Below are positions 1 through 49,458 of a stretch of DNA of 49,458 nucleotides, in pieces. Origin of the DNA: Methanomicrobium sp. (lineage in GTDB: Archaea; Halobacteriota; Methanomicrobia; Methanomicrobiales; Methanomicrobiaceae); assembly GCA_017412625.1 (NCBI GenBank), contig JAFPWZ010000071.1, forward strand, positions 1 to 49,458. The letters are read 5' to 3'. How positions within the stretch are numbered: the first letter of the stretch is position 1; the number at the start of each line of letters is the position of its first letter. The notes under the pieces were generated by a model that was not told the DNA's origin, searched no databases, and was given only the letters and a program-made list of their open reading frames with translations. Position numbers and translations under genes: made by a program.

Positions 1-533
1 AACATGGCTTTTCGGATGATTCCCACATCGCGCTCGCTGATAACTCTGCCGTCATCTTCGAGAGTCAGATGAATTACATAGCGTTCGGGCGCGGCCAGGG
101 TCTCATAATCCTGACAGCTGAACCAGACGGTCTCGTTCGGTTTTGTATAGGTATCATTGCCGAGTTCCTCATACCTGCCGCCTGCGCCGCCGTCCCATAA
201 GTGAAACACGACATATTTACCGTATTCGCCGGTTGCATTCCAGTGATATCTGAGATTGCCCGCATCACCTGTGTAGGAATCCGCGGATGAGTTGCCTGTC
301 TGCAAAGGTAAATATTCGGGGGTAATATCCAGTCCGATAATGGAGGACATCGCCGGGCTCCAGTATTTGTGCCCGTTCTTGAGGGTTATGTCGTACTTCA
401 CCTTAGCCTTGTCAACGGTCGTGCATCCCGAAAAGATTGCGGCTGAAAAGACAATAAGCAGGAGTAATACCGCAACAGTCCTCACGCAACGCATTTTTGA
501 GAGAGTTATTCCGTTCAAAATGCCGTTTACCAT
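1..533 (-). CDS. Putative lipoprotein, partial (C-terminus beyond left edge)
   Basis: The reading frame is open from 533 to the window edge, giving about 177 residues. The N-terminus has a basic start (MRCVR, from residue 14), a Leu/Val/Ile-rich stretch and a lipobox ending FSGC, so it is predicted to be exported and lipid-anchored. The remainder (NGHKYWSP, YGKYVVFHLWDGG, RYVIHLTLEDDG) looks like a beta-rich extracellular domain; I do not recognise the family. The start at 533 is chosen because AAGGTGA sits 5 bases before it. An internal ATG at 494 would give a neater signal peptide but has no ribosome-binding site. It begins 18 bases after tfrB on the same strand, so it is probably the third gene of that operon. 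Confidence 0.7.
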   Translation of the reverse strand, partial: MVNGILNGITLSKMRCVRTVAVLLLLIVFSAAIFSGCTTVDKAKVKYDITLKNGHKYWSPAMSSIIGLDITPEYLPLQTGNSSADSYTGDAGNLRYHWNATGEYGKYVVFHLWDGGAGGRYEELGNDTYTKPNETVWFSCQDYETLAAPERYVIHLTLEDDGRVISERDVGIIRKAM

Positions 534-551
534 AAAGTCACCTTATCCTGT

Positions 552-2099
552 TTACTCCGCCTTTGCATTCTTCGCATCCTTCTTCCTGTAGCCCTCGACA
601 AGAAGGGTATTGATATTCTTCACCGGCTTATCGGTCACGGACTGAACGTGAATCTCGCAGAACGGGCAGGATGTCGCCACGATATCGCAGCCGCTCTCCT
701 TTATCTCTTCGCCGCGGAGTTTTCCGATGGCTTCAGCCTCGGCGGGATTGCCGGATTTCACACCGCCGCCCGAGCCGCAGCATTCCGAGGGTATCTCCGC
801 GAAATCGTCGGTGATGAGCCTTAAGAGTTTACGCGGCTGCTCGCGGATTCCCTGACCGCGAAGAAGGTGACATGGATCGTGATAGGCTATCTTTAACCCG
901 ATTTTTTCGGGCTTTTCGATATCAATCCCGGTCAGAATCTCGTTTATGTCCTTTACCTCGAAAGGCGTGTCGTAGTCGTTCTTGAGGGTGGAACCGCAGC
1001 CTGCGCAGACGGTCATGACTGTCTTTATTCCGCGTTTTACGAAGCAGTCGATGTTCTTCTTCATGAGCTCGGGCACAATTTCGGTCTGACCCGTTCTTAT
1101 AAGCGGCGATCCGCAGCAGACCTGCTCTTTCGGGGTGATTATGCGGATTCCGTTCCGCCTCAAGACCTCAATGGCATCGAGCGCCGTGCTCTGCATTCGC
1201 AGGTCGTAAAGGCATCCCGTAAAGAAGCCGACCTCTCCTTTTACATCGCCGTAAGGCTCAAGAACCTCGTCAATCGATTCGATAAGACCTTTCCTGTCGG
1301 GCAGGGGCTGAACGCTGCGCCCCGTGGTCTTTACGAATTCGGCAACCTCCTTATGCCGCGGCAATGTGAGACCTTCGCGGTTTGCGAGAATTCTCAGTTT
1401 CTCTATCGCTTTTCCGGGTATCTTTATGCTCTTGGGGCAGGCAAGGACACATGCCTGACATGTGGTGCAGTTGAAGAGCCCTTTCTCCGTAATGCCTTTG
1501 ATGCGGTCTTTATCGCAATCACGGGGATCGAGTGCGAGCCGCATCTCCTGACGCATGTAAGTGGGTCCCGCAAAATCCGTGACCTTAACGGCGGGACAGA
1601 CCGAGACACAGCAGAGGCACTCTATGCAGTCGCGCAGGGGTTTCATCTCCGCTGTCTCCTCCTTTGAGGGCATTGCAAACGAGCATGAAGGAACGCCCGA
1701 GCCGGTGCCCGCGGCTGCACACTCTTCACAGGCGGGGACGAGATACGGCATCTCCTTAAGATATTTGCCAATATCCGTGACCAGATCACGTATTACGGGC
1801 AGATCAAGTGGCTCAAGGAGCATGGCGTCCGCCGCCTCGGTCATGCATGCAAGCCGCGGTTCGCCGTTGACCTTCAGAGCGCAGCTTCCGCACTGGCCCG
1901 CACCGCAACAGTGCCTGAAGAGAAGGGTCGGATCGACGGTATCGCGAACAGCCTTAAGAACGTCCAGAACTCTCGCACCCTCATGGACTTTTACCTTATA
2001 CTCCTTTATTTCGGGGGCACTTTGGTCAGCGGGGTTGAAACGCGAAATTCTGACGCTCAGCATCTTCTCTCCGATCTTCACCTTATCTTTTCCGCTCAT
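552..2099 (-). CDS. tfrB: Thiol:fumarate reductase (CoM/CoB) subunit B
   Basis: This is the iron-sulfur and heterodisulfide-forming subunit of the methanogen fumarate reductase, which reduces fumarate to succinate with coenzyme M and coenzyme B thiols, yielding CoM-S-S-CoB. The 515 residues show a 2Fe-2S ferredoxin domain (Cys64/65, Cys70, Cys73, Cys85), two 4Fe-4S motifs (CIECLCCVSVCP near 158 and CTTCQACVLACP near 211), and two HdrB-like cysteine-rich CCG domains (GCLYD...VCCGSP and HDPCHLL...ECCGSGGG). This order is that of TfrB from Methanothermobacter. The start ATG overlaps the tfrA stop as ATGA, with GGAGGCGA just upstream, indicating translational coupling. An alternative ATG lies 12 codons downstream. 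The complex is known to be cytoplasmic. Confidence 0.95.
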   Translation of the reverse strand: MSGKDKVKIGEKMLSVRISRFNPADQSAPEIKEYKVKVHEGARVLDVLKAVRDTVDPTLLFRHCCGAGQCGSCALKVNGEPRLACMTEAADAMLLEPLDLPVIRDLVTDIGKYLKEMPYLVPACEECAAAGTGSGVPSCSFAMPSKEETAEMKPLRDCIECLCCVSVCPAVKVTDFAGPTYMRQEMRLALDPRDCDKDRIKGITEKGLFNCTTCQACVLACPKSIKIPGKAIEKLRILANREGLTLPRHKEVAEFVKTTGRSVQPLPDRKGLIESIDEVLEPYGDVKGEVGFFTGCLYDLRMQSTALDAIEVLRRNGIRIITPKEQVCCGSPLIRTGQTEIVPELMKKNIDCFVKRGIKTVMTVCAGCGSTLKNDYDTPFEVKDINEILTGIDIEKPEKIGLKIAYHDPCHLLRGQGIREQPRKLLRLITDDFAEIPSECCGSGGGVKSGNPAEAEAIGKLRGEEIKESGCDIVATSCPFCEIHVQSVTDKPVKNINTLLVEGYRKKDAKNAKAE

Positions 2100-3793
2100 T
2101 GAAAATCGCCTCCGTCTTCGTCTTCGGCAACGCCGATTCTCTCGATACCCTCGCGGTATATCGACTGATAAGTATGCCCGTACGGGGACGTTTCCGGCGT
2201 CCAGTCCTGCACGATATCCTTTCTTACATGGGCGCCGCGGGACTCCTCACGAAGAAGGGCGCCCCTCACGACAAGCGCCGCCACGGTAAGCATATCTTCA
2301 AGAACGCAGCATTCCGCAAGAACAGCGGGTGAATCCGCCTTAGGAGTCATCTCCGAAAGCTCCTCAATCTCCGCGAGTGCGGCCTCAAGCTCCTCCCCGG
2401 CCCTGAATATGCCGACATTCTCCCACATGGTCTTCCTCAGTCTCTCCTTTATCTCCGCAATGCTGTCGCTGCCGTTGAGGAACCTGTTGAATCTCAGTTC
2501 TTCGGCGGCAAGCTGACCGACAATCCCGGGAGAGTTCATGAGCGCCCTGTGCATAACAGACTTACCCGCAAATTCACCCGCACGCTTGCCGAAAACCTGT
2601 GTGTCCGCAAGTGAATTGCCTCCGAGACGGTTCGCGCCGTGTATGCCGCCGGTGACCTCTCCGCATGCGAAGAGACCAGAAATCGTCGTTCTGCACTCGG
2701 GCGTAATCCTTAAGCCGCCCATCATGTGATGCGCCGTCGGCGCAACCTCCATCGGCTCTTTCCTGATATCTACGCCGAAGTTAAGGAACTGCGAGAGCAT
2801 CATCGGAAGGCGCTCTTCAATAACGGCTGCGCCCAGATGCGTCACATCGAGGTAAACGCCGCCCTTGTCAGTCCCGCGTCCTTCCGCTATCTCGGTGGCA
2901 ATCGATCTTGCGACAACGTCCCTTGTGGAAAGCTCCATCCTCTCGGGGTCGTATTTCTCCATGAAACGCTCGCCGCGTGAATTCTTCAGATATCCGCCCT
3001 CGCCGCGGACTGCCTCGGTAATCAGCCTTCCGCGTGCGTCATAGGGATATACCGCGCCCGTGGGATGAAACTGCACCATCTCCATATCTATGAGTTCGGC
3101 GCCGGCGCGGTATGCCATGGCATAACCCTGCCCGTTTCCCGTCGCACAGTTCGTGCAGACATCATAGATCTGACCCGTTCCGCCGGTTGCCAGCACAACG
3201 GCATCGCAGCGGAACACGATCATATTGCCGTCGCGGTCAAGACCGACCGCACCGCAAACTCTGACCTGCCCCCCCGAAAGCGTCTCGGTGAGGAGATCGA
3301 TAACGGTAACTTCCTGAATAATGCGGATATCCGCGCCGCGTATCTTCTCCATCAGCGTTGCCATTATCTCGTGACCCGTTCTGTCCCCCGAATAACAGGT
3401 GCGGTTGAACTTCTGACCGCCGAAAGGACGCTGTGCGGGATGAGTCCCTTCAAAACCGTCGCAGTCGCAGCTTAAGTCGAAGACTGCGCCCCAGTTCATG
3501 AGGTCGGCAAACCTCTCCGGCGCTTCCTCCACGAGAATCTTTACGAGTTCGCGGTCATTGAGGTAGGCGCCGCCGCGTAGCGTATCCTCAAAATGAGATT
3601 TGCAGGAATCCTTAGGGTTAAGTACGGCATTGTATCCGCCTTCGGCCATGGTCGTGCAGCCGCCCTTCCCCGTGACCGAGCGTGAGAGAAGGATGACATC
3701 GCCGTATTTTGAGGCTTCCACGGCCGCTCTGCATCCCGCTCCGCCGCTTCCGACAACAAGCACATGACAGTCAATTACATTATCAGCAAGCAT
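2096..3793 (-). CDS. tfrA: Thiol:fumarate reductase (CoM/CoB) subunit A
   Basis: This is the flavoprotein subunit that binds FAD and fumarate, homologous to succinate dehydrogenase/fumarate reductase subunit A. Seen: an N-terminal dinucleotide-binding motif (VVGSGGAGCRAA), the FAD-binding segment CTTMAEGGYNA, the fumarate-site region FHPTGAVYP...GEGGYLKN, the TAHHMMGG motif, and the C-terminal FAD loop GANRLGGNSL. Length (565 residues from this start) fits the family. A TTG six bases upstream could also open the frame, but ATG at 3793 lies about 26 bases from a TATA-like element at 3814-3825 and has no Shine-Dalgarno, which suggests a leaderless message. With TfrB it would supply succinate for 2-oxoglutarate synthesis. 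Followed by tfrB with a 4-base overlap. Confidence 0.95.
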   Translation of the reverse strand: MLADNVIDCHVLVVGSGGAGCRAAVEASKYGDVILLSRSVTGKGGCTTMAEGGYNAVLNPKDSCKSHFEDTLRGGAYLNDRELVKILVEEAPERFADLMNWGAVFDLSCDCDGFEGTHPAQRPFGGQKFNRTCYSGDRTGHEIMATLMEKIRGADIRIIQEVTVIDLLTETLSGGQVRVCGAVGLDRDGNMIVFRCDAVVLATGGTGQIYDVCTNCATGNGQGYAMAYRAGAELIDMEMVQFHPTGAVYPYDARGRLITEAVRGEGGYLKNSRGERFMEKYDPERMELSTRDVVARSIATEIAEGRGTDKGGVYLDVTHLGAAVIEERLPMMLSQFLNFGVDIRKEPMEVAPTAHHMMGGLRITPECRTTISGLFACGEVTGGIHGANRLGGNSLADTQVFGKRAGEFAGKSVMHRALMNSPGIVGQLAAEELRFNRFLNGSDSIAEIKERLRKTMWENVGIFRAGEELEAALAEIEELSEMTPKADSPAVLAECCVLEDMLTVAALVVRGALLREESRGAHVRKDIVQDWTPETSPYGHTYQSIYREGIERIGVAEDEDGGDFQ

Positions 3794-3813
3794 ATCCAAG
3801 AAAGAATTGGTTC

Positions 3814-3825
3814 TAAAATATGATA
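3814..3825 (-). promoter_or_regulatory. TATA-like promoter element for tfrA
   Basis: On the minus strand this reads ATCATATTTTAG, centred about 26 bases before the tfrA ATG at 3793. That spacing places transcription initiation at the start codon, consistent with the missing Shine-Dalgarno. It lies in the divergent interval between tfrA and the aspartate kinase gene. Inferred by eye only. Confidence 0.45.
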
Positions 3826-3914
3826 AACAATTATATGCGGAATTTACCCGAAAAATTCCGGCGGTTTTACCGCACGGTATTATCTCATAATCACATTAAT
3901 TACTTCGCACACTT

Positions 3915-3924
3915 AATTATATGA
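3915..3924 (+). promoter_or_regulatory. TATA-like promoter element for the aspartate kinase-purM operon
   Basis: The sequence AATTATATGA lies about 45 bases before the chosen kinase ATG at 3965. Initiation 25 bases downstream would give a short leader containing the GAGG ribosome-binding site at 3955-3958. Inferred by eye. Confidence 0.4.
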
Positions 3925-3964
3925 TACAAATTATCTTCGGTAAGTGAGTGAATTGAGGATTTTA

Positions 3965-5353
3965 ATGAAATTCGGCGGCACATCCGTCGGCGATGCGGAA
4001 TGCATAGCCCGCGTTGTGTCCATTATACAACAATACAGAAATGAAGGCAATGAGATTGCCGTAGTAGTCTCGGCAATGTCGGGAGTCACGGATCAGCTGC
4101 ATGCGATTGCGGCTGAAGTGGAAAGCTCAATGGATACGCCGCCGATTGAGGCATTCATCACATCCATTCGCGCAAAACACGAGGATGTGCTGAAGGCGGT
4201 CGCACCCGGCGAGGCTGAGACCGTGATGGTCGAGATAGACAAACGCCTCAGCAACTTAAAGAATATCCTTACGGCAATTCACAATCTGCGCGAGCTGACG
4301 CCGCGTTCAAAGGATTATATCATCTCGTTCGGAGAGAGACTCTCGGCTCAGATCTTAAGCGCCGCACTTCGTCAGGCAGGTATCAAATCTACACCGCTCA
4401 ACGGCTGTCAGGCGGGAATCGTCACGAACGAGAGGCACGGCTGTGCGCAGGTTCTCCCCGAGAGCGAGCCGAAGATCAAATCAAGAATCATTCCGCTCAT
4501 GCACGACGGCGTTCCCGTCGTCATGGGATATATGGGCTGCACGGGCGAAGGAATCGTGACCACGCTCGGACGCTCGGGCTCGGATTATTCCGCGGCAATC
4601 GTCGGCGCGGGAATAGATGCCGACGAGATCTGGATCTGGACCGATGTCGACGGAATCATGACCTCGGATCCGCGCATCATCAACGATGCAAGAGTCATCC
4701 CCGAAATTTCATACCTTGAGGCAATGGAACTCTCCTACTTCGGCGCCGAAGTCCTGCACCCGAGGACAATAGAGCCCGCAATGCAGAAGGGTATCCCCGT
4801 CCGTGTCAAGAACACCTTCAACCCCTCGGCGAAGGGCAGCTGCGTGCTTGCGCAGGCACACAGGGATTCCCGCGTGGTTAAGGCAATCACCTTCATCGAC
4901 AAGGTCTCGCTCGTAAACCTTGCCGGCGCACAGATGTTCGGAAGACCCGGCGTTGCAAGAGCAATCTTCACCTCACTTGCCGAGAGCGGCGTAAACGTCA
5001 TGATGATCTCGCAGGGATCGTCCGAGGCCAATATCTCGCTCATAGTCGACGATGACCACCTCAATGCCGCCGTTACCGCGATGAACAAGGTTCAGCTCGG
5101 CGGATACATCCGCGAGGTTACCTTCGATAAGGAGGTCTGCGTTGTCGCGGTCGTGGGCGTCGGTATGGCAGGCGCTCCCGGAATTGCGGGGCGCATATTC
5201 ACGGCGCTCGGAAAGGCGGAGGTTAACGTCATGATGATCTCGCAGGGATCGTCCGAGGCAAACGTCTCCTTTGTCGTCGCACATGAGGACGGAAGGAAGG
5301 CACTCCGCGTCCTTCACGACGAATTCAGACTCTCGGAGGAACCTGCGGAATGA
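3965..5353 (+). CDS. Aspartate kinase
   Basis: Phosphorylates aspartate, the first step toward lysine, threonine, methionine and isoleucine. The N-terminus MKFGGTSVGD is the canonical nucleotide-binding signature. SFGERLSAQ and the VDGIMTSDPR region are the aspartate/ATP site of the amino-acid kinase fold. Two C-terminal ACT domains (each with VNVMMISQGSSEAN) should bind an effector amino acid, usually lysine or threonine; the sequence does not say which. A GTG at 3944 would add seven residues, but ATG at 3965 follows GAGG (3955-3958) by six bases and begins exactly at the conserved KFGGTSVG. The two ACT domains share an identical 35-base DNA segment (4994-5028 and 5225-5259). The stop overlaps the next gene as ATGA. 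Confidence 0.93.
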   Translation: MKFGGTSVGDAECIARVVSIIQQYRNEGNEIAVVVSAMSGVTDQLHAIAAEVESSMDTPPIEAFITSIRAKHEDVLKAVAPGEAETVMVEIDKRLSNLKNILTAIHNLRELTPRSKDYIISFGERLSAQILSAALRQAGIKSTPLNGCQAGIVTNERHGCAQVLPESEPKIKSRIIPLMHDGVPVVMGYMGCTGEGIVTTLGRSGSDYSAAIVGAGIDADEIWIWTDVDGIMTSDPRIINDARVIPEISYLEAMELSYFGAEVLHPRTIEPAMQKGIPVRVKNTFNPSAKGSCVLAQAHRDSRVVKAITFIDKVSLVNLAGAQMFGRPGVARAIFTSLAESGVNVMMISQGSSEANISLIVDDDHLNAAVTAMNKVQLGGYIREVTFDKEVCVVAVVGVGMAGAPGIAGRIFTALGKAEVNVMMISQGSSEANVSFVVAHEDGRKALRVLHDEFRLSEEPAE

Positions 5354-6417
5354 GCGGTTGCGGGATGGGCGACGGCAAAGGATGCGGTTGCGGAGGCGGT
5401 AACGCAGGCAAAAACGACGGCAGGAATGTAAAGCACACTTACCGCGATGCCGGCGTTGATATCGACCTCGAGGCCGACGGCGTTAAGGCTCTCGTGAATA
5501 TGCTCACTTTCCGCAGAAAAGGCAGTTTCGAGATGTGCAGCGATCTCGGACATTTCGCAGGACTTGTGGAGTTCGGCGATTATGCCCTTGCGCTTGCCGT
5601 CGACGGCGTGGGCACCAAGATGCTCGTCGCCGATATCATGAAAGACTGGTCGACGCTCGGAATCGACTGCATTGCGATGAATGTCAACGATCTCTATGTC
5701 ATGAACATAGAGCCGATTGCCTTCGTCGATTACGTGGCGACCGAGGGTGTCGAGGTCGATAAGATGAAGCAGATCGGTATCGGTCTCAACGAGGGCGCAA
5801 GGCTCTCCAACATGAACCTTGTCGGCGGCGAAACAGCGACGCTTAAGGGAATCGTGAACGGTCTGGATCTTGCGGGAACATGCCTCGGCATTCAGAAGAA
5901 GGATAAGATTATCACCGGCGCTTCCATTAAGAAGGGCGACGTCATCATAGGCGTCCCGTCTACGGGTATCCACTCGAACGGTCTTACCCTTGCAAGGAAG
6001 ATCGTCGAGGACTGCGCATCCTTCGACACGAAGATGCCGTGGGGCAAGACACTCGGTCAGGAACTTCTGACGCCGACGAGGATATACTCCGAGGTCCTTA
6101 AGGTCACGGCGGAGTGCGACGTCCACGGCATGTGCCACATCACCGGCGGGGGCTTAAGAAACCTCACAAGACTCGGAAAGCACGGTTTCGATATCACGGA
6201 CCCGATAACTCCGCAGCCGATTTATCAGTGGCTTCAGACCGCGGGTAAAGTGGACGAGCACGAGATGTATCGCACATTCAATATGGGAATGGGCTATGTC
6301 TTCGTTGTCGCGCCCGCCGATGCCGATAAGGTGCTCAAGATTGTCCCCGATGCCAAGGTAGTGGGCTCAATCCGCGAAGAAGAGGGTATCTGGCTCAGGG
6401 GCAAAGAGTTCCACTGA
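5350..6417 (+). CDS. purM: Phosphoribosylformylglycinamidine cyclo-ligase (AIR synthetase)
   Basis: Closes the imidazole ring in purine synthesis: FGAM plus ATP gives aminoimidazole ribotide. Seen: the family start TYRDAGVDIDLEAD (about residue 30), FAVDGVGT-type motif ALAVDGVGTK, MNVNDLYVMNIEP, VGGETATLKG, GIHSNGLTLAR and HITGGGLRNL. The total of 355 residues exceeds the usual core because of about 27 extra N-terminal residues rich in Gly and Cys (Cys4, Cys12, Cys14). That leader appears to be translated: the only ATGs before the core are at codons 1 and 6, the first overlaps the kinase stop as ATGA, and GGAGGA lies eight bases upstream. The role of the leader is unknown; metal binding is a guess. 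Confidence 0.94.
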   Translation: MSGCGMGDGKGCGCGGGNAGKNDGRNVKHTYRDAGVDIDLEADGVKALVNMLTFRRKGSFEMCSDLGHFAGLVEFGDYALALAVDGVGTKMLVADIMKDWSTLGIDCIAMNVNDLYVMNIEPIAFVDYVATEGVEVDKMKQIGIGLNEGARLSNMNLVGGETATLKGIVNGLDLAGTCLGIQKKDKIITGASIKKGDVIIGVPSTGIHSNGLTLARKIVEDCASFDTKMPWGKTLGQELLTPTRIYSEVLKVTAECDVHGMCHITGGGLRNLTRLGKHGFDITDPITPQPIYQWLQTAGKVDEHEMYRTFNMGMGYVFVVAPADADKVLKIVPDAKVVGSIREEEGIWLRGKEFH

Positions 6418-6464
6418 ACGTTACACTGAAAAACCGAAGAAAACTAAAAATTCACTCAATACAC

Positions 6465-6492
6465 TTTTTTATTCGCGGCTGCGAAAAAAATA
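6465..6492. terminator. Bidirectional terminator between purM and cyclophilin genes
   Basis: T6, then a small hairpin TTCGC-GGCT-GCGAA (6472-6485), then A7. Read on either strand this is a stem followed by a T-run, suitable for ending both converging transcripts. Confidence 0.5.
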
Positions 6493-6511
6493 AAATTGGA
6501 TTTTTTAAATT

Positions 6512-6988
6512 TCAGATAATCGAAGCCTTGATTATCTTAACTTCGGTCATAGGTCTGTCACTGTAGTCGGTCTTAACCGCCGCAATCTTATCGACAACGT
6601 CCATGCCTTTGGTGACCTCGCCGAAGACCGGGTGCTTGTAGGGTGTGGAACGGTTATCCCAGTCGAGATAGGAGTTGTCGACGAGGTTGATGAAGAACTG
6701 ACTTCCGCCGCTGTTGGGCTGTCCCGTGTTTGCCATCGATATCGTTCCGCGCTGATTCGAGTGTCCCGGGACGAATTCATCCTGTATATTGTATCCGGGA
6801 CCGCCCGTGCCCGTGCCGTTGGGACAACCGCCCTGAATCATGAATCCGGCAATTACGCGGTGGAATATGATTCCGTCATAGAAGCCTTCGCTTACGAGTT
6901 TTTCGAAGTTGCCTGCCGTTATCGGCATGTCGTCATAGAGTTTTATGACGATATCGCCCATTGTTGTCTCTAATTTTACTGTAGCCAT
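6512..6988 (-). CDS. Peptidyl-prolyl cis-trans isomerase, cyclophilin type
   Basis: Catalyses proline cis-trans isomerisation during protein folding. The 158 residues match a minimal single-domain cyclophilin with no signal peptide, so it should be cytoplasmic. Seen: catalytic FHRVI (Arg44), FMIQGGCPNGTGTGGPGY, SMANTGQPNSGGSQFFI, HPVFGEVTKGMDVVDKI. These are the normal cyclophilin active-site blocks. The ATG is preceded by GTGAGA. The gene converges on purM. Confidence 0.95.
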   Translation of the reverse strand: MATVKLETTMGDIVIKLYDDMPITAGNFEKLVSEGFYDGIIFHRVIAGFMIQGGCPNGTGTGGPGYNIQDEFVPGHSNQRGTISMANTGQPNSGGSQFFINLVDNSYLDWDNRSTPYKHPVFGEVTKGMDVVDKIAAVKTDYSDRPMTEVKIIKASII

Positions 6989-7142
6989 TTTATCTCACTT
7001 TCGTGACGGTTTTCGGTCTGCCGTTTCTTCAGATATAGGCATTCTTGAAATAACATCCTTTCTTTTTGAAACCGCTTCCGCGGGCATAAACAAGAACATA
7101 AATAAGAATCATAAAAAGGTTTCAGAGCGATATATTCTCTCA

Positions 7143-8402
7143 ATGGATATATGCATCATCGGAAGCGGGCTGTCGGGGTTATCGGCGGCATACGCTCTGC
7201 TCAAAAAATCCGATAAATTCAATATCACGATACTTGAAAAAAAGGACGTTATCGGGGGATGTTTAAGCTCATCGCGGGCGGGCAGGGGATATATCGAGGA
7301 CTTTTACCACCACTGCTTCTCGGGGGACACTGAGTTATTCGAACTCTCAAAGGAACTCGGCATCTACGACAGCCTCGAATGGCTCTCGGGCAGTACGGGA
7401 TATTACGTAAACGGCAAAATCTACCCGCTTACCACGCCCGCAGAGATACTCAAATATCCGCATCTCTCATTCATTGATAAATTCAGGCTCGGCATGTTCG
7501 TGCTGGGCGCAAAGAAATACGATGTCGGAAAATACGAGGATGTGGGTGCTGTCGAGTTTGCAATCGAAAAATGCGGCAAAAGCGCATACAAATCCTTCTT
7601 CGAACCGCTTCTGAGGGGCAAATTCGGGGATGCCAAAGATAAGGTCTCCGCCGCATGGCTCATATCGAGGGTGGCAATCCGCTCTGACAGAAAGACGGGA
7701 GGAGAGCGGCTCGGATACTTCAGGGACGGCTACAACTCGCTTATAGAGAGTCTTGCGGCAAAACTGAAGGAACGCGGCTGTGCGATAAATACGGATACTC
7801 CGGTGACCTCGCTGAAATATGACGGCGACAACAAAAAATGGATTGTTAACGGCGTAGAATACGACGCGGTTATCTCGACAATCGACCCGCGAAAGCTCAC
7901 CGAAATCGGCGGTCCGAAGATTATCGACGGCGAAATTCATTTTCAGGGCGCCGCCTGCATGTCAATCGGTCTCAAGCGCGAGGTAACGGACGGCATCTAC
8001 TGGGTAAACATGCGTGACGATGCTCCCTATGCTGCGGTCATCGGTCACACGAACTTCGTCCCGCGTGAGCGCTACGGCGAGGATATCGTCTATCTGGCAT
8101 CCTATTTCTGCAAAAAGCCCGACGAGAACCTCGAAGAGAAAATGCTTGAGGACTTCCTCAAAAGGTTTAATCTCGGCAGAGACGAGATTAACTGGTATCA
8201 TCTGACGATAGAGGAGTCCGCGGGTCCGATATACACGAAAGGCTACCGCAGACTGATTCCCCCCGCAGGCAGAGAGGATTGCGCAGGGTTCTACTGCGCA
8301 GGCATGTTCTCGGAGGAGAACTATCCCGAACGGAGCATGGAAGGATCGATTAAAGCAGGGTATACTGCCGCCGAAAAACTCATAAACGATTATCATGAAT
8401 GA
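7143..8402 (+). CDS. FAD-dependent oxidoreductase, protoporphyrinogen oxidase/phytoene desaturase-like
   Basis: A flavoprotein of 419 residues. The N-terminus MDICIIGSGLSGLSAAYALL is a textbook FAD-binding Rossmann motif, and the C-terminal FYCAGMFSEENYPERSMEGSIKAGYTAA is the second FAD-contact block of the amine oxidase/HemG-like superfamily. The substrate cannot be read from sequence. The frame is open upstream to 6945, but that part is antisense to the cyclophilin gene and its promoter; ATG 7143 opens precisely at the Rossmann fold. TATA-like A/T stretches at 7095-7119 and no Shine-Dalgarno suggest a leaderless message. It overlaps the following glycosyltransferase by eight bases, so the two probably act on one pathway, perhaps on a polyprenyl or lipid-linked substrate (inference). 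Confidence 0.85.
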   Translation: MDICIIGSGLSGLSAAYALLKKSDKFNITILEKKDVIGGCLSSSRAGRGYIEDFYHHCFSGDTELFELSKELGIYDSLEWLSGSTGYYVNGKIYPLTTPAEILKYPHLSFIDKFRLGMFVLGAKKYDVGKYEDVGAVEFAIEKCGKSAYKSFFEPLLRGKFGDAKDKVSAAWLISRVAIRSDRKTGGERLGYFRDGYNSLIESLAAKLKERGCAINTDTPVTSLKYDGDNKKWIVNGVEYDAVISTIDPRKLTEIGGPKIIDGEIHFQGAACMSIGLKREVTDGIYWVNMRDDAPYAAVIGHTNFVPRERYGEDIVYLASYFCKKPDENLEEKMLEDFLKRFNLGRDEINWYHLTIEESAGPIYTKGYRRLIPPAGREDCAGFYCAGMFSEENYPERSMEGSIKAGYTAAEKLINDYHE

Positions 8403-9174
8403 TTCAGAGATCAAAACGGAGCAGGAAACTGATAAAGAGGATACTTGCACTGCCGTAAACGCAGGCAAAGGCACAGGCGATGTCGAGGTCAGTGCGGTCA
8501 TCCCCGTATTCAACGATGTCGAATCGCTGAAGCGTGCCATTCCCGTCTCGATTGAGACTCTGGAGAAGATTACCGATACATTCGAGCTCATAATCGCCGA
8601 GGACGAAAGCAGTGACGGCAGCCGCGAGCTTGTCGAAGAATGGGAAAAGAAAGACCCGCGTGTAATCCTCATGCACAGCGATAAGAGACAGGGGCGCGGA
8701 AATGCCCTCAATAAGTCGTTTACCGCCGCCAAAGGCAGAATCGTATGCTACTACGATGTCGATCTGGCTACCGACATGAAACATCTCAAAGAGCTTATCG
8801 GCGCTATCAGAGACGGCGCTGATATCTCCACGGGTTCGCGTCTGATGCCGCAGAGCGACGTTGTAAGAACTCACGGGCGCGAGGTTGCAAGCCGCGGCTA
8901 CAACTACCTTGTAAGACTGATACTTCGAAGCAGACTCTACGATCATCAGTGCGGTTTCAAGGGATTTAACCGCGAACGACTGCTTGCCATGCTCCCCGAA
9001 GTTACGTCGCCGCACTGGTTCTGGGATACCGAGGTGCTTGTGAGGGCACAGCATAAAGGATACAAAATCGCCGAATTTCCGGTAGTCTGGACAACGGGCA
9101 CGGGAACGACGGTCAGATTCAAAGATGTTTTCTCGATGGGCACGGATATCCTGAAACTGCGGTTTAAGCTGTAA
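8395..9174 (+). CDS. Family 2 glycosyltransferase, dolichyl-phosphate glucose/mannose synthase-like
   Basis: Transfers a sugar from a nucleotide donor, by family analogy to a dolichyl/polyprenyl phosphate. Seen in 259 residues: SAVIPVFND (start of GT-A fold, about residue 33), EDESSDGS, the metal-binding YYDVDLATD, STGSRL, HQCGFKGFNRE and the acceptor-site HWFWDTEVLVRA. There is no transmembrane segment, as in catalytic-domain-only Alg5-like enzymes. The first 30 residues are charged and probably disordered. The ATG sits inside the end of the upstream oxidoreductase gene (overlap 8395-8402), implying coupled translation. Donor and acceptor remain unassigned. Confidence 0.88.
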   Translation: MNDSEIKTEQETDKEDTCTAVNAGKGTGDVEVSAVIPVFNDVESLKRAIPVSIETLEKITDTFELIIAEDESSDGSRELVEEWEKKDPRVILMHSDKRQGRGNALNKSFTAAKGRIVCYYDVDLATDMKHLKELIGAIRDGADISTGSRLMPQSDVVRTHGREVASRGYNYLVRLILRSRLYDHQCGFKGFNRERLLAMLPEVTSPHWFWDTEVLVRAQHKGYKIAEFPVVWTTGTGTTVRFKDVFSMGTDILKLRFKL

Positions 9175-9289
9175 GTCCGAAATAAGCCCATAATTAAATA
9201 TCACTTCTAACTAAAACTTATGATTAAAACTCAAACTTAAAACTAAAAAAATAATAATTTTTTTGATTTTTCAGATTTCCAGGACCGGT

Positions 9290-9814
9290 TCAGATATCTT
9301 TGTACCAGATCTCGATCTGAGGTGTCGCCAGTTTGTCGTCGGTGTTTAGGAGAACAACGTTTAACGGCTCATCAGCTGACGCCTCAGTCATCTCCGAGTG
9401 AACCTTGTCAAATCTTGCCACGGTCTCGTATGTTCCCGCATTTGTATCCATGAACTTCTTAAATTTGTTCTTTTCGGACTCCGTGAGATACAGAACGTTA
9501 ATCGGGACGTTTGTCGAGGTTACTTTCACGCGAACGGCTCTGAACTCTTTGCCGTTGGCACTCGGCGAGAATATGCGGTATCCGCCGAGCGGATTGAGTG
9601 TGATGCTGTCCTGTTCTCTCCATGGGACCCATTCCGCCTCGGTTGCGGCGGGCTGGGGGACCTCTGTCACCGCGGGGGCCTGTGTTGTCGGCGCCGGCGT
9701 CGAGGGCGCTACGGGCTGGCTTGTCGTGCCCGTGCATCCCGCAATCATTGCGGTCAGTGCAATAAGTATAATTAAACCAGATAAGTAAGCAATTTTTTTA
9801 TCCGTAATAATCAC
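9290..9814 (-). CDS. Putative lipoprotein with Pro/Thr/Ala-rich linker
   Basis: The 174 residues comprise a hydrophobic signal (LSGLIILIALTAMIAGC) with lipobox MIAGC, a Pro/Thr/Ala linker of about 35 residues, and a globular extracellular domain (GGYRIFSPSANGKEFRAV, INVLYLTESEKNKFK, LNVVLLNTDDK). The latter part resembles small beta-sandwich domains of archaeal surface proteins, but I do not recognise the family. The start is GTG at 9814; the next in-frame Met is inside the signal. Its GTG forms part of an AAGGTGA stretch, and a TATA-like box lies about 29 bases upstream, so a leaderless GTG start is plausible. It converges on the glycosyltransferase across a T/A-rich gap. Confidence 0.75.
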   Translation of the reverse strand: MIITDKKIAYLSGLIILIALTAMIAGCTGTTSQPVAPSTPAPTTQAPAVTEVPQPAATEAEWVPWREQDSITLNPLGGYRIFSPSANGKEFRAVRVKVTSTNVPINVLYLTESEKNKFKKFMDTNAGTYETVARFDKVHSEMTEASADEPLNVVLLNTDDKLATPQIEIWYKDI

Positions 9815-9837
9815 CTTTCTGAAATATCATTCCGAAT

Positions 9838-9846
9838 AGTATTTAG
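9838..9846 (-). promoter_or_regulatory. TATA-like element for the lipoprotein gene
   Basis: Reads about TAAATACTA on the minus strand, centred some 29 bases before the GTG at 9814. Seen by eye only. Confidence 0.35.
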
Positions 9847-9897
9847 TCTTACTGAACGGACGCACGGGAACCCGCTCTATGCAATCCGCACGCAACC

Positions 9898-9920
9898 GGA
9901 AAAAAGAAAAAAAAAGTAAA
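9898..9920 (-). terminator. Poly-T terminator downstream of hisF
   Basis: On the minus strand the segment is a near-continuous T tract broken by a few C and A bases, beginning eight bases after the hisF stop. Archaeal terminators often consist of T-runs without a strong hairpin. Confidence 0.5.
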
Positions 9921-9928
9921 GGGGGCAC

Positions 9929-10750
9929 TCAAATTCTTACGGAAACGCCCTTCTTATCGAGATATTCCTTGACCTCGCCGACCGTCATCTCGCCGAAGTG
10001 AAAGACCGATGCCGCAAGACAGGCGTCGGCTTTGCCGTCCGTAAAGCCCGTATAGAAGTGCTCCATGCTACCTACGCCACCGGATGCGATAACCGGGATC
10101 CTGACCTCGGAGGCAATCCGTGAGGTTATCGGAATATCGAAGCCTTCCTTAACGCCGTCGGTCTCCATGGATGTCAGAAGGATCTCGCCGGCACCCAAAG
10201 ACCCGGCTTTCTTTGCCCAGTATACCGCGTCAATGCCCGTGCGTTTGGTTCCGCCGTAGATAACCACCTCATACCAGCAGACCGTCCCGTCCTTGAGCGT
10301 GATTCGGGTTGCTCCGCCCTCGGATGTGCATTCCGCGAAATTATCGTTGCGCTTCACGTCGATTGCGCAGACAATGCACTGATTGCCGAACTTCTCCGCA
10401 CCCTCGCTTATCAGATGAGGATTTTTGACGCCGCCGGTGTTCACCGAGACCTTGTCGGCACCCGCTCTCAAAAGCGCCCGCATGTCATCCACGGTGTTGA
10501 CTCCGCCGCCCACGGTAAGCGGCAGAAAGAGCTTGTCGGCGGCACGCCCGATTACATCCAGCAGTGCCCCGCGACCCTCTTTGGATGCGGTAATATCCAG
10601 AAAAACAACCTCATCGGCACCCTGCTCATTGTAGCGTGCCGCAAGTTCGACGGGATCGCCTGCGTCGCGGAGTCCCAGAAAATTCGTTCCCTTGACCACA
10701 CGCCCGTCCTTTATATCCAGACAGGGAATTATTCGTTTTGTAAGCGCCAT
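9929..10750 (-). CDS. hisF: Imidazole glycerol phosphate synthase cyclase subunit
   Basis: HisF uses ammonia delivered by HisH to convert PRFAR to imidazole glycerol phosphate and AICAR, linking histidine and purine synthesis. The 273 residues form the expected beta/alpha barrel. Catalytic Asp12 ([15 protein letters not shown]) and Asp131 (CAIDVKR) are present, along with the phosphate-binding GGGVNTVDD and PVIASGGVG motifs. AGGA lies seven bases before the ATG. No other his gene is nearby, so histidine genes are scattered in this genome. The upstream 89-residue gene is on the same strand, 104 bases away. Confidence 0.96.
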
Positions 10751-10854
10751 TATATTGTCCTGTTGCCCCCGCCGCCATTCTGCCGACGAAAATAAGTGAT
10801 ATACAGATTGATTAATCAGGCATATATGATTAATTAGACATATAAGAGATCTCT

Positions 10855-11115
10855 TCAGTCAACCTTCTCCCCGAACCACTCCTTGCGGCTTCTCATGCAT
10901 CTGTCCCTCTTCTTTGAGATGCCCTCGAGGTAATTGTCCAGAGCACGAAGGACATTCCTCGGATTCTTGGTTATCTTTGTAAAACGCCCGTCCGTATGCT
11001 TCTGCCAGAGATTGCCGGTTCGCGGATTGAGATAGCACTCACGCGGCACGTACTCGCCGTAGCGCATAAGCTCATCCTTAAGACCCTTTGTTACAGGCAG
11101 ATACTTCTGAATCAT
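10855..11115 (-). CDS. Small basic protein of unknown function
   Basis: About 86 residues, rich in Lys and Arg, with no signal peptide or membrane segment. Central motifs [22 protein letters not shown] and [15 protein letters not shown] look like a compact folded domain rather than random sequence. I do not recognise the family. A GTG at 11124 would extend it by three residues and lies about 28 bases from a TATA-like stretch near 11150; ATG at 11115 is the simpler choice. Neither has a clear Shine-Dalgarno. It lies divergent from the SAH hydrolase gene and upstream of hisF. Confidence 0.55.
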
Positions 11116-11203
11116 CCGGCACACTGAATAACTCTTCTGTCAGAAAAGTAAATAACTATTATCTTAAGATCAAATATCTACTGAAATAAAAACGGGTGTT
11201 ACC

Positions 11204-12430
11204 TTGAACACGGGCGAACTAAAGATGAATTGGGCAAGGCAGTACATGCCTGTCCTCAGCGTAATCAGAGACAGATTCGAGAAGGAAAAACCCTTCAAGG
11301 GCATGAAAATCGGAATGGCACTCCATGTCGAGGCAAAGACCGCAGTTCTTGTCGAGACGCTTGCAAAAGGCGGTGCGGAGGTATATATCACTGGCTGTAA
11401 CCCGCTCTCCACGCAGGATGACGTGGCACAGGCGCTCGGAAACGTCAAAAACGTCCACTGTTTTGCAAAACGCGGCTGCACGGTCGATGAATACTATGAA
11501 GGCATAGACAAAGTCCTCGATTCAAACCCGACCATCACAATCGACGACGGAATGGACCTCATTCACCGCCTTCACACCGAGAGACGCGAACTTCTGGGTA
11601 ACGTAATCGGCGGCTGCGAGGAGACGACCACGGGCATACACAGACTGCGTTCCATGGCGGCGGAAGGAAAACTCGAATTCCCCGTCGTTGCCGTCAACGA
11701 CACCCCGATGAAGCACCAGTTCGACAATGTTCACGGCACGGGCGAGAGTGCACTTTCGGCGGTAATGATAACGACGAACACGCTCATCGGCGGCAAGTGG
11801 TTTGTCGTCGCCGGATACGGATACTGCGGACGCGGTCTTGCAAAGATGGCTCACGGTCTCGGAGCGAAGGTAATCGTAACCGAGATTGACCCCAGACGTG
11901 CGCTTGAAGCCCACATGGACGGTTACTACGTGATGACAATGGACGAAGCCGCCAAAATCGGCGATATCTTTGTCACGACAACCGGAAACACATCGATTAT
12001 CACGGAAAAGCACTTCAAAGTCCTTAAGAACGGTGCCATCCTCTCGAATGCCGGACATTTCAATGTCGAGATCGATGTCGAATGGCTCGAAAAGAACAAC
12101 AAAGGCGTTGAGCGCCGCGAAGGTATCGATACCTACAACATAAACGGCAAAAACATCAATGTACTTGCCGAAGGCCGCCTCGTAAATCTCGCGTCGCCGA
12201 AAGGAATGGGTCACCCGATTGAAGTAATGGATCTCTCCTTCGCACTTCAGGCTTTATGCTCGGAGTATATCCTCAAGAACGGCAAAGGACTCAAAGGCGG
12301 CGTTTACGATGTTCCCAACGATATCGATGTCACGGTTGCCAACCTGAAACTCGGTTCACTGGGCATTTCTATCGATAAATTAACCGATTACCAGAAGAAA
12401 TACATGAACAGCTGGAATATCGGAACATAA
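11204..12430 (+). CDS. Adenosylhomocysteinase family, probable S-inosyl-L-homocysteine hydrolase
   Basis: Removes the S-adenosylmethionine by-product by NAD-dependent hydrolysis. Seen in 408 residues: MALHVEAKTAVLVETL, GCNPLSTQDDVAQAL, GCEETTTGIHRL, the NAD-binding VVAGYGYCGRGLA, FVTTTGNTSII, SNAGHFNVEID, and KGMGHPIEVMDLSFALQ. It lacks the extended C-terminus (KPDHYRY-type) of bacterial and eukaryotic enzymes. This short form is close to MJ1388 of Methanocaldococcus, shown to act on S-inosylhomocysteine, so that substrate is a reasonable prediction. TTG at 11204 is preceded by GGTG at five bases; ATG at 11225 is an alternative that would trim seven family-like residues. Confidence 0.92.
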   Translation: MNTGELKMNWARQYMPVLSVIRDRFEKEKPFKGMKIGMALHVEAKTAVLVETLAKGGAEVYITGCNPLSTQDDVAQALGNVKNVHCFAKRGCTVDEYYEGIDKVLDSNPTITIDDGMDLIHRLHTERRELLGNVIGGCEETTTGIHRLRSMAAEGKLEFPVVAVNDTPMKHQFDNVHGTGESALSAVMITTNTLIGGKWFVVAGYGYCGRGLAKMAHGLGAKVIVTEIDPRRALEAHMDGYYVMTMDEAAKIGDIFVTTTGNTSIITEKHFKVLKNGAILSNAGHFNVEIDVEWLEKNNKGVERREGIDTYNINGKNINVLAEGRLVNLASPKGMGHPIEVMDLSFALQALCSEYILKNGKGLKGGVYDVPNDIDVTVANLKLGSLGISIDKLTDYQKKYMNSWNIGT

Positions 12431-12530
12431 AACCGATTTCGTTTCAAATCAATTCTTATTATACTATTTTTTAAAAATTGTGTATTTTTGGTATTTTCGG
12501 GTTTTTGATTATTTTCGGACTATATTATCT

Positions 12531-12580
12531 TTTAGATTATTTTGAATTATTTTGGATTATTTTGGATTATTTTGGATTAT
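12531..12580. repeat. 10-bp tandem repeat array
   Basis: Five head-to-tail decamers: TTTAGATTAT, TTTGAATTAT and three exact TTTGGATTAT copies. More degenerate relatives lie just upstream. The array fills the gap between two converging genes. Confidence 0.9.
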
Positions 12581-12590
12581 TTCCGGATTC

Positions 12591-13505
12591 TCAGTCGGCC
12601 GGGGATGTGAGAACAACGCGCCACTCACTGCCGCCGTAATCCACGGTTGCCCATTCCGCATTCTTATTTATGACATTGCCGGTCTTGTAGTCTCTGAAGG
12701 TATACTGCCCAGAACCTGTCTTCTTTTTAGCAATTGTGCTCATGAACTCGTGCAATTTCTTATCCTGATACAGCTCGCCGGTAAGCACGTTATTGCCTAT
12801 CTCGGAGGATGAGGTATCGAAAATATTTGTTCCGTCAGTCTCGATTATCCAGACATTGTAAGGTGTATCAGCAATGAGATTATGCACGTTCGGCGCGATT
12901 ACGCTTCTGGGCTGATAGCCGATATCCACATATCCGATAATATCCCCGTCATTTCCGGTAATCGGATAGATCTGCGAGATTCCCAGAAATCCTTCAACGA
13001 AGGTGTAGCTCTTCGAAAGTAACGGAGTCCTTATATTTGTCCTTCCGCCCGCAATGCCCTCCGAAAAGTCGCGTCCCAGAAGATAACCGTACTGCGAAGG
13101 CTCGGCACTTAATACAATGAAATTCGGATCAAGGACGGTTATCGATACGATACCCGCATTGTCGTTCAGACTGCCCTTTATTGCACGCAGGGTTTCATCA
13201 CCCGAGATGCCGTATTTGGCAACCGCATTCGCACATTTCTTGGCCGATGCCTCGAGTGAGAGGAGGGATGATTTTATGCTGTCGGCAACTTCCTTTGCGG
13301 TCACTTTCACGTCAACCGAAGGCATCTCGGTAACCGCGGGAACCGTAACGGCGGGTGTTTCGGTCGCAACCGCAGTCACGGCGGCAGTTGTCGCGGCGGC
13401 GGAGTTGACCTCGGAATTGCTCACGGGATTATTGTTCTCCGTGCACCCGCAGATCAGAACAAACGCCGAGAGCAGTAATATCAATAAAATACCAAATTTT
13501 CTCAT
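12591..13505 (-). CDS. Putative lipoprotein with extracellular Cache (PDC-like) sensor domain
   Basis: A 304-residue protein. Residues 1-21 form a lipoprotein signal (LLILLLSAFVLICGC). Residues 22-65 are a low-complexity Ala/Thr/Val/Pro linker. The rest resembles a Cache/PDC ligand-sensing fold: an N-terminal helix (VADSIKSSLLSLEASAKKCANAVAKYGISGDETLRAI), then ITVLDPNFIVLSAEPSQYGYLLGRDFS, YTFVEGFLGISQIYPI, GDIIGYVDIGYQ and a final SGQYTFRDYKTGNVINKNAEW with EWRVVLTSP. Such domains usually belong to chemoreceptors or histidine kinases, but here no cytoplasmic part follows, so it may be a free-standing ligand-binding lipoprotein. The ATG at 13505 starts a good signal peptide. The assignment is by motif shape only. 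Confidence 0.75.
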   Translation of the reverse strand: MRKFGILLILLLSAFVLICGCTENNNPVSNSEVNSAAATTAAVTAVATETPAVTVPAVTEMPSVDVKVTAKEVADSIKSSLLSLEASAKKCANAVAKYGISGDETLRAIKGSLNDNAGIVSITVLDPNFIVLSAEPSQYGYLLGRDFSEGIAGGRTNIRTPLLSKSYTFVEGFLGISQIYPITGNDGDIIGYVDIGYQPRSVIAPNVHNLIADTPYNVWIIETDGTNIFDTSSSEIGNNVLTGELYQDKKLHEFMSTIAKKKTGSGQYTFRDYKTGNVINKNAEWATVDYGGSEWRVVLTSPAD

Positions 13506-13609
13506 AATTAGAATATACTGTCCCGCAGTTTAAAAAATTTTTTTCATGTGGAAAAACGGATTCCGCTTAAAAAATGAAATCAGTCTGCCACAAGGTCTTA
13601 CAACATTAG

Positions 13610-14455
13610 TCAGAGCATTTGACGGTCGGCAAATAGATATTCCTGCGCATATCCGGCGTATTCGCCGAAATAATCCTGACCGAACTTTCTGATTCTGTTA
13701 TACTCGCTGTTAGATAGAGCGCGTTCGGGGTCGCCGACATTGTAGTATTTGTACATGATTCGGTCGACCCAGCGGTCTACGGGGAATGACATGTATTTCT
13801 GAAATCCGAAGAGGAGGATGCAGTCCGCAACCTTGGGACCTATGCCTTCATAATGCAGAATCGACTGTCTTGCGGTCTCGTAATCGGCGTCATAGAGTTT
13901 ATCCGCCCATTTTGAATCGCCGGCTATCATCTCCGCGGTGTGGCTGACATAGGTCGAGCGGTATCCGAGAGAGCAGAGTTCTATCTCTTCCTTACCGACA
14001 TCGGCAAGCTTTTCCGGTCGCGGATAGGACTTTGCGCAACCGAACTCGGATGTTATGGTCTCGCCGTACTTCTCCGAGAGATTGTTCAGCATGCGGTCTA
14101 TGAAAGGAATGTTGGCGTTCTGCGCACAGAGATAGGTCAGAAGACACTCCCACGGGTTTTGTCTGAGTAACCTGAGCCCGCGATGCTTCTCTATGGCTTT
14201 GTGCATGTATTCGTCCCTGTCAATGCCGGAGAGGACTTCGTCGAGGTCCAGGTCGAGGTTGAAATAATGGACCAGAAAATCCTCGTCGCAGCCGAGATAT
14301 TCCAGACGGTTATCATGCTGTCTTATCTTAATCAGGCGGTCGTGCGCTATGCCGCGCCACCAGCCTTCCTCATCCTTTTTCCACCTGAAAACCTGACCGC
14401 ATGAGAGCGTGTCGTCAAGCGAGAAAGGTATTCCGTCAGTTACAAATATTCTCAT
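13610..14455 (-). CDS. ogg: 8-oxoguanine DNA glycosylase, OGG1-type
   Basis: Removes 8-oxoguanine from DNA and can nick the abasic site. The 281 residues contain the OGG N-terminal domain (LSCGQVFRWKK), the helix-hairpin-helix (YEGIGPKVADCILLF) with catalytic Lys208, and catalytic Asp227 in FPVDRWVDR. NPWECLLTYLCAQNANI corresponds to the OGG1 QNN-type damage-binding segment. These features fit the OGG1/Ogg2 family rather than AGOG. The start overlaps the last base of the addA stop (TGATG), so it is the third gene of an addB-addA-ogg transcript on the minus strand. Confidence 0.93.
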   Translation of the reverse strand: MRIFVTDGIPFSLDDTLSCGQVFRWKKDEEGWWRGIAHDRLIKIRQHDNRLEYLGCDEDFLVHYFNLDLDLDEVLSGIDRDEYMHKAIEKHRGLRLLRQNPWECLLTYLCAQNANIPFIDRMLNNLSEKYGETITSEFGCAKSYPRPEKLADVGKEEIELCSLGYRSTYVSHTAEMIAGDSKWADKLYDADYETARQSILHYEGIGPKVADCILLFGFQKYMSFPVDRWVDRIMYKYYNVGDPERALSNSEYNRIRKFGQDYFGEYAGYAQEYLFADRQML

Positions 14456-17400
14456 CAGATATTACCCCATTTACGTGAATCCGCCTCTTCGCCGATTATG
14501 CGACCGCAGGTTTCCTCAATGGTCCTGCAGACTTCGGAGGCGTCAAACACCACTTCACCAAACTCATCTGTTTGAGTGTAATAGATAAATGTCCTTGCAT
14601 TTTGTCCGCACATCTCTCTGACGGCGGTCTGATACACTGCCATCTGAACGGCATATTTTGAATTCCGCTCGGATTCTTCGGTTTTTGAGCCGGTCTTGTA
14701 GTCGATTATCATAAGTTCGCCATCTTTCCTCATAAGCCTGTCAATCGCGCCTTTAAAGATGTATCCGCCGATATTAACGGTGAATTCGAGTTCGCAGGCT
14801 ATGGTCTGCGCACCCGCAATGAAGGCATTGCCGATGAAATTGCGGTAACACTTGCGGTATTCTTCCATCTCGACCGCATCTTTTACTAGATACCTGTCAA
14901 AGACATGTTTAGGGTCGGCGCCTGCAAAGATCTCGTGAATTATGATTCCTTTGTCAACGCTCTCATTGTGCCTGCCGAGACCTTTTATCGCGGGATTTGC
15001 GGCTTTATGCATAAGATACGCCTCACGGTGCTCATCAGGACTTCTGAGATACATATTTACCTCGGTTACCGAAAATTTGCGGTCGAATGGAGTGAACGAA
15101 TCCGATTGAGCAAGTCCCGTGTCAATAGCAGCACCTGCGCCGCATTCGGAATTGTCGAACGCTTTGAGTTTATCTGCGTCAATGAGCTTCTTATCTTCCG
15201 CTGATTTTTCATCGTCGTATTCCGGCAGATCCTCATACCGGATTACCCTTACCGTCGCCTTAAAGGAACTGTTTGAGATGTCATAGAGCCCCGAACTTAT
15301 GCCTCCGGAGAGCGTGCAGACGTTGTCTTCACCGTTGTCAGCATCCACGTTGCCGGCTTTCTCAGTATCAGTTCCCCTGTTGTCAGCATCCCCGCAGGTA
15401 TCGTTAGCATTGCCGTTACCTGCGCAGGTATCGGATATTCCAGAAGTGCCTGATGAATCCGCGGTTTCAAGCAATCTGAACCGCAGATATCTCTGAAGAT
15501 AACTCATCCTTGTCCTACATGCGGAGTCACCGCGGGTTGCATCCGCGACTGAAATCTCTTTCTCCGAGCCTTCTTTGGGGACTTTGCCGCAGAGAATCAG
15601 ATGATCGCGGGCACGGGTGCAGGCGACATAAAAGAGCCTCTTTGTTTCGGCATGAGATTTCTGCTGATACAGGTATTTCTGAAGAGCCAGCGGCGGAGAG
15701 GGGATGAAATCGTTTGATTCGGCGTCGGATACATTTTCTGTCGTCTCGTCAATAAGCGGCGGAATCTTTATGCCCACGCCTATATCCCCATCGACGAATA
15801 GGGATACTTCTCTGTTACCGCCCTTTTCGCCTGTCAGCTCCGGCAGGATAACTATAGGAAATTCCAGCCCTTTTGAGGCGTGAACGGTCATAATTGAGAC
15901 CGTATTGTCCCCTATTATCTCGGGCTGAAGGTCTGCCTCGCCTTCTTCGTCATCGGACTTCGCCGCGAAGCATAAATCGTATACGAGTTTATCAAGCGTG
16001 TAATACCCCTCGGACTCATGCTCGCGGATAATGTCGGCAAGCTTCCCGACATTCGCCGTCATCATGTCGCCGCCGGCGATTCCGGCATACACGGCAAACA
16101 GACCCGATTCGCGAATCATGCGGGCAAAAAGCTTTGAGGGCGCAATTCTCCTCGCCAGCGTCCGCCATGACTTAAGGAGAGCGTATGCCGACCGCGACTT
16201 CTCCGCAAGAGAAGAATTGGCAGTATCGTCGGAATTACCGATATCTCTGAGATTATGGAAGGGGTTGCCGCCGCCGAAGACTCTGAAGAGTTCGGCATCC
16301 GAGAAACCGAACCACGGCGACCTCAGAATACCGTAAAGGGCAATCCCGTCATGCAGATTCCGTAAGAACGAAAACAGGGAGATACAGTCTTTAATCTCCT
16401 GCTTTGCATACAGACCGCTGGCACCGTAGACACGATACGGGATTGAGTATTTTCTGAGCGCATACTCGAAATACTTCAGATTTGTTCTGCGCTCGATAAG
16501 CACGGCGATATCACCGTATTTTGCGGGTCGGCTTTCATCCGCAGTCCCGTCCGCCGCCGCAACTTCCGCTCCGTTCGTAGCCCTCTCAGCAGGACGCGTT
16601 TTGTCATATACCCGCAAATCGCCGTCTTTGACAATCGAGCGGATTCTTGAGGCAATTGCTTTCGCTTCGTTTAAGACGGAAGGTATTTCGGAGGAGTTCC
16701 CGCTCTCCTGCGTCAGAATAAGCTCAACCGAGCCTATATCGTTCTTTCTCTTATCGGAGACCGAAAGAGGATCGTATCTGAAATCCCATTTATTGACGCA
16801 TTTCGCAAATATATCCGAGAACAGGCGGTTTACGAAGCACAATACCGCATCAGTGCTCCTGAAATTAACATCCAGCGATACCGTGCCGCCGCCGAAATCC
16901 TCACGGATTTTTTGCCCCGCGTCCTTGAACTGCGCTACATCGGCGTCCCTGAAGAGATATATCGACTGTTTCGGATCGCCGACCACGAAGAGAGCATTGC
17001 AGGGCTTTACGGACTCACCCGGGGAATTGCCGCATGAAGAGCGTGAAATGTCAATTAACCGATAGATTATCTCCGCCTGCGTGGGATCGGTATCCTGAAA
17101 TTCATCGATCATAATGAACCTGAATCTGCCCGCATAATCCCGGGCAATAAGCTCGCTGCGGCTTGTAAAGAGCAGATAGGTCAGATCAATCATATCGGTG
17201 AAATCCGCCGCACCCATGCTTCGCTTTTCGCTCTCAATCAGATCGTCGAGTGCATTGAAAACCCTGCCGAGATGCTTCAAAATATCGATTGTCCGCAGGA
17301 TTTCATCCGAACCTTTGCCGACGTCGATCTTCAGAAGGTCTTTGGGCAGTGAGTCGTAAAAACTCTTCAGCAGTGAGTATGACTCGCGAAGTCTTGCCAG

Positions 17401-18294
17401 CGAATCTCCGAAGACCTCCTTTTTGCCCATTCTTGCCGAGCCTTTTACGGAAAAGAGCGCAAGCAGCGCCTTGCAGAACTTATCGGGATCGTCGGTAAGG
17501 ATCTCGGGGAGAATATCCCTTACATTTCGGAGATATTCCGTTCCCGTATCGGTGCCCTGCGTAAATTCGGCGGAAAGCTCGATAAGGTCTTCAACGGCAG
17601 CTCTGTATACGGGAGTTTCGTCGAAAAACTCCCTGTGAACAGCCTTTTTCTGTACGGCAAAACCGCCCGACCAGTTTTCAATAACGCCGTCGGGGTCGGC
17701 ATCCAGCTTCGCAAAGAACTCCGTTGCATACCGCCGTTTCTCGTGAAACTTCCTTAATATCTCGGTAAGCCCGTTGACGTCATAGATAAGAAGGCAGTAT
17801 GTTATGCTGTCGTAAACAGCCCGCTCCTTTGCGGAATTCACCGTTTCCGGCGAGACATAACTCCGTCTGCCGTTTCCGGAGAGTGATCTTCCGAGAAACA
17901 GGCTGTTTATGCAGTTGCCGACGAGATCCGCGTTCTCGGAGTTTGAAAGCACTTTAAATGCCGGATCAATGCCCAGTTCAACGGCATACTCGCGGATAAT
18001 CTTCGAACAGAACGAATGGAAGGTCGAGATATTCGCCCACATCATCTCTTCTTTTATCTCTTCCCATTCCCCGCTCGACTCTTTTCGAATTTCAGCCTCG
18101 ACACGCTCTTTCATCTCGGCGGCGGCTTTCTCGGTAAAAGTAAGGGCAAGAATCTCCGAAGGACGGCATCCGGCCTCTTTTATGAGCCTTATATAGCGGT
18201 TAACGAGCACATGCGTCTTTCCGGTGCCGGCTCCGGCGGTAACGCAGAGACTTATGTCGTGTCTGAGCGCCTCTTCCTGCATCTTTGTAAACAT
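14455..18294 (-). CDS. addA: AddA-like UvrD/RecB helicase-nuclease
   Basis: Superfamily 1A helicase fused to a C-terminal RecB-family nuclease, expected to process DNA double-strand ends. With the longer GTG start at 18297, Walker A is at residues 21-28 (AGAGTGKT). Motif II is IDEFQDTDPTQ, followed by VVGDPKQSIYLFRDAD and VNFRSTDAVL; SIMTVHASKGLEFPIVILPE and RLFYVACTRARDHL are motifs V and VI. The nuclease has GAIDRL (Asp1186), DYKTGS (Asp1199, Lys1201) and QMAVYQ. About 1,280 residues matches AddA. A low-complexity Asn/Asp/Gly insert lies near residues 960-990. ATG at 18294 overlaps the addB stop by one base; the GTG immediately before it is an alternative start. AGGGG precedes both. Confidence 0.92.
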   Translation of the reverse strand: MFTKMQEEALRHDISLCVTAGAGTGKTHVLVNRYIRLIKEAGCRPSEILALTFTEKAAAEMKERVEAEIRKESSGEWEEIKEEMMWANISTFHSFCSKIIREYAVELGIDPAFKVLSNSENADLVGNCINSLFLGRSLSGNGRRSYVSPETVNSAKERAVYDSITYCLLIYDVNGLTEILRKFHEKRRYATEFFAKLDADPDGVIENWSGGFAVQKKAVHREFFDETPVYRAAVEDLIELSAEFTQGTDTGTEYLRNVRDILPEILTDDPDKFCKALLALFSVKGSARMGKKEVFGDSLARLRESYSLLKSFYDSLPKDLLKIDVGKGSDEILRTIDILKHLGRVFNALDDLIESEKRSMGAADFTDMIDLTYLLFTSRSELIARDYAGRFRFIMIDEFQDTDPTQAEIIYRLIDISRSSCGNSPGESVKPCNALFVVGDPKQSIYLFRDADVAQFKDAGQKIREDFGGGTVSLDVNFRSTDAVLCFVNRLFSDIFAKCVNKWDFRYDPLSVSDKRKNDIGSVELILTQESGNSSEIPSVLNEAKAIASRIRSIVKDGDLRVYDKTRPAERATNGAEVAAADGTADESRPAKYGDIAVLIERRTNLKYFEYALRKYSIPYRVYGASGLYAKQEIKDCISLFSFLRNLHDGIALYGILRSPWFGFSDAELFRVFGGGNPFHNLRDIGNSDDTANSSLAEKSRSAYALLKSWRTLARRIAPSKLFARMIRESGLFAVYAGIAGGDMMTANVGKLADIIREHESEGYYTLDKLVYDLCFAAKSDDEEGEADLQPEIIGDNTVSIMTVHASKGLEFPIVILPELTGEKGGNREVSLFVDGDIGVGIKIPPLIDETTENVSDAESNDFIPSPPLALQKYLYQQKSHAETKRLFYVACTRARDHLILCGKVPKEGSEKEISVADATRGDSACRTRMSYLQRYLRFRLLETADSSGTSGISDTCAGNGNANDTCGDADNRGTDTEKAGNVDADNGEDNVCTLSGGISSGLYDISNSSFKATVRVIRYEDLPEYDDEKSAEDKKLIDADKLKAFDNSECGAGAAIDTGLAQSDSFTPFDRKFSVTEVNMYLRSPDEHREAYLMHKAANPAIKGLGRHNESVDKGIIIHEIFAGADPKHVFDRYLVKDAVEMEEYRKCYRNFIGNAFIAGAQTIACELEFTVNIGGYIFKGAIDRLMRKDGELMIIDYKTGSKTEESERNSKYAVQMAVYQTAVREMCGQNARTFIYYTQTDEFGEVVFDASEVCRTIEETCGRIIGEEADSRKWGNI

Positions 18295-21200
18295 CACTCA
18301 CCCCTCCAGAATTTCCGGGAAATAACCATACTGTCGTCGTAACCTTCCGCAGCGCCGTCTTCTGCCCGTTTTCCGCAACAGCCTTCAGACCTGCCGCCTT
18401 CATGACCCGCATCGGGGGCACCTTTATTGTATAAACCTGTATTCAGTTTATGCTCCAAAAGACGGAACTCCGAGACCCTGCAGACATCCGAGAATATGCA
18501 GTAGCTTTTGCAGTTGCTTAAGCTGTTTACGGGCGGAAAAACCCCGTTTCGGATGGAATCACGATATCCGCATGCCGCTTTTACCGAGTTGTCAAGAATC
18601 TCGGAGAATTCTGCATTGCCCATTTTTGAGAATTTCGAGTTGCAAAAGAGGTCTTTCTTTTCGCCGTCATAGATTACGGTCTTTCTGCTGACAAGCTTCT
18701 TTGAGATAACGTAGTAGCAACCGCCGGCGCCTTTCAAAGATCTACCCGAGATCTCCTCAAAAGCGCGGATATACAGCGGTAACTGGAGCGCTCTTCCGTT
18801 GATGATATCGTTTGCACTCGGGTGACCGCCCGTCTTGTAATCGATAACCGCGAAATCGTAACCGTCCGTGACATCAACCCGGTCGATGTATCCCTTTATC
18901 AGAAGACTCTCGCCGTCAGAGGAACTTACGCGTATCGGACGGTTTTGCAGGCTGTTTTGAGCATCAAAAGAGGAGTCTGAACCCGTATCGCAGTAAGATC
19001 CGTTTCCGTCAGCGCCGGAATCGCCGTCAGTGTCCGTGTCGCGGGAAGTCTCGGTTTCTCCCATTTCTTCCCCGATATACTTCCCGAATCCCACCTCAAA
19101 GCCTGCCGGGACAAGACCGCCTGCGCCGCAGGCAACTTCGTTCTCAATAAAGCGCCTGAAAATGCCGGTGAAATAAAACGAATCCTTCAGAATCTGAGCG
19201 GTCATGGCATCCCATGCGGGTCCCGATTTTCTGTATTTACCGATCTTTGATTCGGTAATCTTTGTGAGAAGTCCCAATGCCGCGGTTTTTTCGGACGCCA
19301 TGATACTTCTCTGATGAGTCTTCATCCATTCCGTATAGAATTCGGCAAGGGACTCGTGAATAAGGTTGCCGGTCTCCGAGGACGAGAGGGTGAGGTCTTC
19401 CTCAACAGGTTTATCCAGATAATATACATGCTTCAGCAGGAAACTGAAGGGGCAGTTGGCATACTGCTCGAGCGACGTCGGCGAAAACGCATAATCATCC
19501 CCGAATTTTGCGGCAATCGCGGCGCATATCTCCGAATCATCGGAGAGTATACCGTCATAAGCGCTCGTATAACCGCCCGTTCTCATAATCTCGGCGTTGA
19601 TGCGGTTTGCAACCGAAACAGGAGAAACATAATTCAGCGCGGGATTATTATTTAACGGTCTGCCGGCGGCAATATCCAGACCTGCATTCTTCTGCGAACG
19701 GAGTGCGGAATGAATAAGTTCCCTCTCGGGCATCCCGGCCGCATCGAGCCGCTCGACTGCCGCGATGTAAAACGGCGACGGGAGCGTGTCTTTTACCGCA
19801 GAAGCGCGGGTTGTCAGATAGAGACCCCGCTCTGCGCTGCACAGCGCCGATATGAAATAGAACGTCTCCCAGCGGATTTTTTCGCGCCTTTTATCACTCC
19901 AGAGAAGTTTACTCTCGTTCTCGGTAATATAGGGGATGAGTTTGGGCAGAAGCGGCAGTTTGCCGTCGACAAGCCCCGCCATAAAGAGATATTTATAGCC
20001 GTTACTCTGAAGACCGTTCATTCCGAGGACCTGAACGGCGGAAGAATCATGCAGCTCCGCGGCACTGCACCCCGCGACCGAGGCTCTCAGACTGCCGGCG
20101 AACTCCTGAAAAGAGATTTTTTCGACGAAAAACTGCTCGGATATATCATATAAATCGGATACGAGTTTATAGAATTTTTCCAGAGCGGAATTGTCGCTGA
20201 GAGAAAGTTGCGAACCGCAATCATCCGGAAGGATTGGAAGGCTGTATCTTCGGAGCAGATCAAGGTAATTCTGTATGTGCTCGGAATACCGTGCGCTCTT
20301 ATTGAGCGCATTCAGTTCGCTTAAAAACGGGATAACGCTTTCCGAAATTAACCGAATATCGGCAATATCTCTTTTTATCTCGTTCTTTTTGAACTCGGGA
20401 AGCGACACGTCGCCGAGTTTCGCTTCTTTTTGCCGCAGAAGCCACTCGACAGAGTTCTCCCATGAATGAAGTCCGTTACCGATATTGCCCGCAATTGCCG
20501 TCTTCTCTATAAGATACTGGTCGGCAGTCCTGCCTTTGAGCCTGAAATACGGCGATGCGAAGAGTTCCCCCACGGATCGCGGGGAGAAATTTTCGGAGAT
20601 AATCCGCGGTATCAGCATAAGGGACTGGACAATCGGGGAATTTGCAAGAGACAGCGGCACGTATGCCGAATATTTCAGATTGAAATCTCCGAATATCTCG
20701 TCGAGCAGCGCCAGATTGCTCTGCGGGTCGGGGAAAGATATCGCTATATCCGACGGCGACACCCCCTTTTCTATGAGCGAATGAATCTCCTCGGCAATTG
20801 CGGAGATCTCCGATTTTGCATTCGGGAAGCATCTCGCATATACCTGCACGGCGCTGTCATCGGATGCCGATGTTGATACCGATGACCCGGCGACACCTGC
20901 TGCCGATGTTCCCGATACTGCCGATTCACCTCCATCCCTCTGATCTTCTTTTAAGTCATCTCCGAATATCCGCTCGTACTCCGTGCATACCGGATTCGGA
21001 GAGAGTTCCGCCGTCTCATGCGGCTCAAACCAGCTTCCGTCATCGCTACATATCCGCTTGTTCTCCGAATACGGTATGTAGTATACGGTCTTTGCCGCCG
21101 CTTTAGAAACGGCGGTGAGAAAAGCGCGAAGCGAAGGCACGGGTTCATATATTCCGAAGAGAATAACGGATGAATCCTTCATCGAATTTGCTTTGCCGTC

Positions 21201-21872
21201 ACCGTCGCTGTTGCCGTTACCTTTGCCGTTACCTTTGCCGTCGTCGTAACCGTTTTCTATAAACTCCGCCGCCCTTGTGTAGAGCAACTCGGGACTTACA
21301 AGACGATCCTTCTCGATAATCGCAAGATATCGGTCGATTATGGCGGTGAGGGCACGATTTTTCGCCGACGGATGCTCCGAATCCGATTTCAGAACCGACC
21401 CGTAATCCGATCTCTGCTCGCATATGCTGTAGATAAGGGTATAGAGATCGTTTAAAAGACCGGACGTAAACTCCTTTGTAGGCGAAAGCGACTCGACAAA
21501 AGTTCGGTCGGATTTAATCACCCGCGTCAGAATCATCTTTGCCTCAACATCGCTTATCAGCCGATAACCGTGATTCTGCCTGACAATCTCTTCGGCAAGC
21601 ATCTTCGGAGTGCATACCGACTTTTTTGCAACGGCAATGCCGCCGGAGAGCATCCCGCGTATTACTCTCTGAACCAGTGCGGTGGTCGGCAGGACAAAAT
21701 ATGAGTTAAAAGGCGACTCACGACAGTATTTCCCGAAGAGATCTTCCGATTCGGAACAGCCCCTGCCGAAAGGTGTTTTTACCAGTATTCTCCGGCATTC
21801 AGTTTTTCGGTATTCCGACCCCGAGTCAGAGGCTGAAGTGCCCGTTTCGGAACCGGCGGATATCTCGGACAT
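18294..21872 (-). CDS. addB: AddB-like helicase/nuclease subunit with iron-sulfur nuclease
   Basis: Partner of AddA. The 1192 residues have a helicase-like N-terminus without an intact Walker A (LVKTPFGRGCSESEDLF replaces it), as in RexB-type subunits. The C-terminal nuclease shows KGYIDRVDVTD and VIDYKTGGHPS. Cysteines in YANCPFSFLL and the terminal NCKSYCIFSDVC match the pattern of the AddB 4Fe-4S staple, with one extra spacer residue in the second cluster. There are disordered Gly/Asn/Asp inserts near residues 212-228 (12-base DNA repeat) and near 950-975. It is the first gene of the operon: a TATA-like box at 21904-21917 and no Shine-Dalgarno before the ATG. Overlaps addA. Confidence 0.88.
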   Translation of the reverse strand: MSEISAGSETGTSASDSGSEYRKTECRRILVKTPFGRGCSESEDLFGKYCRESPFNSYFVLPTTALVQRVIRGMLSGGIAVAKKSVCTPKMLAEEIVRQNHGYRLISDVEAKMILTRVIKSDRTFVESLSPTKEFTSGLLNDLYTLIYSICEQRSDYGSVLKSDSEHPSAKNRALTAIIDRYLAIIEKDRLVSPELLYTRAAEFIENGYDDGKGNGKGNGNSDGDGKANSMKDSSVILFGIYEPVPSLRAFLTAVSKAAAKTVYYIPYSENKRICSDDGSWFEPHETAELSPNPVCTEYERIFGDDLKEDQRDGGESAVSGTSAAGVAGSSVSTSASDDSAVQVYARCFPNAKSEISAIAEEIHSLIEKGVSPSDIAISFPDPQSNLALLDEIFGDFNLKYSAYVPLSLANSPIVQSLMLIPRIISENFSPRSVGELFASPYFRLKGRTADQYLIEKTAIAGNIGNGLHSWENSVEWLLRQKEAKLGDVSLPEFKKNEIKRDIADIRLISESVIPFLSELNALNKSARYSEHIQNYLDLLRRYSLPILPDDCGSQLSLSDNSALEKFYKLVSDLYDISEQFFVEKISFQEFAGSLRASVAGCSAAELHDSSAVQVLGMNGLQSNGYKYLFMAGLVDGKLPLLPKLIPYITENESKLLWSDKRREKIRWETFYFISALCSAERGLYLTTRASAVKDTLPSPFYIAAVERLDAAGMPERELIHSALRSQKNAGLDIAAGRPLNNNPALNYVSPVSVANRINAEIMRTGGYTSAYDGILSDDSEICAAIAAKFGDDYAFSPTSLEQYANCPFSFLLKHVYYLDKPVEEDLTLSSSETGNLIHESLAEFYTEWMKTHQRSIMASEKTAALGLLTKITESKIGKYRKSGPAWDAMTAQILKDSFYFTGIFRRFIENEVACGAGGLVPAGFEVGFGKYIGEEMGETETSRDTDTDGDSGADGNGSYCDTGSDSSFDAQNSLQNRPIRVSSSDGESLLIKGYIDRVDVTDGYDFAVIDYKTGGHPSANDIINGRALQLPLYIRAFEEISGRSLKGAGGCYYVISKKLVSRKTVIYDGEKKDLFCNSKFSKMGNAEFSEILDNSVKAACGYRDSIRNGVFPPVNSLSNCKSYCIFSDVCRVSEFRLLEHKLNTGLYNKGAPDAGHEGGRSEGCCGKRAEDGAAEGYDDSMVISRKFWRGE
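21211..21240. repeat. 12-bp tandem repeat inside addB
   Basis: Two and a half copies of TTGCCGTTACCT. On the coding (minus) strand they encode alternating Gly-Lys and Gly-Asn in a disordered insert. The period is a multiple of three, so length changes would keep the frame. Confidence 0.85.
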
Positions 21873-21903
21873 GTCTGAATGTTTTCAAAGTATGTGCTGT
21901 GTG

Positions 21904-21917
21904 TTTAAAAATATACT
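21904..21917 (-). promoter_or_regulatory. TATA-like promoter for addB-addA-ogg
   Basis: On the minus strand AGTATATTTTTAAA lies about 32-45 bases before the addB ATG, predicting a very short leader. thiL upstream is separated by 118 bases with a T-run near 21966, so the repair genes probably have their own promoter. Confidence 0.45.
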
Positions 21918-21990
21918 TCGCGCAGTGCGAAAGTAATAATGTGAAAACATGAACTCGGGGGAAACAAAAAATTAATTTCAGCCTCAGCCG

Positions 21991-22977
21991 TTACTCCCAA
22001 CTGTGCAGATAACCGCGGTTTTCGGCAATCCTGCCGTTTACAAAGACGCCCTTCTCATCGGTGACAACGCCTATTTTATATCCGAGAGACAGTGAACCGG
22101 CAATCTGTCCGGCGCCGGTTTCGCCGAATAATTCCGTGCAGGCGGTTTTGAGAGACTCTCCCGAGACTATTTTTTCATAGGTCTCCGGACTGCATACGTA
22201 CAGAAGTCCGAAATCGCCGGCGCCGAAGAATGCCGTCTCAAAATCTATGCCCGCGGCATCATCAACGGGAATCAGGTCTTTATCGATTGAAAAACCGCAT
22301 CCGTTCCGCTCCGCAAGATCATGCAGAGAGAGGGACAGACCGTCCGAGATGTCCATCATGGAAAGAACGCCCGTTTTGCCGAGTACCTGTCCCTCAAAGA
22401 CCTTTGGCTGCGGCTCGCAGAGTGCCTTAAACGCCGCCGTATCCGCCCTCTTATTCGCAGCCGATGACTCGTAATAGTCCATCAGACCGCGTTGCGCAAC
22501 GCCGAGATTGCCGCAGACACAGACTATGTCCCCCGCTCTCAAAGGGCGCTCCCGCTTTGCCTTTCGCGAGACATAACGCTCGGGGCTTACCGCTCCTATT
22601 CCCGTCGTAACTATCGTAAGCTCGCTGTGGGAATCGATATCGCCGCCTGCAAGCTTTGCCCCGAACTTCCTGCAGCAGTCGTCGGCGCCGCGTGTAATCT
22701 CCTCTATACGTCCCGCACCCGTGTCGTCAAGACCTGCGGCAAGAAGAAGAAAGAGCGGTCTCGAACCCGTGCTTGCAAGATCCGAGAGCGTAACGGCGGC
22801 GCTCATCCAGCCGATCTGCCGGTCGGTCATGCCTTTCGGGAAATCGGTCTTCTCATGGAGCATATCGGTTGTTGCCGTCAGATACTCGTTTCCGTGCGGG
22901 AAGACCGCACAGTCGTCCTCGGTATTCGAACTCCCGATAATCGCGGAGATCATCCTTACAATATCGCGGTCATTCAT
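21991..22977 (-). CDS. thiL: Thiamine-monophosphate kinase
   Basis: Phosphorylates thiamine monophosphate to the diphosphate cofactor, the last step of the pathway. The 328 residues have the PurM/ThiL fold: TEDDCAVF (metal/ATP Asp pair), TTDMLHEKTDFP, VTLSDLASTGSRPLFLLLAAGLDD, KLAGGDIDSHSELTIVTTGIG, MMDISDGLSLSLHDLA and DEKGVFVNG. The usual GGEDYELLF motif is replaced by GAGDFGLLYVC, a divergence worth noting although the fold is clear. ATG at 22977 lacks a strong Shine-Dalgarno. The 5' flank contains degenerate purine-rich repeats. Confidence 0.9.
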   Translation of the reverse strand: MNDRDIVRMISAIIGSSNTEDDCAVFPHGNEYLTATTDMLHEKTDFPKGMTDRQIGWMSAAVTLSDLASTGSRPLFLLLAAGLDDTGAGRIEEITRGADDCCRKFGAKLAGGDIDSHSELTIVTTGIGAVSPERYVSRKAKRERPLRAGDIVCVCGNLGVAQRGLMDYYESSAANKRADTAAFKALCEPQPKVFEGQVLGKTGVLSMMDISDGLSLSLHDLAERNGCGFSIDKDLIPVDDAAGIDFETAFFGAGDFGLLYVCSPETYEKIVSGESLKTACTELFGETGAGQIAGSLSLGYKIGVVTDEKGVFVNGRIAENRGYLHSWE

Positions 22978-23083
22978 GCCTTATCATACCCCATACTATC
23001 ACATTTCACACTATCACCCTTGTACTGTCATCCCCCATAACTCATCACCCGTCATAACATATCATCCTCATAAATTATCTTCC
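22978..23083. repeat. Degenerate purine/pyrimidine repeats between DUF460 and thiL genes
   Basis: On the plus strand the segment is a chain of short words such as CATAAC, TATCATCC, CTCATAA and ATCACCC repeated with variation every 10-20 bases. On the minus strand it reads as ATGA/GGTGAT-like words. No clean unit length and no credible gene. Confidence 0.55.
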
Positions 23084-25216
23084 TCATAACACATCATCTC
23101 CGCCTTCGGCTTCGTCCTCCCACTTCTTTATCTGCTTCTCGCGGTTCTTTGCCCGCACCTTCTCGACATTCCTCGCCTCCACGACCCTCTGATTCTTATA
23201 CTCGCGGAATATGGAGAACAGCATCTCCCTGTTCTTCTCGCGCTCGTAGACTTCCTGCTCGGCAGTCCAGCGGGTAAGCGCCTCCTCGAAATGCTCGCGT
23301 TTTACCGTGCCCGTGCGGCCGCGGACGGTAACAAATACCTCGGAGACGGCGATAAGCGGGATGCGTTCATCCCTCAGGGCATACATCAGACGCATATCTT
23401 TGCTGTCCGCAATCACGGCACGCACCAGCGAATCGGAGAGATAAGAGACCGCCGCATTCCCCCAGCCGTCGGTCCTTACGGGATAGATTATGTCGCCTTC
23501 GCGGATTCCCAGCTCATCGTCCATCTCCTTAAGTTCCTCCTTTGTAAGCGCGGACAGAACTTTTACGGGGATGTGTTTTGCGGCATCATCCTCATTGAAG
23601 TCATTGAACTCCTTGAGCCGTTTAATCTTCCTCTGAAGGCGCCGGTTTTCGCGCTCCTGCTTCCTCAACAGTTTTTTAACCGAGATTATCTGATTGTCGC
23701 GCTCGGCAATGGTCTGATTCTCCTTTCTCTTCTCGAAACGCTCGGTTCTCTCGGCAGAGAGCTGTTTCTTAAGGCTCTTTATCTCCGCTTCCTTATCTTT
23801 CAGCTCTTTGCGGATATCGTCGATATGATTTCTGAGGTCCTTTATCATCCCCTCAAGCTGGGCGGTACGCAATGCCGATGCCGAACCCAGACTGTCGGCA
23901 TCGGAGACCGAAGACGAAGAACCCGAAAAGACTGAAGAGACTGAAGAGATTGAAGAGACCGAAGATCCCCCGGGACCGTTTTCACCCGCAACCTGCGATG
24001 CGGTCACGTTTGCGGACGCACGGGCAGAAGGTATGAGATCCGAGATAATCTGTTCGGGTGAATAACCGCGTATTATTCCCGCACGGACGATATCCAGATC
24101 GTAGCCCGCGGGAATGCGCTTCTCGATAGTCTGAAATTTCTGTCTGTAAAATTTGTAGGCATCCAGCGCCGCCGAGAGCGAATCGCGCTCGTGATCGTTG
24201 CCGTATGACAGACCGTATGCGTTGCAGAGCGCCGCTTTCTCATCCTGCGTCTTGGAGACTTTCGGGGTATGGGGAACGGCATTGAAGGCACGGCGAATCT
24301 TTTCGACCGACATCGGCATCTGGGCGACATCCGAGGCGACAACAACGGGGTTTCCTGTCTCGGCAATCTCCTGCGTCCAGTCCGAGAGAGACATGCGGCG
24401 TGCGCTCTTCAGTTTCAGCAGATTGCCTTCCATGTCAAGGACGGCAATACCCACGGTGGTGCCCGGGTCGATGCCGACGATTACATGCTTCTTTCTCGTG
24501 TTCTGCGAGACAAAACGGATTTTATCGAGTCTTCCCGCGGCAATGCGGACCTGATAGTCCATAGAGCGTCCCGCCTGCACGGGTATCTGTTTTCGGCCTG
24601 CAAAAACATGAAAATGGACGCGTTTCATGCCGCAGAAACCCGCATACTCGGTCTTCTCGAAACGAAGCCCCTTCTCTTTCAGGCGGCTCTCGATCTCCCT
24701 CGATTTGACCAGAACGGCGCCGTTGACCTTGCGTGCATAGCGATTCTGGCTCCAGCCGCCTTTTCCGAGAGAGCGGTTTCTCGAGACCGTGATTCCGCAG
24801 GTGTCGTCGAAGACAATCACCTCGCTGCCGGCGCCCAGCTCGGCAACGTGCGCAATCGTCTTGGATTCGGAATACGGATCGAGCTTGTTCTGAAGGCGGA
24901 TATTGTAGCGTGCGGCAACCTGCTGGAGCGATTCGGGTTCCTGATGCATGCCGCGGGTGACAAGAACGACCTTTGTCGCCGGCGGAAGCATCTGCATGAA
25001 AGCGACAAGTTCCTGAATGTTCTGCGATATCTCCTGAAGGCTGTCGACGGCAAGAATGTCGGGCTGCTCCGCGTTTATGCGCCGTATCAGCCTGAAAAGA
25101 GAGACCTCGGCGGTATCCTTTATCTCGCCCGCGTCGCGGACCGTGAGAGCAAAAACAGGTTTCCTTGTCCTGGAACGGACAGACCCGCCGATAATGTCGA
25201 TTCCGAAGATTTTCAT
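23084..25216 (-). CDS. DUF460 protein: archaeal RuvC/YqgF-like RNase H-fold nuclease candidate
   Basis: A 710-residue protein of the archaeal COG2433/DUF460 family, whose role is not established. Seen: an N-terminal domain (MKIFGIDIIGGSV, DILAVDSLQEI, KVVLVTRGMHQEP); a central RNase H-like domain starting VIVGIDPGTTVGIAVLD (about residue 246), with ASDVAQMP and the late acidic HERDSLSAALDAYKFY; a Ser-rich insert of about 30 residues (415-450); a long coiled coil (about 450-545); and a C-terminal domain (DEGDIIYPVRTDGWGNAAV-like) ending in a basic helix. The Ser-rich insert is encoded by a 9-base tandem repeat. Neighbouring rio2 is upstream on the same strand, 49 bases away; a ribosome-related function is only inference. 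Confidence 0.9.
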   Translation of the reverse strand: MKIFGIDIIGGSVRSRTRKPVFALTVRDAGEIKDTAEVSLFRLIRRINAEQPDILAVDSLQEISQNIQELVAFMQMLPPATKVVLVTRGMHQEPESLQQVAARYNIRLQNKLDPYSESKTIAHVAELGAGSEVIVFDDTCGITVSRNRSLGKGGWSQNRYARKVNGAVLVKSREIESRLKEKGLRFEKTEYAGFCGMKRVHFHVFAGRKQIPVQAGRSMDYQVRIAAGRLDKIRFVSQNTRKKHVIVGIDPGTTVGIAVLDMEGNLLKLKSARRMSLSDWTQEIAETGNPVVVASDVAQMPMSVEKIRRAFNAVPHTPKVSKTQDEKAALCNAYGLSYGNDHERDSLSAALDAYKFYRQKFQTIEKRIPAGYDLDIVRAGIIRGYSPEQIISDLIPSARASANVTASQVAGENGPGGSSVSSISSVSSVFSGSSSSVSDADSLGSASALRTAQLEGMIKDLRNHIDDIRKELKDKEAEIKSLKKQLSAERTERFEKRKENQTIAERDNQIISVKKLLRKQERENRRLQRKIKRLKEFNDFNEDDAAKHIPVKVLSALTKEELKEMDDELGIREGDIIYPVRTDGWGNAAVSYLSDSLVRAVIADSKDMRLMYALRDERIPLIAVSEVFVTVRGRTGTVKREHFEEALTRWTAEQEVYEREKNREMLFSIFREYKNQRVVEARNVEKVRAKNREKQIKKWEDEAEGGDDVL
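23931..23966. repeat. 9-bp tandem repeat inside the DUF460 gene
   Basis: Four copies of ACTGAAGAG or close variants (ACTGAAGAG twice, ATTGAAGAG, ACCGAAGAT). The minus strand encodes a Ser-Ser-Val/Ile tract in a disordered insert. Confidence 0.85.
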
Positions 25217-25265
25217 GTGCTACCGCATCAGGCATTCAGTTTATGCATTATGTTCAGGTTTCGGT

Positions 25266-26138
25266 TCAGGCATCGGTTTTGCCTGTAATCATATCGCGAA
25301 TCTTCTCTGGAGACTCGACAATATTGTATTTTTTCGCGAAATACGTTGTAATGTTTGAGATATCGCGAAGGAGGATATCATCGGCATTCTGATGGGTCGG
25401 CTCTATCCACTGCGGCCAGTCGATTACCCAGACCGAATCGCCGTCTGTCATCACATTGAACTCGGATAGGTCGTTATGGATGAATCCGAGTTCGTAGGCC
25501 TTTTTTATGTTTGCGAATATGGCGTCGAATACCTCACGCGGCTCTTCAAGGACTGCCTGATGGAGGTTGACGCCGGCAATATAGGACATTGCGACTACAT
25601 TGCGGTTTACGGCTATCGGGATGGGCACATTGACGCCGCCTTTCCTAAGGGCTTTGAGGGCTTCAAACTCCTGTCTTGCCGAGTATGTCGAGGCAAATAT
25701 CCACGGGAAATGACTCCACTCCGGCATAAATCCGCGGTTAAGTCTTGCCGACTGAAACGATCTCTGACCTATGCAGTGAAGTTTTATCACGAGAGCACCC
25801 GTTCCCAGCGCCTCATAGACCGAGGATTCCTTGCCGACGCCGATGAGCGAGCCCAAAGCCGTTACGGTGCCGTTCTTGACAAGCGAGGTTACGGCAAGCG
25901 CGTCGTATCCCGAAAATGTGAGCTGATATCCCCTGTAGGGCACGGAACTGCTCTTGACCATGTTCTTCTCCATGAGCTGACCGAGCCTGTATTCCATCTC
26001 CGCTGCAGAAAGACGCGAGCTTTTCCGGATGTTCTCCTCCGGCACCCAGAGGTATTTCTTCATGAGCCTCTCCAACGTCTTAAGAAGCAGGATTTCATAT
26101 TTGTGAAGCCCTTTTATGTCCCCGGGAGATACCGTCAT
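25266..26138 (-). CDS. rio2: Rio2-family serine/threonine protein kinase/ATPase
   Basis: RIO kinases act in small-subunit ribosome maturation. The 290 residues contain the Rio2-specific N-terminal winged helix (about 1-85), the glycine-poor ATP loop GVGKESSVYEA (100-110), Lys119 in LVIKLH, the catalytic loop HNDLSEFNVM (Asp223) and the metal-binding IDWPQ (Asp240), where RIO proteins have IDFPQ. ATG at 26138 has no Shine-Dalgarno, and only 40 bases separate it from the divergent gene at 26179, so the two promoters must overlap. Confidence 0.94.
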   Translation of the reverse strand: MTVSPGDIKGLHKYEILLLKTLERLMKKYLWVPEENIRKSSRLSAAEMEYRLGQLMEKNMVKSSSVPYRGYQLTFSGYDALAVTSLVKNGTVTALGSLIGVGKESSVYEALGTGALVIKLHCIGQRSFQSARLNRGFMPEWSHFPWIFASTYSARQEFEALKALRKGGVNVPIPIAVNRNVVAMSYIAGVNLHQAVLEEPREVFDAIFANIKKAYELGFIHNDLSEFNVMTDGDSVWVIDWPQWIEPTHQNADDILLRDISNITTYFAKKYNIVESPEKIRDMITGKTDA

Positions 26139-26178
26139 TGTTTATCTGTAAATGTTTTATCCGTAAAAGGTGATATAA
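26139..26178. promoter_or_regulatory. 40-bp divergent promoter region (rio2 / Ncs6-like gene)
   Basis: Two near-identical words, TTTATCTGTAAA and TTTATCCGTAAA, lie about 17 bases apart in this short interval. AGGTGAT before the GTG at 26179 is the ribosome-binding site of the rightward gene. Core promoters for both directions must overlap here or extend into the coding sequences. Confidence 0.4.
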
Positions 26179-26931
26179 GTGCTTAACACCAAGGATCTTA
26201 CAAATATCATGAAATGCTCCAAATGCGCTTGCGATGCCGTAATTACGCAGAGATACTCGGGTATGAGCCTGTGCCCCCTGCATTTCACCGAAGATTTTGA
26301 GTCGCGGGCGAAGAAAGCGATACGAAAACACAGATGGCTCTCGCCTAACGACTGCATTGCCGTTGACTTCGACGGCAGTTTCGCCGCGGCGGCACTCCTT
26401 CATCTGCTTGCGAAGTTCTTCGGAAAGCGTCCCGATATCAGGCTTATTGCCGTCGGCGACGACGAAGAGACTCTCAAAGAGGTCGCGGAAATATACGGAA
26501 TTGAATATGCACCAGGTTCTGCACTTAGGTCGCCAGACATCGCGGGAGAACTCGGCTGCACAAAGATTGCGGTTGCGGCAACGCTCGATTCCGAAGCGGA
26601 GTTTGTCTTTGAATGCATACTCAAAGGCGATTCGGAGGGTCTGTTAAGCCGCGGCAGAGGCGGAGACGGAGAAATTCCCATGATAATGCCGATAATGAAC
26701 ATTCCGGCGGCAGAGGCGGAACTTTACTGCCGCATTCACGGAATTGATGCGGGAGATGAAGCGGCATGCGAAATCCGCGATAACGGCGCAGACGCAGAGT
26801 TCCCTAAACTCGCAAAGGAACTTCTGGACGATTATGCCGACGAACACCCCGCCGCTAAATACGCTCTTGTAAACCTCATGGAAGAGTTTCAAAACGCGGA
26901 TATGCGGGATGATTCCGAAAGAGAGATTTAA
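26179..26931 (+). CDS. Degenerate Ncs6/TtuA-like protein lacking the PP-loop motif
   Basis: A 250-residue relative of the tRNA thiolase family Ncs6/TtuA. The N-terminal zinc motif is kept (Cys13, Cys16, Cys32, His35, in CSKC and LCPLHF), and the following helix FESRAKKAIRKHRWL fits the family. But where active members have SGGKDS, this has VDFDGSFAA (about 62-70) before the conserved ALLHLLAKFF; where they have TGHNLDDEAQ it has AATLDSEAE (near 135-143). The C-terminal Cys cluster of true enzymes is absent. It is therefore unlikely to bind ATP or thiolate tRNA as usual. GTG at 26179 is preferred, with AGGTGAT upstream; ATG at 26209 is possible. nadE follows after 97 bases. Confidence 0.75.
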   Translation: MLNTKDLTNIMKCSKCACDAVITQRYSGMSLCPLHFTEDFESRAKKAIRKHRWLSPNDCIAVDFDGSFAAAALLHLLAKFFGKRPDIRLIAVGDDEETLKEVAEIYGIEYAPGSALRSPDIAGELGCTKIAVAATLDSEAEFVFECILKGDSEGLLSRGRGGDGEIPMIMPIMNIPAAEAELYCRIHGIDAGDEAACEIRDNGADAEFPKLAKELLDDYADEHPAAKYALVNLMEEFQNADMRDDSEREI

Positions 26932-27028
26932 GAATTTAAGATCCTTTTCAAGATTGTTTAAGATAGATTTAAGACTGATTTTTGCATATCTTCAGATATA
27001 CTCAGATTAACGGAATGCGAGGCAATAT

Positions 27029-27802
27029 ATGAAAGAACTCTGCGAAGGATGCGAATGCGAAAAGATTGAGCAGATGATACGTCACACGGTCTGGTCGTCG
27101 GGACGAAATAAGATAGTCATTGGACTCTCGGGCGGCATCGACTCGGCGCTTGCGGCAGTCCTCTGCACAAGAGCGGTGGGAGCGGAAAATGTCCTCGGAT
27201 ACATGCTTCCGTCTTCCGTGACGCCGAAAGAGGATATCGACGACGTAAAGGCACTCTGCGAAAAGTTCAACATTAAACTCGCAATTGTGCCCATTACAGG
27301 ACTAATCGAAGAATTCTCAAAGATTGACGGCTTCACTGACTCCCGCTACCTTCTCGGCAATGTCATGGCACGCCTGAGGATGACAATCCTTTACTATTAC
27401 GCAAACCAAAATCGGGGTCTCGTCTGCGGCACCTCAAACAAGAGCGAGTATCTTCTCGGATACTCGACGAAACACGGAGACGATGCCGGGGATATCGAGC
27501 CGCTCATGCATCTCTACAAATCCGAGGTCCGCATTCTTTCGGCATTCACCGGTGTCATTCAGCCGATTATCGACAAAACACCCTCGGCAGGTCTTTACAG
27601 CGGTCAGAGCGACGAGAAGGAGATAGGGTTTACATACGACGTCATAGACGAAGCGCTGAGAAATCTTGAGGCAAACAACTGGAAACCGCAGAACGATACC
27701 GAGAACGCCATACTCGAAAAAGTAAAGAAAGCGGCGCATAAGAGGAATGCACCCCCGAATCTGCTGAAAGACGGCGGAACGGACGGCGGCTGCAGGATTT
27801 AA
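27029..27802 (+). CDS. nadE: NAD+ synthetase
   Basis: Converts nicotinic acid adenine dinucleotide to NAD with ATP and an amino donor. The 257 residues have the PP-loop IGLSGGIDSALAAVL (Ser34-Ser39), VCGTSNKSEYLLGYSTKHGDDAGDIEPL and KTPSAGLYSGQSDEKEIGF, all hallmarks of NadE. There is no glutaminase domain, so free ammonia is the likely nitrogen source. GAGG (27019-27022) lies six bases before the ATG. The N-terminus has three Cys residues (CEGCEC). It converges on the sugar isomerase gene with only 11 bases between them. Confidence 0.96.
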   Translation: MKELCEGCECEKIEQMIRHTVWSSGRNKIVIGLSGGIDSALAAVLCTRAVGAENVLGYMLPSSVTPKEDIDDVKALCEKFNIKLAIVPITGLIEEFSKIDGFTDSRYLLGNVMARLRMTILYYYANQNRGLVCGTSNKSEYLLGYSTKHGDDAGDIEPLMHLYKSEVRILSAFTGVIQPIIDKTPSAGLYSGQSDEKEIGFTYDVIDEALRNLEANNWKPQNDTENAILEKVKKAAHKRNAPPNLLKDGGTDGGCRI

Positions 27803-27804
27803 AA

Positions 27805-27818
27805 AATAAATATTTATT
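27805..27818. terminator. Palindromic A/T element between nadE and cupin isomerase genes
   Basis: AATAAATATTTATT is a perfect 14-base palindrome flanked by A- and T-rich sequence, spanning the 11-base gap between two converging stops. It could serve both strands as a weak terminator. Confidence 0.35.
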
Positions 27819-28554
27819 CTATTTTCGGCTGATTCGTCAGAAATCTCTGATACTGTGGTGCTTTTACCGTATCGAGAATCTTTGGAACATTGAGATATTT
27901 GGGGAGAATATCTCCGCCTATGAATGAGTATATCGGAACGCCGTGCTGAAGACCCAGTTCGGGAATCTCGAAAGAATCGATGACTCTTATCTCGGGCAGT
28001 CCTTCGGGATAGTGCGGATTTCTGATAAAGCCCGAATCGAGTTCGTAGTAAGCGGCGCCGTGCATCTCGCCGTAGAACTCATATTCGCTCTCAAACTCGC
28101 AGGAGACTATATTTGCCATCACAAGCCTGTCCTTTGAAGGATTAATGGTCACATGCCCGTATCCGCTGGGAATCAGAACGACGTCCCCCGCAGTCGCACG
28201 AATCACGCATACATCGCTTAAGTTGCGGTTCTGAAGGAGAAAATGTGCTTCGCCCCCGAGAACCTGATAGAGTTCGGGATAAGCTCTGCCGCAGGGCGCA
28301 TTCGGATGGTAATGCCCCTTGGTCTTTACAAACTCGGCCCCGATTTTGTTTGCGGGAATCACCGTAATATCGTATCTAAGACCGTTATCTTCCAGCCATT
28401 TCGCATCCCTTTCGTTCTTCGAAAGAGCGCGGTACATAAAATAGAGCGGAGTATTAGGATCCATGCCCGACTTAGTATCGTAGAGCACGGATTCCATATC
28501 CTTTAATGTGCGTTCACCCGCCTTGGGAAACGGTCCGTCCCAGAAATTATGCAT
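27814..28554 (-). CDS. pgiA: Glucose-6-phosphate isomerase, archaeal cupin type
   Basis: Interconverts glucose-6-phosphate and fructose-6-phosphate. The 246 residues belong to the metal-dependent cupin isomerase family unrelated to the classic PGI. Seen: TKGHYHPNAPCGRAYPELYQ (metal-binding His-X-His and Glu), GGEAHFLLQN and SGYGHVTINPSKDRLVMANIV (third metal His). The family core is about 190 residues; here an extra C-terminal segment of about 50 residues (GLPEIRVID...YLNVPKILDTV) is present, as in some methanogen members. The ATG overlaps the upstream CARDB-protein stop by eight bases, so translation of the two is likely coupled. Confidence 0.93.
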   Translation of the reverse strand: MHNFWDGPFPKAGERTLKDMESVLYDTKSGMDPNTPLYFMYRALSKNERDAKWLEDNGLRYDITVIPANKIGAEFVKTKGHYHPNAPCGRAYPELYQVLGGEAHFLLQNRNLSDVCVIRATAGDVVLIPSGYGHVTINPSKDRLVMANIVSCEFESEYEFYGEMHGAAYYELDSGFIRNPHYPEGLPEIRVIDSFEIPELGLQHGVPIYSFIGGDILPKYLNVPKILDTVKAPQYQRFLTNQPKIE

Positions 28555-29842
28555 TATTCTTTATTTTGCGCTGATAGACTAAATATCCAGCGATAATTAA
28601 CACGAATACAAGTACGGTAAGCACAATCGGGTTGGTGAATATGTCGCCGATATTGCCGAGCGACTTGACCTTTACCTGTGCTTTCATCGAATCGGAGATC
28701 TGGCTGTTATCAAGGATATCGCGGTATCTGATCTCGGTATCGACTCCGTAATCCTTCTCGGTCGCATCCGATGCAACGCTTACCTTATAGACACCCGTAA
28801 CCGATTCTCCCGGGGCGATATCGCCGAGATATGCGGTATCATCGTTCGACGTGAACGGTTTTACGGCGCTGATACGTGCCTGTGCATTGTATGCGGTCGT
28901 GTCACCGATATTCTTGTAGGTAATCACAAGGTTGCCCTTCTGACCTGGTCTGAACGAACCCGCTTCGGATGTAATCTCGAACTTTACCTTGCCGCCGACT
29001 TTGATTCCGACCGTCTCGGAATCTGACTTCTTGTCTTTACCGTTTTCGTCCTTGTAGGTCGCATAGACGAGAACCGGGTATGTCTTTGCCTCACCCTCGT
29101 TCGAGACCGATGCCTTGAACTTCACGTGTGCGACATCTCCGGGTGCAAACTCGCCGACATACGAACTGGCATCGGTCGGAACGATGGCACTGCCGTCTGC
29201 CCTGTTAAGTCTGATCACGGTGTCGTGACCGGTCTCGGCACCGACATTTTTGACATCCATCGTGATATATCCCTCAACGCCGACATTCATGGAATCCGTC
29301 TGTACGTTCGAGATCTCAAGCTGCATGTTCTCCTTAATCTTTACCTTAAGCGGCACCGACTCGTCGACATCCTTATAGGTATATGACATTGCATCGGTTC
29401 CGTACTGCTCGGCATAGTAGAGATATTTGTACTTCAGATTTGCATTGAGAATGTATGTTCCGGGTTGCGCATCCTTGTTGATTGTGACCGAGAATGTCGC
29501 AGGCACCGCGGTTCCCGAGGTGATGCTTCCGAGCATCTGAGCATCGGTCTTTACTTTAATCGGAGCACCGTTCTCGAGGAGGTCAATGCTGACAAGTCTT
29601 GCCGTACTGGGCAGATCATCACGTGTGACCACACTGTCCTGCATAATCTTTGTACCTACCTCACCGGTGTTACTGACAATGACGGTCAGTGCCGCATCGG
29701 TGCCGGGTTCAAACTCGTTTGTACCCGATATTTTGACGTCCATATCGGGAGAACCCGACGTATATTTTACACCGGCACTTGCGGGCATTATCAGAAACGC
29801 GACGCAAACCATAAAAACCAGGATAAATGTTGAATATTTCAT
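28547..29842 (-). CDS. Secreted membrane-anchored CARDB/S-layer-type protein
   Basis: A 431-residue surface protein of the COG1361 type. Signal peptide at residues 1-23 (MKYSTFILVFMV...MPASA), then three or four immunoglobulin-like CARDB/NEW3 repeats (PGTDAALTVIVSNTGEVG, EGYITMDVKNVGAETGHD, PGQKGNLVITYKNIGDTTA, each followed by a GEFAPGD/GDIAPGES turn), and a C-terminal transmembrane helix (IVLTVLVFVLIIAGYLVY) with a basic tail (QRKIKNNA). The bulk is therefore outside the cell. The frame is open to 29938, but ATG at 29842 begins the signal peptide. Related archaeal proteins sit beside ABC exporters; here the only partner is the overlapping sugar isomerase. Confidence 0.88.
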   Translation of the reverse strand: MKYSTFILVFMVCVAFLIMPASAGVKYTSGSPDMDVKISGTNEFEPGTDAALTVIVSNTGEVGTKIMQDSVVTRDDLPSTARLVSIDLLENGAPIKVKTDAQMLGSITSGTAVPATFSVTINKDAQPGTYILNANLKYKYLYYAEQYGTDAMSYTYKDVDESVPLKVKIKENMQLEISNVQTDSMNVGVEGYITMDVKNVGAETGHDTVIRLNRADGSAIVPTDASSYVGEFAPGDVAHVKFKASVSNEGEAKTYPVLVYATYKDENGKDKKSDSETVGIKVGGKVKFEITSEAGSFRPGQKGNLVITYKNIGDTTAYNAQARISAVKPFTSNDDTAYLGDIAPGESVTGVYKVSVASDATEKDYGVDTEIRYRDILDNSQISDSMKAQVKVKSLGNIGDIFTNPIVLTVLVFVLIIAGYLVYQRKIKNNA

Positions 29843-30275
29843 AACTGCCGTCCTATTTACTTTATTGTAATTGGTTAAAATTACGATATTTCTCAAACTT
29901 TTTAAATTTACAGTATATATTAGTATGCCAATACGCAAAGTTTATGCATGAGTCGGAATCGATGTTTTCGGCATATATAACAAGAATTTTGCGGATTTTC
30001 GGGTATCAAAGAGAGATGTTTTTGCACAGCGCGGGGATAAAACCGTGAGTATTTATGCGCGGTTTAAATGTGATATCATGGTCGGGACGATGTCGGGACG
30101 ATGCTCCAAGGGTCAACCGCAGGGGTTAATCACGGGGTCAATCAACCGCGTCAGTCACTCTCTTTCGGCGCCGGTCAACATCCGACAACGATCCTCAAAC
30201 GTCATTCAGCGTCAGTCAACGGTCGGTCACCCGTCTGTCCTTTTATTCAGACTAGGGCATATGAGGACATAACAG
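29843..30275. other. Gene-free segment with short GTC-rich repeats
   Basis: No credible gene in about 430 bases. The first 100 bases are the AT-rich promoter of the CARDB gene. Further on lie a possible stem AAACCG/CGGTTT (30040-30065, 14-base loop), an 11-base direct duplication GTCGGGACGAT (30081-30102), and from about 30110 to 30245 many words of the form GTCAACCG, GTCAATCAACCG, GTCAGTCA and GTCGGTCA in one orientation. It has the look of a decayed or diversifying repeat array. Confidence 0.6.
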
Positions 30276-30286
30276 AAAATATAATT
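30276..30286 (+). promoter_or_regulatory. TATA-like element for the 323-residue protein gene
   Basis: AAAATATAATT lies about 32 bases before ATG 30313; it predicts a leader of only a few bases. By eye. Confidence 0.45.
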
Positions 30287-30312
30287 CATCTTAAGATTGA
30301 TAGGTTATTTAG

Positions 30313-31284
30313 ATGATAACACAACGTGCTGTTTCGGCAGTGGAAGATATTCTGAAAGCCGCGTCCTTTGATGTCGATCAAGGGACGGGCGGCGCAAGTC
30401 TTACGGCATACAGAGACAACGAATGCTTAATTGTTCTCTGTTCGGACAATCCCGATGAGATTAACGAATTTGCCGTCAAAAAATACAAGTATCGGACAGA
30501 CGACGGATTTGCATACTGCAAGAAACTTCTCTTCACGATGAAGAAAGTCGGCTATCTCGAAGAGTGTACGGTCTGGGGGCACGAAGAACTTGCAAAGTAT
30601 GCGGGTCAGGCAGTCATAGCCGAGATCCTCGGCGAGCATATTGCCCTCGACTTTGAGTACAATTCGCAGACGGCATCGCCTTCGGGAACTGTCGGCGCTC
30701 AGAAATCGGGTGTGATGACCCTCGACGATTACGGTCCCGAACTTGTCTGTCTTCCGGAGAATATTACCGCGGACAGAGCACAGAAGATGGCGGGCATACG
30801 CGGCGAGGTCTGCTTTGTCTATATCCCGCATTATCTCTATACCTGCACAAGCCGCGGCGAGAAGCAGTGCGGCAAATACCTTATCAACTTCGACCGCGAC
30901 GAAAAAGGTCTCATCAACGCGATTACGGGCAGCAAGTGCGAGATTGAGTCCGAGAAACTTGAGAATGTCAAGCCCGAGACCAAGAATGTCTCCGGCGGCG
31001 CCAAGGTAATGGATGCAAAGGTCAAGAAGAGCGAGATCTCGGAGTCGCTCATGAAATCGCTAATCGAAGATCTGACAAAGAATGTGAGAGTAAACCACTC
31101 CGAAGGCGATGCGATATACTACGAGGACCTTAAGGTCGCGCCCGACAAAGACAACATCAAGGTCGAGCTTGAACTGGTCTACCTCCCCGTCGTTCAGATC
31201 AGGGGCGACAAGATAGTCGAGATTGACATGATGTCGGGCGAGATTCTGCGCGAGCCTGTCGATGACGGCGTTGAGCTCCTCTAA
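30313..31284 (+). CDS. Protein of unknown function, 323 residues
   Basis: I do not recognise this protein. It has no signal peptide or membrane helix. The first 130 residues look like an alpha/beta domain (SLTAYRDNECLIVLCSDNPDEINEF, a Lys/Tyr-rich helix, CTVWGHEELAKYAGQAVIAEILGEHIALDFEY), reminiscent in layout of small nuclease-like folds, though no catalytic motif is convincing. A middle part has YIPHYLYTCTSRGEKQCGKYLINF with two close Cys. The last 80 residues (ISESLMKSLIEDLTKNVRVNHSEGDAIYYEDLKVAP, ELELVYLPVVQIRGDKIVEIDMMSGEI) form a second beta-rich domain. Codon use resembles its neighbours and the frame is uninterrupted, so it is a real gene. A TATA-like box precedes it. Confidence 0.8.
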   Translation: MITQRAVSAVEDILKAASFDVDQGTGGASLTAYRDNECLIVLCSDNPDEINEFAVKKYKYRTDDGFAYCKKLLFTMKKVGYLEECTVWGHEELAKYAGQAVIAEILGEHIALDFEYNSQTASPSGTVGAQKSGVMTLDDYGPELVCLPENITADRAQKMAGIRGEVCFVYIPHYLYTCTSRGEKQCGKYLINFDRDEKGLINAITGSKCEIESEKLENVKPETKNVSGGAKVMDAKVKKSEISESLMKSLIEDLTKNVRVNHSEGDAIYYEDLKVAPDKDNIKVELELVYLPVVQIRGDKIVEIDMMSGEILREPVDDGVELL

Positions 31285-31368
31285 ACTCCACAAAATCGTA
31301 AAACCCGAAATTTAAAGGATTTCAAATCCGGCAAATAAGTTAAATAACATTAATTCTTTTTTATTCTT

Positions 31369-32745
31369 ATGATTACGGTAATCGGCGGAGGTCCTGCCGG
31401 CAGGTTTGCGGCATCTTATCTTGCGGGCACTGGGGAGAAGGTTCGCATAATTGAGAAGAGCGGAAATCTCGGGGGACAATGCCTGAAATACGGGTGCATG
31501 GTTACCTGCGGACTCAATGATGCCGCAAGAAACCTCAATCATCTGGCTAAACTTCAAAAGTTGCATGTTCTGAACGGTGCGGATCCGCAGATCTCGCTTC
31601 CGAATCTCTGGAAGGAGCTTGGAGCAATACAGGATACCATCTTTAAAGTGCTCGACAATGAGGCGGATTTGGCGGGTATCGAGGTCATCAACGGCGAAGT
31701 TACTCTCTCGGGTCGGGACATTTATCTCAACGGCAGTCTGCTTCCGCAGGGGGACGGCGACAGGATACTGATTGCCACGGGCTCATACCCGATAATTCCG
31801 CAGATTAAGGGCATTGAACTCAACGGCGTCCATAATCCGCATACCCTGCAGAGTATGAAAGCGGTGCCGAAGAATCTGCTTATCATCGGCGGTGGTGTCA
31901 TCGCTGCCGAATACGCCTATATCTTCTCGCAGTTCGGATCGAATGTGACAATGGCATGCCGGAGCGCTTTCCTGCGCGATAAACCCGAAAGGCTGATTAA
32001 ATGCGCACGAAAAGAGATTCCCGCGGTCTCGATACGCGAGTATACCCTTGTTGAGGAACTCAAATCGGCGGACGGTCAGGAGTCGAAAGGTTTTGTGGCA
32101 TCCGCCGTTCTTAAAAGCGGCGGAAACCGCGAGGAGATACCCTGCGATGCCGTGATAATCGCATCGGGTCTCAGACCGCGGACCGAGAACATAAAAGGGA
32201 TTGCGCTGGACGATGCCGGTGCGGTTATCGTCGACGACAGCTACAGGACGAATGTTGACGGCGTATATGCCGCGGGCGACGTCACGGGGAAGGTTTTTCT
32301 CACGCCGTATGCGCGAATGCAGGGGATAGCGGCGGCAAAATCCATCCTCGGCGAGAAAGTTCCCAGGATTCCCGAATATATACCGCAGTCCGTGAAACTC
32401 TTCTACGAGCATACCTTCTGCAACATGGATTCGAAGTCCGATACAGGTAACTCCGTGCGTGAATTTTCACTTCCGGCACAGGCGGGTCCCGGCTGGATAT
32501 GGTGGGTAAGCGACAGATATACGGGCATTTCCTCGATAAGAGTCGATGCGGACAGCGGCATTGTCAAAGGCATACATCTCTCCTCGCCTTCATCGGGCAC
32601 GGTCGGGGCATATATGGCATATCTCATGGAAAAAAGTCTGAACGTTAAGGATTTCGAGACCTTCCTCGAGGTGCACCCCTCAACCGACGGCTTATACATG
32701 CTCGTCAAATACGGCGACACTTTGCTTACAAAAGAGACAAAGTGA
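31369..32745 (+). CDS. Orphan flavoprotein disulfide reductase (dihydrolipoamide dehydrogenase-like)
   Basis: A class I pyridine nucleotide-disulfide oxidoreductase of 458 residues. FAD-binding VIGGGPAGRFAASYL (4-18), redox-active pair Cys38-Cys43 (GGQCLKYGC) with an unusual third Cys47 where most relatives have a Lys-containing IPSK segment, NAD(P)-binding LIIGGGVIAAEYAYIF, the second FAD block VYAAGDVTGKVFLTPYA, and the dimer domain with EVHPSTDG in place of HPTLSE. No 2-oxoacid dehydrogenase or lipoate genes adjoin, so the substrate is unknown; a thiol/disulfide role is plausible in a methanogen. TTAAATA at 31340-31346 lies about 25 bases before the ATG, and no Shine-Dalgarno is present: probably leaderless. 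Confidence 0.88.
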   Translation: MITVIGGGPAGRFAASYLAGTGEKVRIIEKSGNLGGQCLKYGCMVTCGLNDAARNLNHLAKLQKLHVLNGADPQISLPNLWKELGAIQDTIFKVLDNEADLAGIEVINGEVTLSGRDIYLNGSLLPQGDGDRILIATGSYPIIPQIKGIELNGVHNPHTLQSMKAVPKNLLIIGGGVIAAEYAYIFSQFGSNVTMACRSAFLRDKPERLIKCARKEIPAVSIREYTLVEELKSADGQESKGFVASAVLKSGGNREEIPCDAVIIASGLRPRTENIKGIALDDAGAVIVDDSYRTNVDGVYAAGDVTGKVFLTPYARMQGIAAAKSILGEKVPRIPEYIPQSVKLFYEHTFCNMDSKSDTGNSVREFSLPAQAGPGWIWWVSDRYTGISSIRVDADSGIVKGIHLSSPSSGTVGAYMAYLMEKSLNVKDFETFLEVHPSTDGLYMLVKYGDTLLTKETK

Positions 32746-32797
32746 GGGCGTGAAACTGAGAGCATGAAACGGAGTTCGGGCTGAAAAAAGTTAAATC

Positions 32798-33157
32798 TTA
32801 TTTTTTATCGTTTTTATTGTTATTATTGTCTTTATCGCATTTATCGTCTTTATCGCTTTTATCGTCTTTATCGCTTTTATCAAAGCTCTTGTTCTTCTGC
32901 GCCTCAATCCATGAGGATATCAGTTTTTTAAGCTCGTTATCGGTCATATTGCTGTCGGCATAATAGTGAAGATAGAACTCGAGATCTTCGAGTGTGGGAT
33001 GGATGACATTGTTCATGAGATCATCCGCGGAAGCACCTTTCTTTTTGCTTGAACGCAGCAGAAGAAGTTCGTTCATGTGCCTGTCCTCGCCGAGCTCGAA
33101 GAGTATGTCTTCCAGACGCCTCTTCAGAATACCTTTTTTGCCGTCCTCATCCTGCAT
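32798..33157 (-). CDS. Small unknown protein with repetitive Lys/Asp tail
   Basis: A 119-residue protein I cannot assign. Residues 1-80 are helical-looking (GILKRRLEDILFELGEDRHMNELLLLR, LEDLEFYLHYYAD, NELKKLISSWIEAQKN). The last 30 residues are an acidic/basic low-complexity tail built of Ser-Asp-Lys-Asp-Asp-Lys units and ending NNNNKNDKK, encoded by an 18-base DNA repeat. ATG 33157 follows a GGGGT word by seven bases; ATG 33178 and an open frame to 33289 are possible but lack a ribosome-binding site. It converges on the flavoprotein gene. Confidence 0.65.
   Translation of the reverse strand: MQDEDGKKGILKRRLEDILFELGEDRHMNELLLLRSSKKKGASADDLMNNVIHPTLEDLEFYLHYYADSNMTDNELKKLISSWIEAQKNKSFDKSDKDDKSDKDDKCDKDNNNNKNDKK
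32806..32880. repeat. 18-bp tandem repeat encoding a Lys/Asp tail
   Basis: The plus strand shows repeated ATCGTCTTTATCGCTTTT and partial copies. The minus strand encodes Lys-Ser-Asp-Lys-Asp-Asp units at the protein C-terminus. The period is six codons. Confidence 0.85.
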
Positions 33158-33473
33158 TTTGCATACCCCTGCTTTCATTATAGTTTGCGCCGCGATGATA
33201 AACCGTTTTTGATATCGCGGGCCTGCGATATTCAGGCAAAACTTCGGTGAATATCTTTGAAAATTCAGGGAATTTCTTTGAAGAATCAATGAGAGATCGG
33301 TGAATAAATTTTCACGATTAATGCGCGACTTCCGCGACGATATATACGGACAAACAAAATACGTGAACTATTCAAAAAAATAAGAAATATTATTTCCACA
33401 TTTTTGTATTTGTGAAATAAACTTGCCACAATTTGTTACTTTTTCATTCAAAAAATATGTCCTTAAACTCAAA
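33158..33473. other. AT-rich gene-free segment
   Basis: Upstream flank of the minus-strand small gene. Contains its presumed promoter, the short echo AAATTCAGGGAATTTCTTTGAAG near 33260-33285 and AT-rich sequence after 33300. I see no gene or clear RNA structure here. Confidence 0.5.
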
Positions 33474-33483
33474 CTTTATTTAG
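33474..33483 (+). promoter_or_regulatory. TATA-like element before a possible structured RNA
   Basis: CTTTATTTAG preceded by CAAA matches an archaeal BRE/TATA layout. Initiation about 25 bases downstream, near 33508, would begin a transcript with the two hairpins described at 33508-33580. Confidence 0.35.
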
Positions 33484-33507
33484 TATTACGATAACCTTTA
33501 CTTTGTG

Positions 33508-33580
33508 CGTGAGGATGCCTGTTTCAGGCTACAGTGAGATATCGGCGGACTTAGACCATTAAGTCAGATATGCCGAAATT
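33508..33580 (+). ncRNA. Candidate structured RNA or long leader
   Basis: Two stems follow the TATA-like element: GCCTG-TTT-CAGGC (33517-33529) and a nested pair TCGGC/GCCGA (33542-33546 with 33572-33576) enclosing GACTTA-GACCAT-TAAGTC (33548-33565). No tRNA arms, C/D boxes or known riboswitch core could be recognised. It could be a small RNA or the start of a 590-base leader for the TPR gene. Based on visible pairing only. Confidence 0.3.
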
Positions 33581-33792
33581 CGTTAATCCACCCATGATCA
33601 ATCCCCCCAAACCCCATCATTACTTAACGGATCACCTGACACACTGTAAATATATCCTGAAATCCTGTCCCACAGAGTATTTCCCCCCACCATATATACG
33701 GAAAAATAATGTATCATCCCCCCACGTTATTTTCCCATGCTCAAAGGAAGGGGCATCCGCATGACACGGCTGAATAAACAGCGCTTTTTTTA
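33577..33792. other. Gene-free segment with three C6 tracts
   Basis: C-rich on the plus strand with CCCCCC at 33603-33608, 33683-33688 and 33718-33723. The short open frame at 33570-33764 has a poor composition (Pro/His/Ile) and no ribosome-binding site and is not called. No other structure recognised. Confidence 0.5.
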
Positions 33793-33860
33793 TTGAATTT
33801 TACAGAAATCTGAATTTTACAGATAATTGAATTCTATGAAAAACTGAATTTTATGGAAAA
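33793..33860. repeat. 17-bp tandem repeat, four copies
   Basis: Units start at 33793, 33810, 33827 and 33844, each a variant of YTGAATTTTACAGAAAT. The period is exact. It lies about 240-300 bases before the TPR gene. Confidence 0.92.
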
Positions 33861-33920
33861 CCGTTTTTGCAGGTATCGTTTTTGCACGGTATCGTTTTTG
33901 CACGGTATCGTTTTTGAATG
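33857..33920. repeat. 16-bp tandem repeat, four copies
   Basis: Units GTATCGTTTTTGCACG at 33873, 33889 and 33905 (the last ending GAATG), with a diverged first copy at 33857-33872. It abuts the 17-bp array. Confidence 0.92.
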
Positions 33921-34095
33921 TATTTACATCTCCGAATCATCCCTTACCGACCGCGACTGGAAAAGATTTCAACGACAAGTTATTGAATATATAAAGACAA
34001 AGATTTTAAACATAGATTCGGCGCAGGGATTAACGCGGAAGTACAGGCTGAACGTTATTTAACTGCGCATAAACAGGAAGGAGTCTTTTAAGCTA
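33921..34095 (+). promoter_or_regulatory. Presumed promoter/leader of the TPR gene
   Basis: Contains AT-rich words (TTATTGAATATATAAAGAC around 33980) that could supply a TATA box, and GGAAGGAG at 34076-34083, 12 bases before the ATG, an unusually long spacing for a ribosome-binding site. Confidence 0.4.
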
Positions 34096-37000
34096 ATGGC
34101 ATTCTTTGACAAAATCATGGGGCAGGGGAGCAATAATCCAAATCCCTGGATAGATAAAGCCGCCGCACAGTTCGATGCGGGCAGATATGCTGAAGCGGCA
34201 AGAACTTTGGAGAAAGCAATAGAGACCGACCCCGAGAACGTGGAACTGTGCTATAAGATGGGTATAGCACTCACGTACCTCGGAAACTATACCGACGCCG
34301 AAGGCTATACGCGCAGATTTACGAACGCATATCCCGACAACGTAAGCGGATGGCACTCTCTCGGCAACATACTTTATGCACAGCGCAACTTTGCGGGCGC
34401 AAACGAGTGTTACGACAAGGTACTCAGCCAGGATCAGTCGCTTCTCGACGTATGGTACCGCAAAGCGGACTGCCTCGAGTATATCGGCGACTTCGCCGGC
34501 GCTGCCGACTGCTGTGAGCGCATCCTCCAGTCTGCCGAGTATCCGGACGCAAACATCCTCGAACGCATAGGAATGCTGTCCATAAGGACGGGGCAGCTCG
34601 AGAGGGCGGTCGACGCATTCGGAAAGGCACTCGCCATAGACGGCACAAATATCGGCGTCATGATTAAAACCGGAGAAGTCCTTGAAAGACTCGGCAAAAC
34701 GGAAGAAGCCCTCAATTATTACGACAATGTCCTCAGATACAACCCGTCGGAGATTACGGCAATCTACCACAAGGCAAATCTCTGCGAGAGGCTCGGCAGA
34801 TACGGAGAGGCGGCTGAGATCTACAGAAACATCAACCTCGAGATCTCCATCGACGCCATCTCCGCATTCAACCGTGCGGCAGACCTCTACTGGAGCGGCG
34901 CATACGGCGAGGCAATCTATGCCCTTGAGATAGTTCTCAAGAGAAACCCCGCGGATTTCGCCGCATGGAACATGATGGGCTCGGCTCTCCAGTTCATCGG
35001 CGAATACGAGCGTGCGACGGCATGCTATGACAATATAATCAGATATGCGCCGGACAATTCCGCGGCATGGTACCAGAGGGGAATGTGCCTTGCCAGACGC
35101 GGAATCTATAACGACGCTTTGAACAGCTTTTCTCATGTAATCAACGGACCCGCGGGGTCGTCTGTCAACTGGATAAACAACAATATCGACCTGAGTCTCT
35201 TCGAGAAACAGCAGACGGATGCGACCAAGAAGATGAACCTCGACGTCACCGAGATAAGGATGATTGAGGTCCAGGGAGAGGCACTCATGCATCTCGGCAA
35301 CTTCGCCGACGCCTACTCCTGCTTCTCCAAGATTACCGAGAGCCACCCCGACAACATGAATGCGTGGCGCAACTGTGCGGATGCACTCTATAACCTCGGC
35401 GAATACGGCGGCGCAGTCGAGGCATACAATGTTCTTCTGAAACAATACCCCGAGGACACCCTTATTCTGGAGAAGAAGGGAATGGCGCTCCTGCACCTCG
35501 GTAACGACGAGGAGGCAATCGAAATATTCAACGCCGTCCTGGAAAAAGACCCTTCCAACATAATCGCGCTCCACAACAGGACGGATGCGCAGCTCAAACA
35601 CGGCAGATTCGAGGACGCACTCGCGGGCCTTACCGCGATTACCGAGCATATCCCCAACGATCAGGCTTCGCTCTCGCTTAAAGCCCAGATTCTCCTCGAC
35701 AGCGGCAGATACCCCGAAGCCCTTGAAGCCCTCGAGCCCATCATCTCGCAGGGAGGCAGCGATGTCAATGCATGGAGAAACTACATCACCATACTCGAGA
35801 AGAACGGCGATTACGCCGAGGCTGTCGCCGCCATCGAGAACCTTGAGAATGCGGGCATTGCCGACTCCTCACTGCTCTGTCTGAAGGCAAAACTGCTCAA
35901 TTACGCGGGCAATCTGAGCGCCGCCGCCGACGCATACGCCGCCGCACTCCAGACCGACCCCGACAGAGAAGGGGTTGCCCTCGCACTTGCCGAGAATCTG
36001 AAGATACTCGGAAGATACAACGAAGCGGCAAAAGCATACGAGCACCACGTGAGAGCCAACCGCGAGGACGGTCTTGCATGGAAGGAACTCGGTATCGCGA
36101 TGATGAAGATAGGCGAGATCGAGAAGGCAAAGAAGAGTCTTCGCAAGGCAAGGGAACTCCTGCCGGACGACGCCGGAATCGCGCTTCTCAGAGCGGATAT
36201 TCTCCTCAATGCCCGCGACTTCGAGGAGGCCTGCACGGCCTACGAAGAGACACTCGAGATTCTCCCCGACAGCGTCCCCGCTCTGAGAGGACATGCCCTT
36301 GCGCTCGCCGGCGCCGGAAGAAACAAGGAAGCCTCAGCCGAGTTTGAGAAATATCTCGAGAAAGATGAGGACGACAACGAGATGCGCATTGCCTATGCCG
36401 CCGTCTGCGAAAAACTCGGCGAGTTTGAGACCGCAATCGGTCAGTATGCCGCCGTCCTCGAGGAGAAGGACGATCTCGGCCTCTGGCTCAGACTGCTCGG
36501 CATCCTCAAGATGATGGGCAGATACGAGGACTGCGCCGAAGGCTGCGAAGACCTTATCGGCAAGAAACCCGAATGCGCCGAGGCATACCGCATTCTCGCC
36601 GAGGTAAAATACAGGCTCGGCAAGTTCAGGGAATCCGCCGAGAACTACGAGAAAGCACTCGAACTTGAGCCTGCAAACAAGTCCGGACGCCTTACCTATG
36701 CCGAGACGCTTCTGAAAGCCGGCAGATACAAGGAGGCACTTCAGAACTTCGGCATTGCACTCGACGGCTCATCGGGCGAGGGCGACTGCGAGAGTTACTA
36801 TCTCTGCGCCGTCGCACAGATGCATATGGGCGGCTACGAGAAGGCAATCAAGTTCATAGGAAAGGCTCTTGCCGATAACGAAGATATTCCGGGTGCGCTT
36901 CTCATGCGTGCGAATGCATATGAGCGCCTCGGTCAGTTCGAGGAAGCGCTCGAAGGCTACGAGAACGCAATCCGCGCCAGCAGCAAAGACCCGGCACTCT

Positions 37001-37356
37001 GGAATGCACGCGGAATGCTTCTCTTAAACCTCGGACGCTTCAATGACGCGGGTAAATCCTTCGAACGCGCCATCGAGTACGGCGCCGAGGATACGGCATG
37101 CTGGTACGGTAAAGGCGTGGCACTCGACGAGATAGGCAAGTTCGACGCCGCAATCGAGGCATACGACCATGTCCTCTCGGAGCATCCGACCGATACGGCA
37201 ATCCTCTACCGCAAGGGAATCTGCCTTACAAAACTCGGACGCTATCAGGAAGCCGCGGAATGCTTCAACAAAGCCTCCAAACGCGAGAAGAGAGAGAAGG
37301 ACAGAGAAAAAGAAGAGAAAGATCTCTCCGACGACGAAGAGAGTTATCTGGAGTAA
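34096..37356 (+). CDS. Large TPR-repeat protein
   Basis: A cytoplasmic-looking 1086-residue protein made almost wholly of tetratricopeptide repeats. From residue about 18 to 1055 the sequence cycles every 34 residues with TPR consensus positions (for example FDAGRYAEAARTLEKAIETDPEN, YHKANLCERLGRYGEAAEIYR, ALWNARGMLLLNLGRFNDAGKSFERAIEYG); roughly 30 repeats. One short irregular break occurs near 345-400 (INNNIDLSLFEKQQTDATKKMN). The last 30 residues are a highly charged Lys/Glu/Asp tail. There is no signal peptide, membrane helix or enzyme domain, so it should be a protein-binding scaffold. A long open frame on the opposite strand reflects codon bias. The ADP-ribosylglycohydrolase gene follows 20 bases later. 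Confidence 0.93.
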   Translation: MAFFDKIMGQGSNNPNPWIDKAAAQFDAGRYAEAARTLEKAIETDPENVELCYKMGIALTYLGNYTDAEGYTRRFTNAYPDNVSGWHSLGNILYAQRNFAGANECYDKVLSQDQSLLDVWYRKADCLEYIGDFAGAADCCERILQSAEYPDANILERIGMLSIRTGQLERAVDAFGKALAIDGTNIGVMIKTGEVLERLGKTEEALNYYDNVLRYNPSEITAIYHKANLCERLGRYGEAAEIYRNINLEISIDAISAFNRAADLYWSGAYGEAIYALEIVLKRNPADFAAWNMMGSALQFIGEYERATACYDNIIRYAPDNSAAWYQRGMCLARRGIYNDALNSFSHVINGPAGSSVNWINNNIDLSLFEKQQTDATKKMNLDVTEIRMIEVQGEALMHLGNFADAYSCFSKITESHPDNMNAWRNCADALYNLGEYGGAVEAYNVLLKQYPEDTLILEKKGMALLHLGNDEEAIEIFNAVLEKDPSNIIALHNRTDAQLKHGRFEDALAGLTAITEHIPNDQASLSLKAQILLDSGRYPEALEALEPIISQGGSDVNAWRNYITILEKNGDYAEAVAAIENLENAGIADSSLLCLKAKLLNYAGNLSAAADAYAAALQTDPDREGVALALAENLKILGRYNEAAKAYEHHVRANREDGLAWKELGIAMMKIGEIEKAKKSLRKARELLPDDAGIALLRADILLNARDFEEACTAYEETLEILPDSVPALRGHALALAGAGRNKEASAEFEKYLEKDEDDNEMRIAYAAVCEKLGEFETAIGQYAAVLEEKDDLGLWLRLLGILKMMGRYEDCAEGCEDLIGKKPECAEAYRILAEVKYRLGKFRESAENYEKALELEPANKSGRLTYAETLLKAGRYKEALQNFGIALDGSSGEGDCESYYLCAVAQMHMGGYEKAIKFIGKALADNEDIPGALLMRANAYERLGQFEEALEGYENAIRASSKDPALWNARGMLLLNLGRFNDAGKSFERAIEYGAEDTACWYGKGVALDEIGKFDAAIEAYDHVLSEHPTDTAILYRKGICLTKLGRYQEAAECFNKASKREKREKDREKEEKDLSDDEESYLE

Positions 37357-37376
37357 ACCGCGGGGTTACGGTCATA

Positions 37377-38282
37377 ATGGAGAACGAATACCGCGGTGCA
37401 CTTCTGGGTGCGGCAATCGGCGATGCGCTCGGCATGCCCAACGAGACCATGCCCGCGTCCAGATGCCGTCTCACCAAAGGCTATACGAAGGCGGCAAGAA
37501 ACCACCCCAACAGTGCTCTTTCCGCCGGCTCGTATACGGACGATACGCAGATTACGCTCATGCTCTGCGAGCTTTTCGTGAGCGGCAACTACTCGGCAAA
37601 GAATTATGCCGCGGGTCTCAAGAAACTGCACACCGATAACAGCCTCAGATTCCCGGACGGGACAATAATCAGTGCATGCCGCCACATGGTGAAGGATGCG
37701 GGTAAACCGTCTGGATGCAACTCGACCACGACGGGATGTATCCCAGTGGCGCTCGCTTTTGCACTGACATCCGACGATATCCTCGAGATGAGGGAGAAAC
37801 TTATCGAGGCATGCTCGGTCACGCATACGAATCCCGCGGCACATGCCGCCGCAGTCTCGTTTGCCACCCTTATCCGCTCGGCACTGAACGGCGATGACAA
37901 ACCGCTCTACGAGGCGCAGAAGAATGCCTTCCTCGAGGACGAGAAACTCGGTCTGAAGACAGGGGATGCCATACAGATTGCCCACGACGGAGCAGGTCTC
38001 GAGTCCGCAATCTCAATCCTCGGTAATGACGTCAGTGTCTATCAGACATTGCCGCTGGCCTACTATCTCATTGAGAGATTCGGCGAAGAGGATAATTTCC
38101 TCAACATTGCGACCTCGGTCGGCGGAAATTCGGATACGATAGGGTTCATCTGCGGAGCGTGGATGGGGGCAACCTACGGCGCATCGGGTCTGGATGACGA
38201 TCTCCTGCTGGCTCTGGAGAACCGCGAGAGCATTGAGACCCTTATTGACAGAATGTGGAGACGTTTCGGGCAGAAAGAGTAG
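37377..38282 (+). CDS. ADP-ribosylglycohydrolase family protein
   Basis: Removes ADP-ribose from proteins or small molecules in the ARH/DraG family. The 301 residues show GALLGAAIGDALGMPNE, the metal-binding SYTDDTQITLM, GCIPVALAFAL, CSVTHTNPAAHAAA and the C-terminal metal site SVGGNSDTIGFICGAWMGATYG. All expected acidic metal ligands are seen, so it should be active. The frame is open upstream to 37260, but that part lies in the TPR gene; ATG 37377 starts exactly at the family N-terminus. It lies 20 bases behind the TPR gene and is probably co-transcribed. No ADP-ribosyltransferase is visible in the window, and the target is unknown. Confidence 0.92.
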   Translation: MENEYRGALLGAAIGDALGMPNETMPASRCRLTKGYTKAARNHPNSALSAGSYTDDTQITLMLCELFVSGNYSAKNYAAGLKKLHTDNSLRFPDGTIISACRHMVKDAGKPSGCNSTTTGCIPVALAFALTSDDILEMREKLIEACSVTHTNPAAHAAAVSFATLIRSALNGDDKPLYEAQKNAFLEDEKLGLKTGDAIQIAHDGAGLESAISILGNDVSVYQTLPLAYYLIERFGEEDNFLNIATSVGGNSDTIGFICGAWMGATYGASGLDDDLLLALENRESIETLIDRMWRRFGQKE

Positions 38283-38353
38283 ATTTTGCCCGCGCTCAAT
38301 ACACGCTTCATAATTAAAAAGCATTAATTCACTTAAAAACTCTATACTATTTT

Positions 38354-39340
38354 ATGGATATCGCAATTGTCGGAGCATCGGGATTCACGGGAGCAGACCT
38401 TGTGCGCCTTCTGCTTACGCATTCACAGGCGGAAGTGACCGCGGTCACATCGCGAAAAGAAGAAGGAAAGAGTTTTACCTCAATCCATCCGAGTCTTACG
38501 GGATTTACGGATTTAAAGTTCACAAACCCCGATATAGGCAGATTGGATGCTGATTTTGCTTTTCTTGCCGTGCCTCACACTGCGGCAATGCCTTATGCGG
38601 AAGCACTCAGGGAACGCGGGATTAAATGCGTGGATTTGAGCGCAGACTACCGACTCCCCAAGGACGTCTACGAGGCGACCTACGGCGTCAAACATACCGC
38701 ATACTTCAAAGCGCCCTACGGTCTCTGCGAGATTCACCGCGACGAGATTAAGGGTGCGGACTTCGTCGCAAACCCGGGATGCTTCCCGACCGGCGCAACC
38801 CTTGCCGCAGCTCCTCTGGCAAAACTCGCCAATACAATAATATACGACTCAAAGAGCGGCGTTACGGGCGCGGGAACGACGCCGACCGTGACAAACCAGT
38901 TTACAACGGTGAACGATAACTTCAATGCGTATAAGTGGACGAAACACCGTCACCTTGCCGAGATGAAGCAGGAAGCGGCATTTTTGGGCTCGAAAGCGTC
39001 CTGCCACTTTACGCCGCACCTTCTCCCCATAAACCGCGGCATTCTCACGACCGCACATATTCTTCTCGACGAAGAACTGAGCCAGGAAGAGGTTGAGAAG
39101 CTCTACCGCGAGAGATACGAGAAGGAATACTTTATCCGCCTCCAGAATCCCTCGACCGCGGCAGTCCGCGGAAGCAACTTCTGCGACATAAAGGTGGAGT
39201 GCGACGGCAAAAGAGTCGTCGCCGTATCGGCAATCGATAACCTTGTCAAAGGCGCAAGCGGACAGGCAATCCAGAACATGAATATCATGTGCGGATTCAA
39301 GGAGAACGACGGACTCAAAGTTGCGCCCTTAAACCCGTAA
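38354..39340 (+). CDS. argC: N-acetyl-gamma-glutamyl-phosphate reductase
   Basis: Third step of arginine synthesis: NADPH reduction of N-acetylglutamyl phosphate to the semialdehyde. The 328 residues have [15 protein letters not shown] (NADP-binding), [18 protein letters not shown], and the catalytic [11 protein letters not shown] (Cys143), then [11 protein letters not shown] and [12 protein letters not shown]. Leaderless start is likely: A/T-rich TATA-like words lie 20-45 bases upstream and no Shine-Dalgarno is seen. Followed after 18 bases by a CBS protein, then argJ and argB. Confidence 0.96.
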
Positions 39341-39358
39341 ACCGTTTCAGGTGAGAGT

Positions 39359-39841
39359 ATGCAGATAAAGGATGTTATGACCCCGAATCCCGTAACCGTG
39401 AACTTCGATGCGCAGGTAAGAGATGTCGCAAGACTGCTTAAGAAGTACAGAATCGGCGGTCTGCCTGTCATGGACGGCGAGAGGGTCATAGGCATCGTTA
39501 CCGAGACCGATGTTCTTTCACTCCTCGATAGCTCCGAATCAAGCGATGATCTCTGTCTTCCGTTGCCGCTCGACGCGATAGAGTTCTCGATAACGGAGAA
39601 CGTAAACCTCGAGAAGACGAGAAAAACCCTCATAGATATCGGAAACACACCGGTTACGGACATTATGACCCAGGATGTCGTCATAATAGAGGATGATGCC
39701 TCCGTTCAGGAAGGTGCCAATATCATGTCGGTCGAGGATATTGCACGCCTTCCCGTAATCAGGGACGACAGGCTTGTGGGAATTGTCACGCGCCGCGACA
39801 TTGTCCGCGGCATAGGCATGTCGGGCGCGAATATCGACTGA
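39359..39841 (+). CDS. CBS-domain pair protein within the arginine gene cluster
   Basis: A 160-residue protein consisting of two CBS motifs: residues 1-57 (IKDVMTPNPVTVNFDAQVRDVARLLKKYRIGGLPVMDGERVIGIVTETDVL) and 98-156 (VTDIMTQDVVIIEDDASVQEGANIMSVEDIARLPVIRDDRLVGIVTRRDIV). Such pairs (Bateman modules) usually bind adenine nucleotides or SAM and regulate a partner. There is no attached effector domain. GGTGA sits five bases before the ATG. Its place 18 bases after argC suggests co-transcription and perhaps a regulatory link to arginine synthesis, which is inference. Confidence 0.9.
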   Translation: MQIKDVMTPNPVTVNFDAQVRDVARLLKKYRIGGLPVMDGERVIGIVTETDVLSLLDSSESSDDLCLPLPLDAIEFSITENVNLEKTRKTLIDIGNTPVTDIMTQDVVIIEDDASVQEGANIMSVEDIARLPVIRDDRLVGIVTRRDIVRGIGMSGANID

Positions 39842-39946
39842 GTGCGGAATTCGATTGCCGCAATATTACGGCATTACGGAATTACGGCGCAAAGATTATC
39901 TTTGAGGATTTATCATACAATACGCATACATACGGTCGATAATACG

Positions 39947-39994
39947 GTCGGCAAAAATGCAGGTCAATCTGTCAGCAAAATGTCGGCAAATAAG
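39947..39994. repeat. Three direct repeats upstream of argJ
   Basis: GTCGGCAAAAATG (39947-39959), GTCAGCAAAATG (39971-39982) and GTCGGCAAATAAG (39982-39994), all in one orientation, end 20 bases before the argJ ATG. Candidate operator half-sites or a decaying tandem array. Confidence 0.6.
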
Positions 39995-40014
39995 TCAATA
40001 CGAGATGTTAATCG

Positions 40015-41193
40015 ATGAAAAATATATGTGCAGTTGAAGGTGTTTATGCTACGGGCATAAAAGAGGGTAAGTACGGTCTTGCTCTCATAAAGGCGAAAGG
40101 AACGGCGGCGGCGGTGTTCACAAAGAACCGCCTCGTTGCCGCACCCGTTATTCTGATGAAGGAAAGGATGGAAAAAGGCGTCCTCGACGGCATCATAGTC
40201 AACTCGGGCAATGCGAATGTCTATACGGGAGAGCAGGGCATTAAGGACGCTAAGAGGATGTGCGAGATAGCCGCCGAGGCTTTCGGCACGACTCCCGAGA
40301 GAGTCGGAGTTGCGTCGACGGGAGTTATCGGCAGGTTCATGAAACTCGATATCATCGAGGATCAGTGCAAAAGGATTAAGGGCGACTTAAAGCACGACGA
40401 TGCCGCCGAAGAAAAAGCCATGCGTGCGATTATGACCACCGATACCGTCCCGAAGAGCGCGATTGCAAGGCGCGGGAATTTCACGGTCGCAGGCATATGC
40501 AAGGGCAGCGGCATGATTGCGCCGAATATGGGCACAATGCTCTCCTTCATCTATACGGACGCGGAGATAAGCGCCGCCGACCTGAAGAGAGCGCTCATCC
40601 CCGCAGTTAACAGGAGTTTCAACATGGTCGTCGTCGACGGCGATACCTCGACAAACGACTGCTGTTTCGTAACGGCAACGGGTCTTAAGGGCAGGTGCGA
40701 CTTCGACGAGTTTGCCGCCGCACTCGAAGAGGTCTGCATTTCGCTTGCAAAACAGATCGCCGCCGACGGAGAGGGCGCTTCAAAGATGATTGAGGTCCGC
40801 ATCACCGGCGCAAAGACCGAGGAGGATGCGGCTGTAATCGCAAGGACGGTCATCGAGTCTCCGCTTGTCAAGACCGCAATCTACGGCGAGGACCCGAACT
40901 GGGGCAGGCTCATTGCCGCCGCGGGACGTGCCGGCGTGGAATTCGATCCCGACGCGGCCACGGTCTCAATCTCGGATGAGGGACGCGCAAACACGGTTGT
41001 TCTGGCAAGAAAAGGCGAAATTCTTGCCGACGACGTCATGCACCCCGACGCTCTTGCGGCTGCCAAGAAACTCATGGGCGGAAAGGTCGTCGTTGTCGAT
41101 ATCGACATCGCCTGCGGCGCTTTCGAGGCTACGGCATGGGGCTGCGACCTTACCGAAAAATATGTCGAGATAAACGGGAAGTATACAACATGA
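40015..41193 (+). CDS. argJ: Glutamate N-acetyltransferase / ornithine acetyltransferase
   Basis: Transfers acetyl from N-acetylornithine to glutamate in the cyclic arginine pathway. ArgJ cleaves itself into alpha and beta chains before a Thr nucleophile. Here the site is [13 protein letters not shown], giving Thr174 preceded by Gly173; many homologs have Ala at that position. Other family blocks: [77 protein letters not shown] and the C-terminal [16 protein letters not shown]. Length 392 is normal. Its stop overlaps the argB start (ATGA). The 173-base gap before it holds direct repeats, so it may have its own promoter. Confidence 0.96.
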
Positions 41194-42086
41194 AGAAAAG
41201 AGCGGATATATTGATGGAAGCGCTGCCCTACATTCAGCGCTTTCACGGAAAGACGATAGTTGTCAAGGTCGGCGGCCATGCAATGGTCGATAAGGACATT
41301 CTCAAGACGGTCATTCAGGACGTTGTTCTCCTTCACTATGTCGGTCTGAGAGTCGTGGTTGTCCACGGCGGCGGTCCGGAGATTACCGAGAAGATGATTG
41401 CGATGGGCAAAGAGCCCAAGTTCGTCGGCGGTCTGCGCGTCACAGATACGGATACGCTCGAGATTGCGCAGATGGTCCTTGTCGGCAAGATTAACAGTAA
41501 TATCGTCTCTCTTATCGCAAAGCAGGGCGCAAAGGCGATAGGTCTTGCGGGTAACGACGCAAACCTACTTCACGCAAAGAAGACCGGCATAAAGAAGGTC
41601 ATCATCGACAACAAAGAAGAGGAGGTCGACCTGGGATTTGTCGGCGACGTTACCTCGGTCAACCCCGACATTCTCAATATTCTCCTCGATAACGGCTATA
41701 TTCCGGTTATCTCCCCCATCGGCGTCGATTCGCGCTGCAGCGAGCTGAACATCAACGCGGATACGGCTGCGGGAGAGATTGCCATCGCTCTCAAGGCATA
41801 CAAGTTCGTTAATCTCTCGGATATCGACGGAATCATGAACGGCGACAGGACAGAGACATATCACCGCCTGACCGTCGCGGAGTCGCGCCGCCTCATAGAA
41901 GAGGGTGTCATCGTCGGCGGAATGATTCCGAAACTCGACGCCTGTCTTAAATGCATAGAAAACGGCGTTGAATACGCACATATCGTCAACGGCAACAAAG
42001 ACCACAATCTGCTGATCGAGCTGTTTACGGACGACGGTGTCGGCACCATGATAAAAAGAGACGATGCCGACAGTCACGCCGAATAA
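41190..42086 (+). CDS. argB: Acetylglutamate kinase
   Basis: Phosphorylates N-acetylglutamate, the second arginine step. The 298 residues show [60 protein letters not shown] and [11 protein letters not shown], a complete amino-acid kinase fold. The N-terminal helix [22 protein letters not shown] is of the type seen in arginine-sensitive enzymes, suggesting feedback inhibition (inference). ATG 41190 overlaps the argJ stop; an upstream in-frame ATG at 41136 lies inside argJ and adds non-family residues, so it is rejected. A PAS-domain gene follows after 69 bases. Confidence 0.96.
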
Positions 42087-42155
42087 CCGATAACGGGAAT
42101 AACGAATTAACCGGGATCTACGGAACAGAGCGATTAACTGATGCGGAGTTAAGTC

Positions 42156-42494
42156 ATGGTCGGATTTTTCAATTCTGCGGCGAAGAAGGCTGACGGTTCT
42201 TTCTATCAGGATGTCTTCTTCAAAAGCCCCGCGGGGCTTTGCATCCTCACCCACCCCGATTTTGAGATTAAACTCGTAAACGAGAGCTTTGCGAAGGTTT
42301 TCGGAAAGACCAAGCGGGATATCACGGGCAAACTCTTTGTCTGCGTCTGGGAGAAATGCCCTGAGCGCGACGAATTCTTTACGACTCTGCGAAAGGAAGG
42401 CAGTGTAAACCGCATAGTTTGCGGCGGCGTCATGTTCTCGGGCGCCGTTATGGACGAGAACAACTACATCATTACTGCCGTCCGGATAAAATAG
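42156..42494 (+). CDS. Single PAS-domain protein
   Basis: A 112-residue soluble protein that is little more than one PAS domain: FYQDVFFKSPAGLCILTHPDFEIKLVNESFAKVFGKTKRDITGKLF is a typical PAS beginning, and GVMFSGAVMDENNYIITAVRI its closing strands. No kinase, output or membrane segment is attached. Three Cys residues (29, 83, 89 approximately) could matter for redox sensing but this is speculative. The gene follows argB in the same direction after a 69-base gap and ends before a repeat-filled intergenic stretch. Confidence 0.75.
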   Translation: MVGFFNSAAKKADGSFYQDVFFKSPAGLCILTHPDFEIKLVNESFAKVFGKTKRDITGKLFVCVWEKCPERDEFFTTLRKEGSVNRIVCGGVMFSGAVMDENNYIITAVRIK

Positions 42495-42505
42495 AGATTT
42501 TTGAT

Positions 42506-42638
42506 GATTTTCAGGATTTAACCGATTTTGAGGAATTTATGGATTTTGAGAAATTAACGATTTTGAGATTTTTATAAATTTTGAGGATTTGGTTTATTTT
42601 GAAATTTCGGTTGATTTTGAATCTTTGAGATCTTTGAG
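42506..42638. repeat. Degenerate 17-18-bp tandem array (GATTTTGAG core)
   Basis: GATTTTGAG or close variants start at 42506, 42524, 42542, 42559, 42577, 42595 and 42613, a spacing of 17 or 18 bases, followed by two copies of ATCTTTGAG at 42621 and 42630. It lies between the converging PAS and chorismate mutase genes. Confidence 0.85.
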
Positions 42639-42651
42639 ATTTTTCGGACGG

Positions 42652-42924
42652 TTATCTCTTTTTGAGTTCCATCTGTCTCTTCTCGTTCATCTTAATGAGA
42701 ATGCCGAATATCTCCTTTGTCATCTCGGGGTCGATTCCCGCCATTTTAGCCATCTCATAGGAGCGCTTAAGAACCTTCTCGCGCTGGACCGCATCTACGG
42801 GCGACCCGCCCTCTTCTCTCTTTGCGGCGGCAATCTTATCGGCACATGCGAGCCTCTTCTTTATGAGTTTAATTATCTCGGTATCGATACCCAGAATTTC
42901 ATTACGTACTTCAAGCAGTGTCAT
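42652..42924 (-). CDS. Chorismate mutase, AroQ type
   Basis: Converts chorismate to prephenate on the way to phenylalanine and tyrosine. The 90 residues form the three-helix AroQ monomer: LLEVRNEILGIDTEIIKLIKKRLACADKIAAAK carries the first Arg and the Arg/Lys of the active site, then REKVLKR and the last helix IFGILIKMNEKRQMEL. It is monofunctional, as in many archaea. GGAAAG precedes the ATG. No aromatic pathway neighbours are present in the window. Confidence 0.88.
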   Translation of the reverse strand: MTLLEVRNEILGIDTEIIKLIKKRLACADKIAAAKREEGGSPVDAVQREKVLKRSYEMAKMAGIDPEMTKEIFGILIKMNEKRQMELKKR

Positions 42925-43027
42925 CTTTCCAAATTAAGATTTAATGCATTATAATATCTTCTTTGATTGCCGATTTCACGAGCGGGAATCAACAGTAATA
43001 TGAGAGAAGAATTTCATATAATCTGTA

Positions 43028-43720
43028 ATGATAAACGAAATCTTCTCGCGTATACCCAAATCCGAGAGAAATGACCTGATTATTGCATGGGTCGGCATTG
43101 CCATAGCATTTACTCTCGTGTTCATCCGCGGCGGCGTGACGCCGCAAACATTCATGATATTTTTCGTAATCTCGCTTCTGACGGTAGGCATGGGTTTTCT
43201 GCTCCATGAACTTGCCCACAAGTTTACGGCAATAAAATTCGGTTACTGGGCGCAGTTTCGAAAAGACAATCAGATGCTTTTAGTCGCGGTTGCCGTCGCC
43301 GCCCTCGTGGGGGTTGTCTTTGCGGCACCGGGTGCCACAATGATCTACGGGCAGCAGGGCAGAGAGATGCAGAAGAGGGAGAACGGAATCATCTCGGTCG
43401 CCGGACCCGTTACCAACCTCCTGCTCTGCATTGTCTTCTTCGTGATTATTGTAATCAGCGTTATGATGGGCTACGGCACGGTTGCGGGCACGAATACGCT
43501 TACCTACCTTCTCTTCGAGATAGGTCTTATAGGACTGAGCGTCAATGCCATGATTGCCTTCTTCAATATGCTCCCCGTCAGTGTGCTCGACGGCAGAAAA
43601 ATACTGAGCTGGAATCCGGCGGTCTTCGCAGTCGTAATTCTCCTCGCATTCGCGATTCTTCTGATCTCATACGACTACTGCGGCAGCCTTACGATGATCC
43701 TGAATACAATAGTCAGATAA
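43028..43720 (+). CDS. Site-2-type membrane metalloprotease (peptidase M50 family)
   Basis: An integral membrane protein of 230 residues. The zinc motif HELAH (about residues 60-64, in LLHELAHKFTAIKFGYWAQFR) and the third-ligand motif NMLPVSVLDGRKILSW (NxxPxxxxDG) are both intact. About five or six hydrophobic segments surround them (for example IIAWVGIAIAFTLVFI, MLLVAVAVAALVGVVFAA, LLLCIVFFVIIVISVMMGY, VFAVVILLAFAILLISY). It should cleave transmembrane segments of other proteins; the substrate is unknown. No PDZ or CBS domain is attached. The ATG has no Shine-Dalgarno. A good terminator hairpin follows. Confidence 0.9.
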   Translation: MINEIFSRIPKSERNDLIIAWVGIAIAFTLVFIRGGVTPQTFMIFFVISLLTVGMGFLLHELAHKFTAIKFGYWAQFRKDNQMLLVAVAVAALVGVVFAAPGATMIYGQQGREMQKRENGIISVAGPVTNLLLCIVFFVIIVISVMMGYGTVAGTNTLTYLLFEIGLIGLSVNAMIAFFNMLPVSVLDGRKILSWNPAVFAVVILLAFAILLISYDYCGSLTMILNTIVR

Positions 43721-43748
43721 GCAAAATTATATAAACGCCGCGAAAAGA

Positions 43749-43787
43749 GAATCGGCAGATCACCGATTCCATTTTTATATTTTTTAA
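43749..43787 (+). terminator. Stem-loop terminator after the M50 protease gene
   Basis: A 7-base perfect stem GAATCGG/CCGATTC (43749-43755 with 43763-43769) and 7-base loop is followed directly by a T-rich run. This is an intrinsic-terminator layout. Confidence 0.65.
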
Positions 43788-43904
43788 AAATGTCGCCTCT
43801 AAAAGAAAAGCGGCACCGAAAAAGAGTATTTTTGTATATTTGTGCATATTTTGTATTTTTTATAAATAATATCGGTAATTCAGAGCCATATCGATTTTAA
43901 GGAT

Positions 43905-44879
43905 TTATGCCCTGAATCTGTTGCCCTTTCCCTTTACCAGGCCCATCAGTTTCATCTCGGAAAGGACTGCGGATACGAAGTCGCGACCCAGATCGAATAC
44001 AAATTCGTCGGTGCCGGATGAGATCTCTACGGACGAGGACTTGACAACCTCATAGATCTCGTCAAGCGAGGTCTTTCCGTCATTCTTTATGCAGGCGAGG
44101 ATATTCTTCGCGACCATGTTCTTCGCGATTATGTTCTCTTTCATCTTTGTGTAGGATGCCGCGTCCATATCGTAACCCGCGGTCATCCTGTCGAGTTTGT
44201 CGAAGTTTGCGGCAAGGGAGAAATCCGCAGGCGTCGTGACGTGGTATTCGGCGCCGGAGACCACGTTGATTACGGTCTTAATCCCGTGTGTCCTGCGGTT
44301 ATTCTGGGATTCTCCGCCGCCCATGAAGAGATCGGAAGGCATGGACATGATGAGGTCTTCGACGGCGACATCGTTCTTACGCAGTATCTTTTGCTCTGCG
44401 CCGTCGGCGCCGGCGATATCGTCTATCATGCCGTTATCGTTGAGGACAAGCATGATTCGAAGCATGCGCGAGAAGAAATCGTCGCTACCTTCGGAGACCT
44501 CTTCGCCGGCATTATCAGCGATGCCCTCTTTCTTCATTATGTCGAGGAAACGTTTTACGTCGGGGTCGTCGGAGATAACGGCGCCGTCGTCGCGGTTTTT
44601 CAGGAAATCCATAAGATCGGCGATGACCGTGTCGATATCCGCGATTATCGAGGAATAAGTCTCTGCGACCTCGGCCGCAACTTCGCCGTCTTCGGCCTTG
44701 CTCTTCATCTCATCCTCGAAATAGTGCTTAAGTTCGATTATTTTCCCTTTGCAGTGCGCCTCGTTTACGATGGTGTTTACCGTCTTCGTCTTTGTTCTGT
44801 AGCCTTCCATGAGGAGCTGCTTCGTAAAGCTCTCCGCATCGGACCTGTCGTAAAATACCAGAGTCTCTTCAAAGATCAT
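43905..44879 (-). CDS. Protein of unknown function, 324 residues
   Basis: I do not recognise this family. It is soluble and acidic. The N-terminus MIFEETLVFYDRSDAESFTKQLLMEGYRTKTKTVN resembles a small alpha/beta module; a helical segment (about 50-95) is followed by Asp/Glu-rich linkers; the C-terminal 80 residues (AKNILACIKNDGKTSLDEIYEVVKSSSVEI...DFVSAVLSEMKLMGLVKGKGNRFRA) look like a winged helix. That architecture would fit a regulator, but no DNA-binding evidence exists beyond fold-like pattern. AGGA lies six bases before the ATG. Divergent from the polymerase D subunit gene. Confidence 0.8.
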   Translation of the reverse strand: MIFEETLVFYDRSDAESFTKQLLMEGYRTKTKTVNTIVNEAHCKGKIIELKHYFEDEMKSKAEDGEVAAEVAETYSSIIADIDTVIADLMDFLKNRDDGAVISDDPDVKRFLDIMKKEGIADNAGEEVSEGSDDFFSRMLRIMLVLNDNGMIDDIAGADGAEQKILRKNDVAVEDLIMSMPSDLFMGGGESQNNRRTHGIKTVINVVSGAEYHVTTPADFSLAANFDKLDRMTAGYDMDAASYTKMKENIIAKNMVAKNILACIKNDGKTSLDEIYEVVKSSSVEISSGTDEFVFDLGRDFVSAVLSEMKLMGLVKGKGNRFRA

Positions 44880-45021
44880 TTTATTCCTTCTTTTTTACGG
44901 CTCTGACCGCCTTGAATTACATATCATTTGGCACTGTAACTATAAAACCGACCGCTTTTAGCCGACAGCATATTGCAATACCGATTGCCAAATCTTTTCT
45001 AATTCCGTAACCAATAGTGAG

Positions 45022-46635
45022 ATGATGCAGGACACTCCGACCGCCATAACCCGAAAATTTTTGCAGGCTAACCTGCAGGTTCATCCGGATGTAGTCCTGA
45101 CTGTGCTGGAATCACAGGATCCGACACTTATTGACGCAATCATAAAGAACGTTCCAAAAGATGCGCTCGTTGTGCTCCCGCGGCATATCCCGGGATACGT
45201 AAACGAGAGATACGAGCCGCCGCTGCCCCATACGCCCGTGCAGGAGGACGCTGTCACCGAAGGCGACACAGGAAGCGGTAAGGCAGGAAACGGCGGAAAT
45301 CACGGGAGCGATAATGACGATGGAGAAAGTCCTTACCCGGGCGAGTTCTCAAGATTCGACCTGCCCGAAGACATAGAGATACTTGCGGGGTCGCCGTCCG
45401 AGCTCAACGGCGGCGCGGAATACACAGATTTTGCATACTATTTCAGGAACAGATACACCAAACTTGCCAAAATTCTGCGCGGACGCGGGGAGTATCTTCC
45501 CATATCCGCACTGACCCAGACCCCGAGATACAGAAAACAGCAGGTCTGTATCGTGGGAATGGTCTCTGAGGTCAGAAATACATCAAAAGGGCACAGAATC
45601 GCGGTTCTCGAAGACCCGACCGATACCGTAAACGTCCTCTTCATGAACCCCCAGCTGCAGGCGGCGTCTCCGAACCGCGACCCGGAACGCGACAGAATGC
45701 GACAGGAACTCTTTACCGAGGCTGAACGCCTCATCCCCGACGAAGTCGTCATGATAAAGGGAACGCTCTCGGATGACGGAAACATCATCTACTCCGACAC
45801 CATGTTCAGACCCGACATTCCACCGATGAATGCGCCGTTTAGGAGCAAAGAGCCCGCAAAAGCCGTTTTCATATCGGATGTGCACGTCGGCAGCAACACC
45901 TTCCTGAAGGATGAGTGGGAGAGATTCTCCGACTGGCTGGTCAACTGCGGCGCCAAATACCTCCTCATCGCCGGCGACGTCGTCGACGGCATAGGTATCT
46001 ATCCCGATCAGGACAGAGAACTTACGATACCCAATATTTACAGACAGTATGAGGTTTTCGCCGAGATGCTTCAGAAGCTGCCCCGCGACATGCGAATCAT
46101 AGTTTCGCCCGGCAACCACGATGCCATCCGCGGTTCCGAGCCGCAGCCGGCACTGACCGAGATATTTACGAAGCATTTTCCGCCGAACGTCACTCTTGTC
46201 GAGAATCCCGCGCTCGTGAGCATCCACGGCGTGAGGGTGCTCATGTATCACGGCAGAAGTTACGACGACCTGATTGCCATGATACCCGGCGCAAGCTACA
46301 ACGAGCCGCAGAACATGATGGAGGAGATGCTAAAGCGCCGCCTTCTCGCATGCACATACGGCGAGAGAACCCCTATTTTCCCCGCAAAAGAGGACAAACT
46401 CGTCATAGACCCCATCCCCGAGATTCTGCATACGGGGCATGTGCATATTACGGGGTATAAGAAGTATCACGGCGTCACCTGCATAAATGCGGGAACATGG
46501 CAGTCGCAGACATCTTTCCAGAAACAGATGAATATCAATCCGAATCCCGCACGTGCATTCATGATTGACCTGAAGACGCTTTCATGCGAACTCTATGACT
46601 TCAGCGGAGAAAGCCCTGCCCTTGTCAAATTATAA
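45022..46635 (+). CDS. polB: DNA polymerase D (PolII) small subunit DP1, 3'-5' exonuclease
   Basis: Proofreading subunit of the replicative polymerase of Euryarchaeota. The 537 residues have an N-terminal helical domain (ITRKFLQANLQVHPDVVLTVL), a Gly/Asn/Asp-rich linker (about 75-105), an OB-fold (QVCIVGMVSEVRNTSKGHRIAVLEDPTDTVNVLF) and a C-terminal calcineurin-like phosphoesterase with all metal motifs: FISDVHVGSNTF, IAGDVVDGIGIYPDQD, SPGNHDAIRGSEPQPAL, MYHGRSYDD and TGHVHITGYKKY...NAGTWQSQ. The exonuclease should be active. GTGAG lies just before tandem ATGs at 45022 and 45025. The large subunit gene is not in the window. Confidence 0.95.
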   Translation: MMQDTPTAITRKFLQANLQVHPDVVLTVLESQDPTLIDAIIKNVPKDALVVLPRHIPGYVNERYEPPLPHTPVQEDAVTEGDTGSGKAGNGGNHGSDNDDGESPYPGEFSRFDLPEDIEILAGSPSELNGGAEYTDFAYYFRNRYTKLAKILRGRGEYLPISALTQTPRYRKQQVCIVGMVSEVRNTSKGHRIAVLEDPTDTVNVLFMNPQLQAASPNRDPERDRMRQELFTEAERLIPDEVVMIKGTLSDDGNIIYSDTMFRPDIPPMNAPFRSKEPAKAVFISDVHVGSNTFLKDEWERFSDWLVNCGAKYLLIAGDVVDGIGIYPDQDRELTIPNIYRQYEVFAEMLQKLPRDMRIIVSPGNHDAIRGSEPQPALTEIFTKHFPPNVTLVENPALVSIHGVRVLMYHGRSYDDLIAMIPGASYNEPQNMMEEMLKRRLLACTYGERTPIFPAKEDKLVIDPIPEILHTGHVHITGYKKYHGVTCINAGTWQSQTSFQKQMNINPNPARAFMIDLKTLSCELYDFSGESPALVKL

Positions 46636-46720
46636 CACTTTTTTAAAACACGATATTAACGCATATTTTTGCAAACAGATACCGCATTGACTTCCAATTT
46701 TTTCGAAGTCAAAGATTCGG

Positions 46721-46727
46721 ATATATA
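46721..46727 (+). promoter_or_regulatory. TATA box of the META-domain lipoprotein gene
   Basis: ATATATA lies about 35 bases before ATG 46759, predicting a leader of some nine bases. It supports the internal ATG against an upstream open-frame extension to 46669. Confidence 0.5.
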
Positions 46728-46758
46728 CTTTGATGACGAAAATGTATGCAGTGAAGAA

Positions 46759-47313
46759 ATGACGGACAAAAACACATTAAAGATTATTACACTTGCCTGC
46801 GCAGTTATTGCCGTATTCGCGGTCGCAATCACCGTAGGCTGCATAGGAAACGGCAATGCGGGAAATGCGGGAAATGCGGGCAACGCGGTTAACTCAGGGA
46901 ACACCGGAAACGCGGTCGAGACGGATAAACCGGTCGGCACAGCAGGAACAGTCGGCACGGGCAGCGGGTTAGTCGGCACCGAATGGGTCCTCGAATCGAT
47001 TGCAAACGAAACAGGTCTTCAGCCTGTCCCGAACGGAGTTACGGTTACGCTGAAGTTTGACGAAAAGACTCTCGGCGGAAGCGGCGAATGCAACGGATAC
47101 GGCGCAGTTTACACGGCGGACGTCAATAAACTCTCGATAAATCAGGAGAGCTTCATGTCCACCATGATGTACTGCGATTTCTCAAGCCCCACCGAAGCGG
47201 CATACAAAGCGGCACTGACCAAGGTCGCGTCCTATAAGTTATCGGACGACAAACTCGAGCTTTACGACGAAAACGGCAACACCCTGCTCGTATTCGGGAA
47301 GTTAACGGCATAA
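46759..47313 (+). CDS. META-domain lipoprotein (HslJ-like)
   Basis: A 184-residue lipoprotein: signal LKIITLACAVIAVFAVAITVGC with lipobox TVGC, a linker of Gly-Asn-Ala repeats (encoded by a 9-base DNA repeat, 46852-46887), then a META domain beginning GTEWVLESIAN and continuing VTVTLKFDEKTLGGSGECNGYGAVYTAD, MMYCDFSSPTEAAYKAALTKVASYKLSDDKLELYDENG. In bacteria HslJ is an outer-surface protein linked to heat and novobiocin response; its archaeal role is unknown. Predicted to be outside the cell, anchored to the membrane. Start chosen by the TATA box and signal peptide. Confidence 0.88.
   Translation: MTDKNTLKIITLACAVIAVFAVAITVGCIGNGNAGNAGNAGNAVNSGNTGNAVETDKPVGTAGTVGTGSGLVGTEWVLESIANETGLQPVPNGVTVTLKFDEKTLGGSGECNGYGAVYTADVNKLSINQESFMSTMMYCDFSSPTEAAYKAALTKVASYKLSDDKLELYDENGNTLLVFGKLTA
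46852..46887. repeat. 9-bp tandem repeat in the lipoprotein linker
   Basis: GGCAATGCG, GGAAATGCG twice, then GGCAACGCG: four copies encoding Gly-Asn-Ala. Confidence 0.85.
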
Positions 47314-47325
47314 CGCAAAATACAG

Positions 47326-47463
47326 CGGCGGCAGATGTGCACTCATGTGCCTGCGGTTGTGCCATCGGCATCTGCGGGCGCGTCGGGGTGGCGTGCGGCG
47401 CGGCAATGCGAGTAAAGGTGCGGCGGAAATAACCTGCCGCCCATTTAAAAAGATACTCTTTTT
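47326..47463 (+). ncRNA. GC-rich intergenic island, candidate structured RNA or 3' UTR
   Basis: A markedly GC-rich stretch in an otherwise AT-rich intergenic setting. Visible pairing: GCAGATG/CATCTGC (47331-47337 with 47369-47375) enclosing GCAC-TCAT-GTGC (47339-47350); GGCGG/CCGCC (about 47422-47442); and AAAAAGA-TAC-TCTTTTT (47447-47463), which resembles a terminator. It starts 13 bases after the META gene stop. No coding frame is convincing and no RNA family is recognised. Confidence 0.35.
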
Positions 47464-47485
47464 ACCACATAAGACAAAACTAATA

Positions 47486-47527
47486 GGCAAATTGTAACTT
47501 TGCCCGTTCACATACTTTTATTAAAAG
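47486..47527 (+). promoter_or_regulatory. Promoter and inverted-repeat operator candidate of the pyrophosphatase gene
   Basis: GGCAAA-TTGTAAC-TTTGCC (47486-47504) is a perfect 6-base inverted repeat, just upstream of the TATA-like CTTTTATTAAAAG (47515-47527). A third GGCAAA lies at 47537-47542, near the predicted start of transcription. The layout suggests regulator binding next to the core promoter. Confidence 0.45.
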
Positions 47528-47553
47528 GCTGAAAACGGCAAAGGGATGGTTGA

Positions 47554-49458
47554 ATGATTATGGATATGTTAATCTATCTCGCACCTGCATGTGCACTCGT
47601 CGGTCTGCTTTTTGCGGCATTCTCGCTCATAAGCATCAAGAAAGAAGACGAGGGCGATGAGGTCGTCAAAAAGATTACCGCGGCAATCCACGGCGGCGCA
47701 ATGGTCTACCTTAACAAACAGTACCGTGCAATCGCCGTCTTTGTCGTAGTACTTGCAATTATTATTGCACTTGTCCTGCCAAACGGAGCCTTAACCGCAG
47801 GCTGTTTCGTCCTCGGTGCTCTCCTTTCGGCAACGGCAGGATACATCGGAATGTTCACTGCAACAAACGCCAACGGACGCACGGCAACCGCCGCAATACG
47901 CGGAATTGCCGCGGCATTCAAGGTCTCGTTCTCAAGCGGTCTCGTAATGGGTATGAGCGTCGTGGGTCTCGGACTTCTCGGTCTCTCAATCGCCTTCATC
48001 GCCGTATCTAACTTTGCCGGCGCAGGCGACTTCGCAACCACGGTAAACATCCTTACCGGATTCTCGCTCGGTGCTTCCTCAATCGCACTCTTCGCACGTG
48101 TCGGCGGCGGTATCTTTACCAAAGCGGCGGATGTCGGAGCAGACCTTGTGGGTAAGGTCGAAGCAGGTATTCCGGAAGATGACCCGAGAAACCCCGCTGT
48201 TATCGCCGATAACGTAGGCGACAACGTCGGAGATATCGCAGGTATGGGTGCCGACCTCTATGAGTCGTATGTCGGTTCAATCATCGCGACAATGCTTCTT
48301 GCGGCACTTACGGCAGCGGTCGCATTCCCCGAGATTCCCGTATTCAACGCGGTTCTCGTTCCGTTAGTAATAGCGGCAATAGGTATCATCGCCTCGGTCA
48401 TAGGTTCATTCTTTGTCCGCACCAACAAGACGGAATCCTCGGCTATCCATGCGGCATTCAACCGCGGTCTGATTGTCGGACTTGTAATCGTAATCATCGC
48501 ATCATACTTCATTACCGGAAACCTTCTCGGACCCTACGGTCTCGGAGCATTCGCGGCAACTGTCGCGGGTCTTGTAGCGGGATTCTTAATCGGTCAGATT
48601 ACGGAATACTACACATCCTACGAGAGAAAACCGACCCTTGCAATCGCTGAGTCCTGTACTACGGGTTCGGCAACCAACATCATCACAGGTTTCGCAAAGG
48701 GAATGGAATCGACCGTCTGGTCGGTATTAATCATCGGCGCTGCAATCTTCATCGCTTACCAGCTTGCCGGTCTTTACGGAATCGCCATCGCGGCCGTCGG
48801 TATGCTTGCGACACTCGGTATCTCGCTCGCAGTCGATGCATACGGTCCAGTTGCGGATAACGCAGGCGGTATCGCAGAGATGAGCCACCAGAAGAAAGAG
48901 GTCAGAGAGATCACCGATACACTCGATGCCGTCGGAAACACAACCGCTGCAATGGGTAAAGGATTTGCAATCGGTTCCGCGGCTCTTACCGCACTGGCTC
49001 TCTTCTCGTCATACGGTATTGCGGTCGGACTGGACTTCATCGATGTAATGAACTCCAACGTATTCATCGGTCTCTTAATCGGTGCAATGCTTCCGTTCCT
49101 CTTCTCGTCCATGACAATGATGGCTGTCGGACGTGCGGCACACCAGATTGTTATCGAGGTGCGCAGACAGTTCAAGGAGATCAAGGGTCTCATGGAAGGA
49201 ACTGCCGAGCCGGAATACGATACCTGTATTGCAATCTCGACACACTCCGCACTTAAAGAAATGATTGCCCCGGGTGTCCTTGCAATCGCGGCTCCGATTA
49301 TCATCGGTCTCGTACTCGGAAAGGGTGCTCTCGGAGGACTTCTTGCGGGTTCGCTCGTCTCCGGTTTCATGCTCGCAATCACGATGGCTAACGCCGGCGG
49401 TGCATGGGACAATGCTAAGAAATACGTTGAACTCGGAAACTTCGGCGGAAAAGGCTCG
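47554..49458 (+). CDS. hppA: Membrane-bound pyrophosphatase, predicted K+-dependent Na+ pump (3' partial)
   Basis: Hydrolyses pyrophosphate to drive ion export across the membrane. The 635 residues present include many transmembrane helices, the catalytic loops [54 protein letters not shown] and [12 protein letters not shown]-type C-terminal blocks. Two sites bear on ion use: [10 protein letters not shown] has Ala465 where K+-independent enzymes have Lys, predicting K+ dependence; and Glu237 in [11 protein letters not shown] is at the position typical of Na+-pumping members (H+ enzymes place the Glu four residues later). The frame continues past the right edge. GGGATGG lies upstream of the ATG. 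Confidence 0.93.

Follow-up and report, generated by a model that had tools for sequence, protein, structure and literature searches.

Repeated conversion of the tRNA thiolase NcsA into a conserved pseudoenzyme in Methanomicrobiales, and its association with a second, intact NcsA

Introduction

What does a gene do that has kept the reading frame, fold and zinc finger of a tRNA thiolase and lost the motifs by which such an enzyme acts? The question is raised by a locus of the window analysed here, a stretch of 49,458 nucleotides from Methanomicrobium sp. (assembly GCA_017412625.1, contig JAFPWZ010000071.1, positions 1 to 49,458), in which such a frame lies between a divergent rio2-type kinase gene and nadE. 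Archaea are said to thiolate U34 with a single NcsA, homodimeric in the case of MmNcsA, and eukaryotes with a complex of two proteins, Ctu1/Ctu2, proposed as derived from an NcsA-like homodimer; Ctu2 is devoid of the Fe-S cysteines and only presumed to orient the tRNA, its production in soluble form having so far resisted attempts (PMC10067955). Thiolation linked to a ubiquitin-like protein (Ubl) exists in archaea as well, since in Haloferax NcsA goes together with SAMP2 and UbaA (PMC4048286). In the literature searched we found no degenerate NcsA described from archaea, and what is new here is an archaeal series of dead subunits with many origins.

Results

The window gene encodes an NcsA-fold pseudoenzyme

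The reading frame at 26179-26931 (+) is uninterrupted, and its product is a protein of NcsA/Ncs6 fold that lacks PP-loop, Fe-S cysteines and C-terminal zinc finger (Table 1). In the alignment with intact orthologues, SGGKDSSA of the PP-loop has become DGSFAAAA and NLDDEAQ has become TLDSEAE; CPYS and the C-terminal CxxC..CxxC are absent, and the region that holds the three [4Fe-4S]-binding cysteines of a catalytic NcsA/Ncs6/TtuA thiolase (CxxC and CPY) is deleted or replaced. The N-terminal zinc finger, CxxC...CxxH, is present both in the alignment and in a Pfam scan of the frame, which returned TtuA_LIM_N (34 bits, N-terminal zinc-finger part) as the sole family match and no PP-loop family; the NCBIfam NcsA model gives 51 bits, its cut-off being 500. 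A profile built from degenerate copies nevertheless matches NcsA 6SCY along almost the entire length (E 1.5e-28), so that the homology is not a matter of chance, and the AlphaFold model (AF2; pLDDT 87.6, pTM 0.85) shows the overall thiolase fold, with 6SCY as the top solved structure in Foldseek (TM 0.83, E 3e-16). TtuA, the tRNA m5U54 2-thiolase (5MKO, 3VRH, 5GHA), belongs to the same superfamily and has the same fold (Foldseek E 1e-14 to 1e-12) but is a weaker match than NcsA, and all catalytic motifs are absent from the window protein. The first-pass annotation, made from the letters alone, had described an Ncs6/TtuA homologue bereft of its PP-loop and C-terminal Cys cluster and had called for a structural comparison with TtuA; the description holds, and the comparison places the model in that superfamily with NcsA as its closest member. 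The protein is a pseudoenzyme and, as far as its motifs tell, unable to act as a PP-loop enzyme or stand-alone thiolase.

One detail of that annotation does not stand, namely the GTG start at 26179 with its good ribosome-binding site: this codon is out of frame in the relative RGIG7908 owing to a 1-nt deletion, and the GGTGAT around it reads GTTGAT in M. mobile. Given the loss of frame in so close a relative, the likely start codon is ATG 26209 (MKCSKC), which is conserved and at which the homology begins.

Table 1. Positions in the window of the pseudo-NcsA gene, its motifs and its neighbours
Feature	Position	Strand	Remarks
Rio2-type kinase, divergent neighbour	25266..26138	-	Adjoins both intact and degenerate copies
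Pseudo-NcsA ("D") CDS	26209..26928	+	240 aa from conserved ATG; annotated ORF from GTG 26179; stop 26929-26931
Retained N-terminal zinc finger, CxxC...LCPLH, and Q-x-Y-S-G motif	26215..26283	+	Pfam TtuA_LIM_N; conservation in 101 degenerate copies
Degenerate PP-loop, VDFDGSFAAAA in place of VAMSGGKDSSA	26362..26394	+	Alignment with intact orthologues
Site of a deletion of ~45 residues; two Fe-S cysteines (CSYCGVLRR) removed	26467..26541	+	Alignment
Eroded second active-site motif, AATLDSEAEF in place of MGFNLDDEAQS	26575..26604	+	Alignment
Retained C-terminal HPAAKYALVNL motif	26845..26877	+	HP conserved; kept even in 180-200-aa forms
nadE (NAD synthase), downstream neighbour	27029..27802	+	Same position by intact (f3) and degenerate (f1, f3, f5, f6) copies
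Cupin-type PGI-like gene	27814..28554	-	Conserved syntenic neighbour

The pseudoenzyme arose in place from an intact NcsA

By A we mean an NcsA that is intact and lies at the rio2 locus, by D a gene of that locus with broken catalytic motifs, and by B a second intact NcsA. An RNaseH-like gene and rio2, divergent to A or D, make up a neighbourhood common to both classes in 5/5 families examined, and nadE and the cupin-type gene, which we take to be phosphoglucose isomerase-like, follow downstream of A or D wherever the lineage possesses them and the retrieved sequence extends that far; the orthology of the copies from genus f1g1 was settled by synteny. It follows from this shared neighbourhood that D is an A gene converted where it stands; in the window the gene so converted, next to rio2, is the NcsA that remains intact in most Methanomicrobiales. 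Since intact A lies beside rio2 in several families, the adjacency is older than the loss of activity, and the position of D next to nadE and rio2 is inherited rather than specific. The idea that D might be a neofunctionalised regulator tied to one of these neighbours, raised in the first-pass annotation and prompted by an adjacency that is indeed conserved, is hardly credible on these grounds, the more so as the variable linked with D is B, which is encoded elsewhere.

Conversion has occurred repeatedly within the order

The three classes were surveyed in 232 Methanomicrobiales genomes; for A in genomes without B, the sequence itself was inspected in a sample, and intactness in the others was deduced from the score relative to intact A. 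Copies of D are present in each of the six families (f1 to f6) of Methanomicrobiales, range in length from 180-200 aa (f6g21) to more than 300 aa, and stand at stages from one or two changes (SGSKDS/CSCC in G111, SGDGDS in G045) to complete erosion. In the genus of the window, D is found in the window genome, in M. mobile (G019/L034) and in RGIG7908 (G021/L033), and three further members (G018, G020, G022) carry intact A. An intact motif in close orthologues had been proposed beforehand as a sign of local mutation; such orthologues do exist among the congeners, but the loss is common to three species and recurs throughout the order, which rules out both a local mutation and a sequencing artefact.

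In the tree B forms one clade (SH-aLRT 98) and A and D together another (SH-aLRT 99), in which the distribution of D needs 9 changes, at least 6 of them forced by well-supported branches. Constraining D to one clade costs 279 log-likelihood units and is rejected by the AU test (p 5e-77), so that a single ancient pseudoenzyme clade is ruled out. Both states are found within f1g1, f3g11, f4g12, f4g28, f5g13, f5g16, f5g20 and f2, and the observations point to about eight or more conversions, the exact number of origins being uncertain because long branches draw many D copies together. In Methanomicrobiales, then, NcsA turned into a pseudoenzyme repeatedly. A tree built from the N-terminal 92 residues alone offered too little sequence to locate the window trio, and a phylum sample of 60 genomes (~52 of them outside Methanomicrobiales), read by ORF length, showed mostly NcsA-length proteins and no clear D form.

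Two peculiarities of individual lineages may be recorded. Genome G074 has two pseudo-NcsA copies, L067 (G074:C35) and G074:C154:139-822, of 252 and 260 aa, with 45% and 41% identity to the window protein. The pseudo-NcsA proteins of f6g21 (L251-L261, L269, L270, L147), ~180-200 aa long and under strong purifying selection, have been reduced to the zinc finger, Q-x-Y-S-G, a short core and an (H/R)PGTxYALKN end.

The pseudoenzyme is maintained by purifying selection

D is under purifying selection, dN/dS being 0.19-0.30 in the window trio (0.05-0.17 for neighbouring genes and 0.09-0.16 for B), 0.08-0.23 in the shortest, Methanocorpusculum-like forms and 0.15-0.53 in the remaining lineages for which it was computed; it is the fastest-evolving gene of its neighbourhood, though constrained, and these ratios rule out the status of a pseudogene. 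The earlier impression that the gene is not decaying is thereby confirmed, as it also is by its conservation in three rumen Methanomicrobium species. Across 101 D copies the zinc ligands and the Q, S and G of Q-x-Y-S-G are conserved at 99-100%, its Y at 97% and HP at 98-99%, and the broader set of CxxC/CxxH ligands, Q14, Y16, S17, G18, R39, R74, E206, Y210 and HP at 96-100% (numbers are those of the G018 A protein, counted from the trimmed start).

These figures also bear on whether D could be a relic that is decaying slowly in the individual lineages and persists by chance or for folding only. The existence of early-stage copies (SGSKDS, SGDGDS, SGGKNS), a G139 copy split into two frames and an evolution faster than that of the neighbours, which is also expected under partly relaxed constraint, would all fit such a relic; yet dN/dS is well below 1 in every lineage tested and falls to 0.08 in the shortest forms, the zinc ligands, Q-x-Y-S-G, R39 and HP are 97-100% conserved in the 101 copies, and D is present in nearly every genome that bears B (in the sole apparent exception, G127, rio2 is lacking too), all of which makes this explanation very improbable.

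D goes together with a second, intact NcsA and its ubiquitin-like partner gene

The first-pass annotation had asked for a second, intact ncs6 in the genome, and one is present: the B gene of the window genome at C62:12294-13205. Counted in genomes at least 90% complete, D occurs with B in 69 and without it in 2, and A with B in 7 and without it in 56 (Fisher test, relatedness ignored, p 3e-27); with one B inferred across a contig break, this amounts to B in 70/71 D genomes versus 7/63 genomes with intact A. In the eight taxa that hold both states, the taxon-level contrasts all (8/8) run in the same direction, and no genome with both A and D was found among the Methanomicrobiales surveyed. D is thus linked with the presence of B. 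Intact A stands together with B in 12 genomes, 7 of them at least 90% complete, from which it is clear that B does not force the conversion of A.

The apparent exceptions were inspected individually. G069 does not count as a case of D without B, as its contig breaks within the Ubl gene, the one that stands before B in the sister genome G059; in G043 (91% complete, 190 contigs) D is present and B was not found. Conversely, G127 was discarded as a case of B without D, the rio2 orthologue being missing too, and the D/rio2 locus is probably missing from that assembly.

Directly upstream of B the window genome encodes a Ubl of 64 aa that ends in FFAHGG (C62:13211-13405 (-); also L285:5712-5906), and a Ubl of 62-66 aa ending in HGG occupies the same place in 47/47 readable B loci across the order, a count that omits two B-labelled rows scored negative, G186 and G216, the latter a fragment of 171 aa and probably an A gene. 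The Ubl belongs to the ThiS family and gives a sub-threshold SAMP2-like match as well. No Ubl was found beside A or D loci, three automatic matches there being unrelated frames. An E1-like ThiF gene lies near B in both genomes examined for it, the window genome (C62:10471-11223) and G059, where a class-V aminotransferase of cysteine-desulfurase type accompanies it beside B. The arrangement typical of Urm1/SAMP systems, a Ubl with C-terminal GG by a thiolase and an E1-like enzyme, is therefore found at B and not at D, with the E1 seen in these two genomes.

Two further observations concern the B locus. In the window genome B is followed directly by a LarE-like PP-loop gene (C62:11330-12157 (-)). 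The B proteins L098 (G038, f2) and L243 (G231, f5) are near neighbours in the tree, with branch lengths of 0.08, although they belong to different families, which suggests that the Ubl-B pair may have been transferred horizontally between families.

B and D carry complementary residues

Q14, Y16, S17, R39 and R74 are 97-100% conserved in D versus 2-25% in B lineages, whereas K58, D59, the Fe-S cysteines and other core residues reach at least 90% in B versus less than 40% in D; to judge by sequence, the two proteins complement each other, B carrying the catalytic residues lost by D and D the apparent surface residues missing in B. Methanococcus NcsA carries QKHSG at the position of Q-x-Y-S-G, for which reason the Q..SG part looks ancestral. 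The evolutionary distances of D and B remain correlated after removing rio2 (partial r 0.41, p 5e-4; rio2 sequences were partial for some genomes), modest evidence that the two may be paired.

Discussion

We favour, with moderate confidence, the reading that D is the non-catalytic subunit of a putative B-D thiolase, an archaeal parallel of Ncs6-Ncs2 with Urm1-Uba4; the suggestion of the first-pass annotation that D might be a partner of the active enzyme gains support, as a possibility, from its association with a second intact NcsA. That D is conserved and linked with a catalytic paralogue in which D's conserved surface is missing is most simply explained by a B-D heteromer fed by the Ubl, and we infer that the complex would be a heterodimer, that its substrate would be tRNA U34 and that the retained residues would serve in tRNA binding. 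Against this reading may be set the genomes in which intact A coexists with B, the case of G043 and the fast evolution of D.

A different account, which we consider doubtful though it deserves attention, is that D keeps an old non-catalytic function of NcsA, such as the binding of partners in translation or RNA processing, and does so independently of B, which would merely have relieved it of thiolation. An old second function would account equally well for the link with B and for the zinc finger and surface residues that D has kept, and Haloferax NcsA reportedly binds EF-1alpha, aCPSF1 and PAN (PMC4048286). Independence of B is, however, at odds with the correlation of D and B distances beyond rio2, and B is without the surface residues of D, of which Q..SG is found also in Methanococcus NcsA, which works alone; lacking residues of a stand-alone enzyme, B looks incomplete by itself.

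Under the preferred B-D heteromer, the starting point would be a stand-alone archaeal NcsA (a tRNA 2-thiolase), converted at its own locus. In a lineage that has B behind a Ubl sulfur carrier, B would assume ATP-dependent thiolation by means of its [4Fe-4S] centre, and the former A would shed its PP-loop, Fe-S cysteines and C-terminal zinc finger while retaining the N-terminal zinc finger with Q-x-Y-S-G, two arginines and the C-terminal HP helix. D would take one half of the former homodimer, where it may hold or orient the tRNA or dock the carrier, and B, in the other half, would activate U34 and transfer sulfur from the thiocarboxylated Ubl.

Compared with known systems, D resembles archaeal NcsA (Methanococcus maripaludis 6SCY; Haloferax volcanii HVO_0580) in its fold, its N-terminal zinc finger, its sequence over most of the length and, within Methanomicrobiales, its orthologous locus, but differs from it in the three elements lost. 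Like eukaryotic Ncs2/Ctu2, D is a dead NcsA-family paralogue without Fe-S cysteines that has kept the N-terminal zinc finger in the presence of an intact paralogue, and as in the Ncs6/Ctu1-Ncs2/Ctu2-Urm1-Uba4 system it co-occurs with that paralogue, a ubiquitin-like carrier and an E1-like gene. Ctu2, however, is reported to keep the C-terminal zinc finger, which the window protein lacks and some copies elsewhere keep, and D arose separately and repeatedly within Methanomicrobiales from the local NcsA and not by common descent with Ncs2: in a tree built without eukaryotic sequences, D falls among the Methanomicrobiales A copies, whose locus it shares. A shade less firmly, we lean towards the broader view that Methanomicrobiales repeatedly made a two-part thiolase, with B catalytic and D non-catalytic, from a homodimeric NcsA and a dedicated Ubl, and thereby re-invented independently the composition of eukaryotic Ncs6-Ncs2-Urm1-Uba4, with intermediates in living species. 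If true, this would provide a rare natural replicate series for the passage from a homomeric enzyme to a heteromer, and the role of the dead subunit would become directly testable in a small archaeal pair that has arisen independently many times and left graded intermediates. Very early catalytic losses (SGSKDS, SGDGDS, SGGRGS, SGSKGS) are seen in L194, L192, L198, L135 and L191, from f4g12 and f4g28, most of these genomes having B, and such copies are useful natural intermediates.
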